Assembly (NCBI RefSeq): GCF_001592225.1
Contig: NZ_BCWN01000009.1
Span: 1 to 64,000 of the forward strand
Length of the DNA stretch: 64,000 bases
Source of the DNA: Castellaniella caeni NBRC 101664
GTDB taxonomy: Bacteria > Pseudomonadota > Gammaproteobacteria > Burkholderiales > Burkholderiaceae_B
Reading direction: 5' to 3'
Under the pieces are notes generated by a model. That model did not search any database. It was given only the letters and a program-made list of their open reading frames with translations, and was not told the origin of the DNA. The first letter of the stretch is position 1. Every line of letters starts with the position of its first letter. The position numbers and the translations under genes were made by a program. This document shows, piece by piece, positions 1-64,000 of this stretch.

Positions 1-18
1 GGCCCGCCGGTGCGGGCC
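1..18. terminator. GC stem-loop at window edge
   Basis: A 6-bp perfect stem (GGCCCG with CGGGCC) closes a 6-nt loop. No T-run follows, so it is at best a weak terminator or the end of a structure that begins outside the window. An open frame ends at the TAG at 41-43 and could be the tail of an upstream gene, but too little is present to name it. Confidence 0.3.
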
Positions 19-43
19 GGAGCACCGTGCGGCCGTCGTTTAG

Positions 44-369
44 AACCAGCAACATCACTACCGTCACACATCATGCTGCAGAACCCAGCTGACACCTCGG
101 GCCACAAGGGGGCTGCATTCCAGGACAGGAACCCAGGCGCGATTGGCCCGCCGGCGCAGGCCAGAACGCCGCACCGACGCAGGCCAGAATGCTGCGCCGC
201 ACCGACCAGAACACCGCACAGCCCCGGACCAGAAGCCGGAAACAAGAAACGACACCCAAACCACCCCGGTCGGGGCCCCGCAGGATGGTGATACATTGCC
301 AATAGCCCATACATGCGGGTGAACGCACGCCCCAGCACCGCACCCCGACCATCACGCCGAAACCGTCCC
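44..369. other. Non-coding region upstream of rng
   Basis: This stretch of about 325 bases holds no gene I can support. Open frames on both strands cross it, but they have no family resemblance, are biased in composition and overlap one another. It contains a short degenerate tandem repeat (161-240) and presumably the rng promoter. A weak -10-like TACATT lies near 292-297 without a recognisable -35. Confidence 0.5.
161..240. repeat. Degenerate ~23-bp tandem repeat
   Basis: About three and a half imperfect copies of a unit beginning CCAGAA and continuing with a GCCGCACCGA-like core start at 161, 184, 206 and 229, a spacing of 22-23 bp. The copies differ at several positions. The repeat lies in the non-coding region about 130 bp upstream of rng. 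Confidence 0.5.
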
Positions 370-1848
370 ATGCCCCTGAACGAAGACATCCTCATCAACG
401 TCACCCCCTTTGAAACCCGCGTAGCCCTCACCAGCCAGGGAGTAGTACAAGAACTGCACATCGAGCGCAGCATCCAGCGCGGCTTCGTCGGCAATCTATA
501 TCTGGGACGAGTGGCCCGCGTACTGCCGGGCATGCAAAGCGCCTTCGTGGACATCGGCCTGGAGCGGGCAGCCTTCATCCATGTGGCCGACCTGCGCCAG
601 AACCGTCACGCGCGCAGCAGCGGCAGCGAACACACGCCGCAAATCCCCATCGAAAAGCTGCTGTTCGAAGGGCAACCCCTGTTGGTACAAGTCATCAAAG
701 ATCCCATCGGCACCAAGGGTGCCCGGCTTTCAACTCACATCAGCATCGCCGGGCGCATGCTGGTCTACCTGCCACACGAACCGCACATCGGCGTCTCCCA
801 GCGCATCGACAATGAATCCGAACGCAACGCCCTTAAAGAACGCATGCTCGCGCTGCTGCCCGAGGACGAAGCGGGGGGCTTCATCGTGCGCACCCAGGCC
901 GAGGGCGCCAGCGACACAGAGCTGGCCGCCGACATTCAATATCTGCACATGCTCTGGGGCAACATCCAGACGCGCATCCGACAGGTGCCCGCGCCTTCCG
1001 TGGTCTACACCGAACTCACCCTGGCGCAACGCGTGCTGCGCGACATGGCGTCGCCCGACACCAGCAGCATCACGGTGGATTCGCGCACCGTCACCCAGGA
1101 GCTGCTCGACTGGGCGCAGCGCTACACGCCGTCCGTGGTCGAACGCATCCACCATTACAGCGGCAACCGGCCGCTGTTCGACACGGCCAACGTGGACGAA
1201 GAAATCGCCCACGCACTGTCGCGCCGCGTGAATCTGAAATCCGGCGGCTATCTCATCATCGACCAGACCGAGGCGCTGACGACGGTGGACGTGAACACGG
1301 GCGGCTACGTCGGCGGGCGCAACTTCGACGACACCATCTTCAAGACCAATCTGGAAGCGGCGGTGGCCATCGCCCGCCAGCTGCGCCTGCGCAATCTGGG
1401 CGGCATCATCGTGTTGGACTTCATCGACATGGACGACCCGCGGCACCAGGAATCGGTGCTGGCGGAGCTGCACAAGGCGCTGGCGCACGACCGCACACGC
1501 ATGACGGTGAGCGGCTTCAGCCAGCTGGGGCTGGTGGAGATGACGCGCAAGCGCACACGCGATTCGCTGGCGCACCAACTGTGCGAGCCCTGCCCCACCT
1601 GCCAGTCGCGCGGGTCGGTGCGCACGGCGCGCACCCTGTGCTATGAAATCTTGCGCGAAATTCTGCGCGAGGCGCGGCAGTTCGACCCCAAAGAGTTTCG
1701 CATCGTCGCCGCGCAGTCGGTCATTGACTTGTTTCTGGAAGAGGAAAGCCAGCACCTGGCGATGCTGGGCGACTTCGTCGGCAAGCCGATTTCACTGGCG
1801 GTGGAAGTCAATTATGGGCAAGAGCAATACGACCTGGTGCTGCTGTAG
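370..1848 (+). CDS. rng: Ribonuclease G
   Basis: This endoribonuclease of the RNase E/G family matures 16S rRNA 5' ends and helps degrade mRNA in the cytoplasm. An S1-type RNA-binding region occupies the N-terminal ~130 residues. The catalytic aspartates are visible in TTVDVNTG (Asp297) and VLDFIDM (Asp340), and the zinc-link cysteines in CPTC (398-401). At 492 residues it matches the usual ~490 of RNase G and lacks the C-terminal scaffold of RNase E. I chose the ATG at 370 because the family begins at about MPLNEDILIN; an in-frame ATG at 313 would add 19 non-conserved residues. It is convergent with the lipoprotein gene downstream. Confidence 0.95.
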   Translation: MPLNEDILINVTPFETRVALTSQGVVQELHIERSIQRGFVGNLYLGRVARVLPGMQSAFVDIGLERAAFIHVADLRQNRHARSSGSEHTPQIPIEKLLFEGQPLLVQVIKDPIGTKGARLSTHISIAGRMLVYLPHEPHIGVSQRIDNESERNALKERMLALLPEDEAGGFIVRTQAEGASDTELAADIQYLHMLWGNIQTRIRQVPAPSVVYTELTLAQRVLRDMASPDTSSITVDSRTVTQELLDWAQRYTPSVVERIHHYSGNRPLFDTANVDEEIAHALSRRVNLKSGGYLIIDQTEALTTVDVNTGGYVGGRNFDDTIFKTNLEAAVAIARQLRLRNLGGIIVLDFIDMDDPRHQESVLAELHKALAHDRTRMTVSGFSQLGLVEMTRKRTRDSLAHQLCEPCPTCQSRGSVRTARTLCYEILREILREARQFDPKEFRIVAAQSVIDLFLEEESQHLAMLGDFVGKPISLAVEVNYGQEQYDLVLL

Positions 1849-1876
1849 ACGACCGGGCGATCGGGCCTGCCACGTT

Positions 1877-1893
1877 GTCGCCAGTGCGGCGAC
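1877..1893. terminator. Short stem-loop between convergent genes
   Basis: A GTCGCC/GGCGAC stem with a 5-nt loop lies between the rng stop codon and the convergent lipoprotein gene. There is no U-tract, so its role as a terminator is a guess from position. Confidence 0.3.
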
Positions 1894-1908
1894 CTAGCCG
1901 GCGAAACC

Positions 1909-2346
1909 TCACTCGCCCACGTCCAGCTTGTTTTCCCAGCTCTTGTCGGCCCGGCAGCTGTCGGGTTTCATCATGGCGGTGAGCATCTGATGCACGCGCC
2001 CTATCTGGCCCGGATAGTAGCTATAGGCCTTGACGTTGACCGAGCGGTCTTCGAGCAGCACCAGCGACAGCACCACGCTGTGGGCCCAGTCGGCATCGGG
2101 GCTGGGTCGGTACACGATGCGGCCATACGATGCTTGCCGGGGCTCCATCTCGAAGGTGTAGGTCTGCCCGCAAACGGCCGCATGGCGAAACAGGTTTTGC
2201 TGTGCCTTGGCAAAATCGATGGGCAGGCGGTTGCGCTCGGTGATCTGGTAACGCGAGGTTTCGAGCTCGTTGAGGGTGAGGCCGACTGGCTGGTTGGCGC
2301 AGGCGGACAGCACGGCCAGAGAGGCCAGGGCAAACAGGGCTTTCAT
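1909..2346 (-). CDS. Putative small lipoprotein, unknown function
   Basis: This is a 145-residue protein with a lipoprotein signal: positively charged start, hydrophobic stretch, then a lipobox LSAC, predicting lipidation at Cys16 after cleavage. The mature part is hydrophilic, with two further cysteines in the body (in AAVCGQTY and PDSCRAD) that could form a disulfide in the periplasm. I do not recognise the family. It starts 89 bp downstream of msbA on the same strand and could be co-transcribed with it. The AGGAGT just before the ATG at 2346 is a good ribosome-binding site. Confidence 0.75.
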   Translation of the reverse strand: MKALFALASLAVLSACANQPVGLTLNELETSRYQITERNRLPIDFAKAQQNLFRHAAVCGQTYTFEMEPRQASYGRIVYRPSPDADWAHSVVLSLVLLEDRSVNVKAYSYYPGQIGRVHQMLTAMMKPDSCRADKSWENKLDVGE

Positions 2347-2435
2347 GTGGATACTCCTGAAAAATGACCGGCCGCCAGGGCTCGGGCTCGCCTACGGCGA
2401 TGGCTGCCTGCCACCGGGCCGTGGCCACAGCGCAC

Positions 2436-4265
2436 TCAGGCAAGCCCATCGGCGGCTGAAAGAGGGTCTGTCGACGCCCGCAGTGCGGGGCTGTCATCGT
2501 CGCGAAACTGCAGGCGGTACAGGCTGGCGTACAGGCCGCCCAGGGCGAGAAGATCGGCGTGCGTGCCCTCTTCCGCGATGCGCCCGCGATCCAGCACGAT
2601 GATGCGATCAGCCTTTTGCACCGTGCTGAGCCGGTGCGCGATGACCAGCGTCGTGCGCCCGGCCATCAGGCGTTCGAGCGAGGCCTGCACCTGGCGCTCG
2701 GATTCGTTGTCCAGGGCGGACGTGGCTTCATCCAGGATGAGGATAGGCGCATTTTTGATGAGCGCGCGGGCGATGGCCAGGCGCTGGCGCTGGCCACCCG
2801 ACAGGGCGCTGGCGTTGCTGCCCACCTGGGTATGGATGCCCTCGGGCAGGGTATCGACGAAATCGAGCAGACTGGCGGCCTCGAGCGCCGCCCGTACGCG
2901 TTCTTCGGGCACTGCGTCGCGGATGCCGTAGGCGACGTTCTCGGCGATCGTCCCTTCGAACAGCACCACGTCCTGACTGACCAGGGACAGCTGCGAACGC
3001 AGGGCCCGCAGGCGGAATTCACGCACGTCGATGCCGTCGATGAGAACTTGCCCGCCGGTGGGCTCGATGAAACGCGGCAGCATGTTGACCAGCGTGGTCT
3101 TGCCGCTGCCCGAGCGCCCGACCAGGGCGACGGTCTGCCCGGCGGCGACCGACAGCGAGACTGATTCAAGGGTGTTGGCCGCCGCCTCGGGGTAGCGGTG
3201 ACTGACGGCCTGGAACTGCACGTTGCCACGCAGGCGCCCGGCGACGTCGCGGGTGCCGGTGTCCTGCTCGATGGGATCTTCGATAAGGGAAAACACGCTT
3301 TCCGCGGAAATCAGCATGCGCTGGGTGGCCCCGGCAATGTTGGTGAGCCGCTTGAGGGGATCGAAAATCTGCCCCAGGGCCGCCATGAAAGCGGCGAAGC
3401 TGCCGACGGTCAGCCCTTCGTGATTGGCCTGGTACAGCGCCACCGCCACCACGATGGCCACCGACAGCGCGACGAAGAACTGCGAGATGGGCGACATGGC
3501 CGAATCGGCGCTGGCCGCGCGCATGGAAAAGCGGCGCAGGCGCGCATTGACGTAGGCAAAGCGCTCGCGCTCGCGCGTGTAGCCGTCGAACAGCTTGATG
3601 ACGCGCTGCCCGGCAATGCCCTCGGACACGACCCGCGTGAGTTCGGCGTTCATGTTGATGGTGTCGCGGTTGATGCGCCGCAGCCGACGAACGAAGTAGC
3701 GCCCGGTGAGCACGGACAGCGGCAGCATGACGAGCACGATGAGCGTGAGCTGCCAGGACATGTACAGCAGCACCGCCAGCAGCGCCACGACCGTGAGCGA
3801 TTCGCGCACGATGACGCGGATCACCTCGGTGGACAGGCCGCTGACGTTACCCGCATCGATGGTGAAGCGGTTGAGCAGACGCCCACGGTCGCTCGCGCGG
3901 AAGGTTTCGTCGGCCATGCCCAGCAGGCGCTCGAACATTTCGCGGCGCAGGCCCAGCAGCATGTTGCTGGCGACCCAGGACATGAGATAGGTGCCGCCGA
4001 ACGTGGTGATGCCGCGCAACAGCATGAGCCCGACCACGGCCAGGGGAATCGACCAGATGTATGACGGTTCGCTGCCGTTGAAGCCTTCGTCGAGCAGGGG
4101 TTTCATGATGACGGCCAGGACAGGCTGCGTGGCCGAGGCGATGCTCAGCAGCACCAGGGCCAGCAAGGCGATTTTCCAGTCTTTGCCCAGGCGCTGATAG
4201 ATCTGGCGCCAGAGTTCCAGGCGCACGGGACGGCTGCTGGTGGTCTGATCAGAATCGGATTTCAA
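2436..4265 (-). CDS. msbA: Lipid A export ABC transporter MsbA
   Basis: This is a homodimeric inner-membrane half-transporter that flips core-lipid A to the periplasmic leaflet using ATP. The N-terminal ~330 residues form the six-helix ABC exporter domain. The C-terminal nucleotide-binding domain has Walker A GRSGSGKTT (383-391), signature LSGGQ (488-492), Walker B ILILDEA (to ~514) and the switch histidine in IAHRLS (~544). At 609 residues it is slightly longer than E. coli MsbA (582). It sits beside LPS-core glycosyltransferase genes and is divergent from a GT9 gene, which supports the lipid A assignment over a drug exporter. Confidence 0.9.
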   Translation of the reverse strand: MKSDSDQTTSSRPVRLELWRQIYQRLGKDWKIALLALVLLSIASATQPVLAVIMKPLLDEGFNGSEPSYIWSIPLAVVGLMLLRGITTFGGTYLMSWVASNMLLGLRREMFERLLGMADETFRASDRGRLLNRFTIDAGNVSGLSTEVIRVIVRESLTVVALLAVLLYMSWQLTLIVLVMLPLSVLTGRYFVRRLRRINRDTINMNAELTRVVSEGIAGQRVIKLFDGYTRERERFAYVNARLRRFSMRAASADSAMSPISQFFVALSVAIVVAVALYQANHEGLTVGSFAAFMAALGQIFDPLKRLTNIAGATQRMLISAESVFSLIEDPIEQDTGTRDVAGRLRGNVQFQAVSHRYPEAAANTLESVSLSVAAGQTVALVGRSGSGKTTLVNMLPRFIEPTGGQVLIDGIDVREFRLRALRSQLSLVSQDVVLFEGTIAENVAYGIRDAVPEERVRAALEAASLLDFVDTLPEGIHTQVGSNASALSGGQRQRLAIARALIKNAPILILDEATSALDNESERQVQASLERLMAGRTTLVIAHRLSTVQKADRIIVLDRGRIAEEGTHADLLALGGLYASLYRLQFRDDDSPALRASTDPLSAADGLA

Positions 4266-4277
4266 CCGGCACGCTCT

Positions 4278-4287
4278 CTTATATACT
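4278..4287. promoter_or_regulatory. Symmetric -10-like element between msbA and the GT9 gene
   Basis: TATATA at 4280-4285 reads the same on both strands, and TATACT (4282-4287) gives a plus-strand -10. It is the only AT-rich patch in the 130-bp divergent region. No convincing -35 is visible on either strand. If used, the msbA leader would be very short (about 8 nt) and the GT9 leader about 100 nt. Confidence 0.35.
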
Positions 4288-4395
4288 GTCGGAAACCACG
4301 CATTTTAGCCTGCGGCACACGGTGTCCGGCGCTCGCGTGCAGATTCAGGCTGCCGCGCGACACCACGCCGCCCGCGGGCGACCGGAGCCCTCGCG

Positions 4396-5376
4396 TTGAC
4401 ACCCACCGTCAGACCCGCCCTTTATGTCCGCCTGCCCAACTGGGTGGGCGACGTCTGCATGAGCCTGCCCAGTCTGCAAGCCCTGCTCGACACGGGGCTG
4501 CCGGTCGTCGCCTGCGCGCGCCCGTGGGCGCAAGACCTGTTGGCGGCCTACCCGTTGGCTGGTTTCATCCCCATGCAGGGCACTTGGCGCGCCGACCGCG
4601 CCGCCGTGCGGCGGCACCTGAAACAGGCGGGCTACAACCGGCCCCGCGGCCTGCTGCTGCCCGATTCGCTCTCGAGCGCGCTGGTGTTCCGCTTTGCCGG
4701 CATCGCCTGCGCCGGATACCGCGACGACGGGCGCAGCCTGCTGCTGCGCTGGCCGTGCCGCAAGCCCAAGGGGCCGCTGCATGCGGTGCAGTCCTGGTAT
4801 CACCTGACGCGCTTCGCCCTGGGGCAATGGCACCTCGCGCACACTGGCCCGGCCGAACCCGCCGACGAACTCAGCTGGACGGCCACGCAGGCCCACGAAC
4901 AACAAGCCATCCAGGCCCTGGCCCAGGCGGGCCTGCGCCAGGGGGCCTTCGTCCTCATCGCGCCCACCGCCGTCGGCCTGCACAAGGGCCGCATCAAGGC
5001 CTGGTCGGGCTTCGACGGCCTGACACAATCGCTGCAGGCGCGCGGCCTGGCAGTGGTCATGGCGCCCCCGTCGGCCGAACGCGAAGCAGCCCAGGCAGCC
5101 GCGCCCAGCGCCCAGCTGCTGCCGCCCCTGGGGCTGGGGGCCTTCGCCGCCCTCACCCGCCACGCCGCGCTGGTGGTCTGCAATGATTCCGGGGTGTCCC
5201 ATCTGGCCGCCGCCGCGGGCGCCCGGCAGCTCACGCTGTTCGGGGTCACCCACCCGACGCAGACGGGGCCGTGGTCCAATCGGGCCACGCGCCTGGGGCG
5301 CATGAACGCCTGGCCCACCGCCACCGAAGTCTTCTCCACCGCCATTGAACTGCTGAATCCCTCTCCTGCCGCATGA
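4396..5376 (+). CDS. GT9 family glycosyltransferase (heptosyltransferase-like)
   Basis: This GT-B protein of 326 residues belongs to the family of ADP-heptose:LPS heptosyltransferases. Family signs are the N-terminal LYVRLPNWVGDVCMSLP, where the loop binds the acceptor side, and the C-terminal nucleotide-sugar motif CNDSGVSHLAAAAG near residue 262. The start is a TTG at 4396 with GGAG 8 nt upstream; no in-frame ATG lies near the conserved N-terminus. The position next to msbA suggests a cytoplasmic step in LPS inner-core assembly. The exact sugar, heptose or another, cannot be told from sequence. The stop codon overlaps the next start (ATGA). Confidence 0.85.
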   Translation: MTPTVRPALYVRLPNWVGDVCMSLPSLQALLDTGLPVVACARPWAQDLLAAYPLAGFIPMQGTWRADRAAVRRHLKQAGYNRPRGLLLPDSLSSALVFRFAGIACAGYRDDGRSLLLRWPCRKPKGPLHAVQSWYHLTRFALGQWHLAHTGPAEPADELSWTATQAHEQQAIQALAQAGLRQGAFVLIAPTAVGLHKGRIKAWSGFDGLTQSLQARGLAVVMAPPSAEREAAQAAAPSAQLLPPLGLGAFAALTRHAALVVCNDSGVSHLAAAAGARQLTLFGVTHPTQTGPWSNRATRLGRMNAWPTATEVFSTAIELLNPSPAA

Positions 5377-6137
5377 GCGTGTCCGAATTCCTCACCAATC
5401 TGGTCGTCCCCCTGAACCTGTCCATCACCCTCGTGCTGCTGGCGCTCGTGCTCGCCATCATCCGCTGGCGCAAGACGGCGGCCCTGCTGGCCACGATCGG
5501 CCTGGCCTGGGCGGTCTTCTGGTCGCTGCCCACCTCGTCGCTGTGGGCCGGCGGGCTGCTGGAACAACGCTACCCGCACCAGGCGGCAGACGCCCTGCCC
5601 AGCGTCCAGGCCATCGTCGTGCTGGGCGGCAACACGGCCAACGGGCGGCAAAACTGGTTTGAATCCTACGACCGCAAGACGGCCATCTTGCGCACGGATA
5701 CCGCGGCACAGCTGTACGCCGCCGGGCGCGCGCCGCTGGTGATCGTCTCGGGGGCGGCGCTGGACGGCGGCGTCAGCGAGGCCCGGGTGATGGCCGCATC
5801 GCTCGAACGCGACGGCGTGCCGTCCGCCGCCATCGTCCAGGAAGACCACAGCCTCACCACGCACCAGAACGCGGTCTACACGGCCCGGCTGCTGCGCCAG
5901 CGCAATATTCAGCACTTTTTGCTGGTCACGTCCGCTCTGCACATGCCCCGCGCCATGGCCAGCTTTCAAAAGCAGGGCTTCAGCCCGATTCCGGCGCCAT
6001 CGCCAGCCCAGATCGTGGTGCCTGAAAAGCCGGACTTTTCTTTCTGGCTGCCCGACTGGCGGGCCCTGGAAGCCAGCCGCTCGATCGTGAAGGAATACCT
6101 GGGCCTGCTGGTGTACTGGACGCGCGGTTGGGCCTGA
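5373..6137 (+). CDS. DUF218 (YdcF/ElyC-like) envelope protein
   Basis: This 254-residue protein has two N-terminal hydrophobic segments (about residues 10-30 and 35-55) followed by a DUF218 domain. The domain shows AIVVLGGN near residue 80, VIVSGA near 125 and the VTSALHMPRA motif near 190. Family members such as ElyC and SanA are inner-membrane proteins tied to peptidoglycan or undecaprenyl-carrier metabolism and envelope integrity. Their biochemical activity is poorly defined. It is translationally coupled to the GT9 gene by a 4-bp overlap, which hints at a role in LPS or carrier-lipid handling. Confidence 0.8.
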   Translation: MSVSEFLTNLVVPLNLSITLVLLALVLAIIRWRKTAALLATIGLAWAVFWSLPTSSLWAGGLLEQRYPHQAADALPSVQAIVVLGGNTANGRQNWFESYDRKTAILRTDTAAQLYAAGRAPLVIVSGAALDGGVSEARVMAASLERDGVPSAAIVQEDHSLTTHQNAVYTARLLRQRNIQHFLLVTSALHMPRAMASFQKQGFSPIPAPSPAQIVVPEKPDFSFWLPDWRALEASRSIVKEYLGLLVYWTRGWA

Positions 6138-6174
6138 AAGGCTGGATCACGCGCGTGCCGGAGGCGAGGCCACG

Positions 6175-7494
6175 TCAGGCCCGCCCGTGGGGCGCCGCGC
6201 AGCGCTCGCGCAGCACCTCGTCGTACAGCGCCAGGTAGCGGCGCGCCACTTCTGGCCAGGCATGGCGCGCCAATACCTGCCGCATCCCCTGCCGCAGATG
6301 GACGCGCAAAGCCTCATCCGAGCACAGCCGCGCAACGGCCGCCGCCAGCTCGTCAGCCCGCTCGGGGTGGCTGATAACCAGCGCCTCGTCGCCGTCTTGC
6401 ACGTACTGGGCAAAGCCGCACCACGGCGCGGGGCTGAGCACCACTGGCAGGCCGAAGGACATGGCCTCGAGCGGCGCCATGCCGAAGCTGTCGTTGAGGG
6501 TGGGATGCACGTAGAGATCCGCCGCCTGATAGTAGGGCGCAACGTGCGAGGTTTCGGCCACCAGGTGCACCCGGCGGCGCACGGCCTCGGGCGCCTGCGC
6601 CACGCAATCGCGGGCGGCGGCATTGGCCCCCACCACCAGTAGCAGCACGTCGTCGGGCAGCGTCGTGAGTGCATCGAGCACGGTGGGCAGACCCTTGCGC
6701 ATGGGGTTGCGCGCCACCAGCAGGCACAGGGTGCCGTGCGCGGGCAGGCCCAGTTCGGCACGGCGGCGTTGGCGCTGCCCGGCCGATACGGCAGGCACCG
6801 CCGCCACGCCGGGGGCGATGACCGGGAAGTCGGCGACGGGCCGCCGGTAGGCCTGTTCGAGCTGGTGCGCAATCAAGTGGGACACCGCCACCACCCGATG
6901 GCCCGGGCGCGCATGCACACGACGCGCCTCAAGCCCCAGGTAGGTCTGCACACGCGGACTGATATACGAAAACAGCCGTTTGACGGCCCCCACGGGCTGC
7001 ACCCGCCAGCGATAGCGCACGGGCGTGACGTGGATGACTTCAACATCGCCGCACCAGCCGTTCATGTGGGAATGCACGATGTCGAAGCCCTGCCGCGTCA
7101 GGCGGGCGGCGCGGCGCGCGAACAGCCAGACCCGCACCCAGCTGGGCCAGCGGCGGCTGAGACGGATGGCGTGAAAAGGCAGCCGCAACTCACAGGCGGG
7201 ATCGTATTCTCGAGCGAAGACCGTGACGCGGTGCCCTGCGGCGACCAGCTCGCGCATGAGCGCCACGCCGTAGGCTTCGGCGCCGCCAAAGCGGCTGCCG
7301 AAGCGATCGACGACGAAGGCGATGGAAAGGCTGTCAGGCGCGGCGGACATCGATGCCGCGGACGCCTGCCCGCCAGGCAACGGCGCACCGGACGAAGGTA
7401 TGCCGGATGGCTGCGTGCCGGACGGCGGCGCACTGGAAAATGCTCCGGCAGACGGCGGCCCGCCCTGCGGCCCCGGCGTGGCAGCAGGGTTCAT
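6175..7494 (-). CDS. GT4 family glycosyltransferase, last gene of LPS-core cluster
   Basis: This retaining GT-B glycosyltransferase probably adds a sugar to the LPS core in the cytoplasm. The catalytic part begins at about IAFVVDRFGSRFGGAE, and the C-terminal GT4 donor site shows HPTLNDSFGMAPLEAMSFGLPVV, with the EX7E-type region intact. The ATG at 7494 overlaps the upstream stop (ATGA) and gives 439 residues. It carries an odd N-terminal extension of ~48 residues rich in Pro, Ser, Gly and Ala. A second ATG at 7350 would remove that extension and gives a more usual length. The overlap favours 7494, but conservation starts after 7350. Confidence 0.85.
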   Translation of the reverse strand: MNPAATPGPQGGPPSAGAFSSAPPSGTQPSGIPSSGAPLPGGQASAASMSAAPDSLSIAFVVDRFGSRFGGAEAYGVALMRELVAAGHRVTVFAREYDPACELRLPFHAIRLSRRWPSWVRVWLFARRAARLTRQGFDIVHSHMNGWCGDVEVIHVTPVRYRWRVQPVGAVKRLFSYISPRVQTYLGLEARRVHARPGHRVVAVSHLIAHQLEQAYRRPVADFPVIAPGVAAVPAVSAGQRQRRRAELGLPAHGTLCLLVARNPMRKGLPTVLDALTTLPDDVLLLVVGANAAARDCVAQAPEAVRRRVHLVAETSHVAPYYQAADLYVHPTLNDSFGMAPLEAMSFGLPVVLSPAPWCGFAQYVQDGDEALVISHPERADELAAAVARLCSDEALRVHLRQGMRQVLARHAWPEVARRYLALYDEVLRERCAAPHGRA

Positions 7495-8231
7495 GCGCCC
7501 CCCATCTCGGCCTGGCGACGCTTGCGGTCTTCGAGCTGCGTGAGGCACTTCTGTAAAAAACGGACGAGCAAAGTGGAGCGCATGACAGCGACGCGCGGCA
7601 GGCCGAAGAGATCGTCCTGCGGGCGCGCCAGCCCGCGGGCGGTGGTGGTGGCCGTCTCGTAGCCCGCCTCGCGCGCACAAGCCGCCAGCGCGGCCGTGTA
7701 CTTGCCATAGGGATAGCAGAAGGCGCGCACCGGCGCACCGGCCAGTTGTTCGAGCGCATCGCGGGAATCGCGGATTTCGTTGGCGGCCAGCTCGGGCGAC
7801 AGGCGCGGCAGCACGGGGTGGTTAAGCGTGTGCGAACCGACTTCGTGCCCTGCGGCCAGCCAGTCGCGCAGGCCTTGTGCCGACATGAGCGGCGCGGTCG
7901 GCACGCCTTCGGCCTGATCCCAGAGATTGCTGCCCCCCAGCTGGCGTACGACAAAATAGTTGGTAGCGTGAAACCCGCAGGCTTCGAGGACGGGCACGGC
8001 ATGGTCGAGCACGTTCTGGTAGCCGTCGTCGAAGGTAATACCAAAGACCTTGCCCTGTTTTTCCCCCCGCAGGTAGGGCATGAGCCGCGCCATGGACAGG
8101 CCCCGGTAGCCCAGCAGCCGCAGCCAGCCCATTTGCCGCCGGAAGTCGCGCGGATGCACCGTGAGCCCCCGGTAGGGCGTGCCGCGTGGATTGGGCTCGC
8201 CAATCTGGTGGTACATAAGAATGGGAATCAT
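7491..8231 (-). CDS. Polysaccharide deacetylase (NodB-type)
   Basis: This CE4/NodB-fold hydrolase of 246 residues probably removes an N-acetyl group from an amino sugar of the LPS core. The metal-site motifs are present: TFDDGY (first Asp pair) and SHTLNHP (two histidines), followed by the FCYPYG groove motif. The ATG at 8231 starts at MIPILMYHQ, where the family begins; an upstream in-frame start would add seven residues. There is no signal peptide, so it acts in the cytoplasm on an intermediate. It sits between two GT4 genes and overlaps the downstream one by 4 bp. Confidence 0.85.
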   Translation of the reverse strand: MIPILMYHQIGEPNPRGTPYRGLTVHPRDFRRQMGWLRLLGYRGLSMARLMPYLRGEKQGKVFGITFDDGYQNVLDHAVPVLEACGFHATNYFVVRQLGGSNLWDQAEGVPTAPLMSAQGLRDWLAAGHEVGSHTLNHPVLPRLSPELAANEIRDSRDALEQLAGAPVRAFCYPYGKYTAALAACAREAGYETATTTARGLARPQDDLFGLPRVAVMRSTLLVRFLQKCLTQLEDRKRRQAEMGGA

Positions 8232-8252
8232 GGGCAAATTATATCGGCACAC

Positions 8253-9356
8253 TCAGGACTGGGCGCAGACCCGCTGGTAGAAATCCAGCGTCTGCCGGGC
8301 GATGAGCGGCAGGGAAAACAGGCTCAGGGCGCGCTCGCGCGCGGCCTCGGCCATGCCCGTGGCCTCGCGGGGAGCCGCCAGCTGCCGCGCCAGCCATTGC
8401 TGGACGGCCGGCACGTCGCCGGCCGGCACAATCCAGCCGTCGATGCCGTCGCGCACCAGCTCGGGCAAACCGCCCGCATTGGAGACGAGCGTGGGCAGGC
8501 CCATGGCCAGCGACTCGCAGGCGGCATGCGAGCCCGCCCCGCGCGGCGACAGCACAACGCCGACGTCGCAAGCCGCCAGCACTCGGCGCGGGTCGTCCAC
8601 CTGACCGGGAAAAACCACGTACGACGTCATGCCCAGCGCATTGACTTCTTTCCGCTGCTGTTCGGAAGGCGGATCGCCCGCAATCAGCAGGCGGAAGCGG
8701 CGGCGCTGCGTCAGGGGCAGCTTGGCCACGGCCTGCACGAGCGTCATCCAGCCCTTGCCTCCGACGCAGCCCAGCACCAGCACCTCGCTCGGGATGGCGC
8801 CCAGAAACTGCTGGCGGGCCTGAGCGCCGAACGACGCCGTCTGGGGCCGGAACCAGTCGGTATCCACGCCCGGACGGATCGTCTGCACGCGGCGCACGCC
8901 GTAGGCAGAAGCCATCAGCTGGCGGCTGGACGCATCGCAAGTGCCAATGACGCCGTCCGTGCCCAGCCAGGCGCACAGCTTGTGGCCCAGAGTCCGCACA
9001 CTGGCGCCATCGTGCCGCGTCCAGAGAATGTGCGGTTTCTTGTGCAGGTTCAGGCTTGCCAGCAGCACCTGGCGGTGATCCGCCAGGCCGTTGACGTGCA
9101 CCAGATCGAACCGCTCGTCGCGCAACAGGGTGCGCAACGCCAGCGTCTGGATCAGCAAGGGCCTGCGCCGGGTGCCAAAGGCGAGATCCCAGCAGCGGAT
9201 GCCGGGCAATTCGCTGACCTGGGCATACAGGCGGCTGGCCGCCGGTGTGGCGATGGTCAGCTGATGTGTCTTGCGAAACGCGCGCACCAGGCCGGCGACG
9301 TACGCGGCGGATTCGTCCTCGTCTTGCGCAAGGGCATTGGTATACAGGATTTTCAT
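8253..9356 (-). CDS. GT4 family glycosyltransferase
   Basis: This 367-residue GT-B enzyme is presumed to act in LPS-core assembly. The N-terminal acceptor domain starts directly with MKILYTNA. The C-terminal donor domain includes VLGCVGGKGW, the FPGQVDDP strand-loop region and SHAACESLAMGLPTLVSNAGGLPE, typical of the GT4 nucleotide-sugar site. It lies 21 bp upstream of the deacetylase start and 4 bp downstream of the GT2 stop. The substrate is not deducible. Confidence 0.85.
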   Translation of the reverse strand: MKILYTNALAQDEDESAAYVAGLVRAFRKTHQLTIATPAASRLYAQVSELPGIRCWDLAFGTRRRPLLIQTLALRTLLRDERFDLVHVNGLADHRQVLLASLNLHKKPHILWTRHDGASVRTLGHKLCAWLGTDGVIGTCDASSRQLMASAYGVRRVQTIRPGVDTDWFRPQTASFGAQARQQFLGAIPSEVLVLGCVGGKGWMTLVQAVAKLPLTQRRRFRLLIAGDPPSEQQRKEVNALGMTSYVVFPGQVDDPRRVLAACDVGVVLSPRGAGSHAACESLAMGLPTLVSNAGGLPELVRDGIDGWIVPAGDVPAVQQWLARQLAAPREATGMAEAARERALSLFSLPLIARQTLDFYQRVCAQS

Positions 9357-9360
9357 GTTG

Positions 9361-10125
9361 TTACGGCGCCTTGTCGCCCGCCTGCCGTCGGCTCAGGCAA
9401 TACAGCTTGACGTAACGGTAATAGCTGCCCGTGGCCGCCATTCCGGCCAGCACCAGGCCCTGCCAGCCGTCGAGAAAGCCGCGCCTGAGCCAGTAATGGC
9501 GCACGAACGTCCAGGCGGCGTGCCCGAAGACACCGGGCAGGCTGGTGCGGCGCCCCTTGTCGTGGGCAGCCTGCGCGGCCTCGGTGGAATAGCGGTTGAT
9601 CTTGTCGATGAAGACTTCGAGGCTGGCGTACGGATAATGCAGGAAATGGCCGGACAGGGTGTCGATGCGCCCCTGCACGCGCACGTGCTCGTGCACGCGC
9701 GCCTCGCTGAAACGCCCGGCGTCACGACGAAACAGACGCACGACATAATCCGGCCACCAGCCGCTATGACGTATCCAGCGGCCGCAGAAATTGGACAGGC
9801 GGGCGATGCGGTAGGCGGTCGCCCGCGGCTGCTGCAACACGTGCTGAATGGCCTGGGCCAGCTCGGGCGTGACGCGCTCATCGGCGTCGATGGACAGCAC
9901 CCAGTCGCCCGTCGCCAAGTCGAGGGCGCGGTTTTTCTGCGGCCCGAAGCCCGGCCAGTCGACGCTGGACTCGACCCGCGCCCCGTGTTGGCGTGCGATG
10001 GCGCACGTCGCATCGCTGCTGCCCGAGTCGAGCACGATGATTTCATCCGCAAACCCCAGGGATTGCAGGCAGGCGCCAATGTGCGCCGCTTCGTTCTTGG
10101 TGATGACGATGACGGAGAGCCTCAT
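9361..10125 (-). CDS. GT2 family glycosyltransferase (WaaE/KdtX-like)
   Basis: This inverting GT-A glycosyltransferase of 254 residues resembles the WaaE/KdtX group, which adds glucose to inner-core heptose or Kdo. It shows LSVIVITKNEA at the N-terminus, VLDSGSSD, and the metal-binding SIDADERVTPEL near residue 88. A C-terminal part with aromatic and basic residues may touch the membrane. I chose the ATG at 10125 (MRLSVIVITKNE); the longer frame adds seven residues with no family support. WaaE assignment is likely by motif, but the sugar is inferred. Confidence 0.85.
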   Translation of the reverse strand: MRLSVIVITKNEAAHIGACLQSLGFADEIIVLDSGSSDATCAIARQHGARVESSVDWPGFGPQKNRALDLATGDWVLSIDADERVTPELAQAIQHVLQQPRATAYRIARLSNFCGRWIRHSGWWPDYVVRLFRRDAGRFSEARVHEHVRVQGRIDTLSGHFLHYPYASLEVFIDKINRYSTEAAQAAHDKGRRTSLPGVFGHAAWTFVRHYWLRRGFLDGWQGLVLAGMAATGSYYRYVKLYCLSRRQAGDKAP

Positions 10126-10179
10126 GCGGCGAAGCCCCAAGAACACGGCGGCGTGCGGCGCACCTGTCGTGACAGGCGT

Positions 10180-11019
10180 TCAGCCGACATAGGACAGCCC
10201 CTTTTTCCAGCGCTTCCAGGTGTTGAAGGCAGGTGCCAGCAGCGGGTGGGCGGCCACCTGAATTCGACGGCCCAGCGAGGCCCCCGTGGTATCGCGCACG
10301 GCAAAGCGGTAGATCGACGCCAGATCGCTGCCGGGCCGGTTGCGGCCAAACGCGCGCGTGGTGTAGAGATGCTGGAACCCGGCCTCATGCGCAATCCGCA
10401 CGTAGTCGGCATCAAAGTAACCCTGTGGCCAGCAAAGCTGATCCGACACCTCGCCCAGCTGCTCACGCAGGCAGGCGCGGGACTGGGCCAGCTCGTCGCG
10501 CATATGGGCATTTTTATTGTCGGCATCCAGCAAATCCCAGCGGGTATGGGTGTGCGTGTGACTGTGGAACTCGACGGTGCCTTGATCTTGCAGCGCGCGC
10601 ACCTCGGACCAGCGCAAGATAGCCTCGTCGGCGCGTCCCTGCGCGATCCGGCGCTCGCACTCGCGGTGTTCGGGGGTCTCGGGCAGCGGGTCGGGCCCGC
10701 CCAGGCAGGGCCGCACAGGCCCCTGCCCCACCCAGCCCGTCACCAGAAAAATGGTGGCACGCATGTGGTAGCGGCGCAGCAGCGGCGCCGCATACACCCA
10801 GTTGTCCAGGTAACCGTCGTCGAAAGTGATGAGCACCGAGCGGCGCGGCGCGCCGCCGTGCCGGACGTGGCGGATGAATTCCGCTGTGCTCAGCGCCGTA
10901 TAGCCGCGCCGGGCCAGCCAGCGCAGCTGATCTTCAAAGTGCTCGGGTGTGGTCGTGATCATGCCGCCACCGGGGCGCACGTGATGGTACATCAGCACGG
11001 GAACGATATTGCCAGCCAT
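10180..11019 (-). CDS. Second polysaccharide deacetylase (NodB-type)
   Basis: This CE4-type deacetylase of 279 residues is not closely similar to the other one in the cluster. It has PVLMYHHV at the N-terminus, ITFDDGYLDN with the catalytic aspartates, and FHSHTHTHTRWD, a histidine-rich version of the HxxxH metal motif. The CWPQGYFD stretch corresponds to the usual YPYG region. A 55-residue insert between the two motifs contains PCLGGPDPLPE. The ATG at 11019 shares one base with the stop of the upstream GT4 gene (TGATG), so the two are translationally coupled. Two deacetylases in one locus suggest two different amino-sugar substrates. Confidence 0.85.
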   Translation of the reverse strand: MAGNIVPVLMYHHVRPGGGMITTTPEHFEDQLRWLARRGYTALSTAEFIRHVRHGGAPRRSVLITFDDGYLDNWVYAAPLLRRYHMRATIFLVTGWVGQGPVRPCLGGPDPLPETPEHRECERRIAQGRADEAILRWSEVRALQDQGTVEFHSHTHTHTRWDLLDADNKNAHMRDELAQSRACLREQLGEVSDQLCWPQGYFDADYVRIAHEAGFQHLYTTRAFGRNRPGSDLASIYRFAVRDTTGASLGRRIQVAAHPLLAPAFNTWKRWKKGLSYVG

Positions 11020-12116
11020 CAGCTCACCTCTTTCAGCCACTGGGTATAGCACTGCTCGGTGTTACGCACGAGCGCGTCCAAGGTGAAGCGGCCCTCTTCA
11101 TGGACTGCCCGCTGCCCAGCTTGACCCATGGCTCGGCGGCGTGCTGGATCGTCTACCAGCGCCTGGATGGCATCGGCCAGCGCCGTTTGATCATGCAGGG
11201 GCACCAGCAGGCCCGTCACGCCGTCGTGCAACATCTCGGCGACGCCACCCACATCCGTGCCGATGACCGGCAGCCCTGCCGCGGCGGCCTCGACGAACAC
11301 GGTGCCCGACGCTTCTTGTTCGGTTGCCAGGGCGAAGAGATCGAAGGCGGCCAGCACGTTGGCGATGTCATTCCGCCGACCGGTGAACAGCACCTTGGCC
11401 TGCAAGCCAAGACTGTGTACATACGCCTGCAAGGCCTCGAAGGTAGGCGAGCCGTCGCCCACCAGCACGAGAAACACGTCCGGGCGCTGCCGCAGCAGCC
11501 CCGCCATGGCGTCGATCAAGGCCCGATGGCCTTTTTTCTCGCGCAGGACGGCAACACAGCCGACCACCACCGCCGCGTCGGGCAGCCGCAGCTCGGCACG
11601 CAGCGTGGACTGGGCAACGGGGGGCGGCAGCGCAATGGGCGAATATACCGTTGCCACCCGGTCGGGCGCGGCGCCGCGTTCGATGAGCAGACGGCGCACG
11701 TGCTCGCTGACCGTCGTCACGCAGTGCGGCACCCAGGTATAGGCCAGCAAAGACTTCGGCCTGACTGCCAGGTGGCGGGTGCGCACGATAAGGGGCGTGC
11801 CCGCCAGGCGCGCGGCCACGCCGGCCAACAGCGTATCGCGGCGGCTATGCGTGTTGAGCACGTCGAAGCGGCCTGCTCGAAGAATAGCGCGGGTCTGCCA
11901 CACGCCTCGCACATAATTGCGCAGGCCGTCCATCGGCAAGGTATGTACCTGAAACCCTTCGTCGCGCAAGCGTGTCGTCAGCTTGGCGTGCGGCTGGCAC
12001 AGGGCTTCGAGATGATGTCCAGCAGCCCGCATGGCGCACATTTCCTTGAAAATACGCCCTTCCTGGCCACCAAAACCGGTAGCAGCCTCAGCGTGCAGAA
12101 TGCGCAGCGGCCTCAT
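11019..12116 (-). CDS. GT4 family glycosyltransferase, first gene of LPS-core cluster
   Basis: This 365-residue GT-B enzyme begins at MRPLRILHAEAATGFGGQE, a common start for LPS-core GT4 enzymes. The donor-site region reads EQEASGTVFVEAAAAGLPVIGTDVGG. I chose the ATG at 12116 because it lies within the dnaE stop (ATGA overlap) and matches the family start; a longer frame to 12221 runs inside dnaE. This coupling means the core cluster is probably transcribed from upstream of dnaE or hrpA, unless an internal promoter exists. Confidence 0.85.
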   Translation of the reverse strand: MRPLRILHAEAATGFGGQEGRIFKEMCAMRAAGHHLEALCQPHAKLTTRLRDEGFQVHTLPMDGLRNYVRGVWQTRAILRAGRFDVLNTHSRRDTLLAGVAARLAGTPLIVRTRHLAVRPKSLLAYTWVPHCVTTVSEHVRRLLIERGAAPDRVATVYSPIALPPPVAQSTLRAELRLPDAAVVVGCVAVLREKKGHRALIDAMAGLLRQRPDVFLVLVGDGSPTFEALQAYVHSLGLQAKVLFTGRRNDIANVLAAFDLFALATEQEASGTVFVEAAAAGLPVIGTDVGGVAEMLHDGVTGLLVPLHDQTALADAIQALVDDPARRRAMGQAGQRAVHEEGRFTLDALVRNTEQCYTQWLKEVS

Positions 12117-15100
12117 CCGTAAAATACCTCGACCTGGTCGTAGGACAGCCACTGGCGCGCGTTGGCGATCAGGGTGTCGTCCATGCGCACGCGCCATTCG
12201 TCGCCCAGGCGCAGCAGGCACGAAAAGCCCGGCTGCTGCAGGCGCAGTTCGACGGGCACGCCGGATTCCGAACGCCAGTCGCCCAGCAGCGTCTGCAGCT
12301 GGTCGGGACTGAGGCCCCGGGGGGCGGACAGGCGCAGGCTGCGCGCGCGGGTTTCGCGCACGCGCTGCAGGTCGTAGAGTTCGTCGGCCGAGACGCGCAG
12401 GCCGCCCGAATAATCGTCATGGCTGACGCGCCCCTGGATGACCAGCGGGCGGTCTTCTTTGAGGCTGTTGCGGTACTGTTCGTACATCTCGTTGAAGATC
12501 GCCACTTCGATCTGCGCGCTGCCGTCGTCCAGCAGGGCGTAGAGCATTTTGCCGCGCTTGGTCATGCGCACGCGCACGGCGGCCAGCACGCCGGCCAGCC
12601 ATTGCTGGCCGCGCGCGGGCGCCAGGCGCGCCAGCGGCGTGGGCGCCACGCGGCGGATTTCATCGCGCCAGGCGTCAAACAGATGACCGCTGAAATAAAA
12701 GCCCAGGGCGGTCTTTTCTTCGGTGAGGCGGGTTTGCAAATCCCAGGGGGTGACGCGGGCCAGCTCGCCCGCCACCAGCTGGTCGGACTCATCGGCAAAC
12801 AGCGAGCACTGGTTGGCGTTGCGTTCGGCCTGCTCGGCCGCCTCGATGGCGCTGGAGAGTGTCGCCAGCAGCGCGGCGCGGTTTTCTTCGAGCGTGTCGA
12901 AGGCACCGGCGCGGATAAGCGCCTCGATGGTGCGCCGGTTGACCGTATGACGATCGACCCGGGCGCAGAAATCGAACAGGCTGGCAAAGGGGCCGCCCGC
13001 CTCGCGCGCCGCCAAAATGGCCTCGACCGCCGCCTGGCCGGTGCCCTTCACGCCCCCCAGGCCATAGCGGATGGTGCGCGGCGGCTGGCCCTTGGCCGTG
13101 TGCTCGTCGGCCACTGGCGCAAAACGGTAGCCCGAGGCGTTGACGTCGGGCGGCAGCACGGCCACGCCGTTGTCCAGGGCATCGCGCCAGAACACCTGGA
13201 TTTTGTCGGTGTCGTCCATGTCGGACAACATCGTGGCGGCGAGGAATTCGGCCGGGTGATAGCGCTTGAGCCAGGCCGTCTGGTAGGAAATCAGGGCGTA
13301 GGCCGCGGAGTGACTCTTGTTGAAGCCATAGCCCGCGAACTTTTCCATGAGGTCGAAGAGGTGGGCGGCGAGGTCGGCATCGTAGCCCTTCTTGACCGCG
13401 CCCTCCTGGAAAATGGCCCGGTGCTTGGCCATTTCCTCGACCTTCTTCTTGCCCATGGCGCGGCGCAGCAGGTCGGCGCCGCCCAGCGAGTAGCCGCCGA
13501 TGATCTGCGAGATCAGCATCACCTGTTCTTGGTAGACGATGACGCCGTAGGTGCTCTTGAGCACAGGTTCGAGGTCGGGATGGAAATAATCGACTTCGGC
13601 GCGGCCATGCTTGCGGTTGACGAAATCGACCACCATGCCGGATTCGAGCGGCCCCGGACGGAACAGCGCCAGCAAGGCGATGACGTCTTCGAAGGTGTTG
13701 GGCTGCATGCTCTTGAGCAGCTCTTTCATGCCACGCGATTCGAGCTGGAAGACCGCCGTGGTGTTGGCCGAGGACAGCAAGGCGTATGTTTCAGCATCGT
13801 CGAGCGGCAGGCTCATGATGTCGAAGTCGCGCTTGTCGGGATTGAACTCGCGCACGTAGCGCACGGCCCAATCCAGAATGGTGAGGTTGCGCAGTCCCAG
13901 GAAGTCGAACTTCACCAGCCCCACGTCTTCGACGTCGCCCTTGTCGTATTGCGAGACCACGCTGGTTTCGCTGCCCGGCTGGCAGTACAGCGGGGTGTAG
14001 TCGGTGAGCTTGCCGCGCGCGATGATGACGCCCCCGGCGTGCATGCCGATGTTGCGCGTCAGCCCTTCGAGCGGCCTGGCCAGGTCGATGAGCGCGTGGA
14101 TTTCCTCGTCGGTATCGTAGCGCTCGCGAAAGGCGGGTTCGTTTTCCAGCGTGCGTTCGAGCGACCAGGGGTCGGCTGGATTGAAGGGGATCATCTTCGA
14201 CAGGTTGTCGCAGACGCTATAGGGCATTTCGAGCACCCGACCCACGTCGCGCACCACGGCCTTGGCGCCCAGGGTGCCGAAGGTAGCGATCTGGCTGACG
14301 GCATCGCGGCCGTATTTTTCTTTGACGTACTCGATGACGCGTTCGCGGTTGTCCTGGCAGAAATCGACGTCGAAGTCGGGCATGGAGACCCGCTCGGGAT
14401 TGAGAAAGCGTTCGAACAGCAAGTCGTAGCGCAAGGGGTCGAGGTCGGTGATGCCCAGGCTGAAGGCCACCAGCGAGCCGGCCCCCGAACCGCGCCCGGG
14501 GCCCACGGGCACCCCATGCCCCTTGCCCCAGTTGATGAAGTCTTGCACGATGAGGAAGTAGCCCGGAAAGCCCATCTTGACGATGGTCTGGCATTCGCGG
14601 TCGAGCCGCTCTTGATAGGTGGGCATCTGCCGGGCGCGTTCGGCGGCATCGGGATACAGCTGCGCCATGCGCCGCTGCAGGCCTTCGTTAGCCAGGTGCA
14701 CCATGTAATCGTCGAGCGACACGCCGTCGGGCGTTGGAAACAGCGGCAGTTCGGGGTGGCCCAGGGTCAGCGTGAGGTTGCAGCGCCGGGCGATCTGCAC
14801 GGTATTGGCCAGCGCCGAGGGCACGTCGGCAAAGCGGCGCGCCATCTCGTCGGTGTCCGGCATGTACTGTTCGGCCGTGAAGCGTCTGACGCGGCGCGGG
14901 TTGCCCAGCAGCTCGCCCTCGGCAATGCACACGCGCGCCTCGTGCGCGCGAAAATCGCTGGGTTCGATGAACTGGATGGGGTGCGTGGCCACCACGGGCA
15001 CGCCGCATTGTGCCGCCAGCCGCAAGGCGGCCTGCACATAGGCCTCGTCGCCGTCGAAGCCGGCGCGCTGCAGCTCGATGAAATAATTGCCGGGAAAATC

Positions 15101-15589
15101 GGCCGCCCACTGTCGCGCGAGACGGGCAGCCTCGTCTTCGCGCCCGGCTTCGAGCGCGCAGCCGACGTCGCCCGCACGCGCGCCCGAAAGCACGATGATG
15201 CCGCTTGCGCCCGACAGCCACTCGCGGCGGATTTCGGCCCGGCCGCGCTGGCCGCCCTCGATCCAGGCGCGGCTGAGCAGCTGGCACAGGTGCAGATACG
15301 CAGCGTGCTGCGGGGCCAGCAGCAGCACGCGGAACGGCTTGTCGGTGTCGTCCGGGTTGTGCAGCCAGACGTCGCTGCCCGCCACCGGCTTGATGCCCGC
15401 CTTGCGCGCCGCCCGGTAGAACTTGATCCAGCCAAAGAGATTGCACAGGTCGGTGAGCGCCATGGCGGGCTGGCCAAAGGCCTTGGCCCGCTTGATGAGG
15501 TCGGGGATGCGCGCAATGCTGTCCACCACCGAAAATTCGGAGTGGCTGCGCAGATGGACAAAAGAAGGGCTTGCGGAAGACATCGTCAT
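12113..15589 (-). CDS. dnaE: DNA polymerase III subunit alpha
   Basis: This is the catalytic subunit of the replicative polymerase, 1158 residues, close to the usual ~1160. The N-terminal PHP domain starts at FVHLRSHSEFS. The palm-domain catalytic aspartates are in PDFDVDF (about 398-404) and FDFLGLRNL (about 560). The helix-hairpin-helix and OB-fold regions follow, with a C-terminal end at VEVFYG. Two ATGs lie 6 bp apart at the start (15589 and 15583). It follows hrpA by 27 bp on the same strand and overlaps the first LPS-core gene at its 3' end. Confidence 0.97.
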   Translation of the reverse strand: MTMSSASPSFVHLRSHSEFSVVDSIARIPDLIKRAKAFGQPAMALTDLCNLFGWIKFYRAARKAGIKPVAGSDVWLHNPDDTDKPFRVLLLAPQHAAYLHLCQLLSRAWIEGGQRGRAEIRREWLSGASGIIVLSGARAGDVGCALEAGREDEAARLARQWAADFPGNYFIELQRAGFDGDEAYVQAALRLAAQCGVPVVATHPIQFIEPSDFRAHEARVCIAEGELLGNPRRVRRFTAEQYMPDTDEMARRFADVPSALANTVQIARRCNLTLTLGHPELPLFPTPDGVSLDDYMVHLANEGLQRRMAQLYPDAAERARQMPTYQERLDRECQTIVKMGFPGYFLIVQDFINWGKGHGVPVGPGRGSGAGSLVAFSLGITDLDPLRYDLLFERFLNPERVSMPDFDVDFCQDNRERVIEYVKEKYGRDAVSQIATFGTLGAKAVVRDVGRVLEMPYSVCDNLSKMIPFNPADPWSLERTLENEPAFRERYDTDEEIHALIDLARPLEGLTRNIGMHAGGVIIARGKLTDYTPLYCQPGSETSVVSQYDKGDVEDVGLVKFDFLGLRNLTILDWAVRYVREFNPDKRDFDIMSLPLDDAETYALLSSANTTAVFQLESRGMKELLKSMQPNTFEDVIALLALFRPGPLESGMVVDFVNRKHGRAEVDYFHPDLEPVLKSTYGVIVYQEQVMLISQIIGGYSLGGADLLRRAMGKKKVEEMAKHRAIFQEGAVKKGYDADLAAHLFDLMEKFAGYGFNKSHSAAYALISYQTAWLKRYHPAEFLAATMLSDMDDTDKIQVFWRDALDNGVAVLPPDVNASGYRFAPVADEHTAKGQPPRTIRYGLGGVKGTGQAAVEAILAAREAGGPFASLFDFCARVDRHTVNRRTIEALIRAGAFDTLEENRAALLATLSSAIEAAEQAERNANQCSLFADESDQLVAGELARVTPWDLQTRLTEEKTALGFYFSGHLFDAWRDEIRRVAPTPLARLAPARGQQWLAGVLAAVRVRMTKRGKMLYALLDDGSAQIEVAIFNEMYEQYRNSLKEDRPLVIQGRVSHDDYSGGLRVSADELYDLQRVRETRARSLRLSAPRGLSPDQLQTLLGDWRSESGVPVELRLQQPGFSCLLRLGDEWRVRMDDTLIANARQWLSYDQVEVFYG

Positions 15590-15616
15590 GGGGGAATTGT
15601 ACTGAAGGGCGCCGGG

Positions 15617-18600
15617 CTAACGCGGCATGGCCGCCCAGGCTTTTTGCAGGCGCTTGACCGACACCGGAAACGGCGTGCGCAGGGTCTGTGCGAACAGGGC
15701 CACGCGCAGCTCTTCGAGCTGCCAGCGAAAGGCTTCCAGCTGCGCGTCGGGCGCCCCCTTGAGGGCGGCGCGCGCACGTTGCCAGGGCGTGATCAGGGGC
15801 GCCATCTCGGCCATCAGGCGCGCGTCGCGGTCGGGATCGTCGCGCAGCTTGTCGATGCGCATCTGCACGCCTTTCAGATAACGCGGCACGTGCTTGAGCT
15901 GTTCGGGCGGCGTGTCGCGCACGAAGTAGTGGCCCACCAGGACGTCCAGCTGCAGGCGCATGTCTTGTTGCGCCTGGGGCCACGAGCGGGCCTGGGGCAA
16001 CTTTTTCTGCACGGCGGCGCGCTCCTGCAAAATGGCCGACACCAGCCGGGCAAGCTCCTGGGCCAGCAAGCCCAGGCGCGCGCGCCCCTCGTCGCAACGC
16101 GCGGCAAAGGCCGCGGCGTCCTCGGGCCAGGGATCCATCAGGCAGGCCTGCGTGACGGCGGCGTCGATCAGCTGGTCGCGCAGCTCTTCCTGGGTGCCCA
16201 GATCCATATACAGCATGGCCATGCGGGTGAAATCGGGCAGGTTCTTTTCCAGATAGCGCACCTGCTCGCGCAGGGCCAGGCGAAAAAGCCGCCGCAAGCC
16301 CCCCTGATGCACCCGGCGCGCCTGCTGTGGATCGTCAAAGACGTCCAGCTCGCAGCAATCGCCCCGATCGCGCAGGGCCGGATAGCCGATGAGCGACTGG
16401 CCGCGCCGATGGATTTCCAACAGCTCAGGCAAGGCGCCGAACGTCCAGCCAGTGAGGTTTTCGTGCTCCAGTACCTGGGCCGCCGCCTGGTCGCGAGCGG
16501 CCAGCTGCTGAAACGAGGCCTGCGCCTGACGGCCATGCTCGGCACGCAGCTGGTCGAGGCTGCGCCCGCCCGAGAGCATGCGGCCATGCTCGTCCACCAC
16601 CTTGAAATTCATGAAGAGGTGCGCGGGCAGCGTTTCGAGCTTGAAGTCGGTGGGCAGCACGCGCACGCGGCGCTGATCCCAGATGTCGCCGATGAGCGCA
16701 TCGATCAGCCCCATGCCGGGATCGGCGGCGCGCTCGAACCAGCGCTCGTGAAAGCCGGCGGCGTAATCCGGCAAGGGTACGCAGTGGCGGCGCAATTTTT
16801 GCGGCAACGATTTCAGCAGCAGGTGCGCCTTTTCTTTCAGCATGCCCGGCACCAGCCATTCGCAACGCGCGGCATCGATCTGGTTGAGGGCAAACAGCGG
16901 CACGGTGAGCGTCATGCCGTCGCGCGGCGAACCGGGCTCGAAGTGATAATCCACGGCCAGCTCGGCGCCCGCCCACCGCAGGTGGCGCGGAAACACCTCG
17001 GTGGTGACGCCCGCCGCATCGTGCTGCATGAGGTCGTCGCGGTTGAGGTTCAGACGCTTGGCCGCCTGCGGGTCGAGCGTGGCAAACCAGGCTTCCAGCG
17101 AGGCCGTCTGGCTGATCTCGGGCGGAATCTGCTGGTCGTAGAAGGCGTAGATGAGCGCGTCGTCCACCAGGATGTCGGGACGGCGGCTTTGATGCTCCAG
17201 GCGCTCGATGGAGGCGATCAGGCGGCGGTTGTGCGCGATGAAGGGCAGCTTGCTGTCGATATCGCCCGGCACCAGCGCGTCGCGGATGAAGATCTCGCGC
17301 GCCGCCTTGGGGTCGATGCGACCATAGTGCACGCGCCTGCCGGTGTACACCGGCAGGCCATAGACCGTGCCGCGCTCGTTGGCCACCACCTGACCGGCCT
17401 TTTTTTCCCAACGCGGATCCGACCAGGCGCGCTTGAGCAGGTGCGCGCCCGCGCGCTCGACCCAGGTGGGCTCGATCTGGGCCACGCAGCGCGCATACAG
17501 GCGCGTGGTCTCGACCAGTTCGGCGGCCAGCACCCAGCGCCCGGCCTTTTTCTGCAGCGGCGAACCCGGATGGATGGCGAAGCGGATGTCGCGCGCGCCC
17601 TGGTACAGGTTGGCATCGTCGGACTTCATGCCGATATTGCCCAGCAGGCCCGCCAGCAAGGCCAGGTGGATCTGTTCGCGCGTGGCGGGCGTCTGGTTCA
17701 GGCGCCAGCCCTGCTCGCGCGCCAGGGTGAGCAGCTGCACGTGCGTGTCGTGCCATTCGCGCAGGCGGATAGGCGAGAGAAACTTGGCGCGCAGCTGCTC
17801 GGTCAGCCTGCGCTGCGAGGCCTTGTGCGCCACCTGCTCGCCATACCAGGCCCAGAGCTTGAGCCAGGCGAGAAATTCGGACTGCTTGTCGCGGAACTGC
17901 GCATGGGCGTTGTCCGCCGCCTCGCGCGCCTGCATGGGGCGGTCGCGCGGGTCTTGAATCGACAGGGCCGAGGCGATGACGAGGATTTCCGCCAGGCACT
18001 GCTGCTCGTGCGCGGCGAAGATCATGCGCGCCACGCGCGGGTCGACCGGCAGCTTGGCCAGCGAACGGCCCACGGCGGTGAGGTGATTGCGCTCATCGAG
18101 CGCCCCCAGCTCTTGCAGCAGCTGGTAGCCGTCGGCAATCGCACGCCCCGTGGGCGGTTCGACGAAGGGAAAGGCCTCGACGTCGTCCAGGCGCAAGGCT
18201 TTCATGCGCAGGATGACGGCGGCCAGCGAAGAACGCAGGATTTCGGGGTCGGTAAACGCGGGCCGCTGCTTGAAGTCTTGCTCGCTGTACAGCCGCACGC
18301 AGACACCCGGCCCCAGACGCCCGCAGCGTCCGGCACGCTGGTTGGCCGAGGCCTGGCTGATGGGCTCGATGCGCAGCTGCTCGACCTTGCTGCGCCACGA
18401 ATAGCGCTTGATGCGCGCCAGGCCGCTATCGACCACGTAGCGGATGCCCGGCACCGTGAGCGAGGTTTCGGCCACGTTGGTGGCCAGCACGATGCGCCGG
18501 GTATTGCCCTTGGGGTGAAAAATCTGCTCTTGTTCGGCGCGCGACAGGCGGGCATAGAGCGGCAACACCAGCGCGCCCACCGGATGGCGCTTGCGCAAGG

Positions 18601-19525
18601 CCTCGGCACACTCGCGGATTTCGCGCTCGCCGGGCAGAAACACCAGCACGTCGCCCGTGCCGTGGCGGGCGCACTCGTCCACCCCGTCCACCACGGCATC
18701 GACGAGGTCGCGTTCTTCATCGCCCCGGCCTTGTGCGGCATCGTCCGCCGTGTCTTCGCGCACGGGGCGGTAGCGCAGCTCGACGGGATACAGCCGCCCC
18801 GACACCTGGATGACAGGAGCCGGACGATTGGGCGTGCCGAAATGCTGGGCAAAGCGGTCAGCATCGATCGTGGCCGAGGTGATGATGAGCTTGAGATCCG
18901 GGCGGCGCGCCAGCAGTCGCTTGAGAAACCCCAGCAGGAAGTCGATGTTCAGGCTGCGCTCGTGGGCCTCGTCGATGATGAGGGTGTCGTAGCGGCGCAG
19001 CAGCGGGTCGCGCTGCGTTTCGGCCAGCAGGATGCCGTCGGTCATCAGCTTGATGGCCGTGGCTGGCCCGGCGCGCTCGCTGAAGCGAATCTGGTAGCCC
19101 ACCCAGTCGCCCAGCTCAGTCTTGAGTTCTTCGGCCACGCGTTGGGCCACCGACGTGGCCGCCAGCCGGCGCGGCTGGGTGTGGCCGATCATGCCCTGGC
19201 GGCCGCGCCCCAGTTCGAGACAGATCTTGGGCAGCTGCGTGGTCTTGCCCGAGCCCGTCTCGCCGCAGACGATGACCACCGGGTGCCCGGCGATGGCGCG
19301 CGCGATCTCGTCCCGGCAGGCGCTGACGGGCAGCTCTTCGGGATACTGGATGGCGGGCAAGGGACGATCGCCCGCGCCCGCGGGCTGGGGGCCGGGCGCG
19401 GGGCGGGCATGGGCGCGGGCGCCCGCCGCGCGGGGGGCTCGTCGAGAGGGGCGCGTGGGCGGCACGGCGGCGTCAGGGGTCTTTTCTGGCAAAGCAAGGA
19501 ATCCCGCAAAATGAAGTCGGCCCAC
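15617..19525 (-). CDS. hrpA: ATP-dependent RNA helicase HrpA
   Basis: This DEAH-box RNA helicase, implicated in ribosome rescue and mRNA processing, is 1302 residues, close to E. coli HrpA (1300). Walker A is GETGSGKTT (88-96) and the DEAH box is IIDEAHERS (about 184-191). The helicase C-terminal, HA2 and OB regions follow, then the long HrpA-specific C-terminal domain. The start is uncertain. The longest frame opens with GTG at 19525, and its first ~55 residues are Pro/Ala/Arg-rich and not conserved, so initiation may be further in. It is divergent from argA across a short symmetric promoter. Confidence 0.93.
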   Translation of the reverse strand: MGRLHFAGFLALPEKTPDAAVPPTRPSRRAPRAAGARAHARPAPGPQPAGAGDRPLPAIQYPEELPVSACRDEIARAIAGHPVVIVCGETGSGKTTQLPKICLELGRGRQGMIGHTQPRRLAATSVAQRVAEELKTELGDWVGYQIRFSERAGPATAIKLMTDGILLAETQRDPLLRRYDTLIIDEAHERSLNIDFLLGFLKRLLARRPDLKLIITSATIDADRFAQHFGTPNRPAPVIQVSGRLYPVELRYRPVREDTADDAAQGRGDEERDLVDAVVDGVDECARHGTGDVLVFLPGEREIRECAEALRKRHPVGALVLPLYARLSRAEQEQIFHPKGNTRRIVLATNVAETSLTVPGIRYVVDSGLARIKRYSWRSKVEQLRIEPISQASANQRAGRCGRLGPGVCVRLYSEQDFKQRPAFTDPEILRSSLAAVILRMKALRLDDVEAFPFVEPPTGRAIADGYQLLQELGALDERNHLTAVGRSLAKLPVDPRVARMIFAAHEQQCLAEILVIASALSIQDPRDRPMQAREAADNAHAQFRDKQSEFLAWLKLWAWYGEQVAHKASQRRLTEQLRAKFLSPIRLREWHDTHVQLLTLAREQGWRLNQTPATREQIHLALLAGLLGNIGMKSDDANLYQGARDIRFAIHPGSPLQKKAGRWVLAAELVETTRLYARCVAQIEPTWVERAGAHLLKRAWSDPRWEKKAGQVVANERGTVYGLPVYTGRRVHYGRIDPKAAREIFIRDALVPGDIDSKLPFIAHNRRLIASIERLEHQSRRPDILVDDALIYAFYDQQIPPEISQTASLEAWFATLDPQAAKRLNLNRDDLMQHDAAGVTTEVFPRHLRWAGAELAVDYHFEPGSPRDGMTLTVPLFALNQIDAARCEWLVPGMLKEKAHLLLKSLPQKLRRHCVPLPDYAAGFHERWFERAADPGMGLIDALIGDIWDQRRVRVLPTDFKLETLPAHLFMNFKVVDEHGRMLSGGRSLDQLRAEHGRQAQASFQQLAARDQAAAQVLEHENLTGWTFGALPELLEIHRRGQSLIGYPALRDRGDCCELDVFDDPQQARRVHQGGLRRLFRLALREQVRYLEKNLPDFTRMAMLYMDLGTQEELRDQLIDAAVTQACLMDPWPEDAAAFAARCDEGRARLGLLAQELARLVSAILQERAAVQKKLPQARSWPQAQQDMRLQLDVLVGHYFVRDTPPEQLKHVPRYLKGVQMRIDKLRDDPDRDARLMAEMAPLITPWQRARAALKGAPDAQLEAFRWQLEELRVALFAQTLRTPFPVSVKRLQKAWAAMPR

Positions 19526-19551
19526 ACGCCAATGGGGTGGGCCAATCCCTT

Positions 19552-19559
19552 ATTATAAT
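19552..19559. promoter_or_regulatory. Symmetric -10 element (ATTATAAT) between hrpA and argA
   Basis: This 8-bp perfect palindrome contains a consensus TATAAT on both strands (plus 19554-19559, minus 19557-19552). It is the only candidate -10 in the 67-bp divergent region. Predicted leaders are about 27 nt for argA and about 20 nt for hrpA if its GTG at 19525 is used. No clear -35 is visible on either side. Confidence 0.6.
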
Positions 19560-19592
19560 TTCGAGGTCTAGCCCCGCCACGAACCGTCTGCC

Positions 19593-20948
19593 ATGAGCGC
19601 CACTGAAACCGATACCTACTCCGCCCAGGATGCCCCCGAGTTTGCCGCTGCCCAGTTCGTGCGCTGGTTTCGCGAGGTGGCGCCCTACGTGCACGACTTT
19701 CGCGGCAAGACCTTCGTCGTGGCCTTTGGCGGCGAACTGATCGAAGACGGCGGCCTCGAAGACCTGGTGGCCGACCTGTCCCTGCTGTCGGCGCTGGGCA
19801 TCAAGCTGGTGCTCGTGCATGGCTCGCGCCCCCAGGTCAACGAACAGCTGCGCCTGAAAGGCTACAGCACCCAGTTTGGCCGCGGCACCGAACCCACCAC
19901 GCCCGAGGCCCTGGAATGCGCCAAAGAGGCGGCGGGCGAAATCCGCCTGGACATCGAGGCCGCCTTCAGCCAGGGCCTGCCCAACACGCCCATGTCGCAC
20001 GCCAAGATTCGCGTCATTTCGGGCAACTTCGTCACGGCGCGGCCCGTGGGCGTCATCGACGGGGTGGACTACAAGCGCGCGGGCACGGTACGCAAGCTGG
20101 ACATCGACGCCATGCGCAACGTCATCAGCCAGGGGGCTATCGTGCTGCTGTCGCCCCTGGGCTTCTCGCCCACCGGCGAAGCCTTCAACCTCGCCATGGA
20201 AGACCTCGCCACCAACGCCGCCGTGGCCCTGCGGGCGGAAAAACTCATTTTCCTGACGCAGAACCGCACCGTCACCGAAACCGACGGCTCGGTGGACACC
20301 GAACTCGCGCGCGCCGACGCCGACGAACTGCTGGCACAAGACATCCTGGACGAAGACACCAGCGCCTTCCTGCGCCACGCCTCGCTGGCCGTCAAGCGCG
20401 GCGTGGCGCGCGCCCACCTCGTACCCTATACGCTGGACGGCAGCATTCTGCTCGAAATCTTCACCCACGACGGCGTGGGCACCATGGTGGTCGAAGACAC
20501 GCTCGAAGATCTGCGGCCCGCCGTGGCCGACGACGTCGGCGCCATCGTGCAGCTCATCGAACCGCTCGAAGCCGACGGCACGCTGGTGCCGCGCGGACGC
20601 GCCGTGATCGAGCGCGACGTCGAACGCTTCACTGTGCTGGAGCACGATGGCGTCATCTACGGCTGTGTCTCGCTCATCCCCTACCTGGACGAAGGCATGG
20701 CCGAAATGGCCTGTCTCATCGTCCACCCCGAATGGCAAGGCGCGGGCGACGGCGAAAAGCTGCTACGCCACGCCGAGGCCAGCGCCCGGGCGCTGGGCGT
20801 GCGGCGCCTGTTCGTGCTCACCACGCGCACCTCGCACTGGTTTCTCAAACGCGGCTTCGTGCAAGGCGGCGTCTCCGACCTGCCCCACGACAAACGCGCC
20901 CACTACAACCGCTCGCGCAACAGCCTGGTCTTCATCAAGCGACTATGA
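19593..20948 (+). CDS. argA: N-acetylglutamate synthase
   Basis: This enzyme catalyses the first step of arginine biosynthesis, acetyl-CoA plus glutamate to N-acetylglutamate, in the cytoplasm. It is 451 residues (E. coli ArgA 443). The N-terminal ~290 residues form the amino-acid-kinase-like regulatory domain with [11 protein letters not shown], which normally carries the arginine feedback site. The C-terminal GNAT domain shows [16 protein letters not shown] (acetyl-CoA loop) and [13 protein letters not shown]. The stop overlaps the rmlB start (ATGA), an unexpected coupling of arginine and nucleotide-sugar genes. Confidence 0.95.
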
Positions 20949-22105
20949 AAATTCTCGTCACCGGCGGGGCCGGCTTTATTGGCTCGGCCCTGATCCGCCA
21001 CGTGCTGACGCACACGCGGCACACCGTGGTCAACATCGACAAGCTCACCTACGCGGGCAACCTGGAATCACTGACGCCGGTCGCGGATCACCCAGGCTAT
21101 GCCTTCGAGCAGCTGGACATCTGCGATGCGGCGGGCCTGGCGCGGGCCTTCGCCAGGCACCAGCCCGACGCCGTCATGCACCTGGCCGCCGAATCGCACG
21201 TGGATCGTTCCATCGACGGGCCGGCGGCGTTCATCCAGACCAATATGGTGGGCACCTACACGCTGCTGGAAGCGGCGCGGCACTACTGGACAGGTCTGGA
21301 CGCCCCTGCCCGGCAGGCGTTTCGCTTCCACCATATTTCCACCGACGAGGTGTACGGCGACCTGGACGGCACCGACAGCCTTTTCACCGAAGCCACGCCC
21401 TACGCGCCCAGCTCGCCCTATTCGGCCAGCAAGGCCGGTTCGGATCACCTGGTACGCGCCTGGCACCGCACCTACGGCCTGCCGGTGCTGGTGACCAACT
21501 GCTCGAACAACTACGGGCCGTATCACTTTCCAGAAAAACTCATTCCGCTGGTGATCCTCAACGCGCTGGACGGCAAGCCGCTGCCCGTCTACGGCGCAGG
21601 CCTGCAGGTGCGCGACTGGCTGTACGTGGAAGACCACGCGCGCGCCCTGCTGCGCGTGGTCGAGGCCGGCACGCCGGGCGACACCTACAACATCGGCGGC
21701 CACAACGAGCAGCGCAACATCGACGTGGTGCGGGCCATCTGCGCCCTGCTCGAAGAACTGGCACCGCAACACCCCGCCGGGGTGCGTCGGTATGCCGATT
21801 TGATCACCCACGTGACAGACCGCCCGGGCCATGACCGGCGCTACGCTATCGACGCGGCAAAAATCCAGCACACCCTGGGCTGGACACCGGAAGAAACGTT
21901 TGCCAGCGGCCTGCGCAAGACCGTGCAGTGGTATCTGGCGCAGCGCGACTGGTGCCGACGCGTGCAGGACGGCAGCTATCAGCGCGAACGCCTGGGCCTC
22001 GCGCCGCAAATCGCAACAGCCACCAAGGATACGGCTGTCAAAGGGTCGGGCGCTGCGATCGCCGACAGTCCGACAACAGGCGCGCACGGCAGCGCATCGT
22101 GCTGA
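20945..22105 (+). CDS. rmlB: dTDP-glucose 4,6-dehydratase
   Basis: This extended SDR enzyme makes dTDP-4-keto-6-deoxyglucose, the second step to dTDP-L-rhamnose. It has the NAD motif GGAGFIGS (7-14), the catalytic Thr-Asp-Glu in STDEVYG (133-135) and Tyr159/Lys163 in YSASK. At 386 residues it is about 30 longer than usual. The excess is a C-terminal tail after RERLGLAPQ that is Thr/Ala/Gly-rich and has no family match. It overlaps argA (ATGA) upstream and rmlD downstream. Confidence 0.95.
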
Positions 22106-23043
22106 CGTCCGGCCAATCGCCGTCCGCCACAGGCGACGGCCTTGGCACCGGCCCGCGCATTCTGGTCACCGGGGCCAATGGCCAGCTGGGCCGTGCGCTG
22201 CAGGCCCTGGCAGCGCGCGAGACAGGGGCTGCGCGCTATTGCTTCGCCAGCCACCAGCAACTGGACATCACCCAGCCCGAAGCGCTGACGCGCTGGCTGG
22301 ACGCGCATCCCGCCGACTGCCTCATCAACGCGGCGGCCTACACGGCAGTGGATCAGGCCGCACACGAGCCGCAACAGGCACTGGCCCTGAACGCCAAGGC
22401 GCCGGGCCAAATGGCCCGGCTGTGCGCCGCGCGTGGCGTGCGCCTGCTGCACGTTTCCACCGACTACGTTTTTGACGGGCACCTGGGGCGTCCTTACCGC
22501 GAGACCGACCCCGTCGCACCCCTGAATACCTACGGACGCAGCAAGCTGCTGGGCGAGCAGGCCGTCTTGCAGGCGGTGCCCGAGGCGCTGATCATCCGTA
22601 CCAGCTGGGTGTTCAGCGCCTGGGGCGCAAACTTCGTGCGCACGATGCTGCGCCTGGGGCGCGAACGCGAGCAACTGCGCGTGATCGCCGACCAGCGCGG
22701 CGGGCCTACCTGGGCGGGGCACCTGGCGCACGTGCTACACGCCCTGGCGCTGCGGCCCGCCGCGCAAACGCCTGGCGGCCTGTACCACCTGAGCGGCAGC
22801 CCGGATGTCAGCTGGTACGAATTCGCCCTGGAAATCTTCCAGCAGGCACTGGCGCTGGGCTTGATTGTGCGAGTCCCCGCCGTGACCCCCATCGCCGCAC
22901 ACGAATGGCCTTCACCCGAGCCGCGCCCCGCCAATAGTCGGCTGGACTGCGCCCGCCTGGAATCCCTGCTGGGGCCCGTCGCCCGCGACTGGCGCGCCGG
23001 CTTGGCCTGCGTGCTGCAAGACTGGCAGCGGCAGGGCCTGTGA
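22099..23043 (+). CDS. rmlD: dTDP-4-dehydrorhamnose reductase
   Basis: This SDR enzyme performs the last step to dTDP-L-rhamnose with NAD(P)H. It shows [30 protein letters not shown] and the catalytic YGRSK. I propose the GTG at 22099, overlapping the rmlB stop by 7 bp, giving 314 residues with a ~20-residue non-conserved N-terminus before ILVTGANGQ; no in-frame ATG lies closer. rmlA and rmlC do not follow and must be elsewhere if the pathway is complete. Confidence 0.92.
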
Positions 23044-23131
23044 CCCGGGCTTCCAGCACCCCGCCCACTCGCCCGACGGCATGCATCGTGCCTGCCAGCA
23101 ACCGGCTTCACAGTCGGCAGGGGCCTGCCAC

Positions 23132-23137
23132 TAAAAT
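23132..23137 (+). promoter_or_regulatory. Possible -10 upstream of yggX
   Basis: TAAAAT lies 49 bp upstream of the yggX start in an otherwise GC-rich spacer. A TTCACA at 23107-23112 could be a -35, but the 19-bp spacing is long. The 143-bp gap after rmlD suggests yggX has its own promoter. Confidence 0.35.
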
Positions 23138-23186
23138 AGCCGTTGCCGCATTCACGCTTCAAGCATTCATCGAGGACACTGCCGTC

Positions 23187-23459
23187 ATGGCCCGCACGAT
23201 CTACTGCCACAAACTCAAGCGCGAGGCCGACGGCCTCGACTACCCGCCCTACCCTGGCGATCTGGGCGTGCGCATCTGGCGCGAGATATCCAAAGAAGCC
23301 TGGGCCGCCTGGCTGGACATCCAGACGCGCCTGGTCAATGAAAACCATCTCAGCCTGGCCGAGCCCGAAGCCCGCCGCTTTCTGGCCGAGCGCATGAAGG
23401 CGTTTCTGTTCGAGGACGAACACGTCGAAGCGCAGGGCTACACGCCGCCGGGCACCTGA
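23187..23459 (+). CDS. yggX: Fe(II)-trafficking / oxidative damage protection protein YggX
   Basis: This small cytoplasmic protein, 90 residues, equals E. coli YggX in length. The family helps protect iron-sulfur clusters and labile iron under oxidative stress. The conserved start MARTIYCHKLK holds the key cysteine (Cys7), and the helical core WREISKEAWAAWLDIQTRLVNE is clear from its first and last residues. I chose the ATG at 23187, with a GAGGA-like site ahead of it; the frame continues upstream without family support. The gene is convergent with phoU. Confidence 0.93.
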   Translation: MARTIYCHKLKREADGLDYPPYPGDLGVRIWREISKEAWAAWLDIQTRLVNENHLSLAEPEARRFLAERMKAFLFEDEHVEAQGYTPPGT

Positions 23460-23466
23460 TACGCCA

Positions 23467-23482
23467 CCGATCGCCTGATCGG
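23467..23482. terminator. Stem-loop between convergent yggX and phoU
   Basis: A CCGATC/GATCGG stem with a 4-nt loop starts 8 bases after the yggX stop codon. It has no T-run on the plus strand. By position it may serve as a transcription stop for yggX. Confidence 0.35.
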
Positions 23483-23549
23483 CACAGCGGCCATACCCGT
23501 ACGCAGCACCGCAGCAAGCGGGCGTCCGGGCAACAGGGCAGCAAGCGGC

Positions 23550-24269
23550 CTAGTGCCGCGGCTCGGGTGGCTCGCCGCGCGCCATGCGCTCGGTGTTGTT
23601 GACCCCGGTATGGCGCACGTCGTCGCCGCGCACCATGTAGATGACGCGTTCAGCCATGTTCTTGGCATGGTCGCCAATGCGTTCGAGCGCCCGGGCGATG
23701 AAGATGAGATCGATGGAGTGCGAAATGGTGCGCGGGTCTTCGATCATGTAGGTGATGATGTGACGCAGCGAGGCCTTCCACTCTTTATCGACCTCTTTGT
23801 CGTTGCGCACCACCTGGGCGGCGGCCACCGGGTCTTCGCGGGCAAAGGCGTCCAGCGCCGCGCGGATCATCGCCGCCACGGCGTCGCCCATGTGACGCAG
23901 TTCGACCACGGGTTCGTAGCTGGAATCGCCCTCGTGCAGGCGACGCGCCACCTTAGCGATCTTGTCGGCCTCGTCGCCGCAGCGTTCCATGTCGGTCAGC
24001 ATCTTGGAAACCGACAGCAGCAGGCGCAGGTCGACCGCCGTGGGCTGATTGCGGGCAATCAGCTGGCTGATGCGCTCGTCGATATCGACCTCGAACTGAT
24101 TGACCTGCCGCTCGCGCTCACGCACGCGTTCGACCAGCTGCACTTCGCCCTCGGTCAGCGCCTGGATGCCGTCGAGCACCATGGATTCGACCAGGCCACC
24201 CATCTGCAGGAACATGGAGCGCGTGGTTTCGAGTTCGCTGTGAAATTGCTTATTGGTGTGTTCCAGCAT
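23550..24269 (-). CDS. phoU: Phosphate signalling protein PhoU
   Basis: PhoU links the PstSCAB transporter to PhoR and keeps the Pho regulon off when phosphate is sufficient. The 239-residue protein has the two three-helix PhoU repeats with metal-binding E/D-rich segments, for example TDMERCGDEADKIAKV near residue 91 and ALERIGDHAKNMAE near 197. The ATG at 24269 has an AGAGG site 7 nt upstream. No pst genes are adjacent, so here phoU stands alone behind its own Pho box (24431-24448). Confidence 0.95.
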   Translation of the reverse strand: MLEHTNKQFHSELETTRSMFLQMGGLVESMVLDGIQALTEGEVQLVERVRERERQVNQFEVDIDERISQLIARNQPTAVDLRLLLSVSKMLTDMERCGDEADKIAKVARRLHEGDSSYEPVVELRHMGDAVAAMIRAALDAFAREDPVAAAQVVRNDKEVDKEWKASLRHIITYMIEDPRTISHSIDLIFIARALERIGDHAKNMAERVIYMVRGDDVRHTGVNNTERMARGEPPEPRH

Positions 24270-24283
24270 CGGAGACCTCTATC

Positions 24284-24300
24284 CGCCTGCCGCGCAGGCG
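24284..24300. other. Hairpin in the phoU 5' leader
   Basis: A perfect 7-bp stem (CGCCTGC with GCAGGCG, 3-nt loop) lies 14 bp upstream of the phoU start codon, close to its ribosome-binding site. It would be present in the mRNA made from the Pho-box promoter and could affect translation or mRNA stability. Confidence 0.4.
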
Positions 24301-24414
24301 CATTCAACGAGCGCAAAGCGTACCATCACGCCCGGCAATTGCAAAGAAAAGAGCGTTGTGGACATCCCGTGCGCTCGTCGGCGATCTGGCGCATGCAGCC
24401 AGCCACCTGGTGGC

Positions 24415-24448
24415 AGGATAGCAAGCCGATATGACAGCGGCGTGACAG
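24415..24448 (-). promoter_or_regulatory. Pho box and -10 upstream of phoU
   Basis: On the minus strand, CTGTCAC and CTGTCAT (24448-24431) are separated by 4 bases, giving the 11-bp direct-repeat pitch of PhoB binding sites. Both halves fit the PhoB consensus CTGTCA(C/T). A -10-like TATCCT (24420-24415) follows after 10 bp, the usual distance for a PhoB-activated promoter that lacks a -35. Orientation is toward phoU, 162 bp away, predicting a leader of ~140 nt. Confidence 0.7.
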
Positions 24449-24456
24449 CCGCCGCC

Positions 24457-24512
24457 AGCCATCAACCATCAGCCACTAGCCGTCAGCCACCGCCAGCTAT
24501 CGGCTACCGGCC
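24457..24512. repeat. Short CAGCCA-type simple repeat, non-coding
   Basis: Within the ~300-bp gene-free stretch between rpiA and phoU, a cluster of short near-repeats (AGCCATCA, ATCAGCCA, CGTCAGCCA, CCGCCAGC) lies just upstream of the Pho box. It is imperfect and may be simple sequence drift. The rest of the gap holds the phoU leader and no gene. Confidence 0.35.
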
Positions 24513-24572
24513 TCCCCCCACTGGAACAACGGTGCGGGAACAACGGCTGCTTCACCCCGCCCGGGCGTGCCC

Positions 24573-25253
24573 TCAGTCTTGCAATTCCAGCCGCGACACG
24601 CCGTTTTGCCCGGCCACCAGGGCCACGTGGGCCCCCGAAATGGCAAACAGGCCGCAGCACACCACGCCCGGGATGTTGTTGAGCATGGCTTCGAAGGCAA
24701 TCGGGTCGCCGTAGCGCAACCCGGCCACGTCGAGAATCTGGTTGCCGTTGTCGGTGGTAAAGCCCGCACGCAGCACGGGCTGGCCGCCCAGCTGGCGCAC
24801 TTCGCGCGCCACGGCCTCGCGCGCCAGGGGGATGACTTCGATGGGCAGCGGAAACGCCCCCAGCTGCTCGACCAGCTTGGACTCATCGACGATGCACACG
24901 AAGCGATCCGCCACCGAGGAGACGATTTTTTCGCGCGTCAGCGCCCCGCCCCCACCCTTGATCATGCTGAGCTGATGATCGACTTCGTCGGCACCATCCA
25001 CGTAGAGCGCCATGGACGACACGTCGTTGAGATCCAGCACCGTGACGCCCGCCGCCCGCAGGCGCTGCGTGCTGCGCTCGGAGCTGGACACCGCCGCCTT
25101 GAAATCCGCCCGGTGGGCGGCCAGCAGATCGATGAAGCGATCCACGGTCGAGCCCGTGCCCACCCCCAGGATGCTGTCGGGCTGCAGCTGTGGCAGCACG
25201 TAATCGAGCGCGGCCTGGGCGGCCTGCTGTTTGAGTTCATCCTGGGAAAACAT
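24573..25253 (-). CDS. rpiA: Ribose-5-phosphate isomerase A
   Basis: This enzyme of the pentose phosphate pathway interconverts ribose 5-phosphate and ribulose 5-phosphate. At 226 residues it is the normal length (E. coli 219). Substrate-site motifs are [12 protein letters not shown] near residue 36, DGADEVD near 90 and [11 protein letters not shown] near 103, with the catalytic glutamate in the last. It starts with ATG at 25253 and appears to be a single-gene unit. Confidence 0.96.
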
Positions 25254-25448
25254 GGGGAGCGTCCGTTCGATATCGTGATCAGAAGACGCCTATTTTACGG
25301 GGGAGCCCCGACCACGGGCAATTGAGCCGGGCAAGGCCGCCATCGAGCACGGCAGGAACCGGCCCAAGCCAACCGCCCCGCCACGCCGACACCCCGCAAA
25401 AGCCTGCCCGCGTCAGTGGGGCCGAGGACGGTTGGAGCCTGCCGCCGA

Positions 25449-25793
25449 TTAACGGTGCCTATTGACGATGCGCGTGTATTCGATGGCCCCTGTCGTTCCA
25501 TTGACGTAGAGTTTCACGCGCTGGCCCTGCGCATTGGTGGCCTTGACTTCGTAACGACCATCGTCCCAATCAATTTCGCTGATGCTGTGCATGCCGGCGT
25601 CCTGCATACGTTTGAAAACCTGTCTGATGTCCAGCTGCGCCCCTCGCGGCGCGAGCGAGGCAGCAGCCTGGGCGGGCGCAACTGGCGTGGCCGACGCGGG
25701 CGAGGCCGACTGCGCCTGAGCCCCCAGAGACGTCGATAAGGCAAAGGCGGCGGCAGAGGCGATGAGCAGACGACGAGTAGACAGAAAGGTCAT
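25449..25793 (-). CDS. Periplasmic PepSY-domain protein
   Basis: This 114-residue exported protein has an N-terminal signal (LLIASAAAFALSTSLGAQA, cleaved after AQA near residue 27), an Ala/Pro/Ser linker and one PepSY domain. The domain is recognised by the pattern of a short helix then EIDWDDGRYEVKA and the C-terminal KLYVNGTTGAIEY. Small PepSY proteins are periplasmic and often controlled by two-component systems, but their function is unclear. A strong AAGGAG lies 8 nt upstream of the ATG. Its upstream region has ordered repeats (25816-25897). Confidence 0.85.
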   Translation of the reverse strand: MTFLSTRRLLIASAAAFALSTSLGAQAQSASPASATPVAPAQAAASLAPRGAQLDIRQVFKRMQDAGMHSISEIDWDDGRYEVKATNAQGQRVKLYVNGTTGAIEYTRIVNRHR

Positions 25794-25815
25794 GGTGTAT
25801 CTCCTTGGGATGAAG

Positions 25816-25897
25816 CCCTGAAATGTGTTGAAGCAAGGGCATTATTTCAGGGAGCGCATGAACCGACGGTGAAGGGTCTGTTCATGGGGTGTTCACC
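25816..25897. promoter_or_regulatory. Candidate operator region for the PepSY gene
   Basis: Two signals lie between the PepSY gene and pitA. A perfect 9-bp inverted repeat (CCCTGAAAT at 25816-25824 with ATTTCAGGG at 25844-25852) starts 23 bp upstream of the PepSY ATG. Further up, TGTTCA occurs twice as a direct repeat exactly 11 bp apart (25879, 25890), overlapping a GGTGAA/TTCACC inversion (25868-25873, 25892-25897). An 11-bp pitch is typical of OmpR-family response regulators. The binding factor is inferred only. Confidence 0.4.
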
Positions 25898-26077
25898 TTG
25901 GCACGGAGACTGGCCGATCTGATCGCGCGTCTACCCGTCGCCGCAGGGCCGCCAGGTCAGGCCCGAGGCCTGCAACGGAGCCATGTCTCGTTCCCCGCCC
26001 CTCCTTGGAACAGGCCCATCCAAACCCTCCGTCGCCAAATTTGCAATAATTCGGCGTCTCCCGAACGCAACCCTATC

Positions 26078-27553
26078 ATGTTCGACCTATTCTCCGGCCT
26101 GCCGCTCGCGGTTGGGCTCAGCCTGGTGCTGGCGCTGGCCTTGGTGCTGGTCTTCGAATTCATCAATGGCTTTCACGACACGGCCAATGCCGTGGCCACC
26201 GTCATCTACACCAAGGCCATGCCCCCGCACCTGGCAGTCCTCTTTTCGGGGATCTGCAATTTCCTGGGCGTCTTATTGGGCGGCGTGGGCGTGGCCTACG
26301 CCATCGTCCACCTGCTGCCGGTCGATCTGCTGCTCAATATGGGCAGCGGACGCAGCCTGAGCATGGTGTATTCGGTGCTTGCCACGGCCATCGCCTGGAA
26401 CCTGGGCACCTGGTACTTCGGCATCCCGGCGTCCAGCTCGCACACGCTGATCGGCGCGATCCTGGGGGTAGGTCTGGCCAATGCCCTGCTGACCGGCCTG
26501 CCCGTGGGGGTCGGCGTCAACTGGGGCAAGGCACTGGAGATCGGCCTGTCGCTCATCATTTCGCCGCTGGCCGGCTTCGCCCTGGCGGCAGCCCTGTTGC
26601 TGGGCCTGAAGAAAGTCTTCGTCGGCTCGAAGATGCACAAAACGCCCGAAGAGCGCCGCGCGATCGACAAAAAGAAACACCCGCCCTTCTGGAATCGGCT
26701 GGTACTGGTGCTCTCGGCCCTGTGCGTGAGCTTCGTGCACGGCTCCAACGACGGCCAGAAGGGTATCGGCCTCATCATGCTGGTGCTCATCGGCATCGTC
26801 CCGGCCAAATTCGTGCTCGACCCCGTCAGCACCCCTTATCAGATTCAACGCACCTACGACGCCGCCGCCCACCTGGGCGACCTTTACCAGCGCAACGCCG
26901 ATACGCTGGGCGACTACCTGGCGCTCCAGCGCCCGCCCCGCGCGCCCCTGCCCTCCGACACCCACTGCGACCCGCAGGACACGCTGTCCGCGATCCAGGC
27001 GGTGCGCCACAGCCTGGAAGGCGTGCGCAGCTATGAGGGGCTGCCGCTCGATGCCCGCCGCCACGTGCGCCGCTACCTGTTGTGCCTGGACGACACGGCG
27101 CGCAAGGTGGCCCAGCTCGGCGTACTGCCCAGCTACGAGGCGGCCGACCTGCAGCGCCTGCGCACCGAGCTCACGGCCACGACGGAATACGCGCCGCTCT
27201 GGGTGATCGCCGCCGTCGCGCTGGCCCTGGGCGTGGGTTCGATGGTGGGCTGGCGCCGCGTGGTGCTGACCGTGGGCGAGAAGATCGGCAAACAGGGCAT
27301 GACCTACGCCCAGGGCATGGCGGCCCAGATTACCGCCGTGGCGGCCATCGGCGTGGCCAACGCGTTCAGCCTGCCCGTCTCGACCACCCACGTACTGTCC
27401 TCGGGCGTGGCGGGCACCATGGTGGCCAATTGCAGTGGCCTGCAACGGGGCACGGTGCGCACCATCCTGCTGGCCTGGGTGCTGACTTTCCCCGTGAGCA
27501 TGCTGCTGTCGGCGGGCCTGTTCAGCGTGACCGTGCTGCTGCTGGAGATGTGA
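26078..27553 (+). CDS. pitA: Low-affinity inorganic phosphate transporter (Pit/PHO4 family)
   Basis: This inner-membrane symporter moves metal-phosphate with protons. The 491-residue protein shows both PHO4 signature copies, FHDTANA near residue 32 and VHGSNDGQKGIGL near 220, plus the VSTTHVLSS motif near the C-terminus. About ten to twelve membrane segments flank a cytoplasmic loop (roughly 250-370). The start is the ATG at 26078 (MFDLFSGLPLAVG); the longer frame from 25889 adds 63 residues unlike the family. PhoU is 1.8 kb away, but no Pho box is seen directly upstream of pitA. Confidence 0.93.
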   Translation: MFDLFSGLPLAVGLSLVLALALVLVFEFINGFHDTANAVATVIYTKAMPPHLAVLFSGICNFLGVLLGGVGVAYAIVHLLPVDLLLNMGSGRSLSMVYSVLATAIAWNLGTWYFGIPASSSHTLIGAILGVGLANALLTGLPVGVGVNWGKALEIGLSLIISPLAGFALAAALLLGLKKVFVGSKMHKTPEERRAIDKKKHPPFWNRLVLVLSALCVSFVHGSNDGQKGIGLIMLVLIGIVPAKFVLDPVSTPYQIQRTYDAAAHLGDLYQRNADTLGDYLALQRPPRAPLPSDTHCDPQDTLSAIQAVRHSLEGVRSYEGLPLDARRHVRRYLLCLDDTARKVAQLGVLPSYEAADLQRLRTELTATTEYAPLWVIAAVALALGVGSMVGWRRVVLTVGEKIGKQGMTYAQGMAAQITAVAAIGVANAFSLPVSTTHVLSSGVAGTMVANCSGLQRGTVRTILLAWVLTFPVSMLLSAGLFSVTVLLLEM

Positions 27554-27563
27554 GCGGCAGTCG

Positions 27564-28259
27564 TCAGGATAGCTGCCGGTAGCTCGAATCCAGTGCGTCC
27601 CACCACGGCACTGCGCGCGCGCCGACGACCTTGACCAGAGACCGGCGCAGGCGCAACCGGTTTTTGCGCCGCTGTTCCGACGACACGACACCCAGGCGCG
27701 CACGATCGAAATCGATGAGCCAGACGCGGTCTTGCGCATCGAACAGAATGTTGAAGGCGTTGAGATCGGCGTGCCAGACCCCGGCCTCGTGCATGGCGAA
27801 GATGGCCCGCGCGACAGCCTGTGGATCAGCCGCGGCCAGGCGGTGGGCCAGCGTGCGCGCCTGCGGGATGCGCGCAATCAGGATGGCAGCCCGGTAGAAC
27901 AGGCCCTGGCGCCAGTAGGCCGCGGCCAGGGGCTCGGGCACCCGCACGCCCGCCTGGCGCAAGTGGGCCAGCACGCGCACCTCGGCAAACGATCGCACAC
28001 GCGCCTCGCCCAGCCACAGGTACGATGCGCGTCCCAGGCGCGCGCGCAGGCCGCCGCGCCGGTAGTGGCGCAGGACGGCGGCCCCGTGGGCCCCATCGAC
28101 AAACCAGGCCGCCTGCCGCCCGCCTTCGGCCACCGGCACCGCGTCCGGGCGACCGACATCCAGCCAGCCCGGCTGCCAGACGGCGGACAGGCGGCTGGGG
28201 ATGCACACCGCGCCGTCGGCATCCGCGCGTTTTTCCCAGGTGGGCGGAATGGAGTTCAT
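27564..28259 (-). CDS. kdkA: 3-deoxy-D-manno-octulosonic acid kinase (KdkA)
   Basis: This is a small RIO/WaaP-type kinase of 231 residues that phosphorylates O-4 of the single Kdo in LPS, as known in Haemophilus and Bordetella. The catalytic loop HADLNAFNILFD (near residue 169) and the metal-binding DFDRARLG (near 191) are clear, and the C-terminal KNRLRLRRSL is typical. The ATG at 28259 overlaps the stop of the TauE/SafE gene (ATGA). It is convergent with pitA, whose stop is 10 bp away. It fits with the core cluster at 6-12 kb. Confidence 0.9.
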   Translation of the reverse strand: MNSIPPTWEKRADADGAVCIPSRLSAVWQPGWLDVGRPDAVPVAEGGRQAAWFVDGAHGAAVLRHYRRGGLRARLGRASYLWLGEARVRSFAEVRVLAHLRQAGVRVPEPLAAAYWRQGLFYRAAILIARIPQARTLAHRLAAADPQAVARAIFAMHEAGVWHADLNAFNILFDAQDRVWLIDFDRARLGVVSSEQRRKNRLRLRRSLVKVVGARAVPWWDALDSSYRQLS

Positions 28260-29041
28260 GCGCTTCCCCGCGCCAGCAGCAGGGCCATGATGACCAGCAG
28301 CATGCAGGCAAAAATGAATTTGAGACGCGCCTCGGGCATGGCATAGGCCAGGCGCACGCCATAGGGCACGCACAGCAGGCTGCCCAGGGCAAGCGGAATG
28401 CCGACCAGGCCGTGCGCCTGGCCGTGCCAGGCATAGGTGGCCAGGGCCACGACGGTGCCGGGCACGATCATGGTCAGCGCCAGGGCCTGGGCCGAGGTCT
28501 GGCGCAGGCGAAACAGGGTCGTCATGAAAGGCACGGCCAGCACCGAGCCGCCCACCCCGAAAATGCCCCCTGTCAGCCCGGCGAAAATACCCACCAGAAA
28601 GTACCACAGCCGTCGCACCTCGCCGACCTCATGGTAGTGGTTGGCCGGGCGCGCGCGGGCCTGGCGCCCGAGGCTCTCGCGAAAATAGAACAGGGCGATC
28701 ACGAAGACGAAGCCGGCATAGATGCGGCGCAGCAGCCAGGGGTCGATGCCCAGGGCGATCTGCGCGCCGATCCAGGTGAAGACCACCGAACCGGCGGCAC
28801 CCGCCGCTGCGGATTTCAGGTCGATGGGCGCGCGCTGATGGTATTTGCGCACCGTCAGCAACACGGCGGGCAGCACCATGATGAGCGCCGTGCCCTGGGC
28901 CGCCTGCTGCTCGAAGCCAAGCACGATGCCCAGCAGCGGAATGGCGATGAGCCCACCGCCGATGCCCAGCACGCCGCCCGCAAAACCGATCACGCCGCCG
29001 ACGGCCAGGCAGGCCGGAATCAGCCAGAGACTGTCCGCCAC
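28256..29041 (-). CDS. TauE/SafE family exporter
   Basis: This 261-residue inner-membrane protein has about eight hydrophobic segments. The two inverted family repeats are marked by GFAGGVLGIGGGLIAIP near residue 19 and GLTGGIFGVGGSVLAVPF near 155. Family members export sulfite, sulfoacetate or related organic anions, but the substrate here is unknown. It starts 6 bp after the radA stop and overlaps kdkA by 4 bp. Confidence 0.88.
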   Translation of the reverse strand: MADSLWLIPACLAVGGVIGFAGGVLGIGGGLIAIPLLGIVLGFEQQAAQGTALIMVLPAVLLTVRKYHQRAPIDLKSAAAGAAGSVVFTWIGAQIALGIDPWLLRRIYAGFVFVIALFYFRESLGRQARARPANHYHEVGEVRRLWYFLVGIFAGLTGGIFGVGGSVLAVPFMTTLFRLRQTSAQALALTMIVPGTVVALATYAWHGQAHGLVGIPLALGSLLCVPYGVRLAYAMPEARLKFIFACMLLVIMALLLARGSA

Positions 29042-29047
29042 CGACGC

Positions 29048-30409
29048 CTACCCCGCCTGCAGGACGCCGAGCACGTCCTCGATGCGATCGACCGGCTGGA
29101 TGTCCAGCCCCTCGATGGCCTGGCGCGGCAGGTTGGCGCGCGGCACGATGGCGGTGCGAAAGCCCAGCTTGGCGGCTTCGCGCAAGCGTTCTTGGCCGCG
29201 CGGCGCCGGGCGGATTTCGCCCGCCAGCCCGACTTCGCCAAAAGCCAGCAGGCCCGCGGGCAAAGGCCGGTCGCGCATGGAGGAAAGAATGGCCAGGGCC
29301 ACGGCGAGGTCGGCCGCGGGTTCCATGATGCGTACGCCGCCCACGGCGTTGACGAAGACGTCCTGGTCGAAGGTGGCCACGCCCGCGTGGCGGTGCAAGA
29401 CGGCCAGCAGCATGGCCAGGCGGCTGCTTTCCAGGCCGACGGACAGGCGGCGCGGGTTAGGCACGTGGGCGGTGTCCACCAGGGCCTGAACCTCGACCAG
29501 CAGGGGGCGCGTGCCCTCTTGGGTGGCCATCACGCAAGAACCCGCGACCTCGCGCGAGTGCCCGGCGAGAAAAAGGGCCGAGGGGTTGCTCACGCCGCGC
29601 AGCCCGCGGTCGGTCATGGCGAACACGCCCAGCTCGTTGACGGCGCCAAAGCGGTTCTTGATGGCGCGCACCAGGCGAAATGAGGAATGCGTGTCCCCCT
29701 CGAAATACAGCACGGTATCGACGATGTGCTCGAGCACGCGCGGCCCGGCCAGCGCGCCATCCTTGGTGACGTGGCCGATGAGGATGAGCGTGACCCCGGT
29801 CTGCTTGGCGATACGCGTGAGCTGCGCGGCGCATTCGCGCACCTGCGACACCGAACCCGGCGCGGCGGTCAGTTCGCCGGAATACAGCGTCTGGATGGAA
29901 TCGATCACCGCGACGCTGGGCCGACGCTCGGTGAGTGCCGCCGTGATTTGTTCCAGGCGGATTTCCGCCAGCAGATCGACGCCATCGCCCGAGACCCCGA
30001 GGCGCTGCGCGCGCAAGGCCACCTGCTCGGCGGATTCTTCACCCGTGACGTAGAGCACCGGCTGCTGCTGCGACAGGCTGGCCAGCGCCTGCAACAGCAG
30101 GGTGGACTTGCCGATGCCGGGATCGCCGCCGATCAACACCACGGCCCCGGCCACCAGGCCACCGCCCAGGACGCGATCGAATTCTTCGATGCCGGTGGGG
30201 TTGCGCGCCTGCTCGCGCGCCTCGATGTCGGCTAGGCGCCGCACGGGGGTCGAGGCAGCCAGCGGGGCGTAGCGGTGCGCCGCCGCGGCGGGCGATTCAC
30301 GCGATTCCTGCAGCGTGTTCCAGGCCCCGCACTGCGGGCAGCGGCCTTCCCATTTGGCGCTGGTGCCGCCGCACTCGCCGCAGACGAACAGGGTCTTGAC
30401 CTTGGCCAT
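29048..30409 (-). CDS. radA: DNA repair protein RadA
   Basis: RadA (Sms) is a RecA-like branch-migration helicase in recombination repair. At 453 residues it matches the family. The N-terminal zinc finger has cysteines 10, 13, 24 and 27. Walker A is GGDPGIGKST (94-103), the RadA-specific KNRFG follows near residue 255, and the C-terminal third is the Lon-protease-like domain without the catalytic serine-lysine role. The ATG at 30409 shares one base with the stop of the SDR gene (TGATG). Confidence 0.96.
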   Translation of the reverse strand: MAKVKTLFVCGECGGTSAKWEGRCPQCGAWNTLQESRESPAAAAHRYAPLAASTPVRRLADIEAREQARNPTGIEEFDRVLGGGLVAGAVVLIGGDPGIGKSTLLLQALASLSQQQPVLYVTGEESAEQVALRAQRLGVSGDGVDLLAEIRLEQITAALTERRPSVAVIDSIQTLYSGELTAAPGSVSQVRECAAQLTRIAKQTGVTLILIGHVTKDGALAGPRVLEHIVDTVLYFEGDTHSSFRLVRAIKNRFGAVNELGVFAMTDRGLRGVSNPSALFLAGHSREVAGSCVMATQEGTRPLLVEVQALVDTAHVPNPRRLSVGLESSRLAMLLAVLHRHAGVATFDQDVFVNAVGGVRIMEPAADLAVALAILSSMRDRPLPAGLLAFGEVGLAGEIRPAPRGQERLREAAKLGFRTAIVPRANLPRQAIEGLDIQPVDRIEDVLGVLQAG

Positions 30410-31125
30410 CAACGGCCCGCCAGGCTGCCGCCCCCGTCCACCCCCAGTTCTTGCCCGGTGATGAAGGCGGCCTCGTCGCTGAGCAGGAAAACCACGGCGG
30501 CGGCCACTTCGTCGGCCTGCGCCAGGCGCCCCATGGGGATGCTGGCCAGCACGGCGCGCTCGGCCTCGCTGCCCACGGGGCATTCGGCCCGAAACAGCCC
30601 GGTCTCGACCGGGCCCGGCGACACGGCATTGACCGTGACCCCGTAAGGGGCAAGTTCGAGCGCCCAGGTGCGTGTGCAGCCCAGCAGCGCGCTCTTGGCC
30701 GCCGAATAGCTGATGTGCCCCACCGAGCCGTAGACAGCCCGGCCGCACAGATTGACGATGCGCCCGGCCTTGCGCGCCTTCATGCCTGGCACGAAGGCCT
30801 GCACCGCCTGGACGGCGACGCGCACGTTGAGGTCGAAGGTCTGGTAAAGAGAGCCCAGATCGACTTCGCCCAGCGGCTCGGGCACGACCGGCCCCACGCA
30901 GTTGACGACGGCATCGACCGGATATTTTTCGCGGATGACGCGCAGCAGCTCTTCGGTTTCGCCGGCATTGGCCAGGTCGCAAGCATAGAGGTAACCGGGG
31001 AAATCGATGTCCGCCGTATGGCGCGCCAGGCCCACCACGTGGCAGCCCTGGTCGGCCAGCCGCTGGCTGACGGCCCAGCCGATGCCCTTGGTTGCGCCAG
31101 TGACCAATACACAGCTATTTTTCAT
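30409..31125 (-). CDS. SDR family oxidoreductase (FabG-like)
   Basis: This classical short-chain dehydrogenase/reductase has 238 residues. The NAD(P) loop is VTGATKGIGWAVS (8-20), with NCVGP as the variant of NNAG. The catalytic Tyr and Lys lie in ISYSAAK near residue 146, and GQELGVDGGGS lies at the C-terminus. The substrate is not known. It could be a 3-oxoacyl-ACP reductase paralogue. It is translationally coupled to radA and lies 21 bp after alr, so these form one operon. Confidence 0.88.
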   Translation of the reverse strand: MKNSCVLVTGATKGIGWAVSQRLADQGCHVVGLARHTADIDFPGYLYACDLANAGETEELLRVIREKYPVDAVVNCVGPVVPEPLGEVDLGSLYQTFDLNVRVAVQAVQAFVPGMKARKAGRIVNLCGRAVYGSVGHISYSAAKSALLGCTRTWALELAPYGVTVNAVSPGPVETGLFRAECPVGSEAERAVLASIPMGRLAQADEVAAAVVFLLSDEAAFITGQELGVDGGGSLAGR

Positions 31126-31146
31126 GAAAGGTCCTTGAGGTCAGCA

Positions 31147-32268
31147 TCATAATTCGCGGCGCGGCACGCGGGGCGCCACGGCGCACAGCAGCTCGTAGCC
31201 GATGGTGCCGCAACTGGCGGCGACTTCATCGACCGACGGCCCGCCCTGCCCCCACAGCACCACCTCGGCCCCGACCCCGGCCTGTGGAACCGGGTCGAGA
31301 TCGACGGCCAGCATGTCCATGGACACCCGCCCGACCAGCCGCGTGCGCACGCCCGCGACGCTGATGGGCGTGCCGCTGACGGCATGGCGCGGATAGCCGT
31401 CGGCATAGCCGCAGGCCACCACCCCCACGCGCATGGCGTGCGGCGCGCGGAAGGTCTGGCCGTATCCCACGGCTTCGCCCGCCGGCACGGTGTGGGCGCT
31501 GATGAGCTGTGCGCTGAGCGTCATGGCGGGCCGCAAGCCGAAGGAGGCCGCCGTCTGGCTGGCAAAGGGCGACGCGCCGTACAGGCAGATGCCTGGGCGC
31601 ACCCACTGCGCCTCGCTGACGCGCACCCCGGCGGCAAAGCCGGGGGTGAGCGTGGCCGCCGAATTGCAGACGCTGACCGGGCCAGGCAGGTCCTGCGTGG
31701 CCTGCTCGAAGCAGTCGAGCTGGGCGCGCGTGACCGCGGGGTCATCGTCGGCGCGGGCGAAGTGCGTCATCTTGCCCACCGTGCCCAACACCCCCTGGGC
31801 CTGCAAGGCCTGGGCGCGAGCGAAGGCGGCGCGGTATTCGTCGGGCTGAAAACCCAGGCGGTGCATGCCGCTGTTGAGCTTGACGAAGGCATCGAGCGGC
31901 GCGCGCACCTCGCCTTGCGCCAGCATCCGCAGCTGTTCGTCGCAATGGATGGCCGTGGCGATGCGATACTGCGCCAGCACGGCAAGGTCGGCGGGCTGGA
32001 AGAAGCCTTCGAGCAGCAAAATGGGGCCCGTCCAGCCCAGCTCGCGGCAGCGCACGGCCTCATCGAGATCGATCATGGCCAGGCCGTCGGCCTGGGCGAA
32101 GCCGCGCACGGCGGCCTCAAGGCCATGGCCGTAGCCGCGCGCCTTCATCACCGCCCACACGAACGGCGCGGGGCCGCCGCGGGCATCGTTGGCAAGACGC
32201 TGCACAACCTGCCGCAGGTTATGCGCCAAGGCTTCGGTATCGATGGTTGCCAGAATCGGACGCGGCAT
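31147..32268 (-). CDS. alr: Alanine racemase
   Basis: This PLP enzyme makes D-alanine for peptidoglycan. The protein is 373 residues (usual ~360). The PLP lysine is Lys42 in KARGYGHG, a slight variant of the common KANAYGHG. The C-terminal domain has GRVSMDMLAVDLDP, which supplies the other active-site face. I chose the ATG at 32268 (MPRPILATID); a longer frame to 32403 runs into the divergent hpnC region. It heads the alr-SDR-radA-tauE-kdkA run. It could equally be the catabolic DadX. Confidence 0.93.
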   Translation of the reverse strand: MPRPILATIDTEALAHNLRQVVQRLANDARGGPAPFVWAVMKARGYGHGLEAAVRGFAQADGLAMIDLDEAVRCRELGWTGPILLLEGFFQPADLAVLAQYRIATAIHCDEQLRMLAQGEVRAPLDAFVKLNSGMHRLGFQPDEYRAAFARAQALQAQGVLGTVGKMTHFARADDDPAVTRAQLDCFEQATQDLPGPVSVCNSAATLTPGFAAGVRVSEAQWVRPGICLYGASPFASQTAASFGLRPAMTLSAQLISAHTVPAGEAVGYGQTFRAPHAMRVGVVACGYADGYPRHAVSGTPISVAGVRTRLVGRVSMDMLAVDLDPVPQAGVGAEVVLWGQGGPSVDEVAASCGTIGYELLCAVAPRVPRREL

Positions 32269-32372
32269 GGAACCCCCAAAAACATGAACGGCAAGATGCG
32301 CCGCATCCTGCCTGATGTCCGTTGCGATAAGCCAGCACGATGGCGCCACCCGTCGTGGCCGGAAAGCTCCCC

Positions 32373-32380
32373 AGTATACT
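32373..32380. promoter_or_regulatory. Symmetric -10 element (AGTATACT) between alr and hpnC
   Basis: This palindrome gives TATACT on both strands. On the plus strand it ends 8 bp before the hpnC ATG, which would make the transcript leaderless or nearly so. On the minus strand it would give alr a leader of ~100 nt. No clear -35 is seen on either strand. Confidence 0.4.
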
Positions 32381-32388
32381 GCCTCATC

Positions 32389-33276
32389 ATGGCCGTTGAT
32401 CACTACGAGAACTTCCCCGTCGCCTCAATCGTGCTGCCCGCGCGGCTGCGCCCCGCCGTGCGCGCCCTGTACGCTTTTGCCCGTGGCGCCGACGACCTGG
32501 CCGACGAAGGCGACGCCCCGCCCGCGCAGCGGCGGGCCGTCCTGCAAGCCTGGCGCGCCGCCCTCCAGGACATCGGCTGCCAGCGCGACGTCCCGGCCAC
32601 GCTGGCGCCCGGACACCAGCTGGTGTTCACGCGCCTGGCGCGGATCATCGCCGCGCACCACCTGCCAATCCAGCCTCTGCTCGACCTGCTGTCGGCCTTC
32701 ATCCAGGATCTGGACACGCCCTATTACCCGGACGAAGCCGCCCTGATGGACTACTGCCAGCGCTCGGCCAACCCGGTCGGACGCCTGATGCTGCACCTCT
32801 TTGGCGCCACCGGCGCGCAAGACCTGGCGCAGTCCGACGCCATCTGCTCGGGCCTGCAACGGGTCAATTTCTGCCAGGACGTGGCCATCGACCAGGCCAA
32901 GGGTCGCTGCTATATCCCGCTGGACTGCCTGGCCCGCCACGAGCAGACGCTGCAGTCCCTGGGCGACCTGTGCGCCCAGGCCCCGCAGACCGTACCCGCG
33001 GCCTGGCAGGCCATCCTGCGCGAGCAGGCCGGGCAGGCCCGCCATCTGCTGCTCACCGGCAGCCCGCTGGCCTGGCGCCTGCCCGGGCGCATCGGCTTCG
33101 AGCTACGGCTGGTGGTGCACGGCGGGCTGCGCATTCTCGACAAGCTGGCCGCCGGCGGCTACAACCCTTACGCCAACCGCCCCATCCTGGGCCCGCGCGA
33201 CCGCTTCCTGCTATGCTGGCGCGCAATCGGCCCGGCCCCTGCCGCGCCCGCCTCTCCCAGCCATCATGACTCCTGA
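32389..33276 (+). CDS. hpnC: Hydroxysqualene synthase HpnC
   Basis: This member of the trans-isoprenyl diphosphate synthase family converts presqualene diphosphate to hydroxysqualene in the HpnCDE squalene pathway. It has 295 residues. The two Asp-rich motifs are GADDLADEGD (near residue 32) and CQDVAIDQAKGR (near 164). The ATG at 32389 (MAVDHYENFPV) matches the family start. There is no Shine-Dalgarno sequence before it and a -10-like element lies 8 bp upstream. The gene order hpnC-hpnD-hpnE is standard. Confidence 0.93.
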   Translation: MAVDHYENFPVASIVLPARLRPAVRALYAFARGADDLADEGDAPPAQRRAVLQAWRAALQDIGCQRDVPATLAPGHQLVFTRLARIIAAHHLPIQPLLDLLSAFIQDLDTPYYPDEAALMDYCQRSANPVGRLMLHLFGATGAQDLAQSDAICSGLQRVNFCQDVAIDQAKGRCYIPLDCLARHEQTLQSLGDLCAQAPQTVPAAWQAILREQAGQARHLLLTGSPLAWRLPGRIGFELRLVVHGGLRILDKLAAGGYNPYANRPILGPRDRFLLCWRAIGPAPAAPASPSHHDS

Positions 33277-34129
33277 CGAATACTGCCAGCGCAAGGCCGC
33301 TCAAAGCGGTTCGAGCTTTTACTACTCTTTTCTGTTCCTGCCGCCCGCCCGGCGCCGCGCCATCACCGCGCTCTACGCCTTCTGCCGCGAAGTGGACGAC
33401 ATCGTGGACGAGGTCAGCGAGGCCTCGGTCGCGCGCATGAAGCTCGCCTGGTGGCGCGGCCAGGTGGATCAAATGTTCCACGGCACCCCCGATCACCCGG
33501 TGGCCATCGCCCTGGCCCAGCACATCCAGCCCTTCGGCCTGCGCGCCGAGCCGCTGTACGCGGTGATCGAAGGCATGGAAATGGATCTGGATCAGTTCCG
33601 CTACCCCGACTGGGACGCGCTGCGCCAGTACTGCTGGCGCGCGGCGGGCGTGGTGGGCGACCTGTCGGCCAGCATCTTCGGCTACACCGACCCCAAGACC
33701 CTCGAATACGCCGAGACCCTGGGCCTGGCCTTCCAGATGACCAACATCATCCGCGACGTGGGCGACGACGCGCGGCGTGGGCGCATCTACCTGCCCGAAG
33801 ACGACATGCGACACCACGGCGTCAGCATCGACGACGTGCTGGACAGCCGCTACAGCGACAACTTCCAGGCCCTGATGCGTCAGCAGACCCAGCGCGCCCG
33901 CACGCTCTACCGCGACGCCATGCGCCTGCTGCCCGAGGCCGACCGGCGCGCCCAGCGCCCCGGCCTCATGATGGCCGCCATCTACGCCACCCTGCTCGAC
34001 GAGATCGAGCGCGACGGCTGGCACGTGCTCGACCAACGCATCGCCCTCACCCCGATCCGCAAGTTCTGGCTGGCCTGGAAGGTCTGGGTGGGCGGCGGCC
34101 ACAGCCTGGTGCGCCGCCTGGCGGCATGA
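33266..34129 (+). CDS. hpnD: Presqualene diphosphate synthase HpnD
   Basis: This enzyme condenses two farnesyl diphosphates to presqualene diphosphate, the first HpnCDE step. It has 287 residues. The Asp-rich motifs are REVDDIVDE (near 43) and RDVGDDARRGRIYLP (near 168), and the start MTPDEYCQRKAAQSGSSFYY is characteristic. The gene overlaps the end of hpnC by 11 bp and the start of hpnE by 4 bp, so the three are translationally coupled. Confidence 0.94.
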   Translation: MTPDEYCQRKAAQSGSSFYYSFLFLPPARRRAITALYAFCREVDDIVDEVSEASVARMKLAWWRGQVDQMFHGTPDHPVAIALAQHIQPFGLRAEPLYAVIEGMEMDLDQFRYPDWDALRQYCWRAAGVVGDLSASIFGYTDPKTLEYAETLGLAFQMTNIIRDVGDDARRGRIYLPEDDMRHHGVSIDDVLDSRYSDNFQALMRQQTQRARTLYRDAMRLLPEADRRAQRPGLMMAAIYATLLDEIERDGWHVLDQRIALTPIRKFWLAWKVWVGGGHSLVRRLAA

Positions 34130-35448
34130 GCATTGCGGTCGTCGGCGCTGGCTGGGCCGGGCTGGCGGCGGCCCACGCGCTGCTGCGGGCGGGCCGCCAG
34201 GTGCACGTCTACGAGGCCGCCGCCCAGCCTGGCGGACGCGCGCGGCCCATCGAACACCCAACCCTGGGCGTGCCGCTGGACAACGGCCAGCACGTTCTGC
34301 TGGGCGCCTACCACGCCACGCTGGATCTCATGCGCACGCTGGGCATCGACCCCGCGCACGCCTGCCACGTGCAGCCGCTGCGGCTGGCCTCGGCCGACCG
34401 CGCGCTGCGCCTGAACTTCTGGCCCCTGCCCGCCCCCGCCCACCGGCTGGGGGTGCTGCTGGGCAGCCATGGGTTGGACGGCTGGCGCGGGCGGCGCCAC
34501 CTGGGGCGCGTGATGCGCGCCCTGAACCCGGAACGCATCGCCGCGCACGAGACGGTACAAGATTGGCTGTGCGCGTTGGACTGTCCGCCCACGCTGCTGT
34601 CCTCCCTGTGGGCCCCGCTGTGCCTGGCCGCCTGCAACACGCCCATCGCGCAGGCCGACGCACGCATCTTCGCCCGCGTGCTGCGCGACAGCCTGGGCGC
34701 CCGCGCACCAGACAGCCACCTGTACATCCCGCGCACACGTCTGCACGCGCTGTGGCCCGCCCAGGTCTGCGCGCAGCTGGGCGCACGGCTGCGCCGCCAA
34801 CGTGTGCAGTGCATTGAACAAGAACGGCATGCCCGGAGCGATGGCGCGCCGGGGGCCTGGCGCGTGGACGGCGAACGCTACGACCAGGTGATCCTGGCCG
34901 TGCCGGCATACGAAGCGCAGCGCCTGCTGGCGTCCCTGCCCGGCGCAAACGGCTATTTGAACCGCTGGCCCGCCTGGCAATACGCCGCCATCGGCACCGT
35001 GACGCTGCGCCTGCGCGCCCCCTGGCACTCGGGCCAGGCCATGAGCCTGCTGTGGGACGACCCCGCGCGCAATGCCTGGGGGCAGTGGTGTTTCGACCGC
35101 AGCGTCAGCGCGGCCCCAGGCCCCGAACAGCATCTGGCGCACGTGGTCATCAGCGGCGCCGAGCGCTATGCCAACTGCGATGCGCAGGCCGTCATCGAAG
35201 GCACCGTGGCCCAGCTGCGCGCCCAGGCCCGACGCCCGTTGCCCGCCATCGACGCGCAGGCATTGGTGACGGAAAAAAGGGCTACTTTCTTGTTGACCCC
35301 AGGCCTGGCCCGCCCCCAGACGCGCACGCCCTGGGCGGGCCTGCTGCTGGCGGGTGACTGGACGGATACGGGCTATCCCGCCGTGCTGGAAGGCGCCGTA
35401 CGCAGCGGACAAGGCGCCGCCGCCCTGGCGCTGGCCGCGCCTGCCTGA
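34126..35448 (+). CDS. hpnE: Squalene-forming FAD-dependent reductase HpnE
   Basis: This FAD amine-oxidase-fold enzyme reduces hydroxysqualene to squalene. The 440-residue protein starts with the dinucleotide-binding VVGAGWAGLAAAHALLRAG (5-23) and YEAAAQPGGRAR. The C-terminal FAD motif is LLLAGDWTDTGYPAVLEGAV. No squalene-hopene cyclase (shc) gene is present in the window, so the squalene may be used by a distant shc. The stop codon lies inside a large inverted repeat (35439-35495). Confidence 0.92.
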   Translation: MSIAVVGAGWAGLAAAHALLRAGRQVHVYEAAAQPGGRARPIEHPTLGVPLDNGQHVLLGAYHATLDLMRTLGIDPAHACHVQPLRLASADRALRLNFWPLPAPAHRLGVLLGSHGLDGWRGRRHLGRVMRALNPERIAAHETVQDWLCALDCPPTLLSSLWAPLCLAACNTPIAQADARIFARVLRDSLGARAPDSHLYIPRTRLHALWPAQVCAQLGARLRRQRVQCIEQERHARSDGAPGAWRVDGERYDQVILAVPAYEAQRLLASLPGANGYLNRWPAWQYAAIGTVTLRLRAPWHSGQAMSLLWDDPARNAWGQWCFDRSVSAAPGPEQHLAHVVISGAERYANCDAQAVIEGTVAQLRAQARRPLPAIDAQALVTEKRATFLLTPGLARPQTRTPWAGLLLAGDWTDTGYPAVLEGAVRSGQGAAALALAAPA

Positions 35449-35495
35449 GCCCGGGCCGCACCTCCGGAGCAGGCGCCGCCCGGGCTCAGGCAGGC
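35439..35495. terminator. 18-bp perfect inverted repeat between hpnE and arginase
   Basis: The arms at 35439-35456 and 35478-35495 pair perfectly over 18 bp around a 21-nt loop that itself contains CTCCGGAG. The TGA of hpnE lies in one arm and the TGA of the convergent arginase gene in the other. There is no T-run. By position and strength it is a likely bidirectional transcription stop or 3'-end stabiliser. Confidence 0.6.
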
Positions 35496-36409
35496 CGCCG
35501 ACGCACGAGCGTGGATTTGCCGAACAGGCTTTCGATGAGTTCGACCGCCACCTTGGCCGTGCCGTTGCGCACGTCGAGCGCCGGGTTGAGTTCGACGATG
35601 TCCACCGAGCCCACCAGGCCGGTGTCGGCCAGCATTTCCATGCACAGCTGCGCCTCGCGCCACGTGGGGCCGCCGCGCACCGTGGTGCCCACACCGGGCG
35701 CGTAATCGGGATCGAGGAAATCGACGTCGAAGCTGACGTGGATGTGCGCCCGTTCGGGCAGGCTGTCGAGGGCGGCTTCCATGACGGCGCGCATGCCGCG
35801 CTCGTCGATCGTGCGCATGTCGTAGATGTCGAGCCCCTGTTCGTGCACGAACTGGCGTTCGCCCGCATCGACGCTGCGGATGCCCACCATGCGCAACTCG
35901 TCGGGCCGCAAGGCGGGCCCCGCGCCGCCCAGTTCGGTGAGTTCACGCGGGCCAAAGCCGCACAGGCAGGCCACGGGCATGCCATGCACATTGCCGCTGG
36001 GCGTCAGCTGCGCGGTGTTGAAATCAGTATGGGCATCCAGCCAGAAGACCCGCAGGGGCCGACCTTCGCGTCGGCAATGCCGCGCCACCGCGCCCACCGA
36101 CCCCATCCCCAGGCAGTGATCCCCCCCCAGCAACATGGTGAGACGACCCGCCTGCAGCTGTTCTGACACCGCCCGATAGACCTGCTGGTTCCATTGCACG
36201 ACTTCGGGCAAATGCCGGTAGCCATGCACCGCTGGCAACCAGGGGTTGGGCGGCCCGGAAAGGTCTCCGGTGTCGATCACCTGGCAGCCTTGACGCTCGA
36301 GCGCGCGTACGATGCCCGCCACCCGCAGGGCTTGCGGGCCCATCGAAGCCCCGCGAGAGCCAGCCCCTATATCCGTCGGGGCACCAATCAATGCAACAGT
36401 GTTGGCCAC
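35486..36409 (-). CDS. rocF: Arginase
   Basis: This manganese enzyme hydrolyses arginine to ornithine and urea. It has 307 residues, typical of bacterial arginases. The metal ligands are seen in GGDHCLG (near residue 100), DAHTDFN (near 126) and SFDVDFLDP (near 227). Agmatinase or formiminoglutamase is less likely given the length and the ornithine cyclodeaminase partner. It lies 24 bp downstream of ocd in the same operon. Confidence 0.92.
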   Translation of the reverse strand: MANTVALIGAPTDIGAGSRGASMGPQALRVAGIVRALERQGCQVIDTGDLSGPPNPWLPAVHGYRHLPEVVQWNQQVYRAVSEQLQAGRLTMLLGGDHCLGMGSVGAVARHCRREGRPLRVFWLDAHTDFNTAQLTPSGNVHGMPVACLCGFGPRELTELGGAGPALRPDELRMVGIRSVDAGERQFVHEQGLDIYDMRTIDERGMRAVMEAALDSLPERAHIHVSFDVDFLDPDYAPGVGTTVRGGPTWREAQLCMEMLADTGLVGSVDIVELNPALDVRNGTAKVAVELIESLFGKSTLVRRRPA

Positions 36410-36433
36410 ATCAGGTTCCTTGCGTCCGGTATC

Positions 36434-37516
36434 TCAAGCCAGCGCGGGCTCGGCATGCTCGTGCGCAAGCAGCCAGCCGTAGAGGTCGCGCGGGTCTTCC
36501 TGGCCCGGCGTGACATCCACCCACCGGCCCACACCGTACTGTGTAGCAGCCGCCTGGATGAAGTGCAAGGCGCAGTAGTCTTCGAGCGCAAAGCCGACCG
36601 AATCGAACAAGGTAATTTCCGCGTCGCTGCGACGCCCTGCCACTTGCCCGGCCAGCACCTGCCACAGCTCGGTGATGGGGAAATCAGCAGCCATTTGCTG
36701 GATCTCGCCTTCGTGGCGCGTTTGCGGCGAAAACTCGACAAACACGCTGGCCTGTTCGAGAATTTTGGGTTCGAGCTCGGTCTTGCCCGGGCAGTCGCCC
36801 CCCACCGCGTTGAGGTGCATGCCCGGTTCGATGAGGTCGGCGGTGAGCACCTGTTCCTGCCCCTGATAGGCGGTGACGGTGGTGACGATATCCGCGCCGC
36901 GCACGGCCTCGGCAACAGAATCACAAATGCGGATTTGCAGTGGTTTGCCGCCCAGCTCGCTGGCTTGCAGGTTGCGCTGCAGGCGCACGCTGGCCTGGGG
37001 GTCGATGTCGTACAGGCGCAGCTCGTCGATGCCCAGCAGCGCATGAAAGGCGATGCACTGGAAATCGCTTTGCGCGCCATTGCCGATCACCGCCATCGAG
37101 CGGCTGTCGGGCCGTGCCAGGGCTTGCGCCGCCATGACCGAGGTGGCCGCCGTGCGCAAGGCCGTGGTGAGCGTGAGTTCGCTCATCATGCGGATCATGC
37201 CCGTGTCGCAATCCAGCAAGGCCCCCATGGCCATGACGGTGGGCAGGCCGTAGGCGCCATTGCCGGGATGGCCGTTGACGCACTTGAAGGTATAAGACGT
37301 GCCATCCGTGATGGGCATGAGTTCGATCGTGCCCTGCTCGGAATAGGCGGCGATGCGGGCTTCTTTGTCGAACTCGGGCCAGCGCAGGTAATCGGCCTTC
37401 AGCCGGCCGACGAGCGCACGAAAGGCCTCGGGCAGCCCCATCACGCCCAGCAGGCGCGCCACGTCGTGCGTGTCCAGAAAAAGCGTACGGGGCCGGGCGG
37501 TGAAAGACGATTGCAT
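36434..37516 (-). CDS. ocd: Ornithine cyclodeaminase
   Basis: This enzyme of the mu-crystallin family converts ornithine to proline and ammonia with NAD. It has 360 residues. The NAD loop is VIGNGAQSDFQ (near residue 140), and the substrate-side MSELTLTTALRTAATS is typical. With arginase it completes an arginine-to-ornithine-to-proline catabolic route. The ATG at 37516 has a GGAGACC site upstream. A divergent Lrp/AsnC gene is the obvious candidate regulator. Confidence 0.92.
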   Translation of the reverse strand: MQSSFTARPRTLFLDTHDVARLLGVMGLPEAFRALVGRLKADYLRWPEFDKEARIAAYSEQGTIELMPITDGTSYTFKCVNGHPGNGAYGLPTVMAMGALLDCDTGMIRMMSELTLTTALRTAATSVMAAQALARPDSRSMAVIGNGAQSDFQCIAFHALLGIDELRLYDIDPQASVRLQRNLQASELGGKPLQIRICDSVAEAVRGADIVTTVTAYQGQEQVLTADLIEPGMHLNAVGGDCPGKTELEPKILEQASVFVEFSPQTRHEGEIQQMAADFPITELWQVLAGQVAGRRSDAEITLFDSVGFALEDYCALHFIQAAATQYGVGRWVDVTPGQEDPRDLYGWLLAHEHAEPALA

Positions 37517-37638
37517 GGCGGTCTCCTGTGGAATCTTGGTGTATGACCAGTGTGACCGAAGCGCGCGTCAATGTATATCGTCAACAATGCACGTATTCTG
37601 CTATAAAAATGACAAAATGCTTGCATACAGGACGCACT
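37517..37638. promoter_or_regulatory. AT-rich divergent control region of ocd-rocF and the lrp-type gene
   Basis: This 122-bp stretch is clearly more AT-rich than its surroundings between 37560 and 37640. A plus-strand -10-like TATAAA lies near 37600 for the regulator gene. On the minus strand, TATACA near 37569-37574 may be the ocd -10. Several TGCA/GTAT/ATAC steps could be Lrp-type half-sites, but no perfect palindrome is evident. Confidence 0.45.
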
Positions 37639-38082
37639 ATGAGCAACAACCTTCGTATCGATTCCACTGACCAGGCGCTCATCCGCCTGCTGCGCGCCAA
37701 TGCACGCGCCAGCGTCGCCACCCTGGCCAAGCGGCTGGGGGTGGCGCGCGGCACCGTGACGCAAAGAATGCACCGGCTGGAAGACGCCGGGCTGATCGTG
37801 GGCTATACCGTGCGCCTGCGGCCCGACGTCGAGCCCCAGACCATCCGTGCCTGGATGGGCATCGCCGTGGAAGGCAACGAGGCGCGGGCGGTGATCGCCA
37901 GCCTGCTGGGCGAACCGGGCGTGGCCGCCCTGCACGACACCAATGGCCGCTGGGATTTGCTGGCCGAACTGCGCGTGGCCGACCTGCAAGAACTCTCGCA
38001 GGTACTCGAACGCATCCGCCTCATCCGCGGCATCAGCCAGTCGGAAACCAGTCTGCACCTGCAGACGTACCGGCTGGCCTGA
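37639..38082 (+). CDS. Lrp/AsnC family transcriptional regulator
   Basis: This 147-residue DNA-binding protein has an N-terminal winged helix-turn-helix (DSTDQALIRLLRANARAS, then VARGTVTQRMHRLEDAGLI) and a C-terminal RAM ligand-binding domain. I chose the ATG at 37639 (MSNNLRIDST); the upstream frame has no family match. It is transcribed divergently from ocd-rocF, so it probably senses arginine or ornithine and controls that operon, an inference from position. It is convergent with thrC, 9 bp apart. Confidence 0.9.
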   Translation: MSNNLRIDSTDQALIRLLRANARASVATLAKRLGVARGTVTQRMHRLEDAGLIVGYTVRLRPDVEPQTIRAWMGIAVEGNEARAVIASLLGEPGVAALHDTNGRWDLLAELRVADLQELSQVLERIRLIRGISQSETSLHLQTYRLA

Positions 38083-38091
38083 CCCGGGCGT

Positions 38092-39492
38092 TTACAGCGC
38101 GTGCCGATGCAGGTAATCGGCCACCTGGCGCGCGTCGCAATCCATGGTCTCGACGCGCTGCGGACGCTGCTGCAAATCCTGCAAGGCGGCGGGCACGGCG
38201 GGCGCCTGTCCGGTGGCTTCGAGGATGGTCTCGGCGAACTTGGCCGGCAGCGCCGTTTCGAGCACCAGCATGGGGATGCCCGGCTCGAGGTGCGCCTGGG
38301 CTACCTTCACGCCGTCGGCGGTGTGCGGGTCGATGAGCACGCCGGTCTCGTCGTGGATGGCCCGGATGGTGGTCAGGCGATCAGCGTGCGAGCTGGCGCC
38401 CGCCACGAAACCGTAGCGTTCGGTGAACTGCGGCTTGAGCGCCGACAGGTCGAACTGCCCGGTTTGTTGCAGCTCGGCCATGAGCGCGCGCACGCGGGCG
38501 GCATCCTGGCCGACGAGGTCGAAGACGAAGCGCTCGAAGTTGGACGCGCGGGAGATGTCCATCGACGGGCTGGAGGTGGCGTAGGTCTGGCTGGCCGGGC
38601 GCGGGCGATAGACCCCCGTGCGGAAGAACTCTTCGAGCACGTTGTTTTCGTTGGTGGCGAGCACCAGGCGATGGATGGGCACGCCCATCCGCCGCGCCAG
38701 GTGCCCCGCGAGGATGTTGCCGAAATTGCCCGACGGCACGGCAAACGAAACCTGCTGCCCTGGTCCCTGCGTGGCTCGCAGCCAGCCCCAGACGTAATAG
38801 ACGATCTGGGCGGCGATGCGCGCCCAGTTGATGGAATTGACCGCGCCCAGGTGATGGGTGCTCTTGAAGTCGAGGTCGCCCGCCAGGGCCTTGACGATAT
38901 CCTGGCATTCGTCGAACACGCCGCGCACGGCAATGTTGTGGATGTTGGCGTCTTGCAGCGAATACATTTGCGCGCGCTGGAAGGCGCTCATGCGGCCTTG
39001 CGGCGAAAGCATGAAGACCGCCACACCGCGTTTGCCGCGCAAGGCGTATTCCGCCGCCGAGCCGGTATCGCCCGAGGTGGCGCCCAGAATATTGAGCGTC
39101 TGGCCGCGCTGATCGAGCACGTATTCGAAGACCTGGCCAAGAAACTGCATGGCCATGTCCTTGAAGGCCAGCGTGGGGCCTTCGGACAGGCCCAGCAGCG
39201 CAAGACCGGGGCGCAATGGTTTGACTGGCGCAATCTGCGGAAAGACATCGGGGGCGTAGGCCGCGCGCGTCATGCGCAGCAAGTCGTCCGCCGGGATGTC
39301 GTCGATGAACAAGCCCAGCACCTGCGCGGCCAGGTCGGCGTACGACAGGCCGCGCCACGATTCCAGGGTATCGGCATCGAGTTGCGGCAGGGTTTCGGGC
39401 AGGCTCAGGCCGCCGTCGGGCGCCAGGCCTTCGAGCAGGATGTCGCAAAAGGGCAAGGGGGCCATGCCGCCCCGGGTCGAGCGATACTTCAA
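38092..39492 (-). CDS. thrC: Threonine synthase
   Basis: This PLP enzyme converts O-phosphohomoserine to threonine. It has 466 residues, the longer (yeast/gamma-type) class. The PLP lysine is in LAFKDMAMQF (near residue 112), and GATSGDTGSAAEY and VPSGNFGNILAG form the phosphate loops. The start at 39492 overlaps the hom stop (ATGA). It is the last gene of alaC-hom-thrC. Confidence 0.95.
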   Translation of the reverse strand: MKYRSTRGGMAPLPFCDILLEGLAPDGGLSLPETLPQLDADTLESWRGLSYADLAAQVLGLFIDDIPADDLLRMTRAAYAPDVFPQIAPVKPLRPGLALLGLSEGPTLAFKDMAMQFLGQVFEYVLDQRGQTLNILGATSGDTGSAAEYALRGKRGVAVFMLSPQGRMSAFQRAQMYSLQDANIHNIAVRGVFDECQDIVKALAGDLDFKSTHHLGAVNSINWARIAAQIVYYVWGWLRATQGPGQQVSFAVPSGNFGNILAGHLARRMGVPIHRLVLATNENNVLEEFFRTGVYRPRPASQTYATSSPSMDISRASNFERFVFDLVGQDAARVRALMAELQQTGQFDLSALKPQFTERYGFVAGASSHADRLTTIRAIHDETGVLIDPHTADGVKVAQAHLEPGIPMLVLETALPAKFAETILEATGQAPAVPAALQDLQQRPQRVETMDCDARQVADYLHRHAL

Positions 39493-40793
39493 TTGAGACT
39501 CTCCACGCGCAGGCGGGTGACGCCCGAACGTACAAACGACAGCGCCTGCATGGCCTGCAAGGCGGTATCCACGTCGCCCTCGCGCGCTTCGTGCGTGAGG
39601 AAAATGATGTCGGCCTGATGCTCGCCATGCGGCTGCTGAAACATCGAGCCCACCGAAATCTGCGACTGCGACAGAATGCGCGCCAGATCGGCCAGCACGC
39701 CAGGGCGGTCATCCACACGCAGGCGCAGGTAGTAGCTGGAGCGTACCTCGCTCATGGGCAGGATGGGAATATCCACCACGGACTCGGGCTGGAAGGCCAG
39801 GTGCGGCACCCGATGTTCGGGGTCGGCCGCCTGCAGGCGGGCCACGTCCACGAGATCGGCCACCACCGCCGAGGCCGTGGGCAGGGAACCCGCCCCCTGG
39901 CCGTAATACATCGACAGCCCCACGGCGTCACCACGCACCAGCACGGCGTTCATGGCGCCTTCGACGTTGGCCAGCAGGCAGTCGGCGGGGATGAGCGTAG
40001 GGTGCACGCGCAGCTCGATGCCTTCGGGGCGGTGACGCGTGATGCCCAGGAGCTTGATGCGGTAGCCCAGGCGCTCGGCGTGCACGATATCTTCAGAGGC
40101 CAGGTGCGAGATGCCTTCGGTGGTGGCCTTGTCGAACTGCACCGGCACGCCGAAGGCCAGCGAGGCCAGCAGCGTGAGCTTGTGGGCCGCGTCCACGCCT
40201 TCGATGTCGAAGGTGGGGTCGGCCTCGGCATAGCCCAGCTGCTGCGCTTCGGCCAGCACGGTCTCGAAGGGCAGGCCGCGCTGGCGCATTTCCGACAAAA
40301 TGAAATTGGTGGTGCCGTTGATGATGCCCGCCACCCACTGAATGCGGTTGGCCGTCAGCCCCTCGCGGATGGCCTTGATGATGGGGATGCCGCCCGCCAC
40401 GGCGGCCTCGAAGGCTACCATCACGCCCCGCCTTTGCGCCGCGGCGAAGATTTCATTGCCATGCAGGGCAAGCAGGGCCTTGTTGGCCGTGACGATATGC
40501 TTGCCATTGGCGATGGCGGCCAGCATGCACTCGCGCGCCAGCGTGTCGCCGCCCATGAGTTCGACCACGATGTCGATGTCCGGGTCGTGCGCCAGCGCCA
40601 TGCCGTCGGTCACGACGCGCACGTCCGCCCCGACCAGGGCGCGGGCCTTGGCCACGTTGCGCACCGCCACGGCGGCGACTTCGATGCGACGCCCCGCGCG
40701 GCGGGCGATTTCGCCGCCATTTTGCGCAAGCACCGTCCAGACCCCGCTGCCGACGACACCCAGCCCCAGCAAACCGACGCGTATGGGTTTCAT
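39489..40793 (-). CDS. hom: Homoserine dehydrogenase
   Basis: This enzyme reduces aspartate semialdehyde to homoserine, the branch point to threonine and methionine. It has 434 residues with the N-terminal NAD(P) loop [12 protein letters not shown], the catalytic region [13 protein letters not shown] and [13 protein letters not shown], and a C-terminal ACT domain for threonine feedback (starting around [14 protein letters not shown]). It overlaps alaC upstream and thrC downstream by 4 bp each. A homoserine kinase gene is not adjacent and must be elsewhere. Confidence 0.96.
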
Positions 40794-41977
40794 TTCAGCA
40801 GCCCGTCCTTGCGAAACATGTCCTTGATGCCGCGCACGGCCTGACGGGTGCGCTGCTCGTTTTCGATGAGGGCGAAACGCACGTATTCGTCGCCGTATTC
40901 GCCAAAGCCGATGCCGGGCGACACGGCCACTTTGGCGTCGGCCAGCAAGCGCTTGGAGAATTCGAGCGAGCCCAGCGCCCGGTAGGGTTCGGGGATGCGC
41001 GCCCAGATGTACATGGAGGCCTTGGGCACGTCAACCGGCCAACCCGCCTCTTGCAGCCCCTTGGCCAGCACGTCGCGGCGCCGCTGATACTGCGCGACGA
41101 CTTCGCTGACGCAATCCTGCGGCCCTTCAAGCGCGGCGATGGCCGCCACCTGGATGGGCGTGAAAGTGCCATAGTCGTGGTAGCTTTTGATGCGCGCGAG
41201 CGCGTGCACCAGTTCGCGGTTGCCCACCATGAAGCCGATGCGCCAGCCCGCCATGTTGTAGCTTTTGCTCATGGTGAAGAACTCGACCGCGACTTCGCGC
41301 GCGCCGGGCACCTGCATGATGGACGGCGCCACATAGCCGTCGAAGGTGATGTCGGCGTAGGCCAGGTCGTGCACCACGAGGATGTGGTGCTCTTTGGCCA
41401 GCGCGACGACACGCTCGAAGAACGACAGATCGACGCACTGCGCCGTCGGGTTGCTGGGAAAGCCCAGGATCATCATCTTGGGCCGGGGGATGGTTTCGCG
41501 CACCGCGCGTTCGATCTCTTCGAAGAAATCGAGCCCCGGCGTCATGGGCACCGAGCGGATATTGGCCCCGGCGATGACGGCGCCATAGATGTGGATGGGA
41601 TAGCTGGGATTGGGCACCAGCACGGTGTCGCCCCGGTCGAGCGTGGCCAGCATCAGGTGCGCCAGGCCTTCTTTGGAGCCGATGGTGACGATGGCTTCGC
41701 TGTCCGGGTCGAACTGCACGCCGTAGCGCCGCTCGTACCAGCCGGTGATGGCCCGGCGCAGGCGCGGGATGCCCTTGGACACCGAATAGCCGTGCGTGTT
41801 TTCGCGCTGCGCGACCTCGACCAGTTTGTCGACGATGTGCTTGGGTGTGGGGCCGTCGGGGTTGCCCATGGACATGTCGATGATGTCTTCGCCCCGGCGC
41901 CGAGCGGCCATCTTGAGCTCCCCGGTAATGTTGAATACATAGGGGGGCAAGCGTTCAATGCGCGGGAAAGAAGTCAT
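40790..41977 (-). CDS. alaC: Class I aminotransferase (alanine transaminase AlaC-like)
   Basis: This fold-type I PLP aminotransferase has 395 residues. The PLP lysine is in [15 protein letters not shown] (near residue 242), and NPTAQCV and the C-terminal arginine region [13 protein letters not shown] match the AlaC group. In E. coli AlaC makes alanine from pyruvate and glutamate. Genes of this type often precede hom-thrC in beta- and gammaproteobacteria, where an aspartate-family role is also possible. It heads the operon, with a 178-bp divergent spacer to the Mth938 gene. Confidence 0.9.
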
Positions 41978-42155
41978 GGTGTTCCTTGGCTGGGCAGAAA
42001 CGAAGAACCTGCACGCTGGTCGGTGCAGTGCAGCAAATCCGATAATCTAGCGCATGCGCCTGCCGCCCGCAAATCAGGCCGATGGGGCACCATGGGCAGC
42101 ACGCCGTTTGCCGTCACACAGCTGCGCTATCATCACAGGAACTCAGGAGCTTTCC

Positions 42156-42602
42156 GTGCTATTGCAAAAAGACTTCAACCCCAGCCTCAACACCGTCACG
42201 GCCTACGGAGACAGCCACCTGGAAATCAACCAGGTGCGCTTTGAAACCGCCATCTGTTTCGGCCCCGAAGGCCCCATCCGCGAACTCGAACTGCGCACCG
42301 TCGCGGACATCGACGCCGCCGTGCTCAAGGCCCTGGTCGGCCTGGACGCGGGCGCGCAAGACCCGCTGGCCTTTCTGGACGAAACCCTGCCTGCCCGCCC
42401 CGACGACGCCCCCGAGGTCGTCATCATCGGCACGGGCACGCGTCAAACGTTTCTGCCCCCCGATGTCATCCGGCCCCTGCTGCAACTGGGTATCGGCGTC
42501 GAAACCATGACCACCCAGGCGGCGGCCCGCACCTACAACATCCTGATGTCCGAAGAACGACACGTCCTGGCCCTGCTGCTACCCGGAGAACCCCACGCAT
42601 GA
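42156..42602 (+). CDS. Mth938-like domain protein
   Basis: This 148-residue cytoplasmic protein has the Mth938 (DUF498) fold, known from the core of respiratory complex I assembly factor NDUFAF3 and uncharacterised bacterial proteins. The motif VVIIGTGTRQTFLPPD and the MTTQAAARTYNIL stretch are family signs. The start is GTG at 42156 with CAGGAG about 7 nt upstream. An in-frame ATG at 42054 would add 34 unsupported residues. It overlaps bcp by 4 bp. Confidence 0.82.
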   Translation: MLLQKDFNPSLNTVTAYGDSHLEINQVRFETAICFGPEGPIRELELRTVADIDAAVLKALVGLDAGAQDPLAFLDETLPARPDDAPEVVIIGTGTRQTFLPPDVIRPLLQLGIGVETMTTQAAARTYNILMSEERHVLALLLPGEPHA

Positions 42603-43069
42603 ATCCCATCACCACCGGCCACCCGCTGCCCGCCCTCAGCGCCCCGTCCACCCAGGGCGACTTCAGCACCCAAGCCCTGCGCGGCAAACCTTTCGTGCTG
42701 TACTTTTATCCCAAGGACAACACGCCGGGCTGCACCACCGAAGCGCAAAATTTTCGCGACCTGCACACGCAGTTTCAGGCGATCGACTGCCAGATCTACG
42801 GCATCTCCAGAGACTCGCTCAAATCCCACGACGGCTTCAGCGACAAGCAGTGCCTGCCCTTCGCACTCATTTCCGACCCCGACGAAGCCCTGTGCGAACT
42901 GTTCGGCGTCATGAAGCTGAAAAACATGTACGGCAAACAGGTGCGCGGCATCGAGCGCAGCACCTTCCTCATCGACCGCCAGGGCGTGCTGGTGCAAGAA
43001 TGGCGCGGGGTACGCGTCCCCGGTCACGCCGAAGAAGTCCTGCAAGCCGCCCGCAACCTGGCCGCCTGA
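42599..43069 (+). CDS. bcp: Thioredoxin-dependent peroxiredoxin (Bcp/PrxQ type)
   Basis: This 156-residue thiol peroxidase reduces hydroperoxides. The peroxidatic cysteine is Cys45 in TPGCTTEAQ. The resolving cysteine common in this group five residues later is absent (Gln50). Other cysteines are Cys64, Cys85 and one in DEALCELFG, so it may be a 1-Cys enzyme or use an atypical resolving site. It starts within the stop of the upstream gene and is followed by a PhoH gene 30 bp on. Confidence 0.92.
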   Translation: MNPITTGHPLPALSAPSTQGDFSTQALRGKPFVLYFYPKDNTPGCTTEAQNFRDLHTQFQAIDCQIYGISRDSLKSHDGFSDKQCLPFALISDPDEALCELFGVMKLKNMYGKQVRGIERSTFLIDRQGVLVQEWRGVRVPGHAEEVLQAARNLAA

Positions 43070-43099
43070 CCCGGCCGCCTCAATTCGCCTGGAGCCTCA

Positions 43100-45097
43100 A
43101 TGCCGCTTCCCAAACCGCCCACCCGTCTGGGCGACACCGTCGATGCCAGCACCACCGCGCAAGCCCGCCCGGCGGTCCCTCTGCCCGCCGACACCCCCAC
43201 GGCGGCGCCCAAGGCCAGGGCGACCACACGCAAGCCCGCCCGCCCGCTGGCCGCTCTGCTCAGCGCCGCGCACCCGGCCAGGCCCATCCAGGCCGACGGC
43301 CAGGCCGCCCCGGCAGCCAGCGCATCGCGGATGGCACCGTCGGCCGCCGCGCCAGCGGCCAAGGCCAGTACAAAGTCGGCACCGGCGGCACTGACGCCCC
43401 CGGCACCGGCACCGGCACAAGCACAACCGGCACCGGCGCCAGCCGCCGTGCCGCAAGCAGCAGCGCCCGCCGCCGCGCCTGCCGCACGCACCACGCCCGC
43501 CGCTGCCGCCCCCGCCGCGAGCCTGGCGCCAGCCCGCCCGGCCGCCACGGCGGACGCCAAACCCGCCGCCAGCGCCCAGGCGCGTGCCAAAAAGCCCGAA
43601 GCCGACAAGGCGGAAGCCCCCCAGCCCGCTACCCGGCAGGCCGCGTCCACGGCGGCCGGCAAGGCCAAGGCGCGCACCCGGCGGCTGCCCGCCGCGCAGC
43701 GCAAGCTGTTCGTGCTCGATACCAATGTGCTGCTGCACGACCCCACCTCGCTGTTCCGTTTCGCCGAGCACGACGTCTTCCTGCCCATGATCGTGCTCGA
43801 AGAGCTGGATCATCAGAAAAAAGGCATGTCCGAAGTGGCGCGCAACGCACGCCAGGTCAGCCGCTACCTCGACGAGCTGATCGCCACCGCCGACATCAGC
43901 AAGGGCGTGCCGCTCGACGGCCTGGGGCACAGCGATGCCCTGGGGGCGCTGCACTTCCAGACCCGCGCCACCAACGCGCACCTGCCTGTCGAACTCCCCA
44001 TCGGCAAGGCGGACAACGTCATCCTCAGCATCGTGCACGGGCTGCGCCAGGAATCCCCCGGGCGCGAGATCATCCTGGTGTCCAAGGACATCAACATGCG
44101 CCTGAAGGCGCGTGCCCTGAACCTGCCCGCCGAAGACTACCTCAGCGATCACGTCCTCGACGACTCCGACCTGCTCTACGACGGCGCCATGCCGCTGCCC
44201 GACAACTTCTGGGTGAAGCACGGCAAGGACATCGAATCCTGGCAGCAAAACGGCCTGACCTGGTATCGGGTGCGCGGCCCCCTGTGCGGCCAGTTCATCG
44301 TCAACGAATTTGTCTACTACGACGGCGACATGCCGCTGGCCGCCCAAGTGCGCGAAGCCACCGGCAAGAGCGCGGTGCTGGCCACGCTGCGCGACTTCAG
44401 CCACAGCAAGAACAGCGTCTGGGGCATCACCGCGCGCAACCGCGAACAAAATTTCGCGCTCAACCTGCTGATGAACCCCGAAATCGATTTCGTCTCTCTG
44501 CTGGGGCAGGCGGGCACGGGCAAGACTCTGCTCACCCTGGCCAGTGGCCTGGCGCAAACCTTCGAGACCAAGCGCTATACCGAGATCATCATCACGCGCG
44601 CCACCGTGCCCGTGGGCGACGACATCGGCTTTCTGCCCGGCACCGAAGAAGAAAAGATGCTGCCCTGGATGGGGGCGCTGGAAGACAACCTCGAAGTGCT
44701 GCACCAGGGCTCGGGCAACACGGTCAGCACCAGCAACAACGGCAACGGGCAAGACTGGAGCAAATCCCCGGCCATGGATCTCATCCGTTCGCGCATCAAG
44801 GTCAAGTCGCTGAACTTCATGCGCGGGCGCACCTTCCTCAACAAGTTTCTCATCATCGACGAGGCGCAAAACCTGACGCCCAAGCAGATGAAGACGCTCA
44901 TCACCCGGGCGGGCCCCGGCACCAAGATCGTCTGCCTGGGCAACATCTCGCAGATCGACACCCCCTACCTCACCGAGGGCAGCTCGGGGCTCACCTACGT
45001 GGTGGACCGCTTCAAGGGCTGGCCGCACGCGGGGCACATCACCCTGCAGCGCGGCGAACGTTCACGGCTGGCGGATTATGCAAGCGACGCTCTCTGA
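43100..45097 (+). CDS. PIN-PhoH family ATPase with long Ala/Pro-rich N-terminus
   Basis: This 665-residue protein has three parts. Residues 1-200 are low-complexity, rich in Ala, Pro and Lys. A PIN nuclease domain starts at KLFVLDTNVLLHDP (Asp207) near residue 202. The C-terminal PhoH-type P-loop ATPase has Walker A GQAGTGKTLL (near 469) and Walker B IIDEAQNLTP. PIN-PhoH proteins in mycobacteria act as RNA helicase/RNases. Here the role is unknown. The end overlaps pdxA by 20 bp. Confidence 0.88.
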   Translation: MPLPKPPTRLGDTVDASTTAQARPAVPLPADTPTAAPKARATTRKPARPLAALLSAAHPARPIQADGQAAPAASASRMAPSAAAPAAKASTKSAPAALTPPAPAPAQAQPAPAPAAVPQAAAPAAAPAARTTPAAAAPAASLAPARPAATADAKPAASAQARAKKPEADKAEAPQPATRQAASTAAGKAKARTRRLPAAQRKLFVLDTNVLLHDPTSLFRFAEHDVFLPMIVLEELDHQKKGMSEVARNARQVSRYLDELIATADISKGVPLDGLGHSDALGALHFQTRATNAHLPVELPIGKADNVILSIVHGLRQESPGREIILVSKDINMRLKARALNLPAEDYLSDHVLDDSDLLYDGAMPLPDNFWVKHGKDIESWQQNGLTWYRVRGPLCGQFIVNEFVYYDGDMPLAAQVREATGKSAVLATLRDFSHSKNSVWGITARNREQNFALNLLMNPEIDFVSLLGQAGTGKTLLTLASGLAQTFETKRYTEIIITRATVPVGDDIGFLPGTEEEKMLPWMGALEDNLEVLHQGSGNTVSTSNNGNGQDWSKSPAMDLIRSRIKVKSLNFMRGRTFLNKFLIIDEAQNLTPKQMKTLITRAGPGTKIVCLGNISQIDTPYLTEGSSGLTYVVDRFKGWPHAGHITLQRGERSRLADYASDAL

Positions 45098-46085
45098 CAC
45101 CGGGCGCCGCACCCTGCCCCTGGCCTTCACGATGGGCGACGCGGCAGGCATTGGCCCCGAACTCATCGCCCGACTCTTTGCCCAGGGCCTGCCCCACCCC
45201 GCCGTGGTGTACGGCGACGCGGGCATGCTGCGCCGGGCCTGCCAGCTGCTGGGGCTCGACCAGCAACTGCGGGTGCGGGCGCTCGATGCGCCCGGCACGG
45301 GCTCCACGAGCGGCGTCATCGGCGTACTCAACCGCTGGCAGGCGCTGCCCGCCGACCTGCCTTTCGGACACGAAAACGCGCTGGCTGGACGCGGCGCCTA
45401 TGAATACCTGTGCCAGGCCATCGACGACGCACAGGCGGGCCGGGTACGGGCGCTGGTCACGGCCCCGCTGCACAAGGGCGCCCTGCATGCGGGCGGGGCA
45501 CACTACCCCGGGCACACCGAAATCCTGGCCGAACGCACGCACACCCGCGACTACGCCATGATGCTGGCCAACGACGAACTGCGCGTGCTGCTGGTCACCA
45601 TCCACATGGCCCTGGCCGAGGTGCCCGCCGCCATCGACCAGGCCGCCGAACTCAGGGCCATTCGCCTGGCGCATCTGGCTGGCCGCCAGTGCGGCATCGC
45701 CGCGCCGCGCGTGGCCGTGGCCGGCCTGAACCCGCACGCCGGAGAAGGCGGTGCCTTTGGCGACGAAGAAGCCCGCTGCATCCGCCCGGCCATCGACCAG
45801 GCCCGCGCCCAGGGCATCGACGCCTCGGGCCCCTGGCCAGGCGACACCGTGTTCATGCGCGCGCGCCAGGGCGAATTCGACATCGTCGTGGCGCAATACC
45901 ACGACCAGGGCCTGATCCCGGTGAAATATCTGGGGCTGGACGAAGGGGTCAACGTGACGGTGGGCCTGCCTTTCGTGCGTACCAGCGTCGATCACGGCAC
46001 GGCCTTTGACATCGCGGGCAAAGGCATGGCCGATCCAGCCTCGCTGCGGGCGGCCATGCGCATGGCCCTGCGCATGACGGCCTGA
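45078..46085 (+). CDS. pdxA: 4-hydroxythreonine-4-phosphate dehydrogenase
   Basis: This NAD- and metal-dependent enzyme acts in the DXP-dependent pyridoxal phosphate pathway. It has 335 residues with MGDAAGIGPELIA, VTAPLHKGAL, YHDQGLIPVKYLG and the metal/phosphate region VRTSVDHGTAFDIAGKG. The ATG at 45078 lies inside the PhoH gene (20-bp overlap); the conserved part begins about 16 residues later. Its product chain also draws on deoxyxylulose phosphate made by Dxs, present in this window. Confidence 0.95.
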   Translation: MQATLSDTGRRTLPLAFTMGDAAGIGPELIARLFAQGLPHPAVVYGDAGMLRRACQLLGLDQQLRVRALDAPGTGSTSGVIGVLNRWQALPADLPFGHENALAGRGAYEYLCQAIDDAQAGRVRALVTAPLHKGALHAGGAHYPGHTEILAERTHTRDYAMMLANDELRVLLVTIHMALAEVPAAIDQAAELRAIRLAHLAGRQCGIAAPRVAVAGLNPHAGEGGAFGDEEARCIRPAIDQARAQGIDASGPWPGDTVFMRARQGEFDIVVAQYHDQGLIPVKYLGLDEGVNVTVGLPFVRTSVDHGTAFDIAGKGMADPASLRAAMRMALRMTA

Positions 46086-46089
46086 ACCG

Positions 46090-46100
46090 CCCCCCCCCCC
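46090..46100. repeat. Poly-C tract (11 C)
   Basis: An uninterrupted run of eleven C bases lies 4 bases after the pdxA stop codon, in the gap before the convergent dnaB gene. Its location outside coding sequence makes phase variation of a protein unlikely. Confidence 0.7.
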
Positions 46101-46121
46101 TGGCGGCCGCCTGGGCCGATG

Positions 46122-46155
46122 CCCGTACTTGACAGCCATCTGGCTGCGGTACGGG
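46122..46155. terminator. Two-step stem-loop between convergent pdxA and dnaB
   Basis: The outer stem CCCGTAC/GTACGGG (46122-46128, 46149-46155) and the inner stem CAGCCA/TGGCTG (46133-46138, 46141-46146) form one long imperfect hairpin. It sits between the 3' ends of pdxA and dnaB, 22 bp from the dnaB stop. No T-run is present. It is a plausible bidirectional stop. Confidence 0.45.
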
Positions 46156-46177
46156 GGCGGCCTGATTGAACGGGGGA

Positions 46178-47551
46178 CTAAAACCCCGGTGTCGTCGAAA
46201 AATTGAGAAAACGCGTGCTCGAACCCTGGAAGGTCAGCCGCACGGTGCCGATCGGGCCGTTACGCTGCTTGCCGATGATGATCTCGGCGGTGCCCTTGTC
46301 GGGCGAATCGGGGTTGTAGACCTCGTCGCGGTAGATGAAGATGATGAGGTCGGCGTCTTGTTCGATGGCGCCCGATTCGCGCAGGTCGCTCATCACTGGG
46401 CGCTTGTTGGGGCGCTGTTCAAGGCTGCGGTTGAGCTGCGACAGCGCAATCAGCGGGCAGTTCAGCTCTTTGGCCAACCCCTTCAGGGAACGGCTGATTT
46501 CCGAGATTTCGGTCGCCCGGTTCTCACCCGAGCCATTGGCCGACATGAGCTGCATGTAGTCGATGATGATCAGGCCCAGCTGGCCGCACTGGCGCGCCAG
46601 GCGGCGTGCCCGGGCGCGCACCTCCATCGAGGTGAGCGCCGGGGTCTCGTCGATGTAGATTTGCGCCTGCTCGACCTTCTGCACCGCGTGGGTCAGGCGC
46701 GGCCAGTCGTCCTGGTTGAGCTTGCCGGTGCGCATGCGGTGCTGGTCGAGCATGCCCACCGAGCCGATCATGCGCATGGCCAGCTGCACGGCGCCCATTT
46801 CCATGGAGAACACCGCCACGGGCAGGCCCTGCTCGATGGCCACGTGCTCGCCGATGTTCATGGAAAACGAGGTCTTGCCCATGGACGGGCGCCCTGCCAC
46901 GATGACCAGGTCGCCCGGCTGCAGGCCGGAGGTCATGCGGTCGAGGTCGTTGAAACCGGTGGGCACGCCGGTGACGTCGGAATCGCCCTCGCGGTGGTAG
47001 AGCTCGTCGATACGCTCGACCACCTGCGCCAGCAGCGGGCGGATTTCCTGGAAACCGGCCATGCCCCGCGCGCCTTCTTGCGCGATCTGGAACACGCGGG
47101 TTTCGGCTTCGTCGAGAATCTGCCGGGCCTCTTTGCCCTGGGGATTGAAGGCCGCCGAGGAAATCTCGTCGGCGATGGTCACCAGCTTGCGCAGCATCGA
47201 GCGCTCGCGCACGATCTCGGCGTAGCGGCGGATATTGGCTGCCGACGGCGTGTTGTGCGCCAGGGCGTTGAGATAGGGCAGCCCGCCGCACTCGTCGGCC
47301 TTGCCCGCCGTGGTGAGCGCCTCGTGCACCGTGATGACGTCGGCCGGGCGCGCCAGGCCCACCAGGCGCGTGATGTGCTGCCAGATCAGGCGGTGATCGA
47401 AACGATAGAAATCATCTTCGGTCAGGACATCGGCCACGCGATCGAAGGCCGCGTTGTCCAGCAGCAGGCCACCGAGCACCGATTGCTCGGCCTCGATGGA
47501 ATGCGGCGGCACCCGCAGATAATCCAGTTGAGCATCGGTTTCGATTTCCAC
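46178..47551 (-). CDS. dnaB: Replicative DNA helicase
   Basis: This hexameric 5'-3' helicase unwinds DNA at the replication fork. It has 457 residues. The N-terminal primase-binding domain begins near LRVPPHSIEAEQSVLGGLL, and the RecA-like domain has Walker A AGRPSMGKTSF (near residue 212) and IIIDYMQLM (Walker B). There is no intein. It lies downstream of rplI but is separated from it by a strong hairpin terminator, so it may have its own promoter. Confidence 0.97.
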   Translation of the reverse strand: MEIETDAQLDYLRVPPHSIEAEQSVLGGLLLDNAAFDRVADVLTEDDFYRFDHRLIWQHITRLVGLARPADVITVHEALTTAGKADECGGLPYLNALAHNTPSAANIRRYAEIVRERSMLRKLVTIADEISSAAFNPQGKEARQILDEAETRVFQIAQEGARGMAGFQEIRPLLAQVVERIDELYHREGDSDVTGVPTGFNDLDRMTSGLQPGDLVIVAGRPSMGKTSFSMNIGEHVAIEQGLPVAVFSMEMGAVQLAMRMIGSVGMLDQHRMRTGKLNQDDWPRLTHAVQKVEQAQIYIDETPALTSMEVRARARRLARQCGQLGLIIIDYMQLMSANGSGENRATEISEISRSLKGLAKELNCPLIALSQLNRSLEQRPNKRPVMSDLRESGAIEQDADLIIFIYRDEVYNPDSPDKGTAEIIIGKQRNGPIGTVRLTFQGSSTRFLNFSTTPGF

Positions 47552-47574
47552 CTTGCAATCCTTTGTTTCAATGC

Positions 47575-47604
47575 AAAAGGCCGGCGTGATGCCGGCCTTT
47601 TTTT
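47575..47604. terminator. Intrinsic terminator after rplI (bidirectional)
   Basis: A perfect 7-bp stem GGCCGGC/GCCGGCC with a 5-nt loop is flanked by AAAA on the left and seven T on the right. On the minus strand the hairpin is followed by TTTT, giving a rho-independent stop for the rpsF-rplI unit. On the plus strand the seven T would also stop transcription. Confidence 0.8.
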
Positions 47605-47651
47605 ACCCCGCCATTCCTGTCAGAAGGAATGTAGCACGGTCGTTGACGCGA

Positions 47652-48107
47652 TTACGCCATCTCGCCCTGAACGGTGAGGGTGATGTCGGCGACCACGTCC
47701 GCGTGCAGGGCAACCTGCAGGGGGAACTCGCCCACGGCCTTGATGGCGCCGTCGGGCATGCGCACCTGACCCTTGTGCACGCCGTCGAAACCGGCCTTGA
47801 CCAGTGCGGCAGCCACGTCCATGTTGGTGACCGAGCCGAACAGGCGGCCATCGACACCAGCCTTCTGGCTGATGACGAAGGCGTAGCCGTGCAACTTCTC
47901 GGACATGGCCTGCGCAGCGGCCAGCTTCTCGGCCTGCAGTTTTTCGAGCTCGGCGCGGCGGGCTTCGAATTCTTTGAGCGCGGCGTCGGTGGCGCGGCGG
48001 GCAATCTTTTGCGGAATCAGGTAGTTGCGGGCGTAACCATCGCGCACGCGAACCACGTCACCCAGGTTGCCGAGGTTGACGACTTTTTCAAGCAGAATGA
48101 CTTGCAT
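47652..48107 (-). CDS. rplI: 50S ribosomal protein L9
   Basis: L9 binds 23S rRNA domain V and helps keep the reading frame. The 151-residue protein begins [17 protein letters not shown], the universal N-terminal domain, followed by the long connecting helix and the C-terminal domain. I chose the ATG at 48107 with GAGGATA upstream. It is the last ribosomal gene of rpsF-priB-rpsR-rplI. Confidence 0.97.
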
Positions 48108-48123
48108 GACGGATATCCTCGGC

Positions 48124-48396
48124 TTAGTTGTGGTTGTCGGTGTACGGCAACAGCGCCAGGAAGCGGGCACGCTTGATGGCGGTATCCAGCTGGCGCTGGT
48201 AGTGCGCCTTGGTGCCGGTCAGGCGGGCGGGGATGATCTTGCCGTTTTCCTGGATGAAATCGCGCAGGGTGTCGAGGTCTTTGTAATCGATCTCTTCGAC
48301 CTTGGCCACGGTGAAGCGGCAGAACTTGCGGCGCTTGAACAGCGGGTTCTGCTGTCCGAACTTGCGTTTTTCTTTCGACTTTTTGAAGTAAGCCAT
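48124..48396 (-). CDS. rpsR: 30S ribosomal protein S18
   Basis: S18 binds with S6 on the platform of the 30S subunit. The protein is 90 residues, slightly longer than E. coli S18 (75), with an N-terminal basic extension [15 protein letters not shown] before the conserved CRFTV and ending DNHN. I chose the ATG at 48396 (MAYFKKS); an upstream frame has no support. Confidence 0.96.
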
Positions 48397-48440
48397 GATG
48401 TTTACCTTTGTCTGGTTCCGGGCCGGGCCCGGTATTTCAT

Positions 48441-48734
48441 TCAATGTGCCGACACGAGCTGCTGGATGTGCAATACCAGCCGATCCGAGCCTTGGCGCTG
48501 CGGCGCGAGAAAACCGACGACCTGGATTTCACTGTTGGCCTGGACACGTGCCAGGGTGACGGCGAGTTCGCCCAGGGCAACGGCTTTCAGGCTGAGCGTC
48601 ACTGCGCGTGGCAGGCCGGCTTCAAGCACCTCGGATTCGTGTTCGAGCTGCATGCGCAATACCGGCAGGCCGGCAGGCGTGTGGCGCAGAGGCTCGGCTT
48701 GTGCCAAGCGGGCCAGCAGTTCGACGCGATTCAC
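48441..48734 (-). CDS. priB: Primosomal replication protein N (PriB)
   Basis: PriB is a small single-stranded-DNA-binding OB-fold protein of the replication restart primosome. It has 97 residues (E. coli PriB 104). It begins [24 protein letters not shown], here read only as [10 protein letters not shown] and the following PLRHTPAG motif, and ends in LVLHIQQLV. Its position between rpsF and rpsR is diagnostic for the family. It starts 20 bp after the rpsF stop. Confidence 0.94.
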
Positions 48735-48754
48735 GGATCGTGCCAGCGCCCTGA

Positions 48755-49120
48755 TCAGGAATTCGTGGTTTCGGCGGACGCCTTGCGGGCTTCTTCGCGC
48801 TCGACCGATTTCATCATGACGGAAGGCTCGGTGTGCGCGTGCTTGGTCTTGATGAAGAGGTGACGCAAAATGGCGTCGTTGTAGCGGAAGGAATGCTCGA
48901 GCTCATCGACCGCGGTCTGGCCGCATTCGATGTTGAAGCACACGTAGTGGGCCTTGACGAGCTTCTGGATGGGGTAGGCCAGCTGGCGGCGGCCCCAGTC
49001 TTCGACACGGTGGATTTGACCGCCGTTGGTCGTGACCATGGCCGAATAGCGCTCGATCATGGCGGGCACTTGCTCGCTTTGATCGGGGTGCACGATGAAC
49101 ACTACTTCGTAGTGGCGCAT
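48755..49120 (-). CDS. rpsF: 30S ribosomal protein S6
   Basis: S6 forms a heterodimer with S18 on 16S rRNA. It has 121 residues, starting [19 protein letters not shown], which is the usual N-terminus, and a charged C-terminal tail. The ATG at 49120 has a strong AAGGAG site. It heads the operon with a leader of about 105 nt. Confidence 0.97.
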
Positions 49121-49237
49121 GAATGACTCCTTGTGGATATCTGCGATGTTGACAGACAGCCCGTCGGCACTGCGTTGACCCTGCTTGCGCAGAAAAAACG
49201 ACAGGAACGATCGGGCAAGTAACCCAGCATTCTAGCA
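49121..49237 (-). promoter_or_regulatory. rpsF promoter and structured leader
   Basis: On the minus strand an extended -10, TGCTAGAAT (49237-49229), lies about 110 bp upstream of rpsF. The transcript leader includes a small CTGC-GCAA-GCAG hairpin with a GNRA loop just after a T-run, and later a GCCGACGGGC segment near 49163-49172. Many bacteria carry an S6:S18-binding autoregulatory leader here. Whether this is one is not settled by eye. Confidence 0.5.
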
Positions 49238-49285
49238 CAGGAATGAAAGCAATGGGCTATCCCCTGGTGCCGGGATGTGGCGCGC

Positions 49286-50089
49286 TCAACCGCGCACCAC
49301 GGCGTAGGCCGAGTGGTTGTGGATGGACTCGAAATTCTCGGCCTCGACCTCGTACGACGCGACGCCGGGCAGCTGCCGGAGCATGACGGCCACGTCGCGC
49401 ACGAGGTCTTCGACGAACTTGGGATTCTCGTAGGCGCGCTCAGTGACGAATTTTTCATCGGCCCGCTTGAGCAGGCCCCAGAGCTCGGACGAGGCCTGGG
49501 CCTCGATGCGCGGCACCAGCACATCGAGCGTCGGCGCCTGATCGGCGGCGCAGGCCAGGCGCACGGTGACGTGCGAGCGCTGGTTGTGCGCGCCGTACTC
49601 GGAGATGGCCTTGGAGCACGGGCACAGGCTGGTGACGGGCACCAGCACCTCGAGCGAGAACTGCGAGGGCTGGCCACGGCGCGCCTGGACGGCCCAGCGC
49701 ACCTGGTAATCGAGCAGGCTGCGCACGCCTGAAACCGGTGCCGCCTTTTCGATGAAATACGGAAAATTAACGCTCAAGTCGCCCGCATCGGCCTGCAGCT
49801 GGTCGAGCATCTCGTGCGCCATGAGCGACAGCGCCACGGGCGTCATGGGTTCGGCCCGATGGGCCTCGAGCAGCGCGATGAAGCGCGACATGTGCGTGCC
49901 CTTTTCTTCGGCGGGCAGCGCGACGGTCATTTCCCACTGGGCAATGGTCGCCTGCGGCTGTTCCGCCGCCACCAGCAAGGGGTGGCGCACGCCACGCACG
50001 CCTACACGCTGGATGGCGATGTGCCGGGTATCGGCACTGCTTTGCACATCCGGCATGGCAACCGCCACCGGGTCGAGCACGGTGTTCAT
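49286..50089 (-). CDS. folE2: GTP cyclohydrolase FolE2 (type IB)
   Basis: This enzyme forms 7,8-dihydroneopterin triphosphate from GTP, the first step to folate or queuosine. Type IB enzymes are not strictly zinc-dependent. The 267-residue protein has the metal-site cysteine motif [14 protein letters not shown] (near residue 150), HNQRSHVTV and the C-terminal [12 protein letters not shown]. It is translationally coupled to dxs (ATGA overlap), so isoprenoid and folate precursor genes share a transcript. Confidence 0.95.
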
Positions 50090-51945
50090 GAATCTGTCCT
50101 TTGCAAACGCTGGCGTATCGACGCCTCGATCCCTCGGGCATCCAGACCGAGACCGGCCAGGATGACCTTCTGGTCCCCATGATCGATGAATTCGTCCGGC
50201 AGCCCCAGCTGCAGAACCGGGCGCACGATCGCCTCCCGATTGAAATATTCGAGCACGGCGCTGCCCGCCCCGCCCATGATGGCAGCCTCTTCGAGGGTGA
50301 CGAACAGCGCGTGACTGGCAGCCAGTTCGCGCAGCAGGGCCTCGTCCAGCGGCTTGACGAAACGCATATCGACCAGGGTCGCGTCCAGCGCCTCGGCCGC
50401 CTCGGTGGCTGCGGGCAGCAAGGTGCCAAACACCAGAATGGCCACCCCCTGCCCTGCGCGGCGCACGACGGCCCGGCCGATCTCGACGGTCTCCAGGCTG
50501 TCACCGGGCTCGGCCCCGCAGCCCGCTCCGCGCGGGTAGCGCACCGAGGCCGGCCCGGGGTGCCGGTAGCAGGTGCTGAGCAGCAAGCGCGCCTCGTGTT
50601 CGTCGGAAGGCGTGGCCACCACCATGTTGGGCACGCAGCGCAGATAAGCAATGTCGTAATTGCCCGCGTGGGTGGCGCCATCGGCACCCACGATGCCCGC
50701 GCGGTCGAGCGCGAAGGTGACGTCGAGGTTCTGCAGCGCCACGTCGTGGATGAACTGGTCGTAGCCGCGCTGCAAAAAGGTGGAATAAATGGCGACGACC
50801 GGCTTGCAGCCCTCGCACGCCAGGCCGGCGGCAAAGGTGACCGCATGCTGCTCGGCAATGCCGACATCGAAGTAGCGCTGGGGAAACCGTTTTTCGAACG
50901 ACACCAGGCCGCTGCCCTCGCGCATGGCCGGCGTGACCCCCACCAGCCGCTCGTCGGCAGCGCCCATGTCGCACAGCCACTGGCCAAAGACCTGGGTGAA
51001 GGTCTTGCGCGCGGGCTGAGCCGGTTTCTGAATGCCCACCGAGGGGTCGAACTTGCCCGGCCCGTGGTAGAGCACGGGGTCGGCCTCGGCCAGCTTGTAG
51101 CCCTGCCCCTTGCGGGTGACGACGTGCAAGAACTGCAGGCCGCTCAAGGAGCGCAGGTTTTCGAAGGTAGGGATCAGGGCATCGAGGTCGTGGCCGTCGA
51201 TGGGCCCCATGTAGTTGAAGCCCAATTCTTCGAACAGGGTGGCGGGCGAGAGCATGCCCTTGGCGTGCCCTTCGAGCTTGCGCGCCAGCGCCAGGGCGGG
51301 CGGTACGTGCTGCAACACGGCACGCCCCATCATCTTGGCGCGCGCGTAGAACTGCCCCGACAGCAGGCGCGCGAAATAGTAGTTGAGCGCCCCCACCGGC
51401 GGGGAAATCGACATGTCGTTGTCGTTGAGCACCACCAGCAGGTTGACGTCCGGCGTGACGCCAGCGTTGTTGAGCGCCTCGAAGGCCATGCCCGCCGTCA
51501 TGGCGCCATCGCCGATCACGGCAATGTGCTGACGGTTGATGCCTGCGTTGCGCGCGGCCACGGCCATGCCCAGCGCCGCGGAAATCGAGGTGGAGGAATG
51601 CGCCGTGCCAAAGGCGTCGTAAGGCGATTCGCTGCGCTTCGGAAAGCCGGAAATCCCGCCCATCTGCCGCAGGCCGGTCATGGCCGCGCGCCGCCCGGTG
51701 AGAATCTTGTGCGCGTAGGCCTGGTGGCCGACGTCCCAGACCAGCCGGTCATCGGGCGTATTGAATACATAGTGCAGCGCCAGGGTGAGTTCGACCGTCC
51801 CCAGGTTGGAGGACAGATGGCCGCCCGTGCGCGCCACCGAATCGAGCACGAAGCCGCGCAGTTCGACGGCAAGGTCTTTGAGCTGACGGCGATCCAGGCG
51901 GCGCAGATCCGCAGGCGAATCGATTCCTTCCAATAGCGTTGTCAT
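50086..51945 (-). CDS. dxs: 1-deoxy-D-xylulose-5-phosphate synthase
   Basis: This thiamine-diphosphate enzyme condenses pyruvate and glyceraldehyde 3-phosphate, opening the MEP isoprenoid pathway. It has 619 residues from the ATG at 51945 (MTTLLEGID). Another ATG at 51960 would add MTEDI; neither has a strong ribosome-binding site. Motifs are [31 protein letters not shown] (TPP) and [13 protein letters not shown] with the catalytic glutamate. It follows ispA by 34 bp. Confidence 0.96.
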
Positions 51946-51979
51946 GATGTCTTCTGTCATGGTGGCCCGGCAAGCGCCT

Positions 51980-52900
51980 TCAGTGCGAGCGGCCAATGAT
52001 GTAATCGGCCAGCTCGCGCAGGCGCCCGCCCGAAGGCCCCAGCGGCAGCAGCGCCGCCTGGGCCTGCTCGCGCAGCCCCAGCAGCAGTTCGCGCGACCCT
52101 TCGAGGCCGAGAATGGATACGTACGTGGGCTTGCCCTGGGCGGCATCCTTGCCCGCCGTCTTGCCCAGCGTGGCTGAATCGGCCGTGACGTCGAGGATGT
52201 CGTCCACGACCTGGAACGCGAGCCCCATGGCCGAGGCGTAGGATTCGAGCCCGGTGCGCACGGTGGAACTGGCCCCGGCCACGACCCCGCCCAGCAGCAC
52301 GCTGGCTTCGAGCAGGGCGCCGGTTTTCATGCGATGCATCTGCTGCAGGCGCTCGATGGGCAGCGCCTGGCCGACGCTGGCGCAATCGATGGCCTGCCCG
52401 CCCACCATGCCGTCGCTGCCCGCGGCGCGCGCCAGCAGCTGCACGGCCTGCACCACCAGCGCGGGGGCGATGGGCATCTGCACCAGGCAGTCGAAGGCCA
52501 GCGGCTGCAGGGCGTCGCCCGCCAGCATGGCCAGCGCCTCGTTATCGAACTGCCGGTGCACCGTGGGTCGGCCACGGCGCAAGTCATCGTCGTCCATGCA
52601 GGGGAGATCGTCATGGATGAGCGAATAGGCGTGGATGAGCTCGACGGCCGCCGCGGCGCCATCGAGCGCCAGCCCCTGGGCCGCGTTGGCGGCACCGGGC
52701 ACCTGGCTGGCTTCGCCGGCGGCCTGCACCAGCGCGGCGCGGATGCGCTTGCCCGGCCCCAACACGGCATAGCGCATGGCCTCGTGCAGGCGGGCGGGCC
52801 CATCGGCTTCGATGGGCGGCAGCAGCTCGTCCAGCACTTCGGCCGTGTGTTCGACCGTGACCGCCAGCCACTGCTCGAAGTTTCCCTGAACCGGGCTCAT
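51980..52900 (-). CDS. ispA: Farnesyl diphosphate synthase (polyprenyl synthetase)
   Basis: This all-alpha prenyltransferase makes farnesyl diphosphate from IPP and DMAPP. It has 306 residues. The first Asp-rich motif is [15 protein letters not shown] (near residue 93) and the second is FQVVDDILD (near 232). Length and the insertion in the first motif fit short-chain bacterial FPP synthases. Its product feeds HpnCDE, undecaprenyl and quinones. It overlaps xseB by 4 bp. Confidence 0.94.
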
Positions 52901-53175
52901 GAGGCGTCTCGCGAGGCGGTGTCGTCGTAGGGTTCGAGCAGTTGCCCCTGCAAGACCTGCACCTGCTGCTCAGCGGCTTCCAGGCGCTGCTGACACACGC
53001 GCGCCAGCGCCACCCCGCGCTGATAGAGGGCGATGGATTCGTCCAGCCCCAGGCTGCCGTCGCTCATGCGCGCCGCCAGCGCTTCGAGCTCGGCGAGCGC
53101 GGTTTCAAAGTCGGCTGGCACTGCGGGTTCCGCAGTCGCGGCCGACGCCTGCGATGAAGTTTGATCCTTGACCAT
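52897..53175 (-). CDS. xseB: Exodeoxyribonuclease VII small subunit
   Basis: XseB is the helical small subunit that binds XseA to degrade single-stranded DNA. It has 92 residues. The conserved core FETALAELEALAARM and LDESIALYQRGVALARVCQ, then EAAEQQVQVL, is clear. I chose the ATG at 53175 (MVKDQTSS); the longer frame to 53334 overlaps the divergent Rieske gene. It heads xseB-ispA-dxs-folE2. Confidence 0.94.
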   Translation of the reverse strand: MVKDQTSSQASAATAEPAVPADFETALAELEALAARMSDGSLGLDESIALYQRGVALARVCQQRLEAAEQQVQVLQGQLLEPYDDTASRDAS

Positions 53176-53205
53176 GAAGGGCTTCGTGTTTGCGTTCCAG
53201 ACTGG

Positions 53206-53270
53206 ATTGTACGAGAACCCCGGCGGGGGGCGAAATCGCTTTCTGGGCAGCGAGGCGGGTGGGGTACAAT
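53206..53270. promoter_or_regulatory. Divergent -10 elements of xseB and the Rieske gene
   Basis: TACAAT occurs on the minus strand at 53211-53206 (leader ~25 nt to xseB) and on the plus strand at 53265-53270 (leader ~45 nt to the Rieske gene). Neither has a strong -35. A GC-rich CCCCGGCGGGG segment lies between them. Confidence 0.45.
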
Positions 53271-53321
53271 TTTGGCCCCCGGTAACCAAGCAGCCCGCCT
53301 CGAACTCTCTGCGGGGGAACC

Positions 53322-54461
53322 ATGAACCACCCAAGCACCCTTTTCACTGCGGATCTGGCCAGCCAGCTGCCCGTACACCAGTACTTTGACGACGCTGTCC
53401 TGGCGGAGGAACGCCGCCGGATCTTCGCTCACAGTACCCGCTACGTCGGCCACGAGCACATGGTGCCCCAGCCCGGCGACTGGCGCACGCTCACCCACGA
53501 AAACGGCGGCCGGGTCTTGCTGCGCGACCGCCACGACATCCGCCTGCTGTCCAATGTCTGCCGCCACCGCCAGGCGCTGATGCTGGGCAGCCAGAATGGC
53601 CGCGACACGGCCTGCGCCGCGGGCAACCTGTGCCAGACGGGCGGGCGCATCCTGTGCCCGGTGCACCACTGGAGCTACAGCCCCCAGGGCCAGCTGCTGG
53701 ACGCCCCGCTCTTTCCTGAAAAGCCCGAACTGGCGCTGCAGGAGTTTCCCCTGCAGCACCTTCACGGCCTGCTCTTTGAGGGTGCGCGCGACGTGCGGCA
53801 AGACCTGGGCGCGCTCTTTGAGCGGCCCGAATTCGATTTCTCCAACTACCAGCTCGATCACGTCGAAGTGCATCCGTGCCACTACAACTGGAAGACCTTC
53901 ATCGAGATCTACCTGGAAGACTATCACGTGGGGCCGTTTCACCCGGGCCTGGGGCAGTTCGTCACCTGCGACGACCTGAGCTGGGAGTTCGGCGACTTCC
54001 ACAGCATGCAGCGCGTGGGCGTGAACCAGGCGCTGGGCCAGCCCGGCACCGACGTCTACCGCCAGTGGCACGACCGCCTGCTGCAATACCGCTCGGGCAC
54101 GGCCCCCGACTTCGGCGCCATCTGGGTGACGTATTTCCCCACCCACATGATCGAGCTCTACCCGCACGTGCTGGTGCTCTCCACCCTGCACCCGGTCAGC
54201 CCGCAAGAAACGGTCAACGTCATCGAGTTCTACTATCCCGAGGAAATCGTCGCCTTCGAGCGCGACTTCATCGAGGCGCACCGGGCGGCCTACCTGGAGA
54301 CCGCCATCGAAGACGACGAGATCGGCGAGCGCATGGACGCCGGGCGCCGCGCCCTGCTGGCGCGCGGCACCAGCGAATGCGGCCCCTATCAGAGCCCGCT
54401 GGAAGACGGCATGGCGCACTTCCACGCCTGGTATCGGCGCATGATGGGCAGCGAGGCCTGA
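53322..54461 (+). CDS. Rieske non-heme iron oxygenase, alpha-subunit type
   Basis: This 379-residue protein has the ring-hydroxylating oxygenase layout. The N-terminal Rieske [2Fe-2S] site has CRH (near residue 68) and CPVHHW (near 100). The mononuclear iron site is ETFIEIY-type followed by DYHVGPFHPGL (near 206-216). The spacer between the Rieske pairs is 29 residues instead of the usual ~16 and holds two extra cysteines. No reductase or beta-subunit gene is adjacent. The substrate is unknown. It is divergent from the xseB-ispA-dxs operon. Confidence 0.85.
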   Translation: MNHPSTLFTADLASQLPVHQYFDDAVLAEERRRIFAHSTRYVGHEHMVPQPGDWRTLTHENGGRVLLRDRHDIRLLSNVCRHRQALMLGSQNGRDTACAAGNLCQTGGRILCPVHHWSYSPQGQLLDAPLFPEKPELALQEFPLQHLHGLLFEGARDVRQDLGALFERPEFDFSNYQLDHVEVHPCHYNWKTFIEIYLEDYHVGPFHPGLGQFVTCDDLSWEFGDFHSMQRVGVNQALGQPGTDVYRQWHDRLLQYRSGTAPDFGAIWVTYFPTHMIELYPHVLVLSTLHPVSPQETVNVIEFYYPEEIVAFERDFIEAHRAAYLETAIEDDEIGERMDAGRRALLARGTSECGPYQSPLEDGMAHFHAWYRRMMGSEA

Positions 54462-54500
54462 TTCTCTGGCCCGGCTCACAGGCCGGGCCCGTGGGCTGGG

Positions 54501-55370
54501 TCAGGCATTGCCCTTGGCCACGGGGCGGCTGGCGTCGCTGCACCATTCGCTCCATGAGCCGGGATACAGGGCCGAACCGCGCAAACCGGCGAGTTCCATG
54601 GCAAACACGTTGTGGCAGGCCGTGATGCCCGAGCCGCACTGGTGCACGATGCCGTGGTCGAGCCGCTCGCCCAACAGCGATTCGAATTCCTGGCGCAGCT
54701 GGGCCGACGGCTTGAAGTGGCCATCAGCCAGCACGTTGAGGGCGAAGGGCCGGTTGATGGCCCCGGGAATGTGCCCCGCGACGGGGTCCATGGGCTCAAC
54801 CGCGCCGCTGAAGCGGTCGGGCCCGCGGGCGTCCACCACGGTGAACCGCGGCTCGTCGAGATTGGCCAGCACGGCGCGCGCATCGACCACCGGCATGGAT
54901 GGCTTGCCCGACAGCCCCAGGCTTTGCACGGCCTGCGCCTCGCTGACCGAGGCGGTGCGGGTGCCGGTCTCGACCGCCCCGCCGCTGGCCTGCCAGGCCG
55001 CCCAGCCGCCGTCCAGCACCGAGACGGCCTCGTGGCCGACCCAGCGCAGCATCCACCACAAGTGGGCGGCGAACATGCTGTTGTCGGCATCGTAGACCAC
55101 GACCTCGGAACGCGCCGTCAGCCCCTGCGCCCGCAGCAGCGCGACGAACTCGGCGCGGTCGGGCAAGGGGTGGCGGCCGTTGTGCCCCGTGCGGGGCGCG
55201 CTGAGCTGCGTCTCGTGATCCAGAAAGAGCGCCCCCGGAATGTGCCCCGCCTCGTAGGCCCGGCGCCCGGCCTGGTGATCGGATAGCTGGTGGCGCACGT
55301 CGAAGACCAGGCAGCCCGGTCGGGTCAGGCGCGCGCGCAAGGCCTCGGCTTGAATCAATAAGTCGCTCAT
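54501..55370 (-). CDS. sseA: Sulfurtransferase (3-mercaptopyruvate/thiosulfate type)
   Basis: This two-rhodanese-domain enzyme has 289 residues. The active-site loop in the C-terminal domain is QCGSGITACHN, the CGSG(I/V)T form associated with 3-mercaptopyruvate sulfurtransferases. The N-terminal domain is the inactive rhodanese repeat (VFDVRHQLSDHQAGR). It overlaps the downstream EamA gene by 4 bp (ATGA), so the two are co-transcribed. Confidence 0.9.
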   Translation of the reverse strand: MSDLLIQAEALRARLTRPGCLVFDVRHQLSDHQAGRRAYEAGHIPGALFLDHETQLSAPRTGHNGRHPLPDRAEFVALLRAQGLTARSEVVVYDADNSMFAAHLWWMLRWVGHEAVSVLDGGWAAWQASGGAVETGTRTASVSEAQAVQSLGLSGKPSMPVVDARAVLANLDEPRFTVVDARGPDRFSGAVEPMDPVAGHIPGAINRPFALNVLADGHFKPSAQLRQEFESLLGERLDHGIVHQCGSGITACHNVFAMELAGLRGSALYPGSWSEWCSDASRPVAKGNA

Positions 55371-56299
55371 GATGAATGGACCTCCTGGGTTGGCTGAGAA
55401 AGGGGGGCGTCCTGGGGCGCGCCGACGGCGGGCGCGTCAGCCCCCTGCAAGGCGCGGGACTCGGTATATGTGCGCCAGATGGACAAGAGGCCCGAACCGA
55501 TGATGAGCGCGATGCCCGCCCACGCCAGCGGCGCCAGGCGGTCGTTCCAGAACACGATACCGATGAAGGCGGCAAAGATGATGGTGGTGTACTGCAGGGC
55601 CGCCGTCAACAGGGTTGACCCCAGGCCAAAGGCGCGCGTCATGGTGAGCTGTCCCACCAGCCCGGCCAGGCCCAGGCCGGTCAGGGCCAGCAGGGCCAGG
55701 GGGTTGGACGTGTGCCAGCCCTGGATGGCGATGCCGCCGATCCCGGTGAGGCACACCCCGACGGAAAACAGCAGCACCGTGCGCCACTCGGGCTCGCCGA
55801 TCTGGCCCAGCTGGCGAATCTGCATCATGGCGATGCCCGCCATGCCGCCCGCCCCCAGGCCCAGCAAGGCGGCCAGCCACTGATCGTGCTCGATGCTGGG
55901 GCGCAAGATGCCCAGCACCCCGAGAAAGCCCGCCACCACGGCCAGCACGCGCACGGGGTCGCGCTGGGCGCCGCCGAAAAACAGCAGCCAGCCAGCGATG
56001 AACAGCGGCGCGGTGTAGTTGAGGCTGGTGGCCGTGGGCAAGGGCAGGTGCGACAGCGCATAAAAGCCCAACCACATGGAAGTGATGCCGCTGACGTTGC
56101 GCCAGATATGCAGCCGCCAGCTGGACGGGCGGATGGTACGGCGCGTGGAGCGGGCCCAGAAAAACAGCAGCAGCACCGAGGGCACCCCCCGAAACAGCAC
56201 GATCTCGGGCAGCGTGGCGCCCAGATCGGCCGCCACTTTGACGAAGGCCCCCATCATGGCGAACATCGCACACGCCAACAACATCCACAAAGACTGCAT
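55367..56299 (-). CDS. EamA/DMT family transporter
   Basis: This 310-residue inner-membrane protein has about ten hydrophobic helices in two EamA repeats, the second starting near [21 protein letters not shown]. The C-terminal ~30 residues are hydrophilic. I chose the ATG at 56299 ([12 protein letters not shown]). Family members export metabolites such as amino acids or nucleotide precursors. The substrate here is not known. It is transcribed first, then sseA. Confidence 0.85.
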
Positions 56300-56337
56300 T
56301 GTCCGGCACCACGACAGAGAACCATTCAAGAAGCCGA

Positions 56338-56346
56338 TACTATACA
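56338..56346. promoter_or_regulatory. Overlapping divergent -10 elements of htpX and the EamA gene
   Basis: TATACA on the plus strand (56341-56346) and TATAGT on the minus strand (56344-56339) overlap. Predicted leaders are similar, ~36 nt for htpX and ~33 nt for the EamA gene. No clear -35 or heat-shock (sigma-32) consensus is seen on the htpX side. Confidence 0.45.
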
Positions 56347-56388
56347 CTTTGGGCTCGTCACATCCCCACTCGCGGAGCAGTCTTTCAC

Positions 56389-57264
56389 ATGAAACGCATC
56401 GTCCTGTTTCTGGCGACCAACCTGGCCGTGATGCTGGTTCTCAGCATCACCATGAACCTATTGGGCGTTGGCCGTTATCTCACCGCCAACGGCATCAACC
56501 CCGCCCAATTGCTGATCTTCGCCGCCTTCATCGGTTTTGGCGGCGCGTTCATCTCTTTGCTGATGAGCAAATGGATGGCCAAGACCAGCACCGGCGCCCA
56601 GGTGATCGACCCGCAGGCGCCGCGCAACCCGCGCGAAGCCTGGCTGGTGGACACCGTGCATCAGCTGGCCGACCGCGCCGGCATTGGCCGCCCCGAAGTG
56701 GCCATCTACGAAGGCGCACCCAACGCCTTTGCCACCGGGGCCTTTCGCAACGACTCGCTGGTGGCGGTGTCCACCGGCCTGCTGTCCTCCATGACCGAAG
56801 AAGAAGTCACGGCAGTGCTCGGGCACGAGGTCTCGCACATCGCCAACGGCGACATGGTCACGCTCACCCTCATCCAGGGCGTGGTCAACACCTTCGTGGT
56901 CTTTCTCTCGCGCCTGGTGGGCTACTTCATCGACCGCGCCATCCTCAAGAACGAGCGCGGGGTGGGCATGGGCTACTACGCCAGCGTGCTGGTGTGCGAA
57001 ATCCTCTTCGGCGTCGTGGCCTCCATCATCGTGGCCTGGTTCTCCCGCCTGCGCGAATACCGCGCCGACGCGGGCTCGGCCCATCTGCTGGGCGGACGCG
57101 AACCCATGATCCGCGCCCTCGCCCGCCTGGGCGGGGTCGAGGCGGGCGAACTGCCCAAGTCGTTCCAGGCCGCGGGCATCACGGGCGGCGCCCTGGGCGC
57201 CCTCTTCGCCTCGCACCCGCCCATCGAACAGCGCATCGAGGCCCTGCGCCGCCTGCAAGCGTAA
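56389..57264 (+). CDS. htpX: Membrane zinc protease HtpX
   Basis: This inner-membrane metalloprotease degrades damaged membrane proteins. It has 291 residues (E. coli 293). Two N-terminal membrane segments (about 5-25 and 38-58) precede the zinc motif [11 protein letters not shown] (near residue 144), and a second hydrophobic pair near 155-200 follows. The glutamate ligand is in [14 protein letters not shown] chose the ATG at 56389 ([11 protein letters not shown]). It is 18 bp upstream of the Na/Pi transporter gene. Confidence 0.95.
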
Positions 57265-57282
57265 GGCCGGGGTCAGCCTGCC

Positions 57283-58941
57283 ATGCGCGAATTCCAGGTC
57301 ATCGTCGCCTTCAGCGGTTTCATCGCCCTGCTGCTGTGGGGCGTGCACATGGTGCAGACCGGCGTGCAGCGCGCCTTCGGCAAGGCGCTGGGGCTCTGGC
57401 TGGGCCGCGCCATGGGCTCGCTGCCGCGGGCCTTCGGCACCGGCCTGGTGATCACGGCGGCCATTCAAAGCAGCACGGCCACCGGCCTGATGATCGCCGG
57501 CTTCGCCATGGACGGCCTGGTGCCCCTGGTGCCGGGCCTGTCGGCCATGCTGGGGGCCAACGTCGGCACCACGCTCATCGTGCAGGCGCTGTCCTTCAAT
57601 CCGACGGCGCTCGCCCCCGGCCTGGTGCTAGTGGGGGTCTGGATGTTTCGCCACTATGCGCCCGGCCGCGTGCGCGACCTTGGGCGCGCCTTCATCGGCC
57701 TGGGCCTGCTGCTGCTGTCGCTGCACGAACTGGTCACCATCTTCGAGCCGCTGAAAACCGCCCCCATGCTGGGTACGGCGCTCGACGCACTGGGCGACGC
57801 GCCCCTGCTGGCCCTGCTCGCCAGCACGGCCCTTACCTGGGCCTCGCATTCCAGCGTGGCGGTCGTCGTGCTCATCATGTCGCTGGCCCACCACGGCCTG
57901 GCCAGCCCCGAACTGGCCTACACCCTGGTGCTGGGGGCCAACCTGGGCACAGCCGTCAACCCGGTGCTTGAAAGCGGCCAGGACGACAACCCGGCCTCAC
58001 GGCGCCTGCCCATGGGCAACCTGGGCACGCGCATCGCCGGCTGCCTGCTGGGCATGGCGCTGCTGCCCTGGGCCCACGACATCATGAACGTCCTGGGCCG
58101 CGACCCGGCGCACGGCGTGGCCAACTTTCACCTGGTTTTCAATCTGGTGATCGCCGCCTGCTTCATGCCGATTCTGTCGCCCTACGCCCACCTGCTGCAA
58201 CGTTTCCTGCCGCAGCGCATCAACCCGGACGACCCGGCACGCCCCCGCTACCTGGATGAATCCGCCCGCGAGGTGCCCGCCGTGGCCCTGGGTCAGGCGG
58301 CGCGCGAGGCGCTGCGCCTGACCGACCTGCTGCGCGAATCGCTGCAGCTGACCCAGCGCGCCCTGCTGCAGGGCGACAACAATGCCATCGGACGGGCGCG
58401 CTACCTGAACGGGGCCATCGGCCAGCTCGACCAGGCCATCACCGCCTACCTGGCCACCCAGGACCAGGAAAGCCTGAGCCCGGAAGACGAGCAGTACCTG
58501 AAAACCATCCTCACCTTTTCCATGAATATCGCCCACGCCGCCAGCGTCTCGGGCATGGGGCTGCTGGGGCACGCCAGCCGCCTGAACAAGAAACACTGGG
58601 CGCTCGACGCGGAGCAGCAGGCCGAACTCAAAGAAACGCTCGAACGCCTGCAGCGCAACCTGCGCCAGGCCTCAGCGCTGTTCGTCTCGAGCGACCGCCA
58701 GGTGGCGCGCAGCCTGGCCTTCGAAAAAGAGTATTTCCGCGACCTCGAAGCCAAGGCGGCCGACCGCCACCTGCAGCGCATCAAGATCGGCCGCATCGAA
58801 GCCGCCGACGTCGGTGCCTTCTATCTCGAGGTGCTGCGCGACGCGGGCGGCGTGAACGCCTATCTGGTCAACGCCTCGGCCTACCCGATCCTGGCCCGCT
58901 ACGGCGAGCTGCTGCCCAACCGGCTGCGCGAGGCCGACTGA
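57283..58941 (+). CDS. Na/Pi cotransporter family protein with PhoU-like domain
   Basis: This 552-residue protein has an N-terminal membrane part with the two repeated Na/Pi motifs: TAAIQSSTATGLMIAGF near residue 60 with GANVGTTL, and SHSSVAVVVLIMSL near 190 with GANLGTAVNPV. A C-terminal helical PhoU-like domain of about 200 residues follows. The family imports phosphate with sodium, though some members act on phosphorylation control. Start is the ATG at 57283. Confidence 0.9.
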   Translation: MREFQVIVAFSGFIALLLWGVHMVQTGVQRAFGKALGLWLGRAMGSLPRAFGTGLVITAAIQSSTATGLMIAGFAMDGLVPLVPGLSAMLGANVGTTLIVQALSFNPTALAPGLVLVGVWMFRHYAPGRVRDLGRAFIGLGLLLLSLHELVTIFEPLKTAPMLGTALDALGDAPLLALLASTALTWASHSSVAVVVLIMSLAHHGLASPELAYTLVLGANLGTAVNPVLESGQDDNPASRRLPMGNLGTRIAGCLLGMALLPWAHDIMNVLGRDPAHGVANFHLVFNLVIAACFMPILSPYAHLLQRFLPQRINPDDPARPRYLDESAREVPAVALGQAAREALRLTDLLRESLQLTQRALLQGDNNAIGRARYLNGAIGQLDQAITAYLATQDQESLSPEDEQYLKTILTFSMNIAHAASVSGMGLLGHASRLNKKHWALDAEQQAELKETLERLQRNLRQASALFVSSDRQVARSLAFEKEYFRDLEAKAADRHLQRIKIGRIEAADVGAFYLEVLRDAGGVNAYLVNASAYPILARYGELLPNRLREAD

Positions 58942-58946
58942 GCCCA

Positions 58947-58967
58947 GGGCGCCGGTCGGCGGCGCCC
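58947..58967. terminator. GC hairpin between convergent Na/Pi transporter and polA
   Basis: GGGCGCC pairs with GGCGCCC around a 7-nt loop, just after the transporter stop codon and 10 bp before the polA stop. There is no T-run. It may serve as a bidirectional stop. Confidence 0.4.
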
Positions 58968-58976
58968 CGCCCCCGG

Positions 58977-61706
58977 CTAGTGCGCCGCTCCCCAGTCGGG
59001 GCCCACGCCTACTTCGGCGATCAGCGGCACGGCCAGCTGCGCCACCCCCGCCATCAGCCGGGGAACCTGCGCACGCAGCTGCTCGACCTCGTCGGGCGCC
59101 ACGTCGAACACCAGCTCGTCGTGCACCTGCATGACCATCAGGCTGCGCAAGCGCTGGCCTGACAGCCAGTCTTGCACGGCCACCATGGCCATCTTGATGA
59201 GGTCGGCGGCGGTGCCCTGCATGGGCGCATTGATGGCTGCCCGTTCGGCGGCCGCGGCGCGCGGCCCCTTGGCCCCGGAAAGCTCGGGAAAATACAGGCG
59301 GCGGCCAAAGACGGTTTCGACGTAGCCCTGTTCGCGCGCCTGCTTGCGGATGCGATCCATGTAGTCGGCCACGCCCGGATAGCGCATGAAATAGCGGTCG
59401 ATGTACGACTTGGCCGCCGCCCGGGTGATGCCCAGGTTGGATGCCAGGCCGAACTCGCCCATGCCGTAGATGAGACCGAAATTGATGGCTTTGGCCGCGC
59501 GCCGATGTTCGGCATCGACCTGGTCGGGCGCGATGCCAAAGACCTCGGCGGCCGTCGCCCGGTGAATGTCCTGGCCCTCGGCAAAGGCGCGCCGCAGATT
59601 GGCGTCTTCGGAGACGTGCGCCATGACCCGTAGTTCGATTTGCGAGTAGTCGGCCGACAGCACGCTGCCCAGGCTGGACACGAAGGCCGCGCGTACCCGC
59701 CGCCCTTCGGCGGTGCGCACGGGGATGTTCTGCAGATTAGGGTCGGACGAAGCCAGGCGCCCGGTGATGACGGCGGCCTGCGCGTAGCGGGTGTGCACCC
59801 GGCCCGTGCGCGGGTTGATCATGCGCGGCAGCTTGTCGGTGTAGGTGGACTTGAGCTTGGCGATGCCGCGGTAGTCGAGCAGCAGGCGCGGCAGCGGATA
59901 GTCGGCGGCCAGGCGCGTGAGCACTTCTTCATCGGTGGAAGGCGCGCCGCTGGCCGTCTTGCGCACCACCGGCAGTTGCATCTGTCCAAACAGGATCTCG
60001 CCCAGCTGCTTGGGCGAATTGAGATTGAAGGGCTGGCCGGCCAGCGCATAGGCCTGCGCTTCGAGGTCGATCATCTGCTGGCCCAGCTCGTGGCTTTGCC
60101 GCGCCAGCACCTGGGCATCGATGGCCACACCATTGCGCTCGACGCGCGCCAGCACCGCGGACGTCTGGATTTCGAGTTCGTAGGTGCGCTTCAGGCCGGG
60201 CTCGGCCAGCACCTTGGGCAAGAGCACCTGATGCAGGCGCAAGGTGAAGTCGGCGTCTTCGGCGGCATAATGCGCAGCGGTGTCGAGATCGACCTCGTCG
60301 AAGCCGATCTGCTTGGCGCCCTTGCCGCACAGTTCTTCGTAGGTGGTGCCGGTGACGCCCAGCCACTGGATGCAGAGGTCTTGCAGATTGACGCGCCGGT
60401 GCGACTGCAGCACGTAGGCCTGCAGCATGGTGTCGTGCTGCACGCCTCGCAGCGCCAGGCCCTCGTTGGCGAAGACGTGGGTGTCGTACTTGGCGTGGTG
60501 CAGCAGCTTGGGTGCCGCCGGGTCTTCGATCCAGGGGCGCAGCTGTTCGAGCACCCAGGCGCGATCCAGCTGCTCGGGCGTGCCCGGCGCCCGGTGCCCC
60601 ACGGGAACGTAGGCGGCACGCCCCGGTTCGACCGAGACGGAAAAGCCCACCATCCGGGCTTCCATGGGGTCCAGGCTGGTGGTTTCGGTATCCAGGGCCA
60701 CCAGTTCGGCGGCGCGGATTTTTTCCATCCAGCGCGCAAAACCGGCCTTGTCGAGCACCGCTTCGTATTCGACCGCCGCAGGGGCCTCGGGCACCTGATG
60801 ACGGGCCGCCGCGGAGCGCGCATCCTGCTCGGGGACGCTGTCGGGATTGCCGGTGAGTTCGCGCAGCCAGGTGCGAAACCCGTAATCGTCGTACAGGCGG
60901 TGCAGGGTCTGCGTGTCGGGCGCGTGCAGTTTCAGGGCGCACACCGCATGTTCGGGAGGCAGGTCGCAATCGAGCTTGATCGTGAGCAGCTCGCGGGTGA
61001 GCGGAAAATTGGGGATGGCGGCGCGCAGGTTGGCCCCGGCCACGCCCTTGAGCTGCCCGGCCTGCGCGATCAGGGCATCGATGCTGCCGTATTCGTTGAG
61101 CCACTTGGCCGCCGTCTTGGGCCCCACCTTGACCACGCCCGGCACATTATCGACCGCATCGCCCATCAGCATCAGGTATTCGACGATGCGCTCGGGCGGC
61201 ACGCCAAACTTGCGCACCACACCGTCCGGGTCTTGCCGGTCGCCCGTCATGGTGTTGATGAGCTCGACCTGGTCGTTGACCAGCTGGGCGAGATCCTTGT
61301 CGCCCGTGGAAATAATGGTATAAAAGCCCTCTTTTGCCGCCTGGCTCGCCAGGGTGCCGATGACGTCGTCCGCCTCGACCCCCGGGGTGCAGATGACCGT
61401 CCAGCCCAGCGCGGCCGCCGCCTCGTGTATGGGGGCGATCTGTACGCGCATGTCGTCGGGCATCGAAGGCCGGTTGGCCTTGTACTGCGGGTAGAGCTGC
61501 TCGCGAAACGAGCCGCCAGGGGCATCGAAGACGCAGGCACCGTACTGCGCCGCGTCCTTGTAATCGAGCATCAGCCTCCGTAACATGGAGATGACGCCAT
61601 ACAGAGCCCCGGTGGGCTCGCCGCGCGCGTTGCGCAGATCGGGCATCGCATGATAGGCGCGGTACAGATAACTGGACCCATCCACAAGCAACAAGGTTTT
61701 TTTCAT
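58977..61706 (-). CDS. polA: DNA polymerase I
   Basis: PolA fills gaps and removes primers. It has 909 residues. The 5'-nuclease domain begins MKKTLLLVDGSSYLYRAYHAM. The 3'-5' exonuclease domain is active, judging by LDTETTSLDPM. The polymerase has motif A SADYSQIELRV, motif B RRAAKAINFGLIYG and motif C QVHDELVFD. The ATG at 61706 is firm because conservation starts at residue 2, yet it overlaps the start codon of the divergent LOG gene (CATG). No strong ribosome-binding site precedes it. Confidence 0.97.
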   Translation of the reverse strand: MKKTLLLVDGSSYLYRAYHAMPDLRNARGEPTGALYGVISMLRRLMLDYKDAAQYGACVFDAPGGSFREQLYPQYKANRPSMPDDMRVQIAPIHEAAAALGWTVICTPGVEADDVIGTLASQAAKEGFYTIISTGDKDLAQLVNDQVELINTMTGDRQDPDGVVRKFGVPPERIVEYLMLMGDAVDNVPGVVKVGPKTAAKWLNEYGSIDALIAQAGQLKGVAGANLRAAIPNFPLTRELLTIKLDCDLPPEHAVCALKLHAPDTQTLHRLYDDYGFRTWLRELTGNPDSVPEQDARSAAARHQVPEAPAAVEYEAVLDKAGFARWMEKIRAAELVALDTETTSLDPMEARMVGFSVSVEPGRAAYVPVGHRAPGTPEQLDRAWVLEQLRPWIEDPAAPKLLHHAKYDTHVFANEGLALRGVQHDTMLQAYVLQSHRRVNLQDLCIQWLGVTGTTYEELCGKGAKQIGFDEVDLDTAAHYAAEDADFTLRLHQVLLPKVLAEPGLKRTYELEIQTSAVLARVERNGVAIDAQVLARQSHELGQQMIDLEAQAYALAGQPFNLNSPKQLGEILFGQMQLPVVRKTASGAPSTDEEVLTRLAADYPLPRLLLDYRGIAKLKSTYTDKLPRMINPRTGRVHTRYAQAAVITGRLASSDPNLQNIPVRTAEGRRVRAAFVSSLGSVLSADYSQIELRVMAHVSEDANLRRAFAEGQDIHRATAAEVFGIAPDQVDAEHRRAAKAINFGLIYGMGEFGLASNLGITRAAAKSYIDRYFMRYPGVADYMDRIRKQAREQGYVETVFGRRLYFPELSGAKGPRAAAAERAAINAPMQGTAADLIKMAMVAVQDWLSGQRLRSLMVMQVHDELVFDVAPDEVEQLRAQVPRLMAGVAQLAVPLIAEVGVGPDWGAAH

Positions 61707-62376
61707 GACAGACAACAAAACGAAACGGGTCTCGGCAGAACAACAGATTCCCACAATTATTGCAGAGATGCGCGCCGCCGCCGTGGCTTTTCAGAAAATC
61801 GGCCTGGGCGTGAGCATCTTCGGCAGTGCCCGCATCCCCCGCGGGCACCCCTTCTACGAACTGGGCCAAGAACTGGGCGGGCGCATCGCGCAGCTGGGCG
61901 TGCCCGTCATCGCCGGCGGTGGCCCGGGCCTGATGGAAGCCGCCAACCGCGGCGCCTTCGAGGCGGGCGGGCGCAGCGTCGGGCTCAACATCCGGCTGCC
62001 GCGCGAGACCACCAACAACCCCTATCAAACCGACAGCCTGCACTTTGAATACTTCAATTCGCGCAAGGCATCGTTTTTCATGCACAGCCTGGCGTATGTG
62101 GTGCTGCCCGGCGGCTTCGGCACGCTCGACGAACTCTTCGAGGCCATCACGCTGGTGCAGACCATGAAGCAGCCCCCCGCCCCCATCATTCTGGTGGGCA
62201 CCACGTTCTGGTCGGGCCTCATCGACTGGGTGCGCGACCAATTGGTCACGCACGGCACGGTCAGCCCCTTCGACGTCGATCTCATCACCGTCACCGACGA
62301 CATGGACGAGATCATCCGTCTCATTCAAGAAGCCGTGCAGATCGAGCCCAGCCGCGAACCGGCACTGCCCGAATAA
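61705..62376 (+). CDS. LOG family protein (Rossmann, lysine-decarboxylase-like fold)
   Basis: This 223-residue cytoplasmic protein belongs to the TIGR00730/LOG family, whose plant members release active cytokinins from nucleotides and whose bacterial members are nucleotide 5'-monophosphate nucleosidases. The motifs PGGFGTLDE (near 136) and GGGPGLMEAANRG (near 71) are complete. The ATG at 61705 has AAGG 8 nt upstream. It shares two bases with the divergent polA start. An in-frame ATG at residue 22 is an alternative start. Confidence 0.9.
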   Translation: MTDNKTKRVSAEQQIPTIIAEMRAAAVAFQKIGLGVSIFGSARIPRGHPFYELGQELGGRIAQLGVPVIAGGGPGLMEAANRGAFEAGGRSVGLNIRLPRETTNNPYQTDSLHFEYFNSRKASFFMHSLAYVVLPGGFGTLDELFEAITLVQTMKQPPAPIILVGTTFWSGLIDWVRDQLVTHGTVSPFDVDLITVTDDMDEIIRLIQEAVQIEPSREPALPE

Positions 62377-62488
62377 GGCGGTTCTACGGGTAATGCTTGA
62401 TGCACCGCATCGGCCACCTGAGTTAACATCACGCCTTGTTACCACCGGGAGGCATGCCTTGCAACCCGGTTTCACAGGAGACCACTCG

Positions 62489-63280
62489 ATGAAAACCACC
62501 CTGTTGGGCGCCGCTTTGCTGGTTGCAGCCGGGCTCATCCCCGCCGTCAGTTCCGCCGCCGACACACAAGAGCTGAAGATCGCCACCGAAGCCGGCTACC
62601 CCCCCTTCGAATACCGCAATCCCAATGGCCAGCTCGAAGGCTTTGACATCGACATCGGCAACGAGCTGTGCAAACGCATGCAGCGCAAGTGCGTCTGGAT
62701 CGACCAGTCGTTCGACAGCCTCATCCCGGGCCTGCAGGCACGCAAGTTCGACATCGCCAACTCCACCATGACGGCCACCGAAGCGCGCAAGAAGGTCATC
62801 GACTTCTCCACGCCCATCTTCATCGTGCCCGTCAAGTTGATGGTCAAGAAAGGCAGCGGCCTCGAACCCACGCCCGAATCCCTCAAGGGCAAGCGCGTCG
62901 GCGTGCAGCAAGGCACCACCATGGAAACCTACGCCCGCAAATTCTGGGCGCCGAAAGGGGTCGAGGTCATTTCCTACCCCAGCTACACCAATGCCTACGT
63001 GGACGTGACCGCCGGCCGCCTGGACGCCACGTTCCAAGAGGCCCAGAGCGCGGTTGACGGCTTCCTCAACAAGCCCGAAGGCGCCAACTACGAGCTGGCC
63101 GCCATGACGCTCAAAGACCCGATCCTCAACGAACCCATCGCCATGGGCATGCGCAAGGGCAACACCAAGCTCGAAACCGAGGTCAACAAGAACCTCAAGG
63201 CCATGCTGGCCGACGGCACCATCCAGGGCTTCGCGAAGAAATACTTTGCCAGCGGCCTCATCGAGTTTCCCGCGCAATAA
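62489..63280 (+). CDS. Amino-acid ABC transporter, periplasmic binding protein
   Basis: This 263-residue exported protein has a signal peptide (MKTTLLGAALLVAAG..., cleavage after VSSAA near residue 23) and the SBP family 3 fold. The ligand site includes YPPFEYRNPNG and GFDIDIGNELCKRM, and a disulfide pair probably links Cys61 and Cys69. It most resembles lysine/arginine/ornithine- and histidine-binding proteins. I chose the ATG at 62489 with AGGAG 8 nt upstream. A hairpin separates it from the permease gene. Confidence 0.9.
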   Translation: MKTTLLGAALLVAAGLIPAVSSAADTQELKIATEAGYPPFEYRNPNGQLEGFDIDIGNELCKRMQRKCVWIDQSFDSLIPGLQARKFDIANSTMTATEARKKVIDFSTPIFIVPVKLMVKKGSGLEPTPESLKGKRVGVQQGTTMETYARKFWAPKGVEVISYPSYTNAYVDVTAGRLDATFQEAQSAVDGFLNKPEGANYELAAMTLKDPILNEPIAMGMRKGNTKLETEVNKNLKAMLADGTIQGFAKKYFASGLIEFPAQ

Positions 63281-63357
63281 ACCGGCAGGCTCCGGCCCGC
63301 ACCATTCAGTGCCCGCCAGCCCGCCGCCACACGCGGGGGCCGGGTGCGCGGGACACT

Positions 63358-63406
63358 GACCGCCCGAACGTGCCTTGCCACGCGCCCGTTCGGGCGGTCA
63401 CCTTTT
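63358..63406 (+). terminator. Strong hairpin between binding-protein and permease genes
   Basis: A perfect 13-bp stem (GACCGCCCGAACG at 63358-63370 with its complement at 63387-63399) closes a 16-nt loop and is followed by ACCTTTT. It is a good intrinsic terminator or partial terminator. It would lower permease expression relative to the binding protein and protect the upstream mRNA 3' end. Confidence 0.7.
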
Positions 63407-63422
63407 CTCTATCTGGCATTCC

Positions 63423-64000
63423 ATGTTTCTAAACGGCTATGGCCCCTTGATACTGGCGGGAACCTGGGTCACGATCCAGCTCGCACTGCTGTCCCTGGCG
63501 GTTGCCGTGGGGCTCGGCCTGCTGGGCGCCTGGGCCAAGCTGTCCAGCTCGCGGCTGGCGCGGCTGCTGGCCACGATCTACACCACGCTCATCCGCGGGG
63601 TGCCCGACCTGGTGCTGATGCTGCTGATTTTCTTCAGCCTGCAAATCTACCTCAATGAATTCACCGACCTGCTGGGCATCGACCCCATCGACATCAACCC
63701 CTTCGGAGCCGGCGTGGTCACCCTGGGCTTCATCTACGGCGCCTATTTCGCCGAAACCTTCCGCGGCGCCTTCATGGCCGTGCCGCACGGCCAGATGGAA
63801 GCCGCCACGGCCTACGGCATGCGCGAATTTCAGGTGTTCCGCCGCGTACTGTTTCCGCAGATGATGCGCCACGCCCTGCCGGGCATTGGCAACAACTGGC
63901 AGGTGCTGCTCAAATCTACCGCCCTGGTGTCGCTCATCGGCCTGGCCGACCTCGTCAAGGTGGCGCAGGACGCGGGCAACGTCACCTTCCGCGTGTTCCT
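63423..64000 (+). CDS. Amino-acid ABC transporter permease, partial (HisQ-type)
   Basis: The first 192 residues of a membrane permease are present; the gene runs off the window. It starts MFLNGYGPLILAGTW and has about four membrane helices. The cytoplasmic EAA loop is visible at MEAATAYGMREFQVFRRVLFPQ, with the glycine in place. It is the HisQ-like inner-membrane partner of the binding protein upstream. A second permease and an ATPase gene probably follow outside. Confidence 0.9.
   Translation, partial: MFLNGYGPLILAGTWVTIQLALLSLAVAVGLGLLGAWAKLSSSRLARLLATIYTTLIRGVPDLVLMLLIFFSLQIYLNEFTDLLGIDPIDINPFGAGVVTLGFIYGAYFAETFRGAFMAVPHGQMEAATAYGMREFQVFRRVLFPQMMRHALPGIGNNWQVLLKSTALVSLIGLADLVKVAQDAGNVTFRVF

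Follow-up and report, generated by a model that had tools for sequence, protein, structure and literature searches.

In E. coli, phoU is a gene of the Pho regulon and lies within the pstSCAB-phoU operon (PMC2648988). PHO boxes are described as two 11-nt direct repeats, with CTGTCAT as the most conserved motif, and the E. coli response regulator works with sigma-70 (PMC4415409). When phosphate is abundant, switching PhoB off requires PhoU, which has control over Pst as well (PMC4415409). The role of PhoU varies between species, and its restraint of PhoR may not hold outside E. coli (PMC11208175, PMC4415409). In Streptomyces, phoU is unlinked from pstSCAB and divergent from phoRP, with PHO boxes (PMC7866108, PMC6283541, PMC6784220), and the PHO boxes of phoRP-phoU in S. 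hygroscopicus were confirmed by gel shift and footprinting (PMC6784220). Caulobacter carries a pstCAB-phoU-phoB cluster that is PhoB-dependent (PMC11208175). In the portions of the literature cited here, Pho control of phoU is already known, in E. coli by way of pst and in Streptomyces for a phoU that is unlinked from pst.

The phoU gene studied here comes from Castellaniella, a genus that we take to belong to the family Alcaligenaceae in the order Burkholderiales. Titles and opening lines of abstracts in the open-access literature searched described no Pho box before phoU in this order and no rpiA-phoU locus with a box of its own.

Results

A stand-alone phoU gene downstream of rpiA

The window, by which we mean the whole 64-kb stretch of DNA that was analysed, contains the following features at phoU:

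23550..24269, minus strand: phoU, an open reading frame matching TIGR02135 and the sole PhoU-family gene found in the genome
24317..24325, minus strand: extended -10-like element of candidate promoter P2, TGGTACGCT, from genus and family comparison
24340..24345, minus strand: weak -35-like hexamer of P2, TTTGCA, located by eye 17 nt before TACGCT
24415..24420, minus strand: -10 hexamer of the predicted promoter P1, TATCCT, by direct reading, 10 nt 3' of the Pho box
24431..24448, minus strand: Pho box, half sites CTGTCAC and CTGTCAT at 11-bp pitch, by direct reading, pattern and matrix searches, and comparison with relatives
24573..25253, minus strand: rpiA, 303 bp upstream of phoU, its place conserved in relatives

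The phoU product scored 232.2 bits against TIGR02135 (cut-off 130.25) and covered profile positions 1-211 of 212, which places it in the family; under the narrower model NF008332 it scored 226.5 against a cut-off of 342. PF01895 had two matches in the genome, and these are the two halves of one phoU gene. The pstSCAB genes lie on contig C23 and phoBR on contig C10, both apart from the phoU contig. Since phoU is not directly downstream of pstB, it is not part of a pstSCAB-phoU operon. The sequence-only reading had described phoU as a stand-alone gene, and these placements, together with the single PhoU gene in the genome, bear this out. In 54 of 59 loci compared, our own included, rpiA is upstream of phoU on the same strand; the exceptions are L121 and four loci linked to pst. 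Two phoU genes occur in G050, a genome from another family: the one next to rpiA (L132) lacks a clear box, and the second (L148) comes after pst genes.

A PitA-like transporter gene lies further away on the plus strand (631 bits, below the model cut-off of 800). Upstream of rpiA, a small open reading frame of 114 aa with a signal-like start (window 25449-25793, minus strand) gave no NCBIfam match. In 23400-25600, all Rfam families stayed below their gathering scores, and the fold of the phoU 5' leader was unremarkable (z -1.58; equalled or exceeded in stability by 14 of 200 shuffles). A search for distant DNA matches in plasmids returned partial matches only, covering at most 32% of the query.

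A candidate PhoB-dependent promoter before phoU

Read along the minus strand, the Pho box consists of CTGTCAC (24448-24442), GCCG, and CTGTCAT (24437-24431), which are 7-nt, CTGTCAT-like direct repeats at an 11-bp pitch. The box is separated from the -10 hexamer by the 10-nt spacer ATCGGCTTGC (24430-24421, minus strand). Direct reading of the letters confirmed what the earlier reading had reported, namely half sites at the exact 11-bp pitch with TATCCT 10 nt on. In general, PhoB-dependent promoters have a -10 about 10 nt downstream of the box. The spacing at phoU is the same in most relatives and identical at the genome's own pstS, where the -10 is TATCAT. Transcription from P1 would be expected to start near 24408. 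A simple sigma-70 scan left P1 unflagged, as expected because P1 lacks a -35.

Within the 64-kb window, the 18-mer consensus had one match without mismatches, the phoU site, and the next best match had two mismatches. Allowing up to three mismatches gave 12 matches versus a shuffle mean of 12.3, and therefore only the top match is informative. Across the whole genome (3,282,217 bases scanned, or 3.28 Mb), the same pattern had two exact matches, at phoU and at pstS (C23:18930), and a single match with one mismatch (C29:18598), which lies before a heavy-metal-type response regulator gene. When the full geometry was searched genome-wide as box+N10+TANNNT, exactly two sites were perfect, phoU and pstS, with none at one or two mismatches and seven at three; the backward-read control gave two matches in total. 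The second perfect site is the promoter of pstS in a ppk-pstSCAB stretch without phoU.

We also built two matrices, of 18 and 34 columns, from pstS promoters of relatives. The training set comprised 22 pstS upstream regions (L091-L112) with one consensus-located site each; of 30 pstS loci, our own and L113-L119 were omitted, including L119 although it is from the same family. With the 34-column matrix the phoU site ranked first among 127,934 window positions on both strands (27.5 bits, next 6.9), and with the 18-column matrix it ranked first among 127,966 (16.7 bits, next 10.7). Own-genome DNA was scanned over about 295 kb, a portion of the genome that includes the window, contains redundant stretches and was in part selected because it resembles the box. 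In this DNA the 34-column matrix scored highest at pstS (34.6 bits), followed by phoU (27.5) and the region upstream of phoB (24.2 and 23.1). By 18 columns alone the phoU site was sixth among distinct sequences in the same 295 kb, several of the five that outscored it having been fetched for resembling the box. The four spacer bases between the half sites of the phoU site are GC-rich, and the signal is carried by the 34 columns. The sequence-only reading had proposed ranking the site against those of pst and phoB; in the genome-wide pattern search the site shares first place with pstS and, by the 34-column matrix in about 295 kb of own DNA, it is second to pstS and above the phoB region.

The elements upstream of phoB lie between phoB and ubiE on contig C10 (L088 3969-4060), where they overlap on both strands, the one of 23.1 bits pointing towards phoB and the one of 24.2 bits the opposite way. 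This arrangement suggests autocontrol by PhoB and perhaps control of the divergent ubiE. By eye, AATAGCCCCTGCGGGCTATTGGCAGCCTGTCGAATCGGAGCGGCCTG is present twice before pstS (L087 2300-2440), and its second copy enters the Pho box.

The element is kept before phoU in relatives

We searched 61 genomes and found a PhoU match in 58, with three lacking one. Weak second PhoU matches in G025 and G036 were left out of the locus comparison; the one in G048 (L149) was excluded as well, since tblastn found no PhoU at that locus. At a 34-column threshold of 13 bits, chosen after the scores were seen, the element is present before phoU in 32 of 35 other family genomes that have phoU, the ones below threshold being L075, L123 and L124. 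Among rpiA-linked phoU loci of other families, 10 of 19 reach at least 13 bits and 9 miss. None of the four pst-linked phoU loci (L142, L144, L145, L148) does so. As controls, 52 rpiA upstream regions and 58 phoU coding stretches were scored, and none reached even 10 bits. In the first 29 relatives (L050-L078), the best 34-column score was unmatched in 300 Markov resamplings of the region for 27; for L069 it was reached in 3 of 300 (p ~0.013), and L075 had no site before phoU (p ~0.77).

A second sample consisted of the best 80 of 257 loci from named genomes; it overlaps the first set and holds many close relatives, for example Achromobacter. Of these best 80 loci, 69 score at least 13 bits before phoU and 74 at least 10, whereas the 78 rpiA upstream controls all stay below 10 bits. 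An rpiA match is present in the flanks of all 80, with no match there to PstA, PstB, PhoB or PhoR in any of them. Among named records, the four closest PhoU sequences, 91-94% identical, all carry the name Castellaniella. We conclude that the element is conserved before phoU in relatives.

A second promoter-like element, P2

P2 lies nearer to the gene than P1 and was absent from the earlier reading. Its motif, TGnTAYnCT, occurs 46-67 bases before the phoU start in 10 of 10 genus loci, our own included; the motif was written after viewing these closely related loci, and the ten are thus non-independent. Elsewhere in the family, 3 of 20 loci from other genera carry it at a comparable position, against an expectation of 0.18. 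P2-like matches were found in 19 of the best 80 of 257 loci, and five of these fall by position on the -10 of P1 (the first match in L180, and those in L199, L202, L205 and L206); the P2 counts are thus taken from the smaller set. P2 was also unflagged by the simple sigma-70 scan, which is a weakness for P2. On these comparisons, P2 may be a phosphate-independent promoter of phoU.

Together with P2, the position of rpiA raises the alternative that PhoB can bind the site and yet matters little, with P2 or read-through from rpiA accounting for most phoU expression. The prevalence of P2 in the genus and the presence of rpiA upstream on the same strand, with no terminator-like site found in 23500-25600, would fit this explanation. 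In the 20 loci of other genera (L059-L078), however, P1 reaches at least 13 bits in 19 whereas P2 occurs in 3, and P1 is missing from all four loci in which pst genes precede phoU. We therefore regard a marginal role for PhoB as unlikely.

PhoB and other regulators encoded in the genome

The genome encodes PhoB at C10:61790-62467, which passed TIGR02154 (337.3 vs 296.2) and fell below the narrower model NF007546 (277.6 vs 471). The kinase gene that follows phoB is phoR, whose product passed TIGR02966 (388.5 vs 334.2). Compared over its whole length with solved structures, this protein matches BaeR best; PhoB entries in that set are single domains only. When the DNA-binding domain was compared alone, solved PhoB domains matched best by far (132.6 bits, against 72 for the best match outside PhoB). 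Within this domain, the segment veertvdvhirrlrkal is one residue off solved PhoB. A PhoB orthologue whose DNA-binding domain matches is thus encoded in the genome. Another two-component pair, of response regulator and histidine kinase, follows pstB (L087 6823-8896, contig C23); this pair is not PhoBR and resembles PmrA/PhoP and PhoQ, all below cut-offs.

Ten PF00486-type regulators are above the Pfam cut-off in this genome, and the box might be bound by another OmpR-family response regulator whose half sites are CTGTCAT-like, in which case phoU would answer another signal. A Pho-box look-alike does occur elsewhere: TTGTAAT, CTGTCAT and CTGTCAG stand at 11-bp pitch at C29:18587-18615 (L089 2088-2116), before the genes of a copper/silver-type response regulator (TIGR01387, 339.7 vs 279.2) and kinase pair. 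This run is possibly the operator of its own heavy-metal regulator. The matrix that finds the phoU site was, however, trained on pstS promoters only, and the sole other site in the genome with perfect full geometry is that of pstS. Control of phoU by a regulator other than PhoB consequently appears improbable.

A GGCTG-rich imperfect repeat fills window positions 24446-24512, adjoining the Pho box, and the half sites, taken with flanking bases, nearly repeat each other over 10 bp at a spacing of 11 bp, but relatives keep the box and -10 at the same spacing whereas the repeat region upstream of the box aligns poorly among the ten genus loci, and we set aside chance resemblance arising from the repeat as very unlikely given the matrix rank and the conservation in relatives.

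Discussion

Taken together, our results make it highly likely that the site is the operator of P1, a PhoB-dependent promoter dedicated to phoU that would provide negative feedback. We are less certain of the feedback than of the promoter, because restraint of PhoR by PhoU may fail outside E. coli. The sequence-only reading had suggested that phoU is Pho-controlled apart from the pst genes; this idea gains support, at the level of sequence comparison, from the rank of the site in the genome, its conservation, its absence at four pst-linked loci, and the presence of PhoB and PhoR. Very probably, then, phoU has its own phosphate-starvation switch apart from the pst genes, and this switch is common to many relatives.

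From the account of PHO boxes, sigma-70 and the role of PhoU in PMC4415409, we infer PhoB binding, activation, feedback and P2 activity as follows. Phosphorylated PhoB would bind the pair of 11-bp repeats, which stand in for a -35, and would recruit sigma-70 RNA polymerase to TATCCT. In phosphate starvation, PhoU would rise with PstSCAB through P1 despite their separate loci. If PhoU restrains PhoR signalling or Pst uptake as in studied species, a negative feedback loop would close. When phosphate is plentiful, P2 would probably supply PhoU at a basal level.

A broader proposal, to which we give an even chance, extends to the family and part of the order. Here, a pst-unlinked rpiA-phoU arrangement would keep a private PhoB promoter, joined in some genera by a constitutive-type promoter, and the PhoU level would be set independently of Pst, with basal PhoU in plenty and a starvation-induced, delayed negative feedback. 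A regulator gene unlinked from pst would then be tied, across the family and part of the order, to the regulon that it presumably restrains. The genomes also form a natural set (private box, pst-linked without box, and no box) for testing whether PhoU needs to track Pst and PhoR. The general picture of phoU as a Pho regulon gene is unchanged, and this is the expected kind of control for such a gene.

The locus resembles that of E. coli in that phoU would belong to the Pho regulon, with two 11-nt repeats and the CTGTCAT motif. In E. coli, however, phoU is in the transporter operon, whereas here it is separate, beside rpiA, with its own box. The Caulobacter-type cluster contains the same genes, and its arrangement is also seen in L142, L144 and L145, which are from other families; in contrast to our locus, in these three phoU follows pstB and precedes phoB, and this matrix detects no separate box before it. 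Streptomyces shares with our locus a phoU that is unlinked from pst and has boxes for the phosphate response regulator, and PhoU is reportedly PhoP-dependent there, going by the title of a paper cited in PMC7866108. The Streptomyces box region, however, is common to phoRP and has a GTTCACC-like half site, whereas the half sites here are CTGTCAT-like and phoBR is on another contig.
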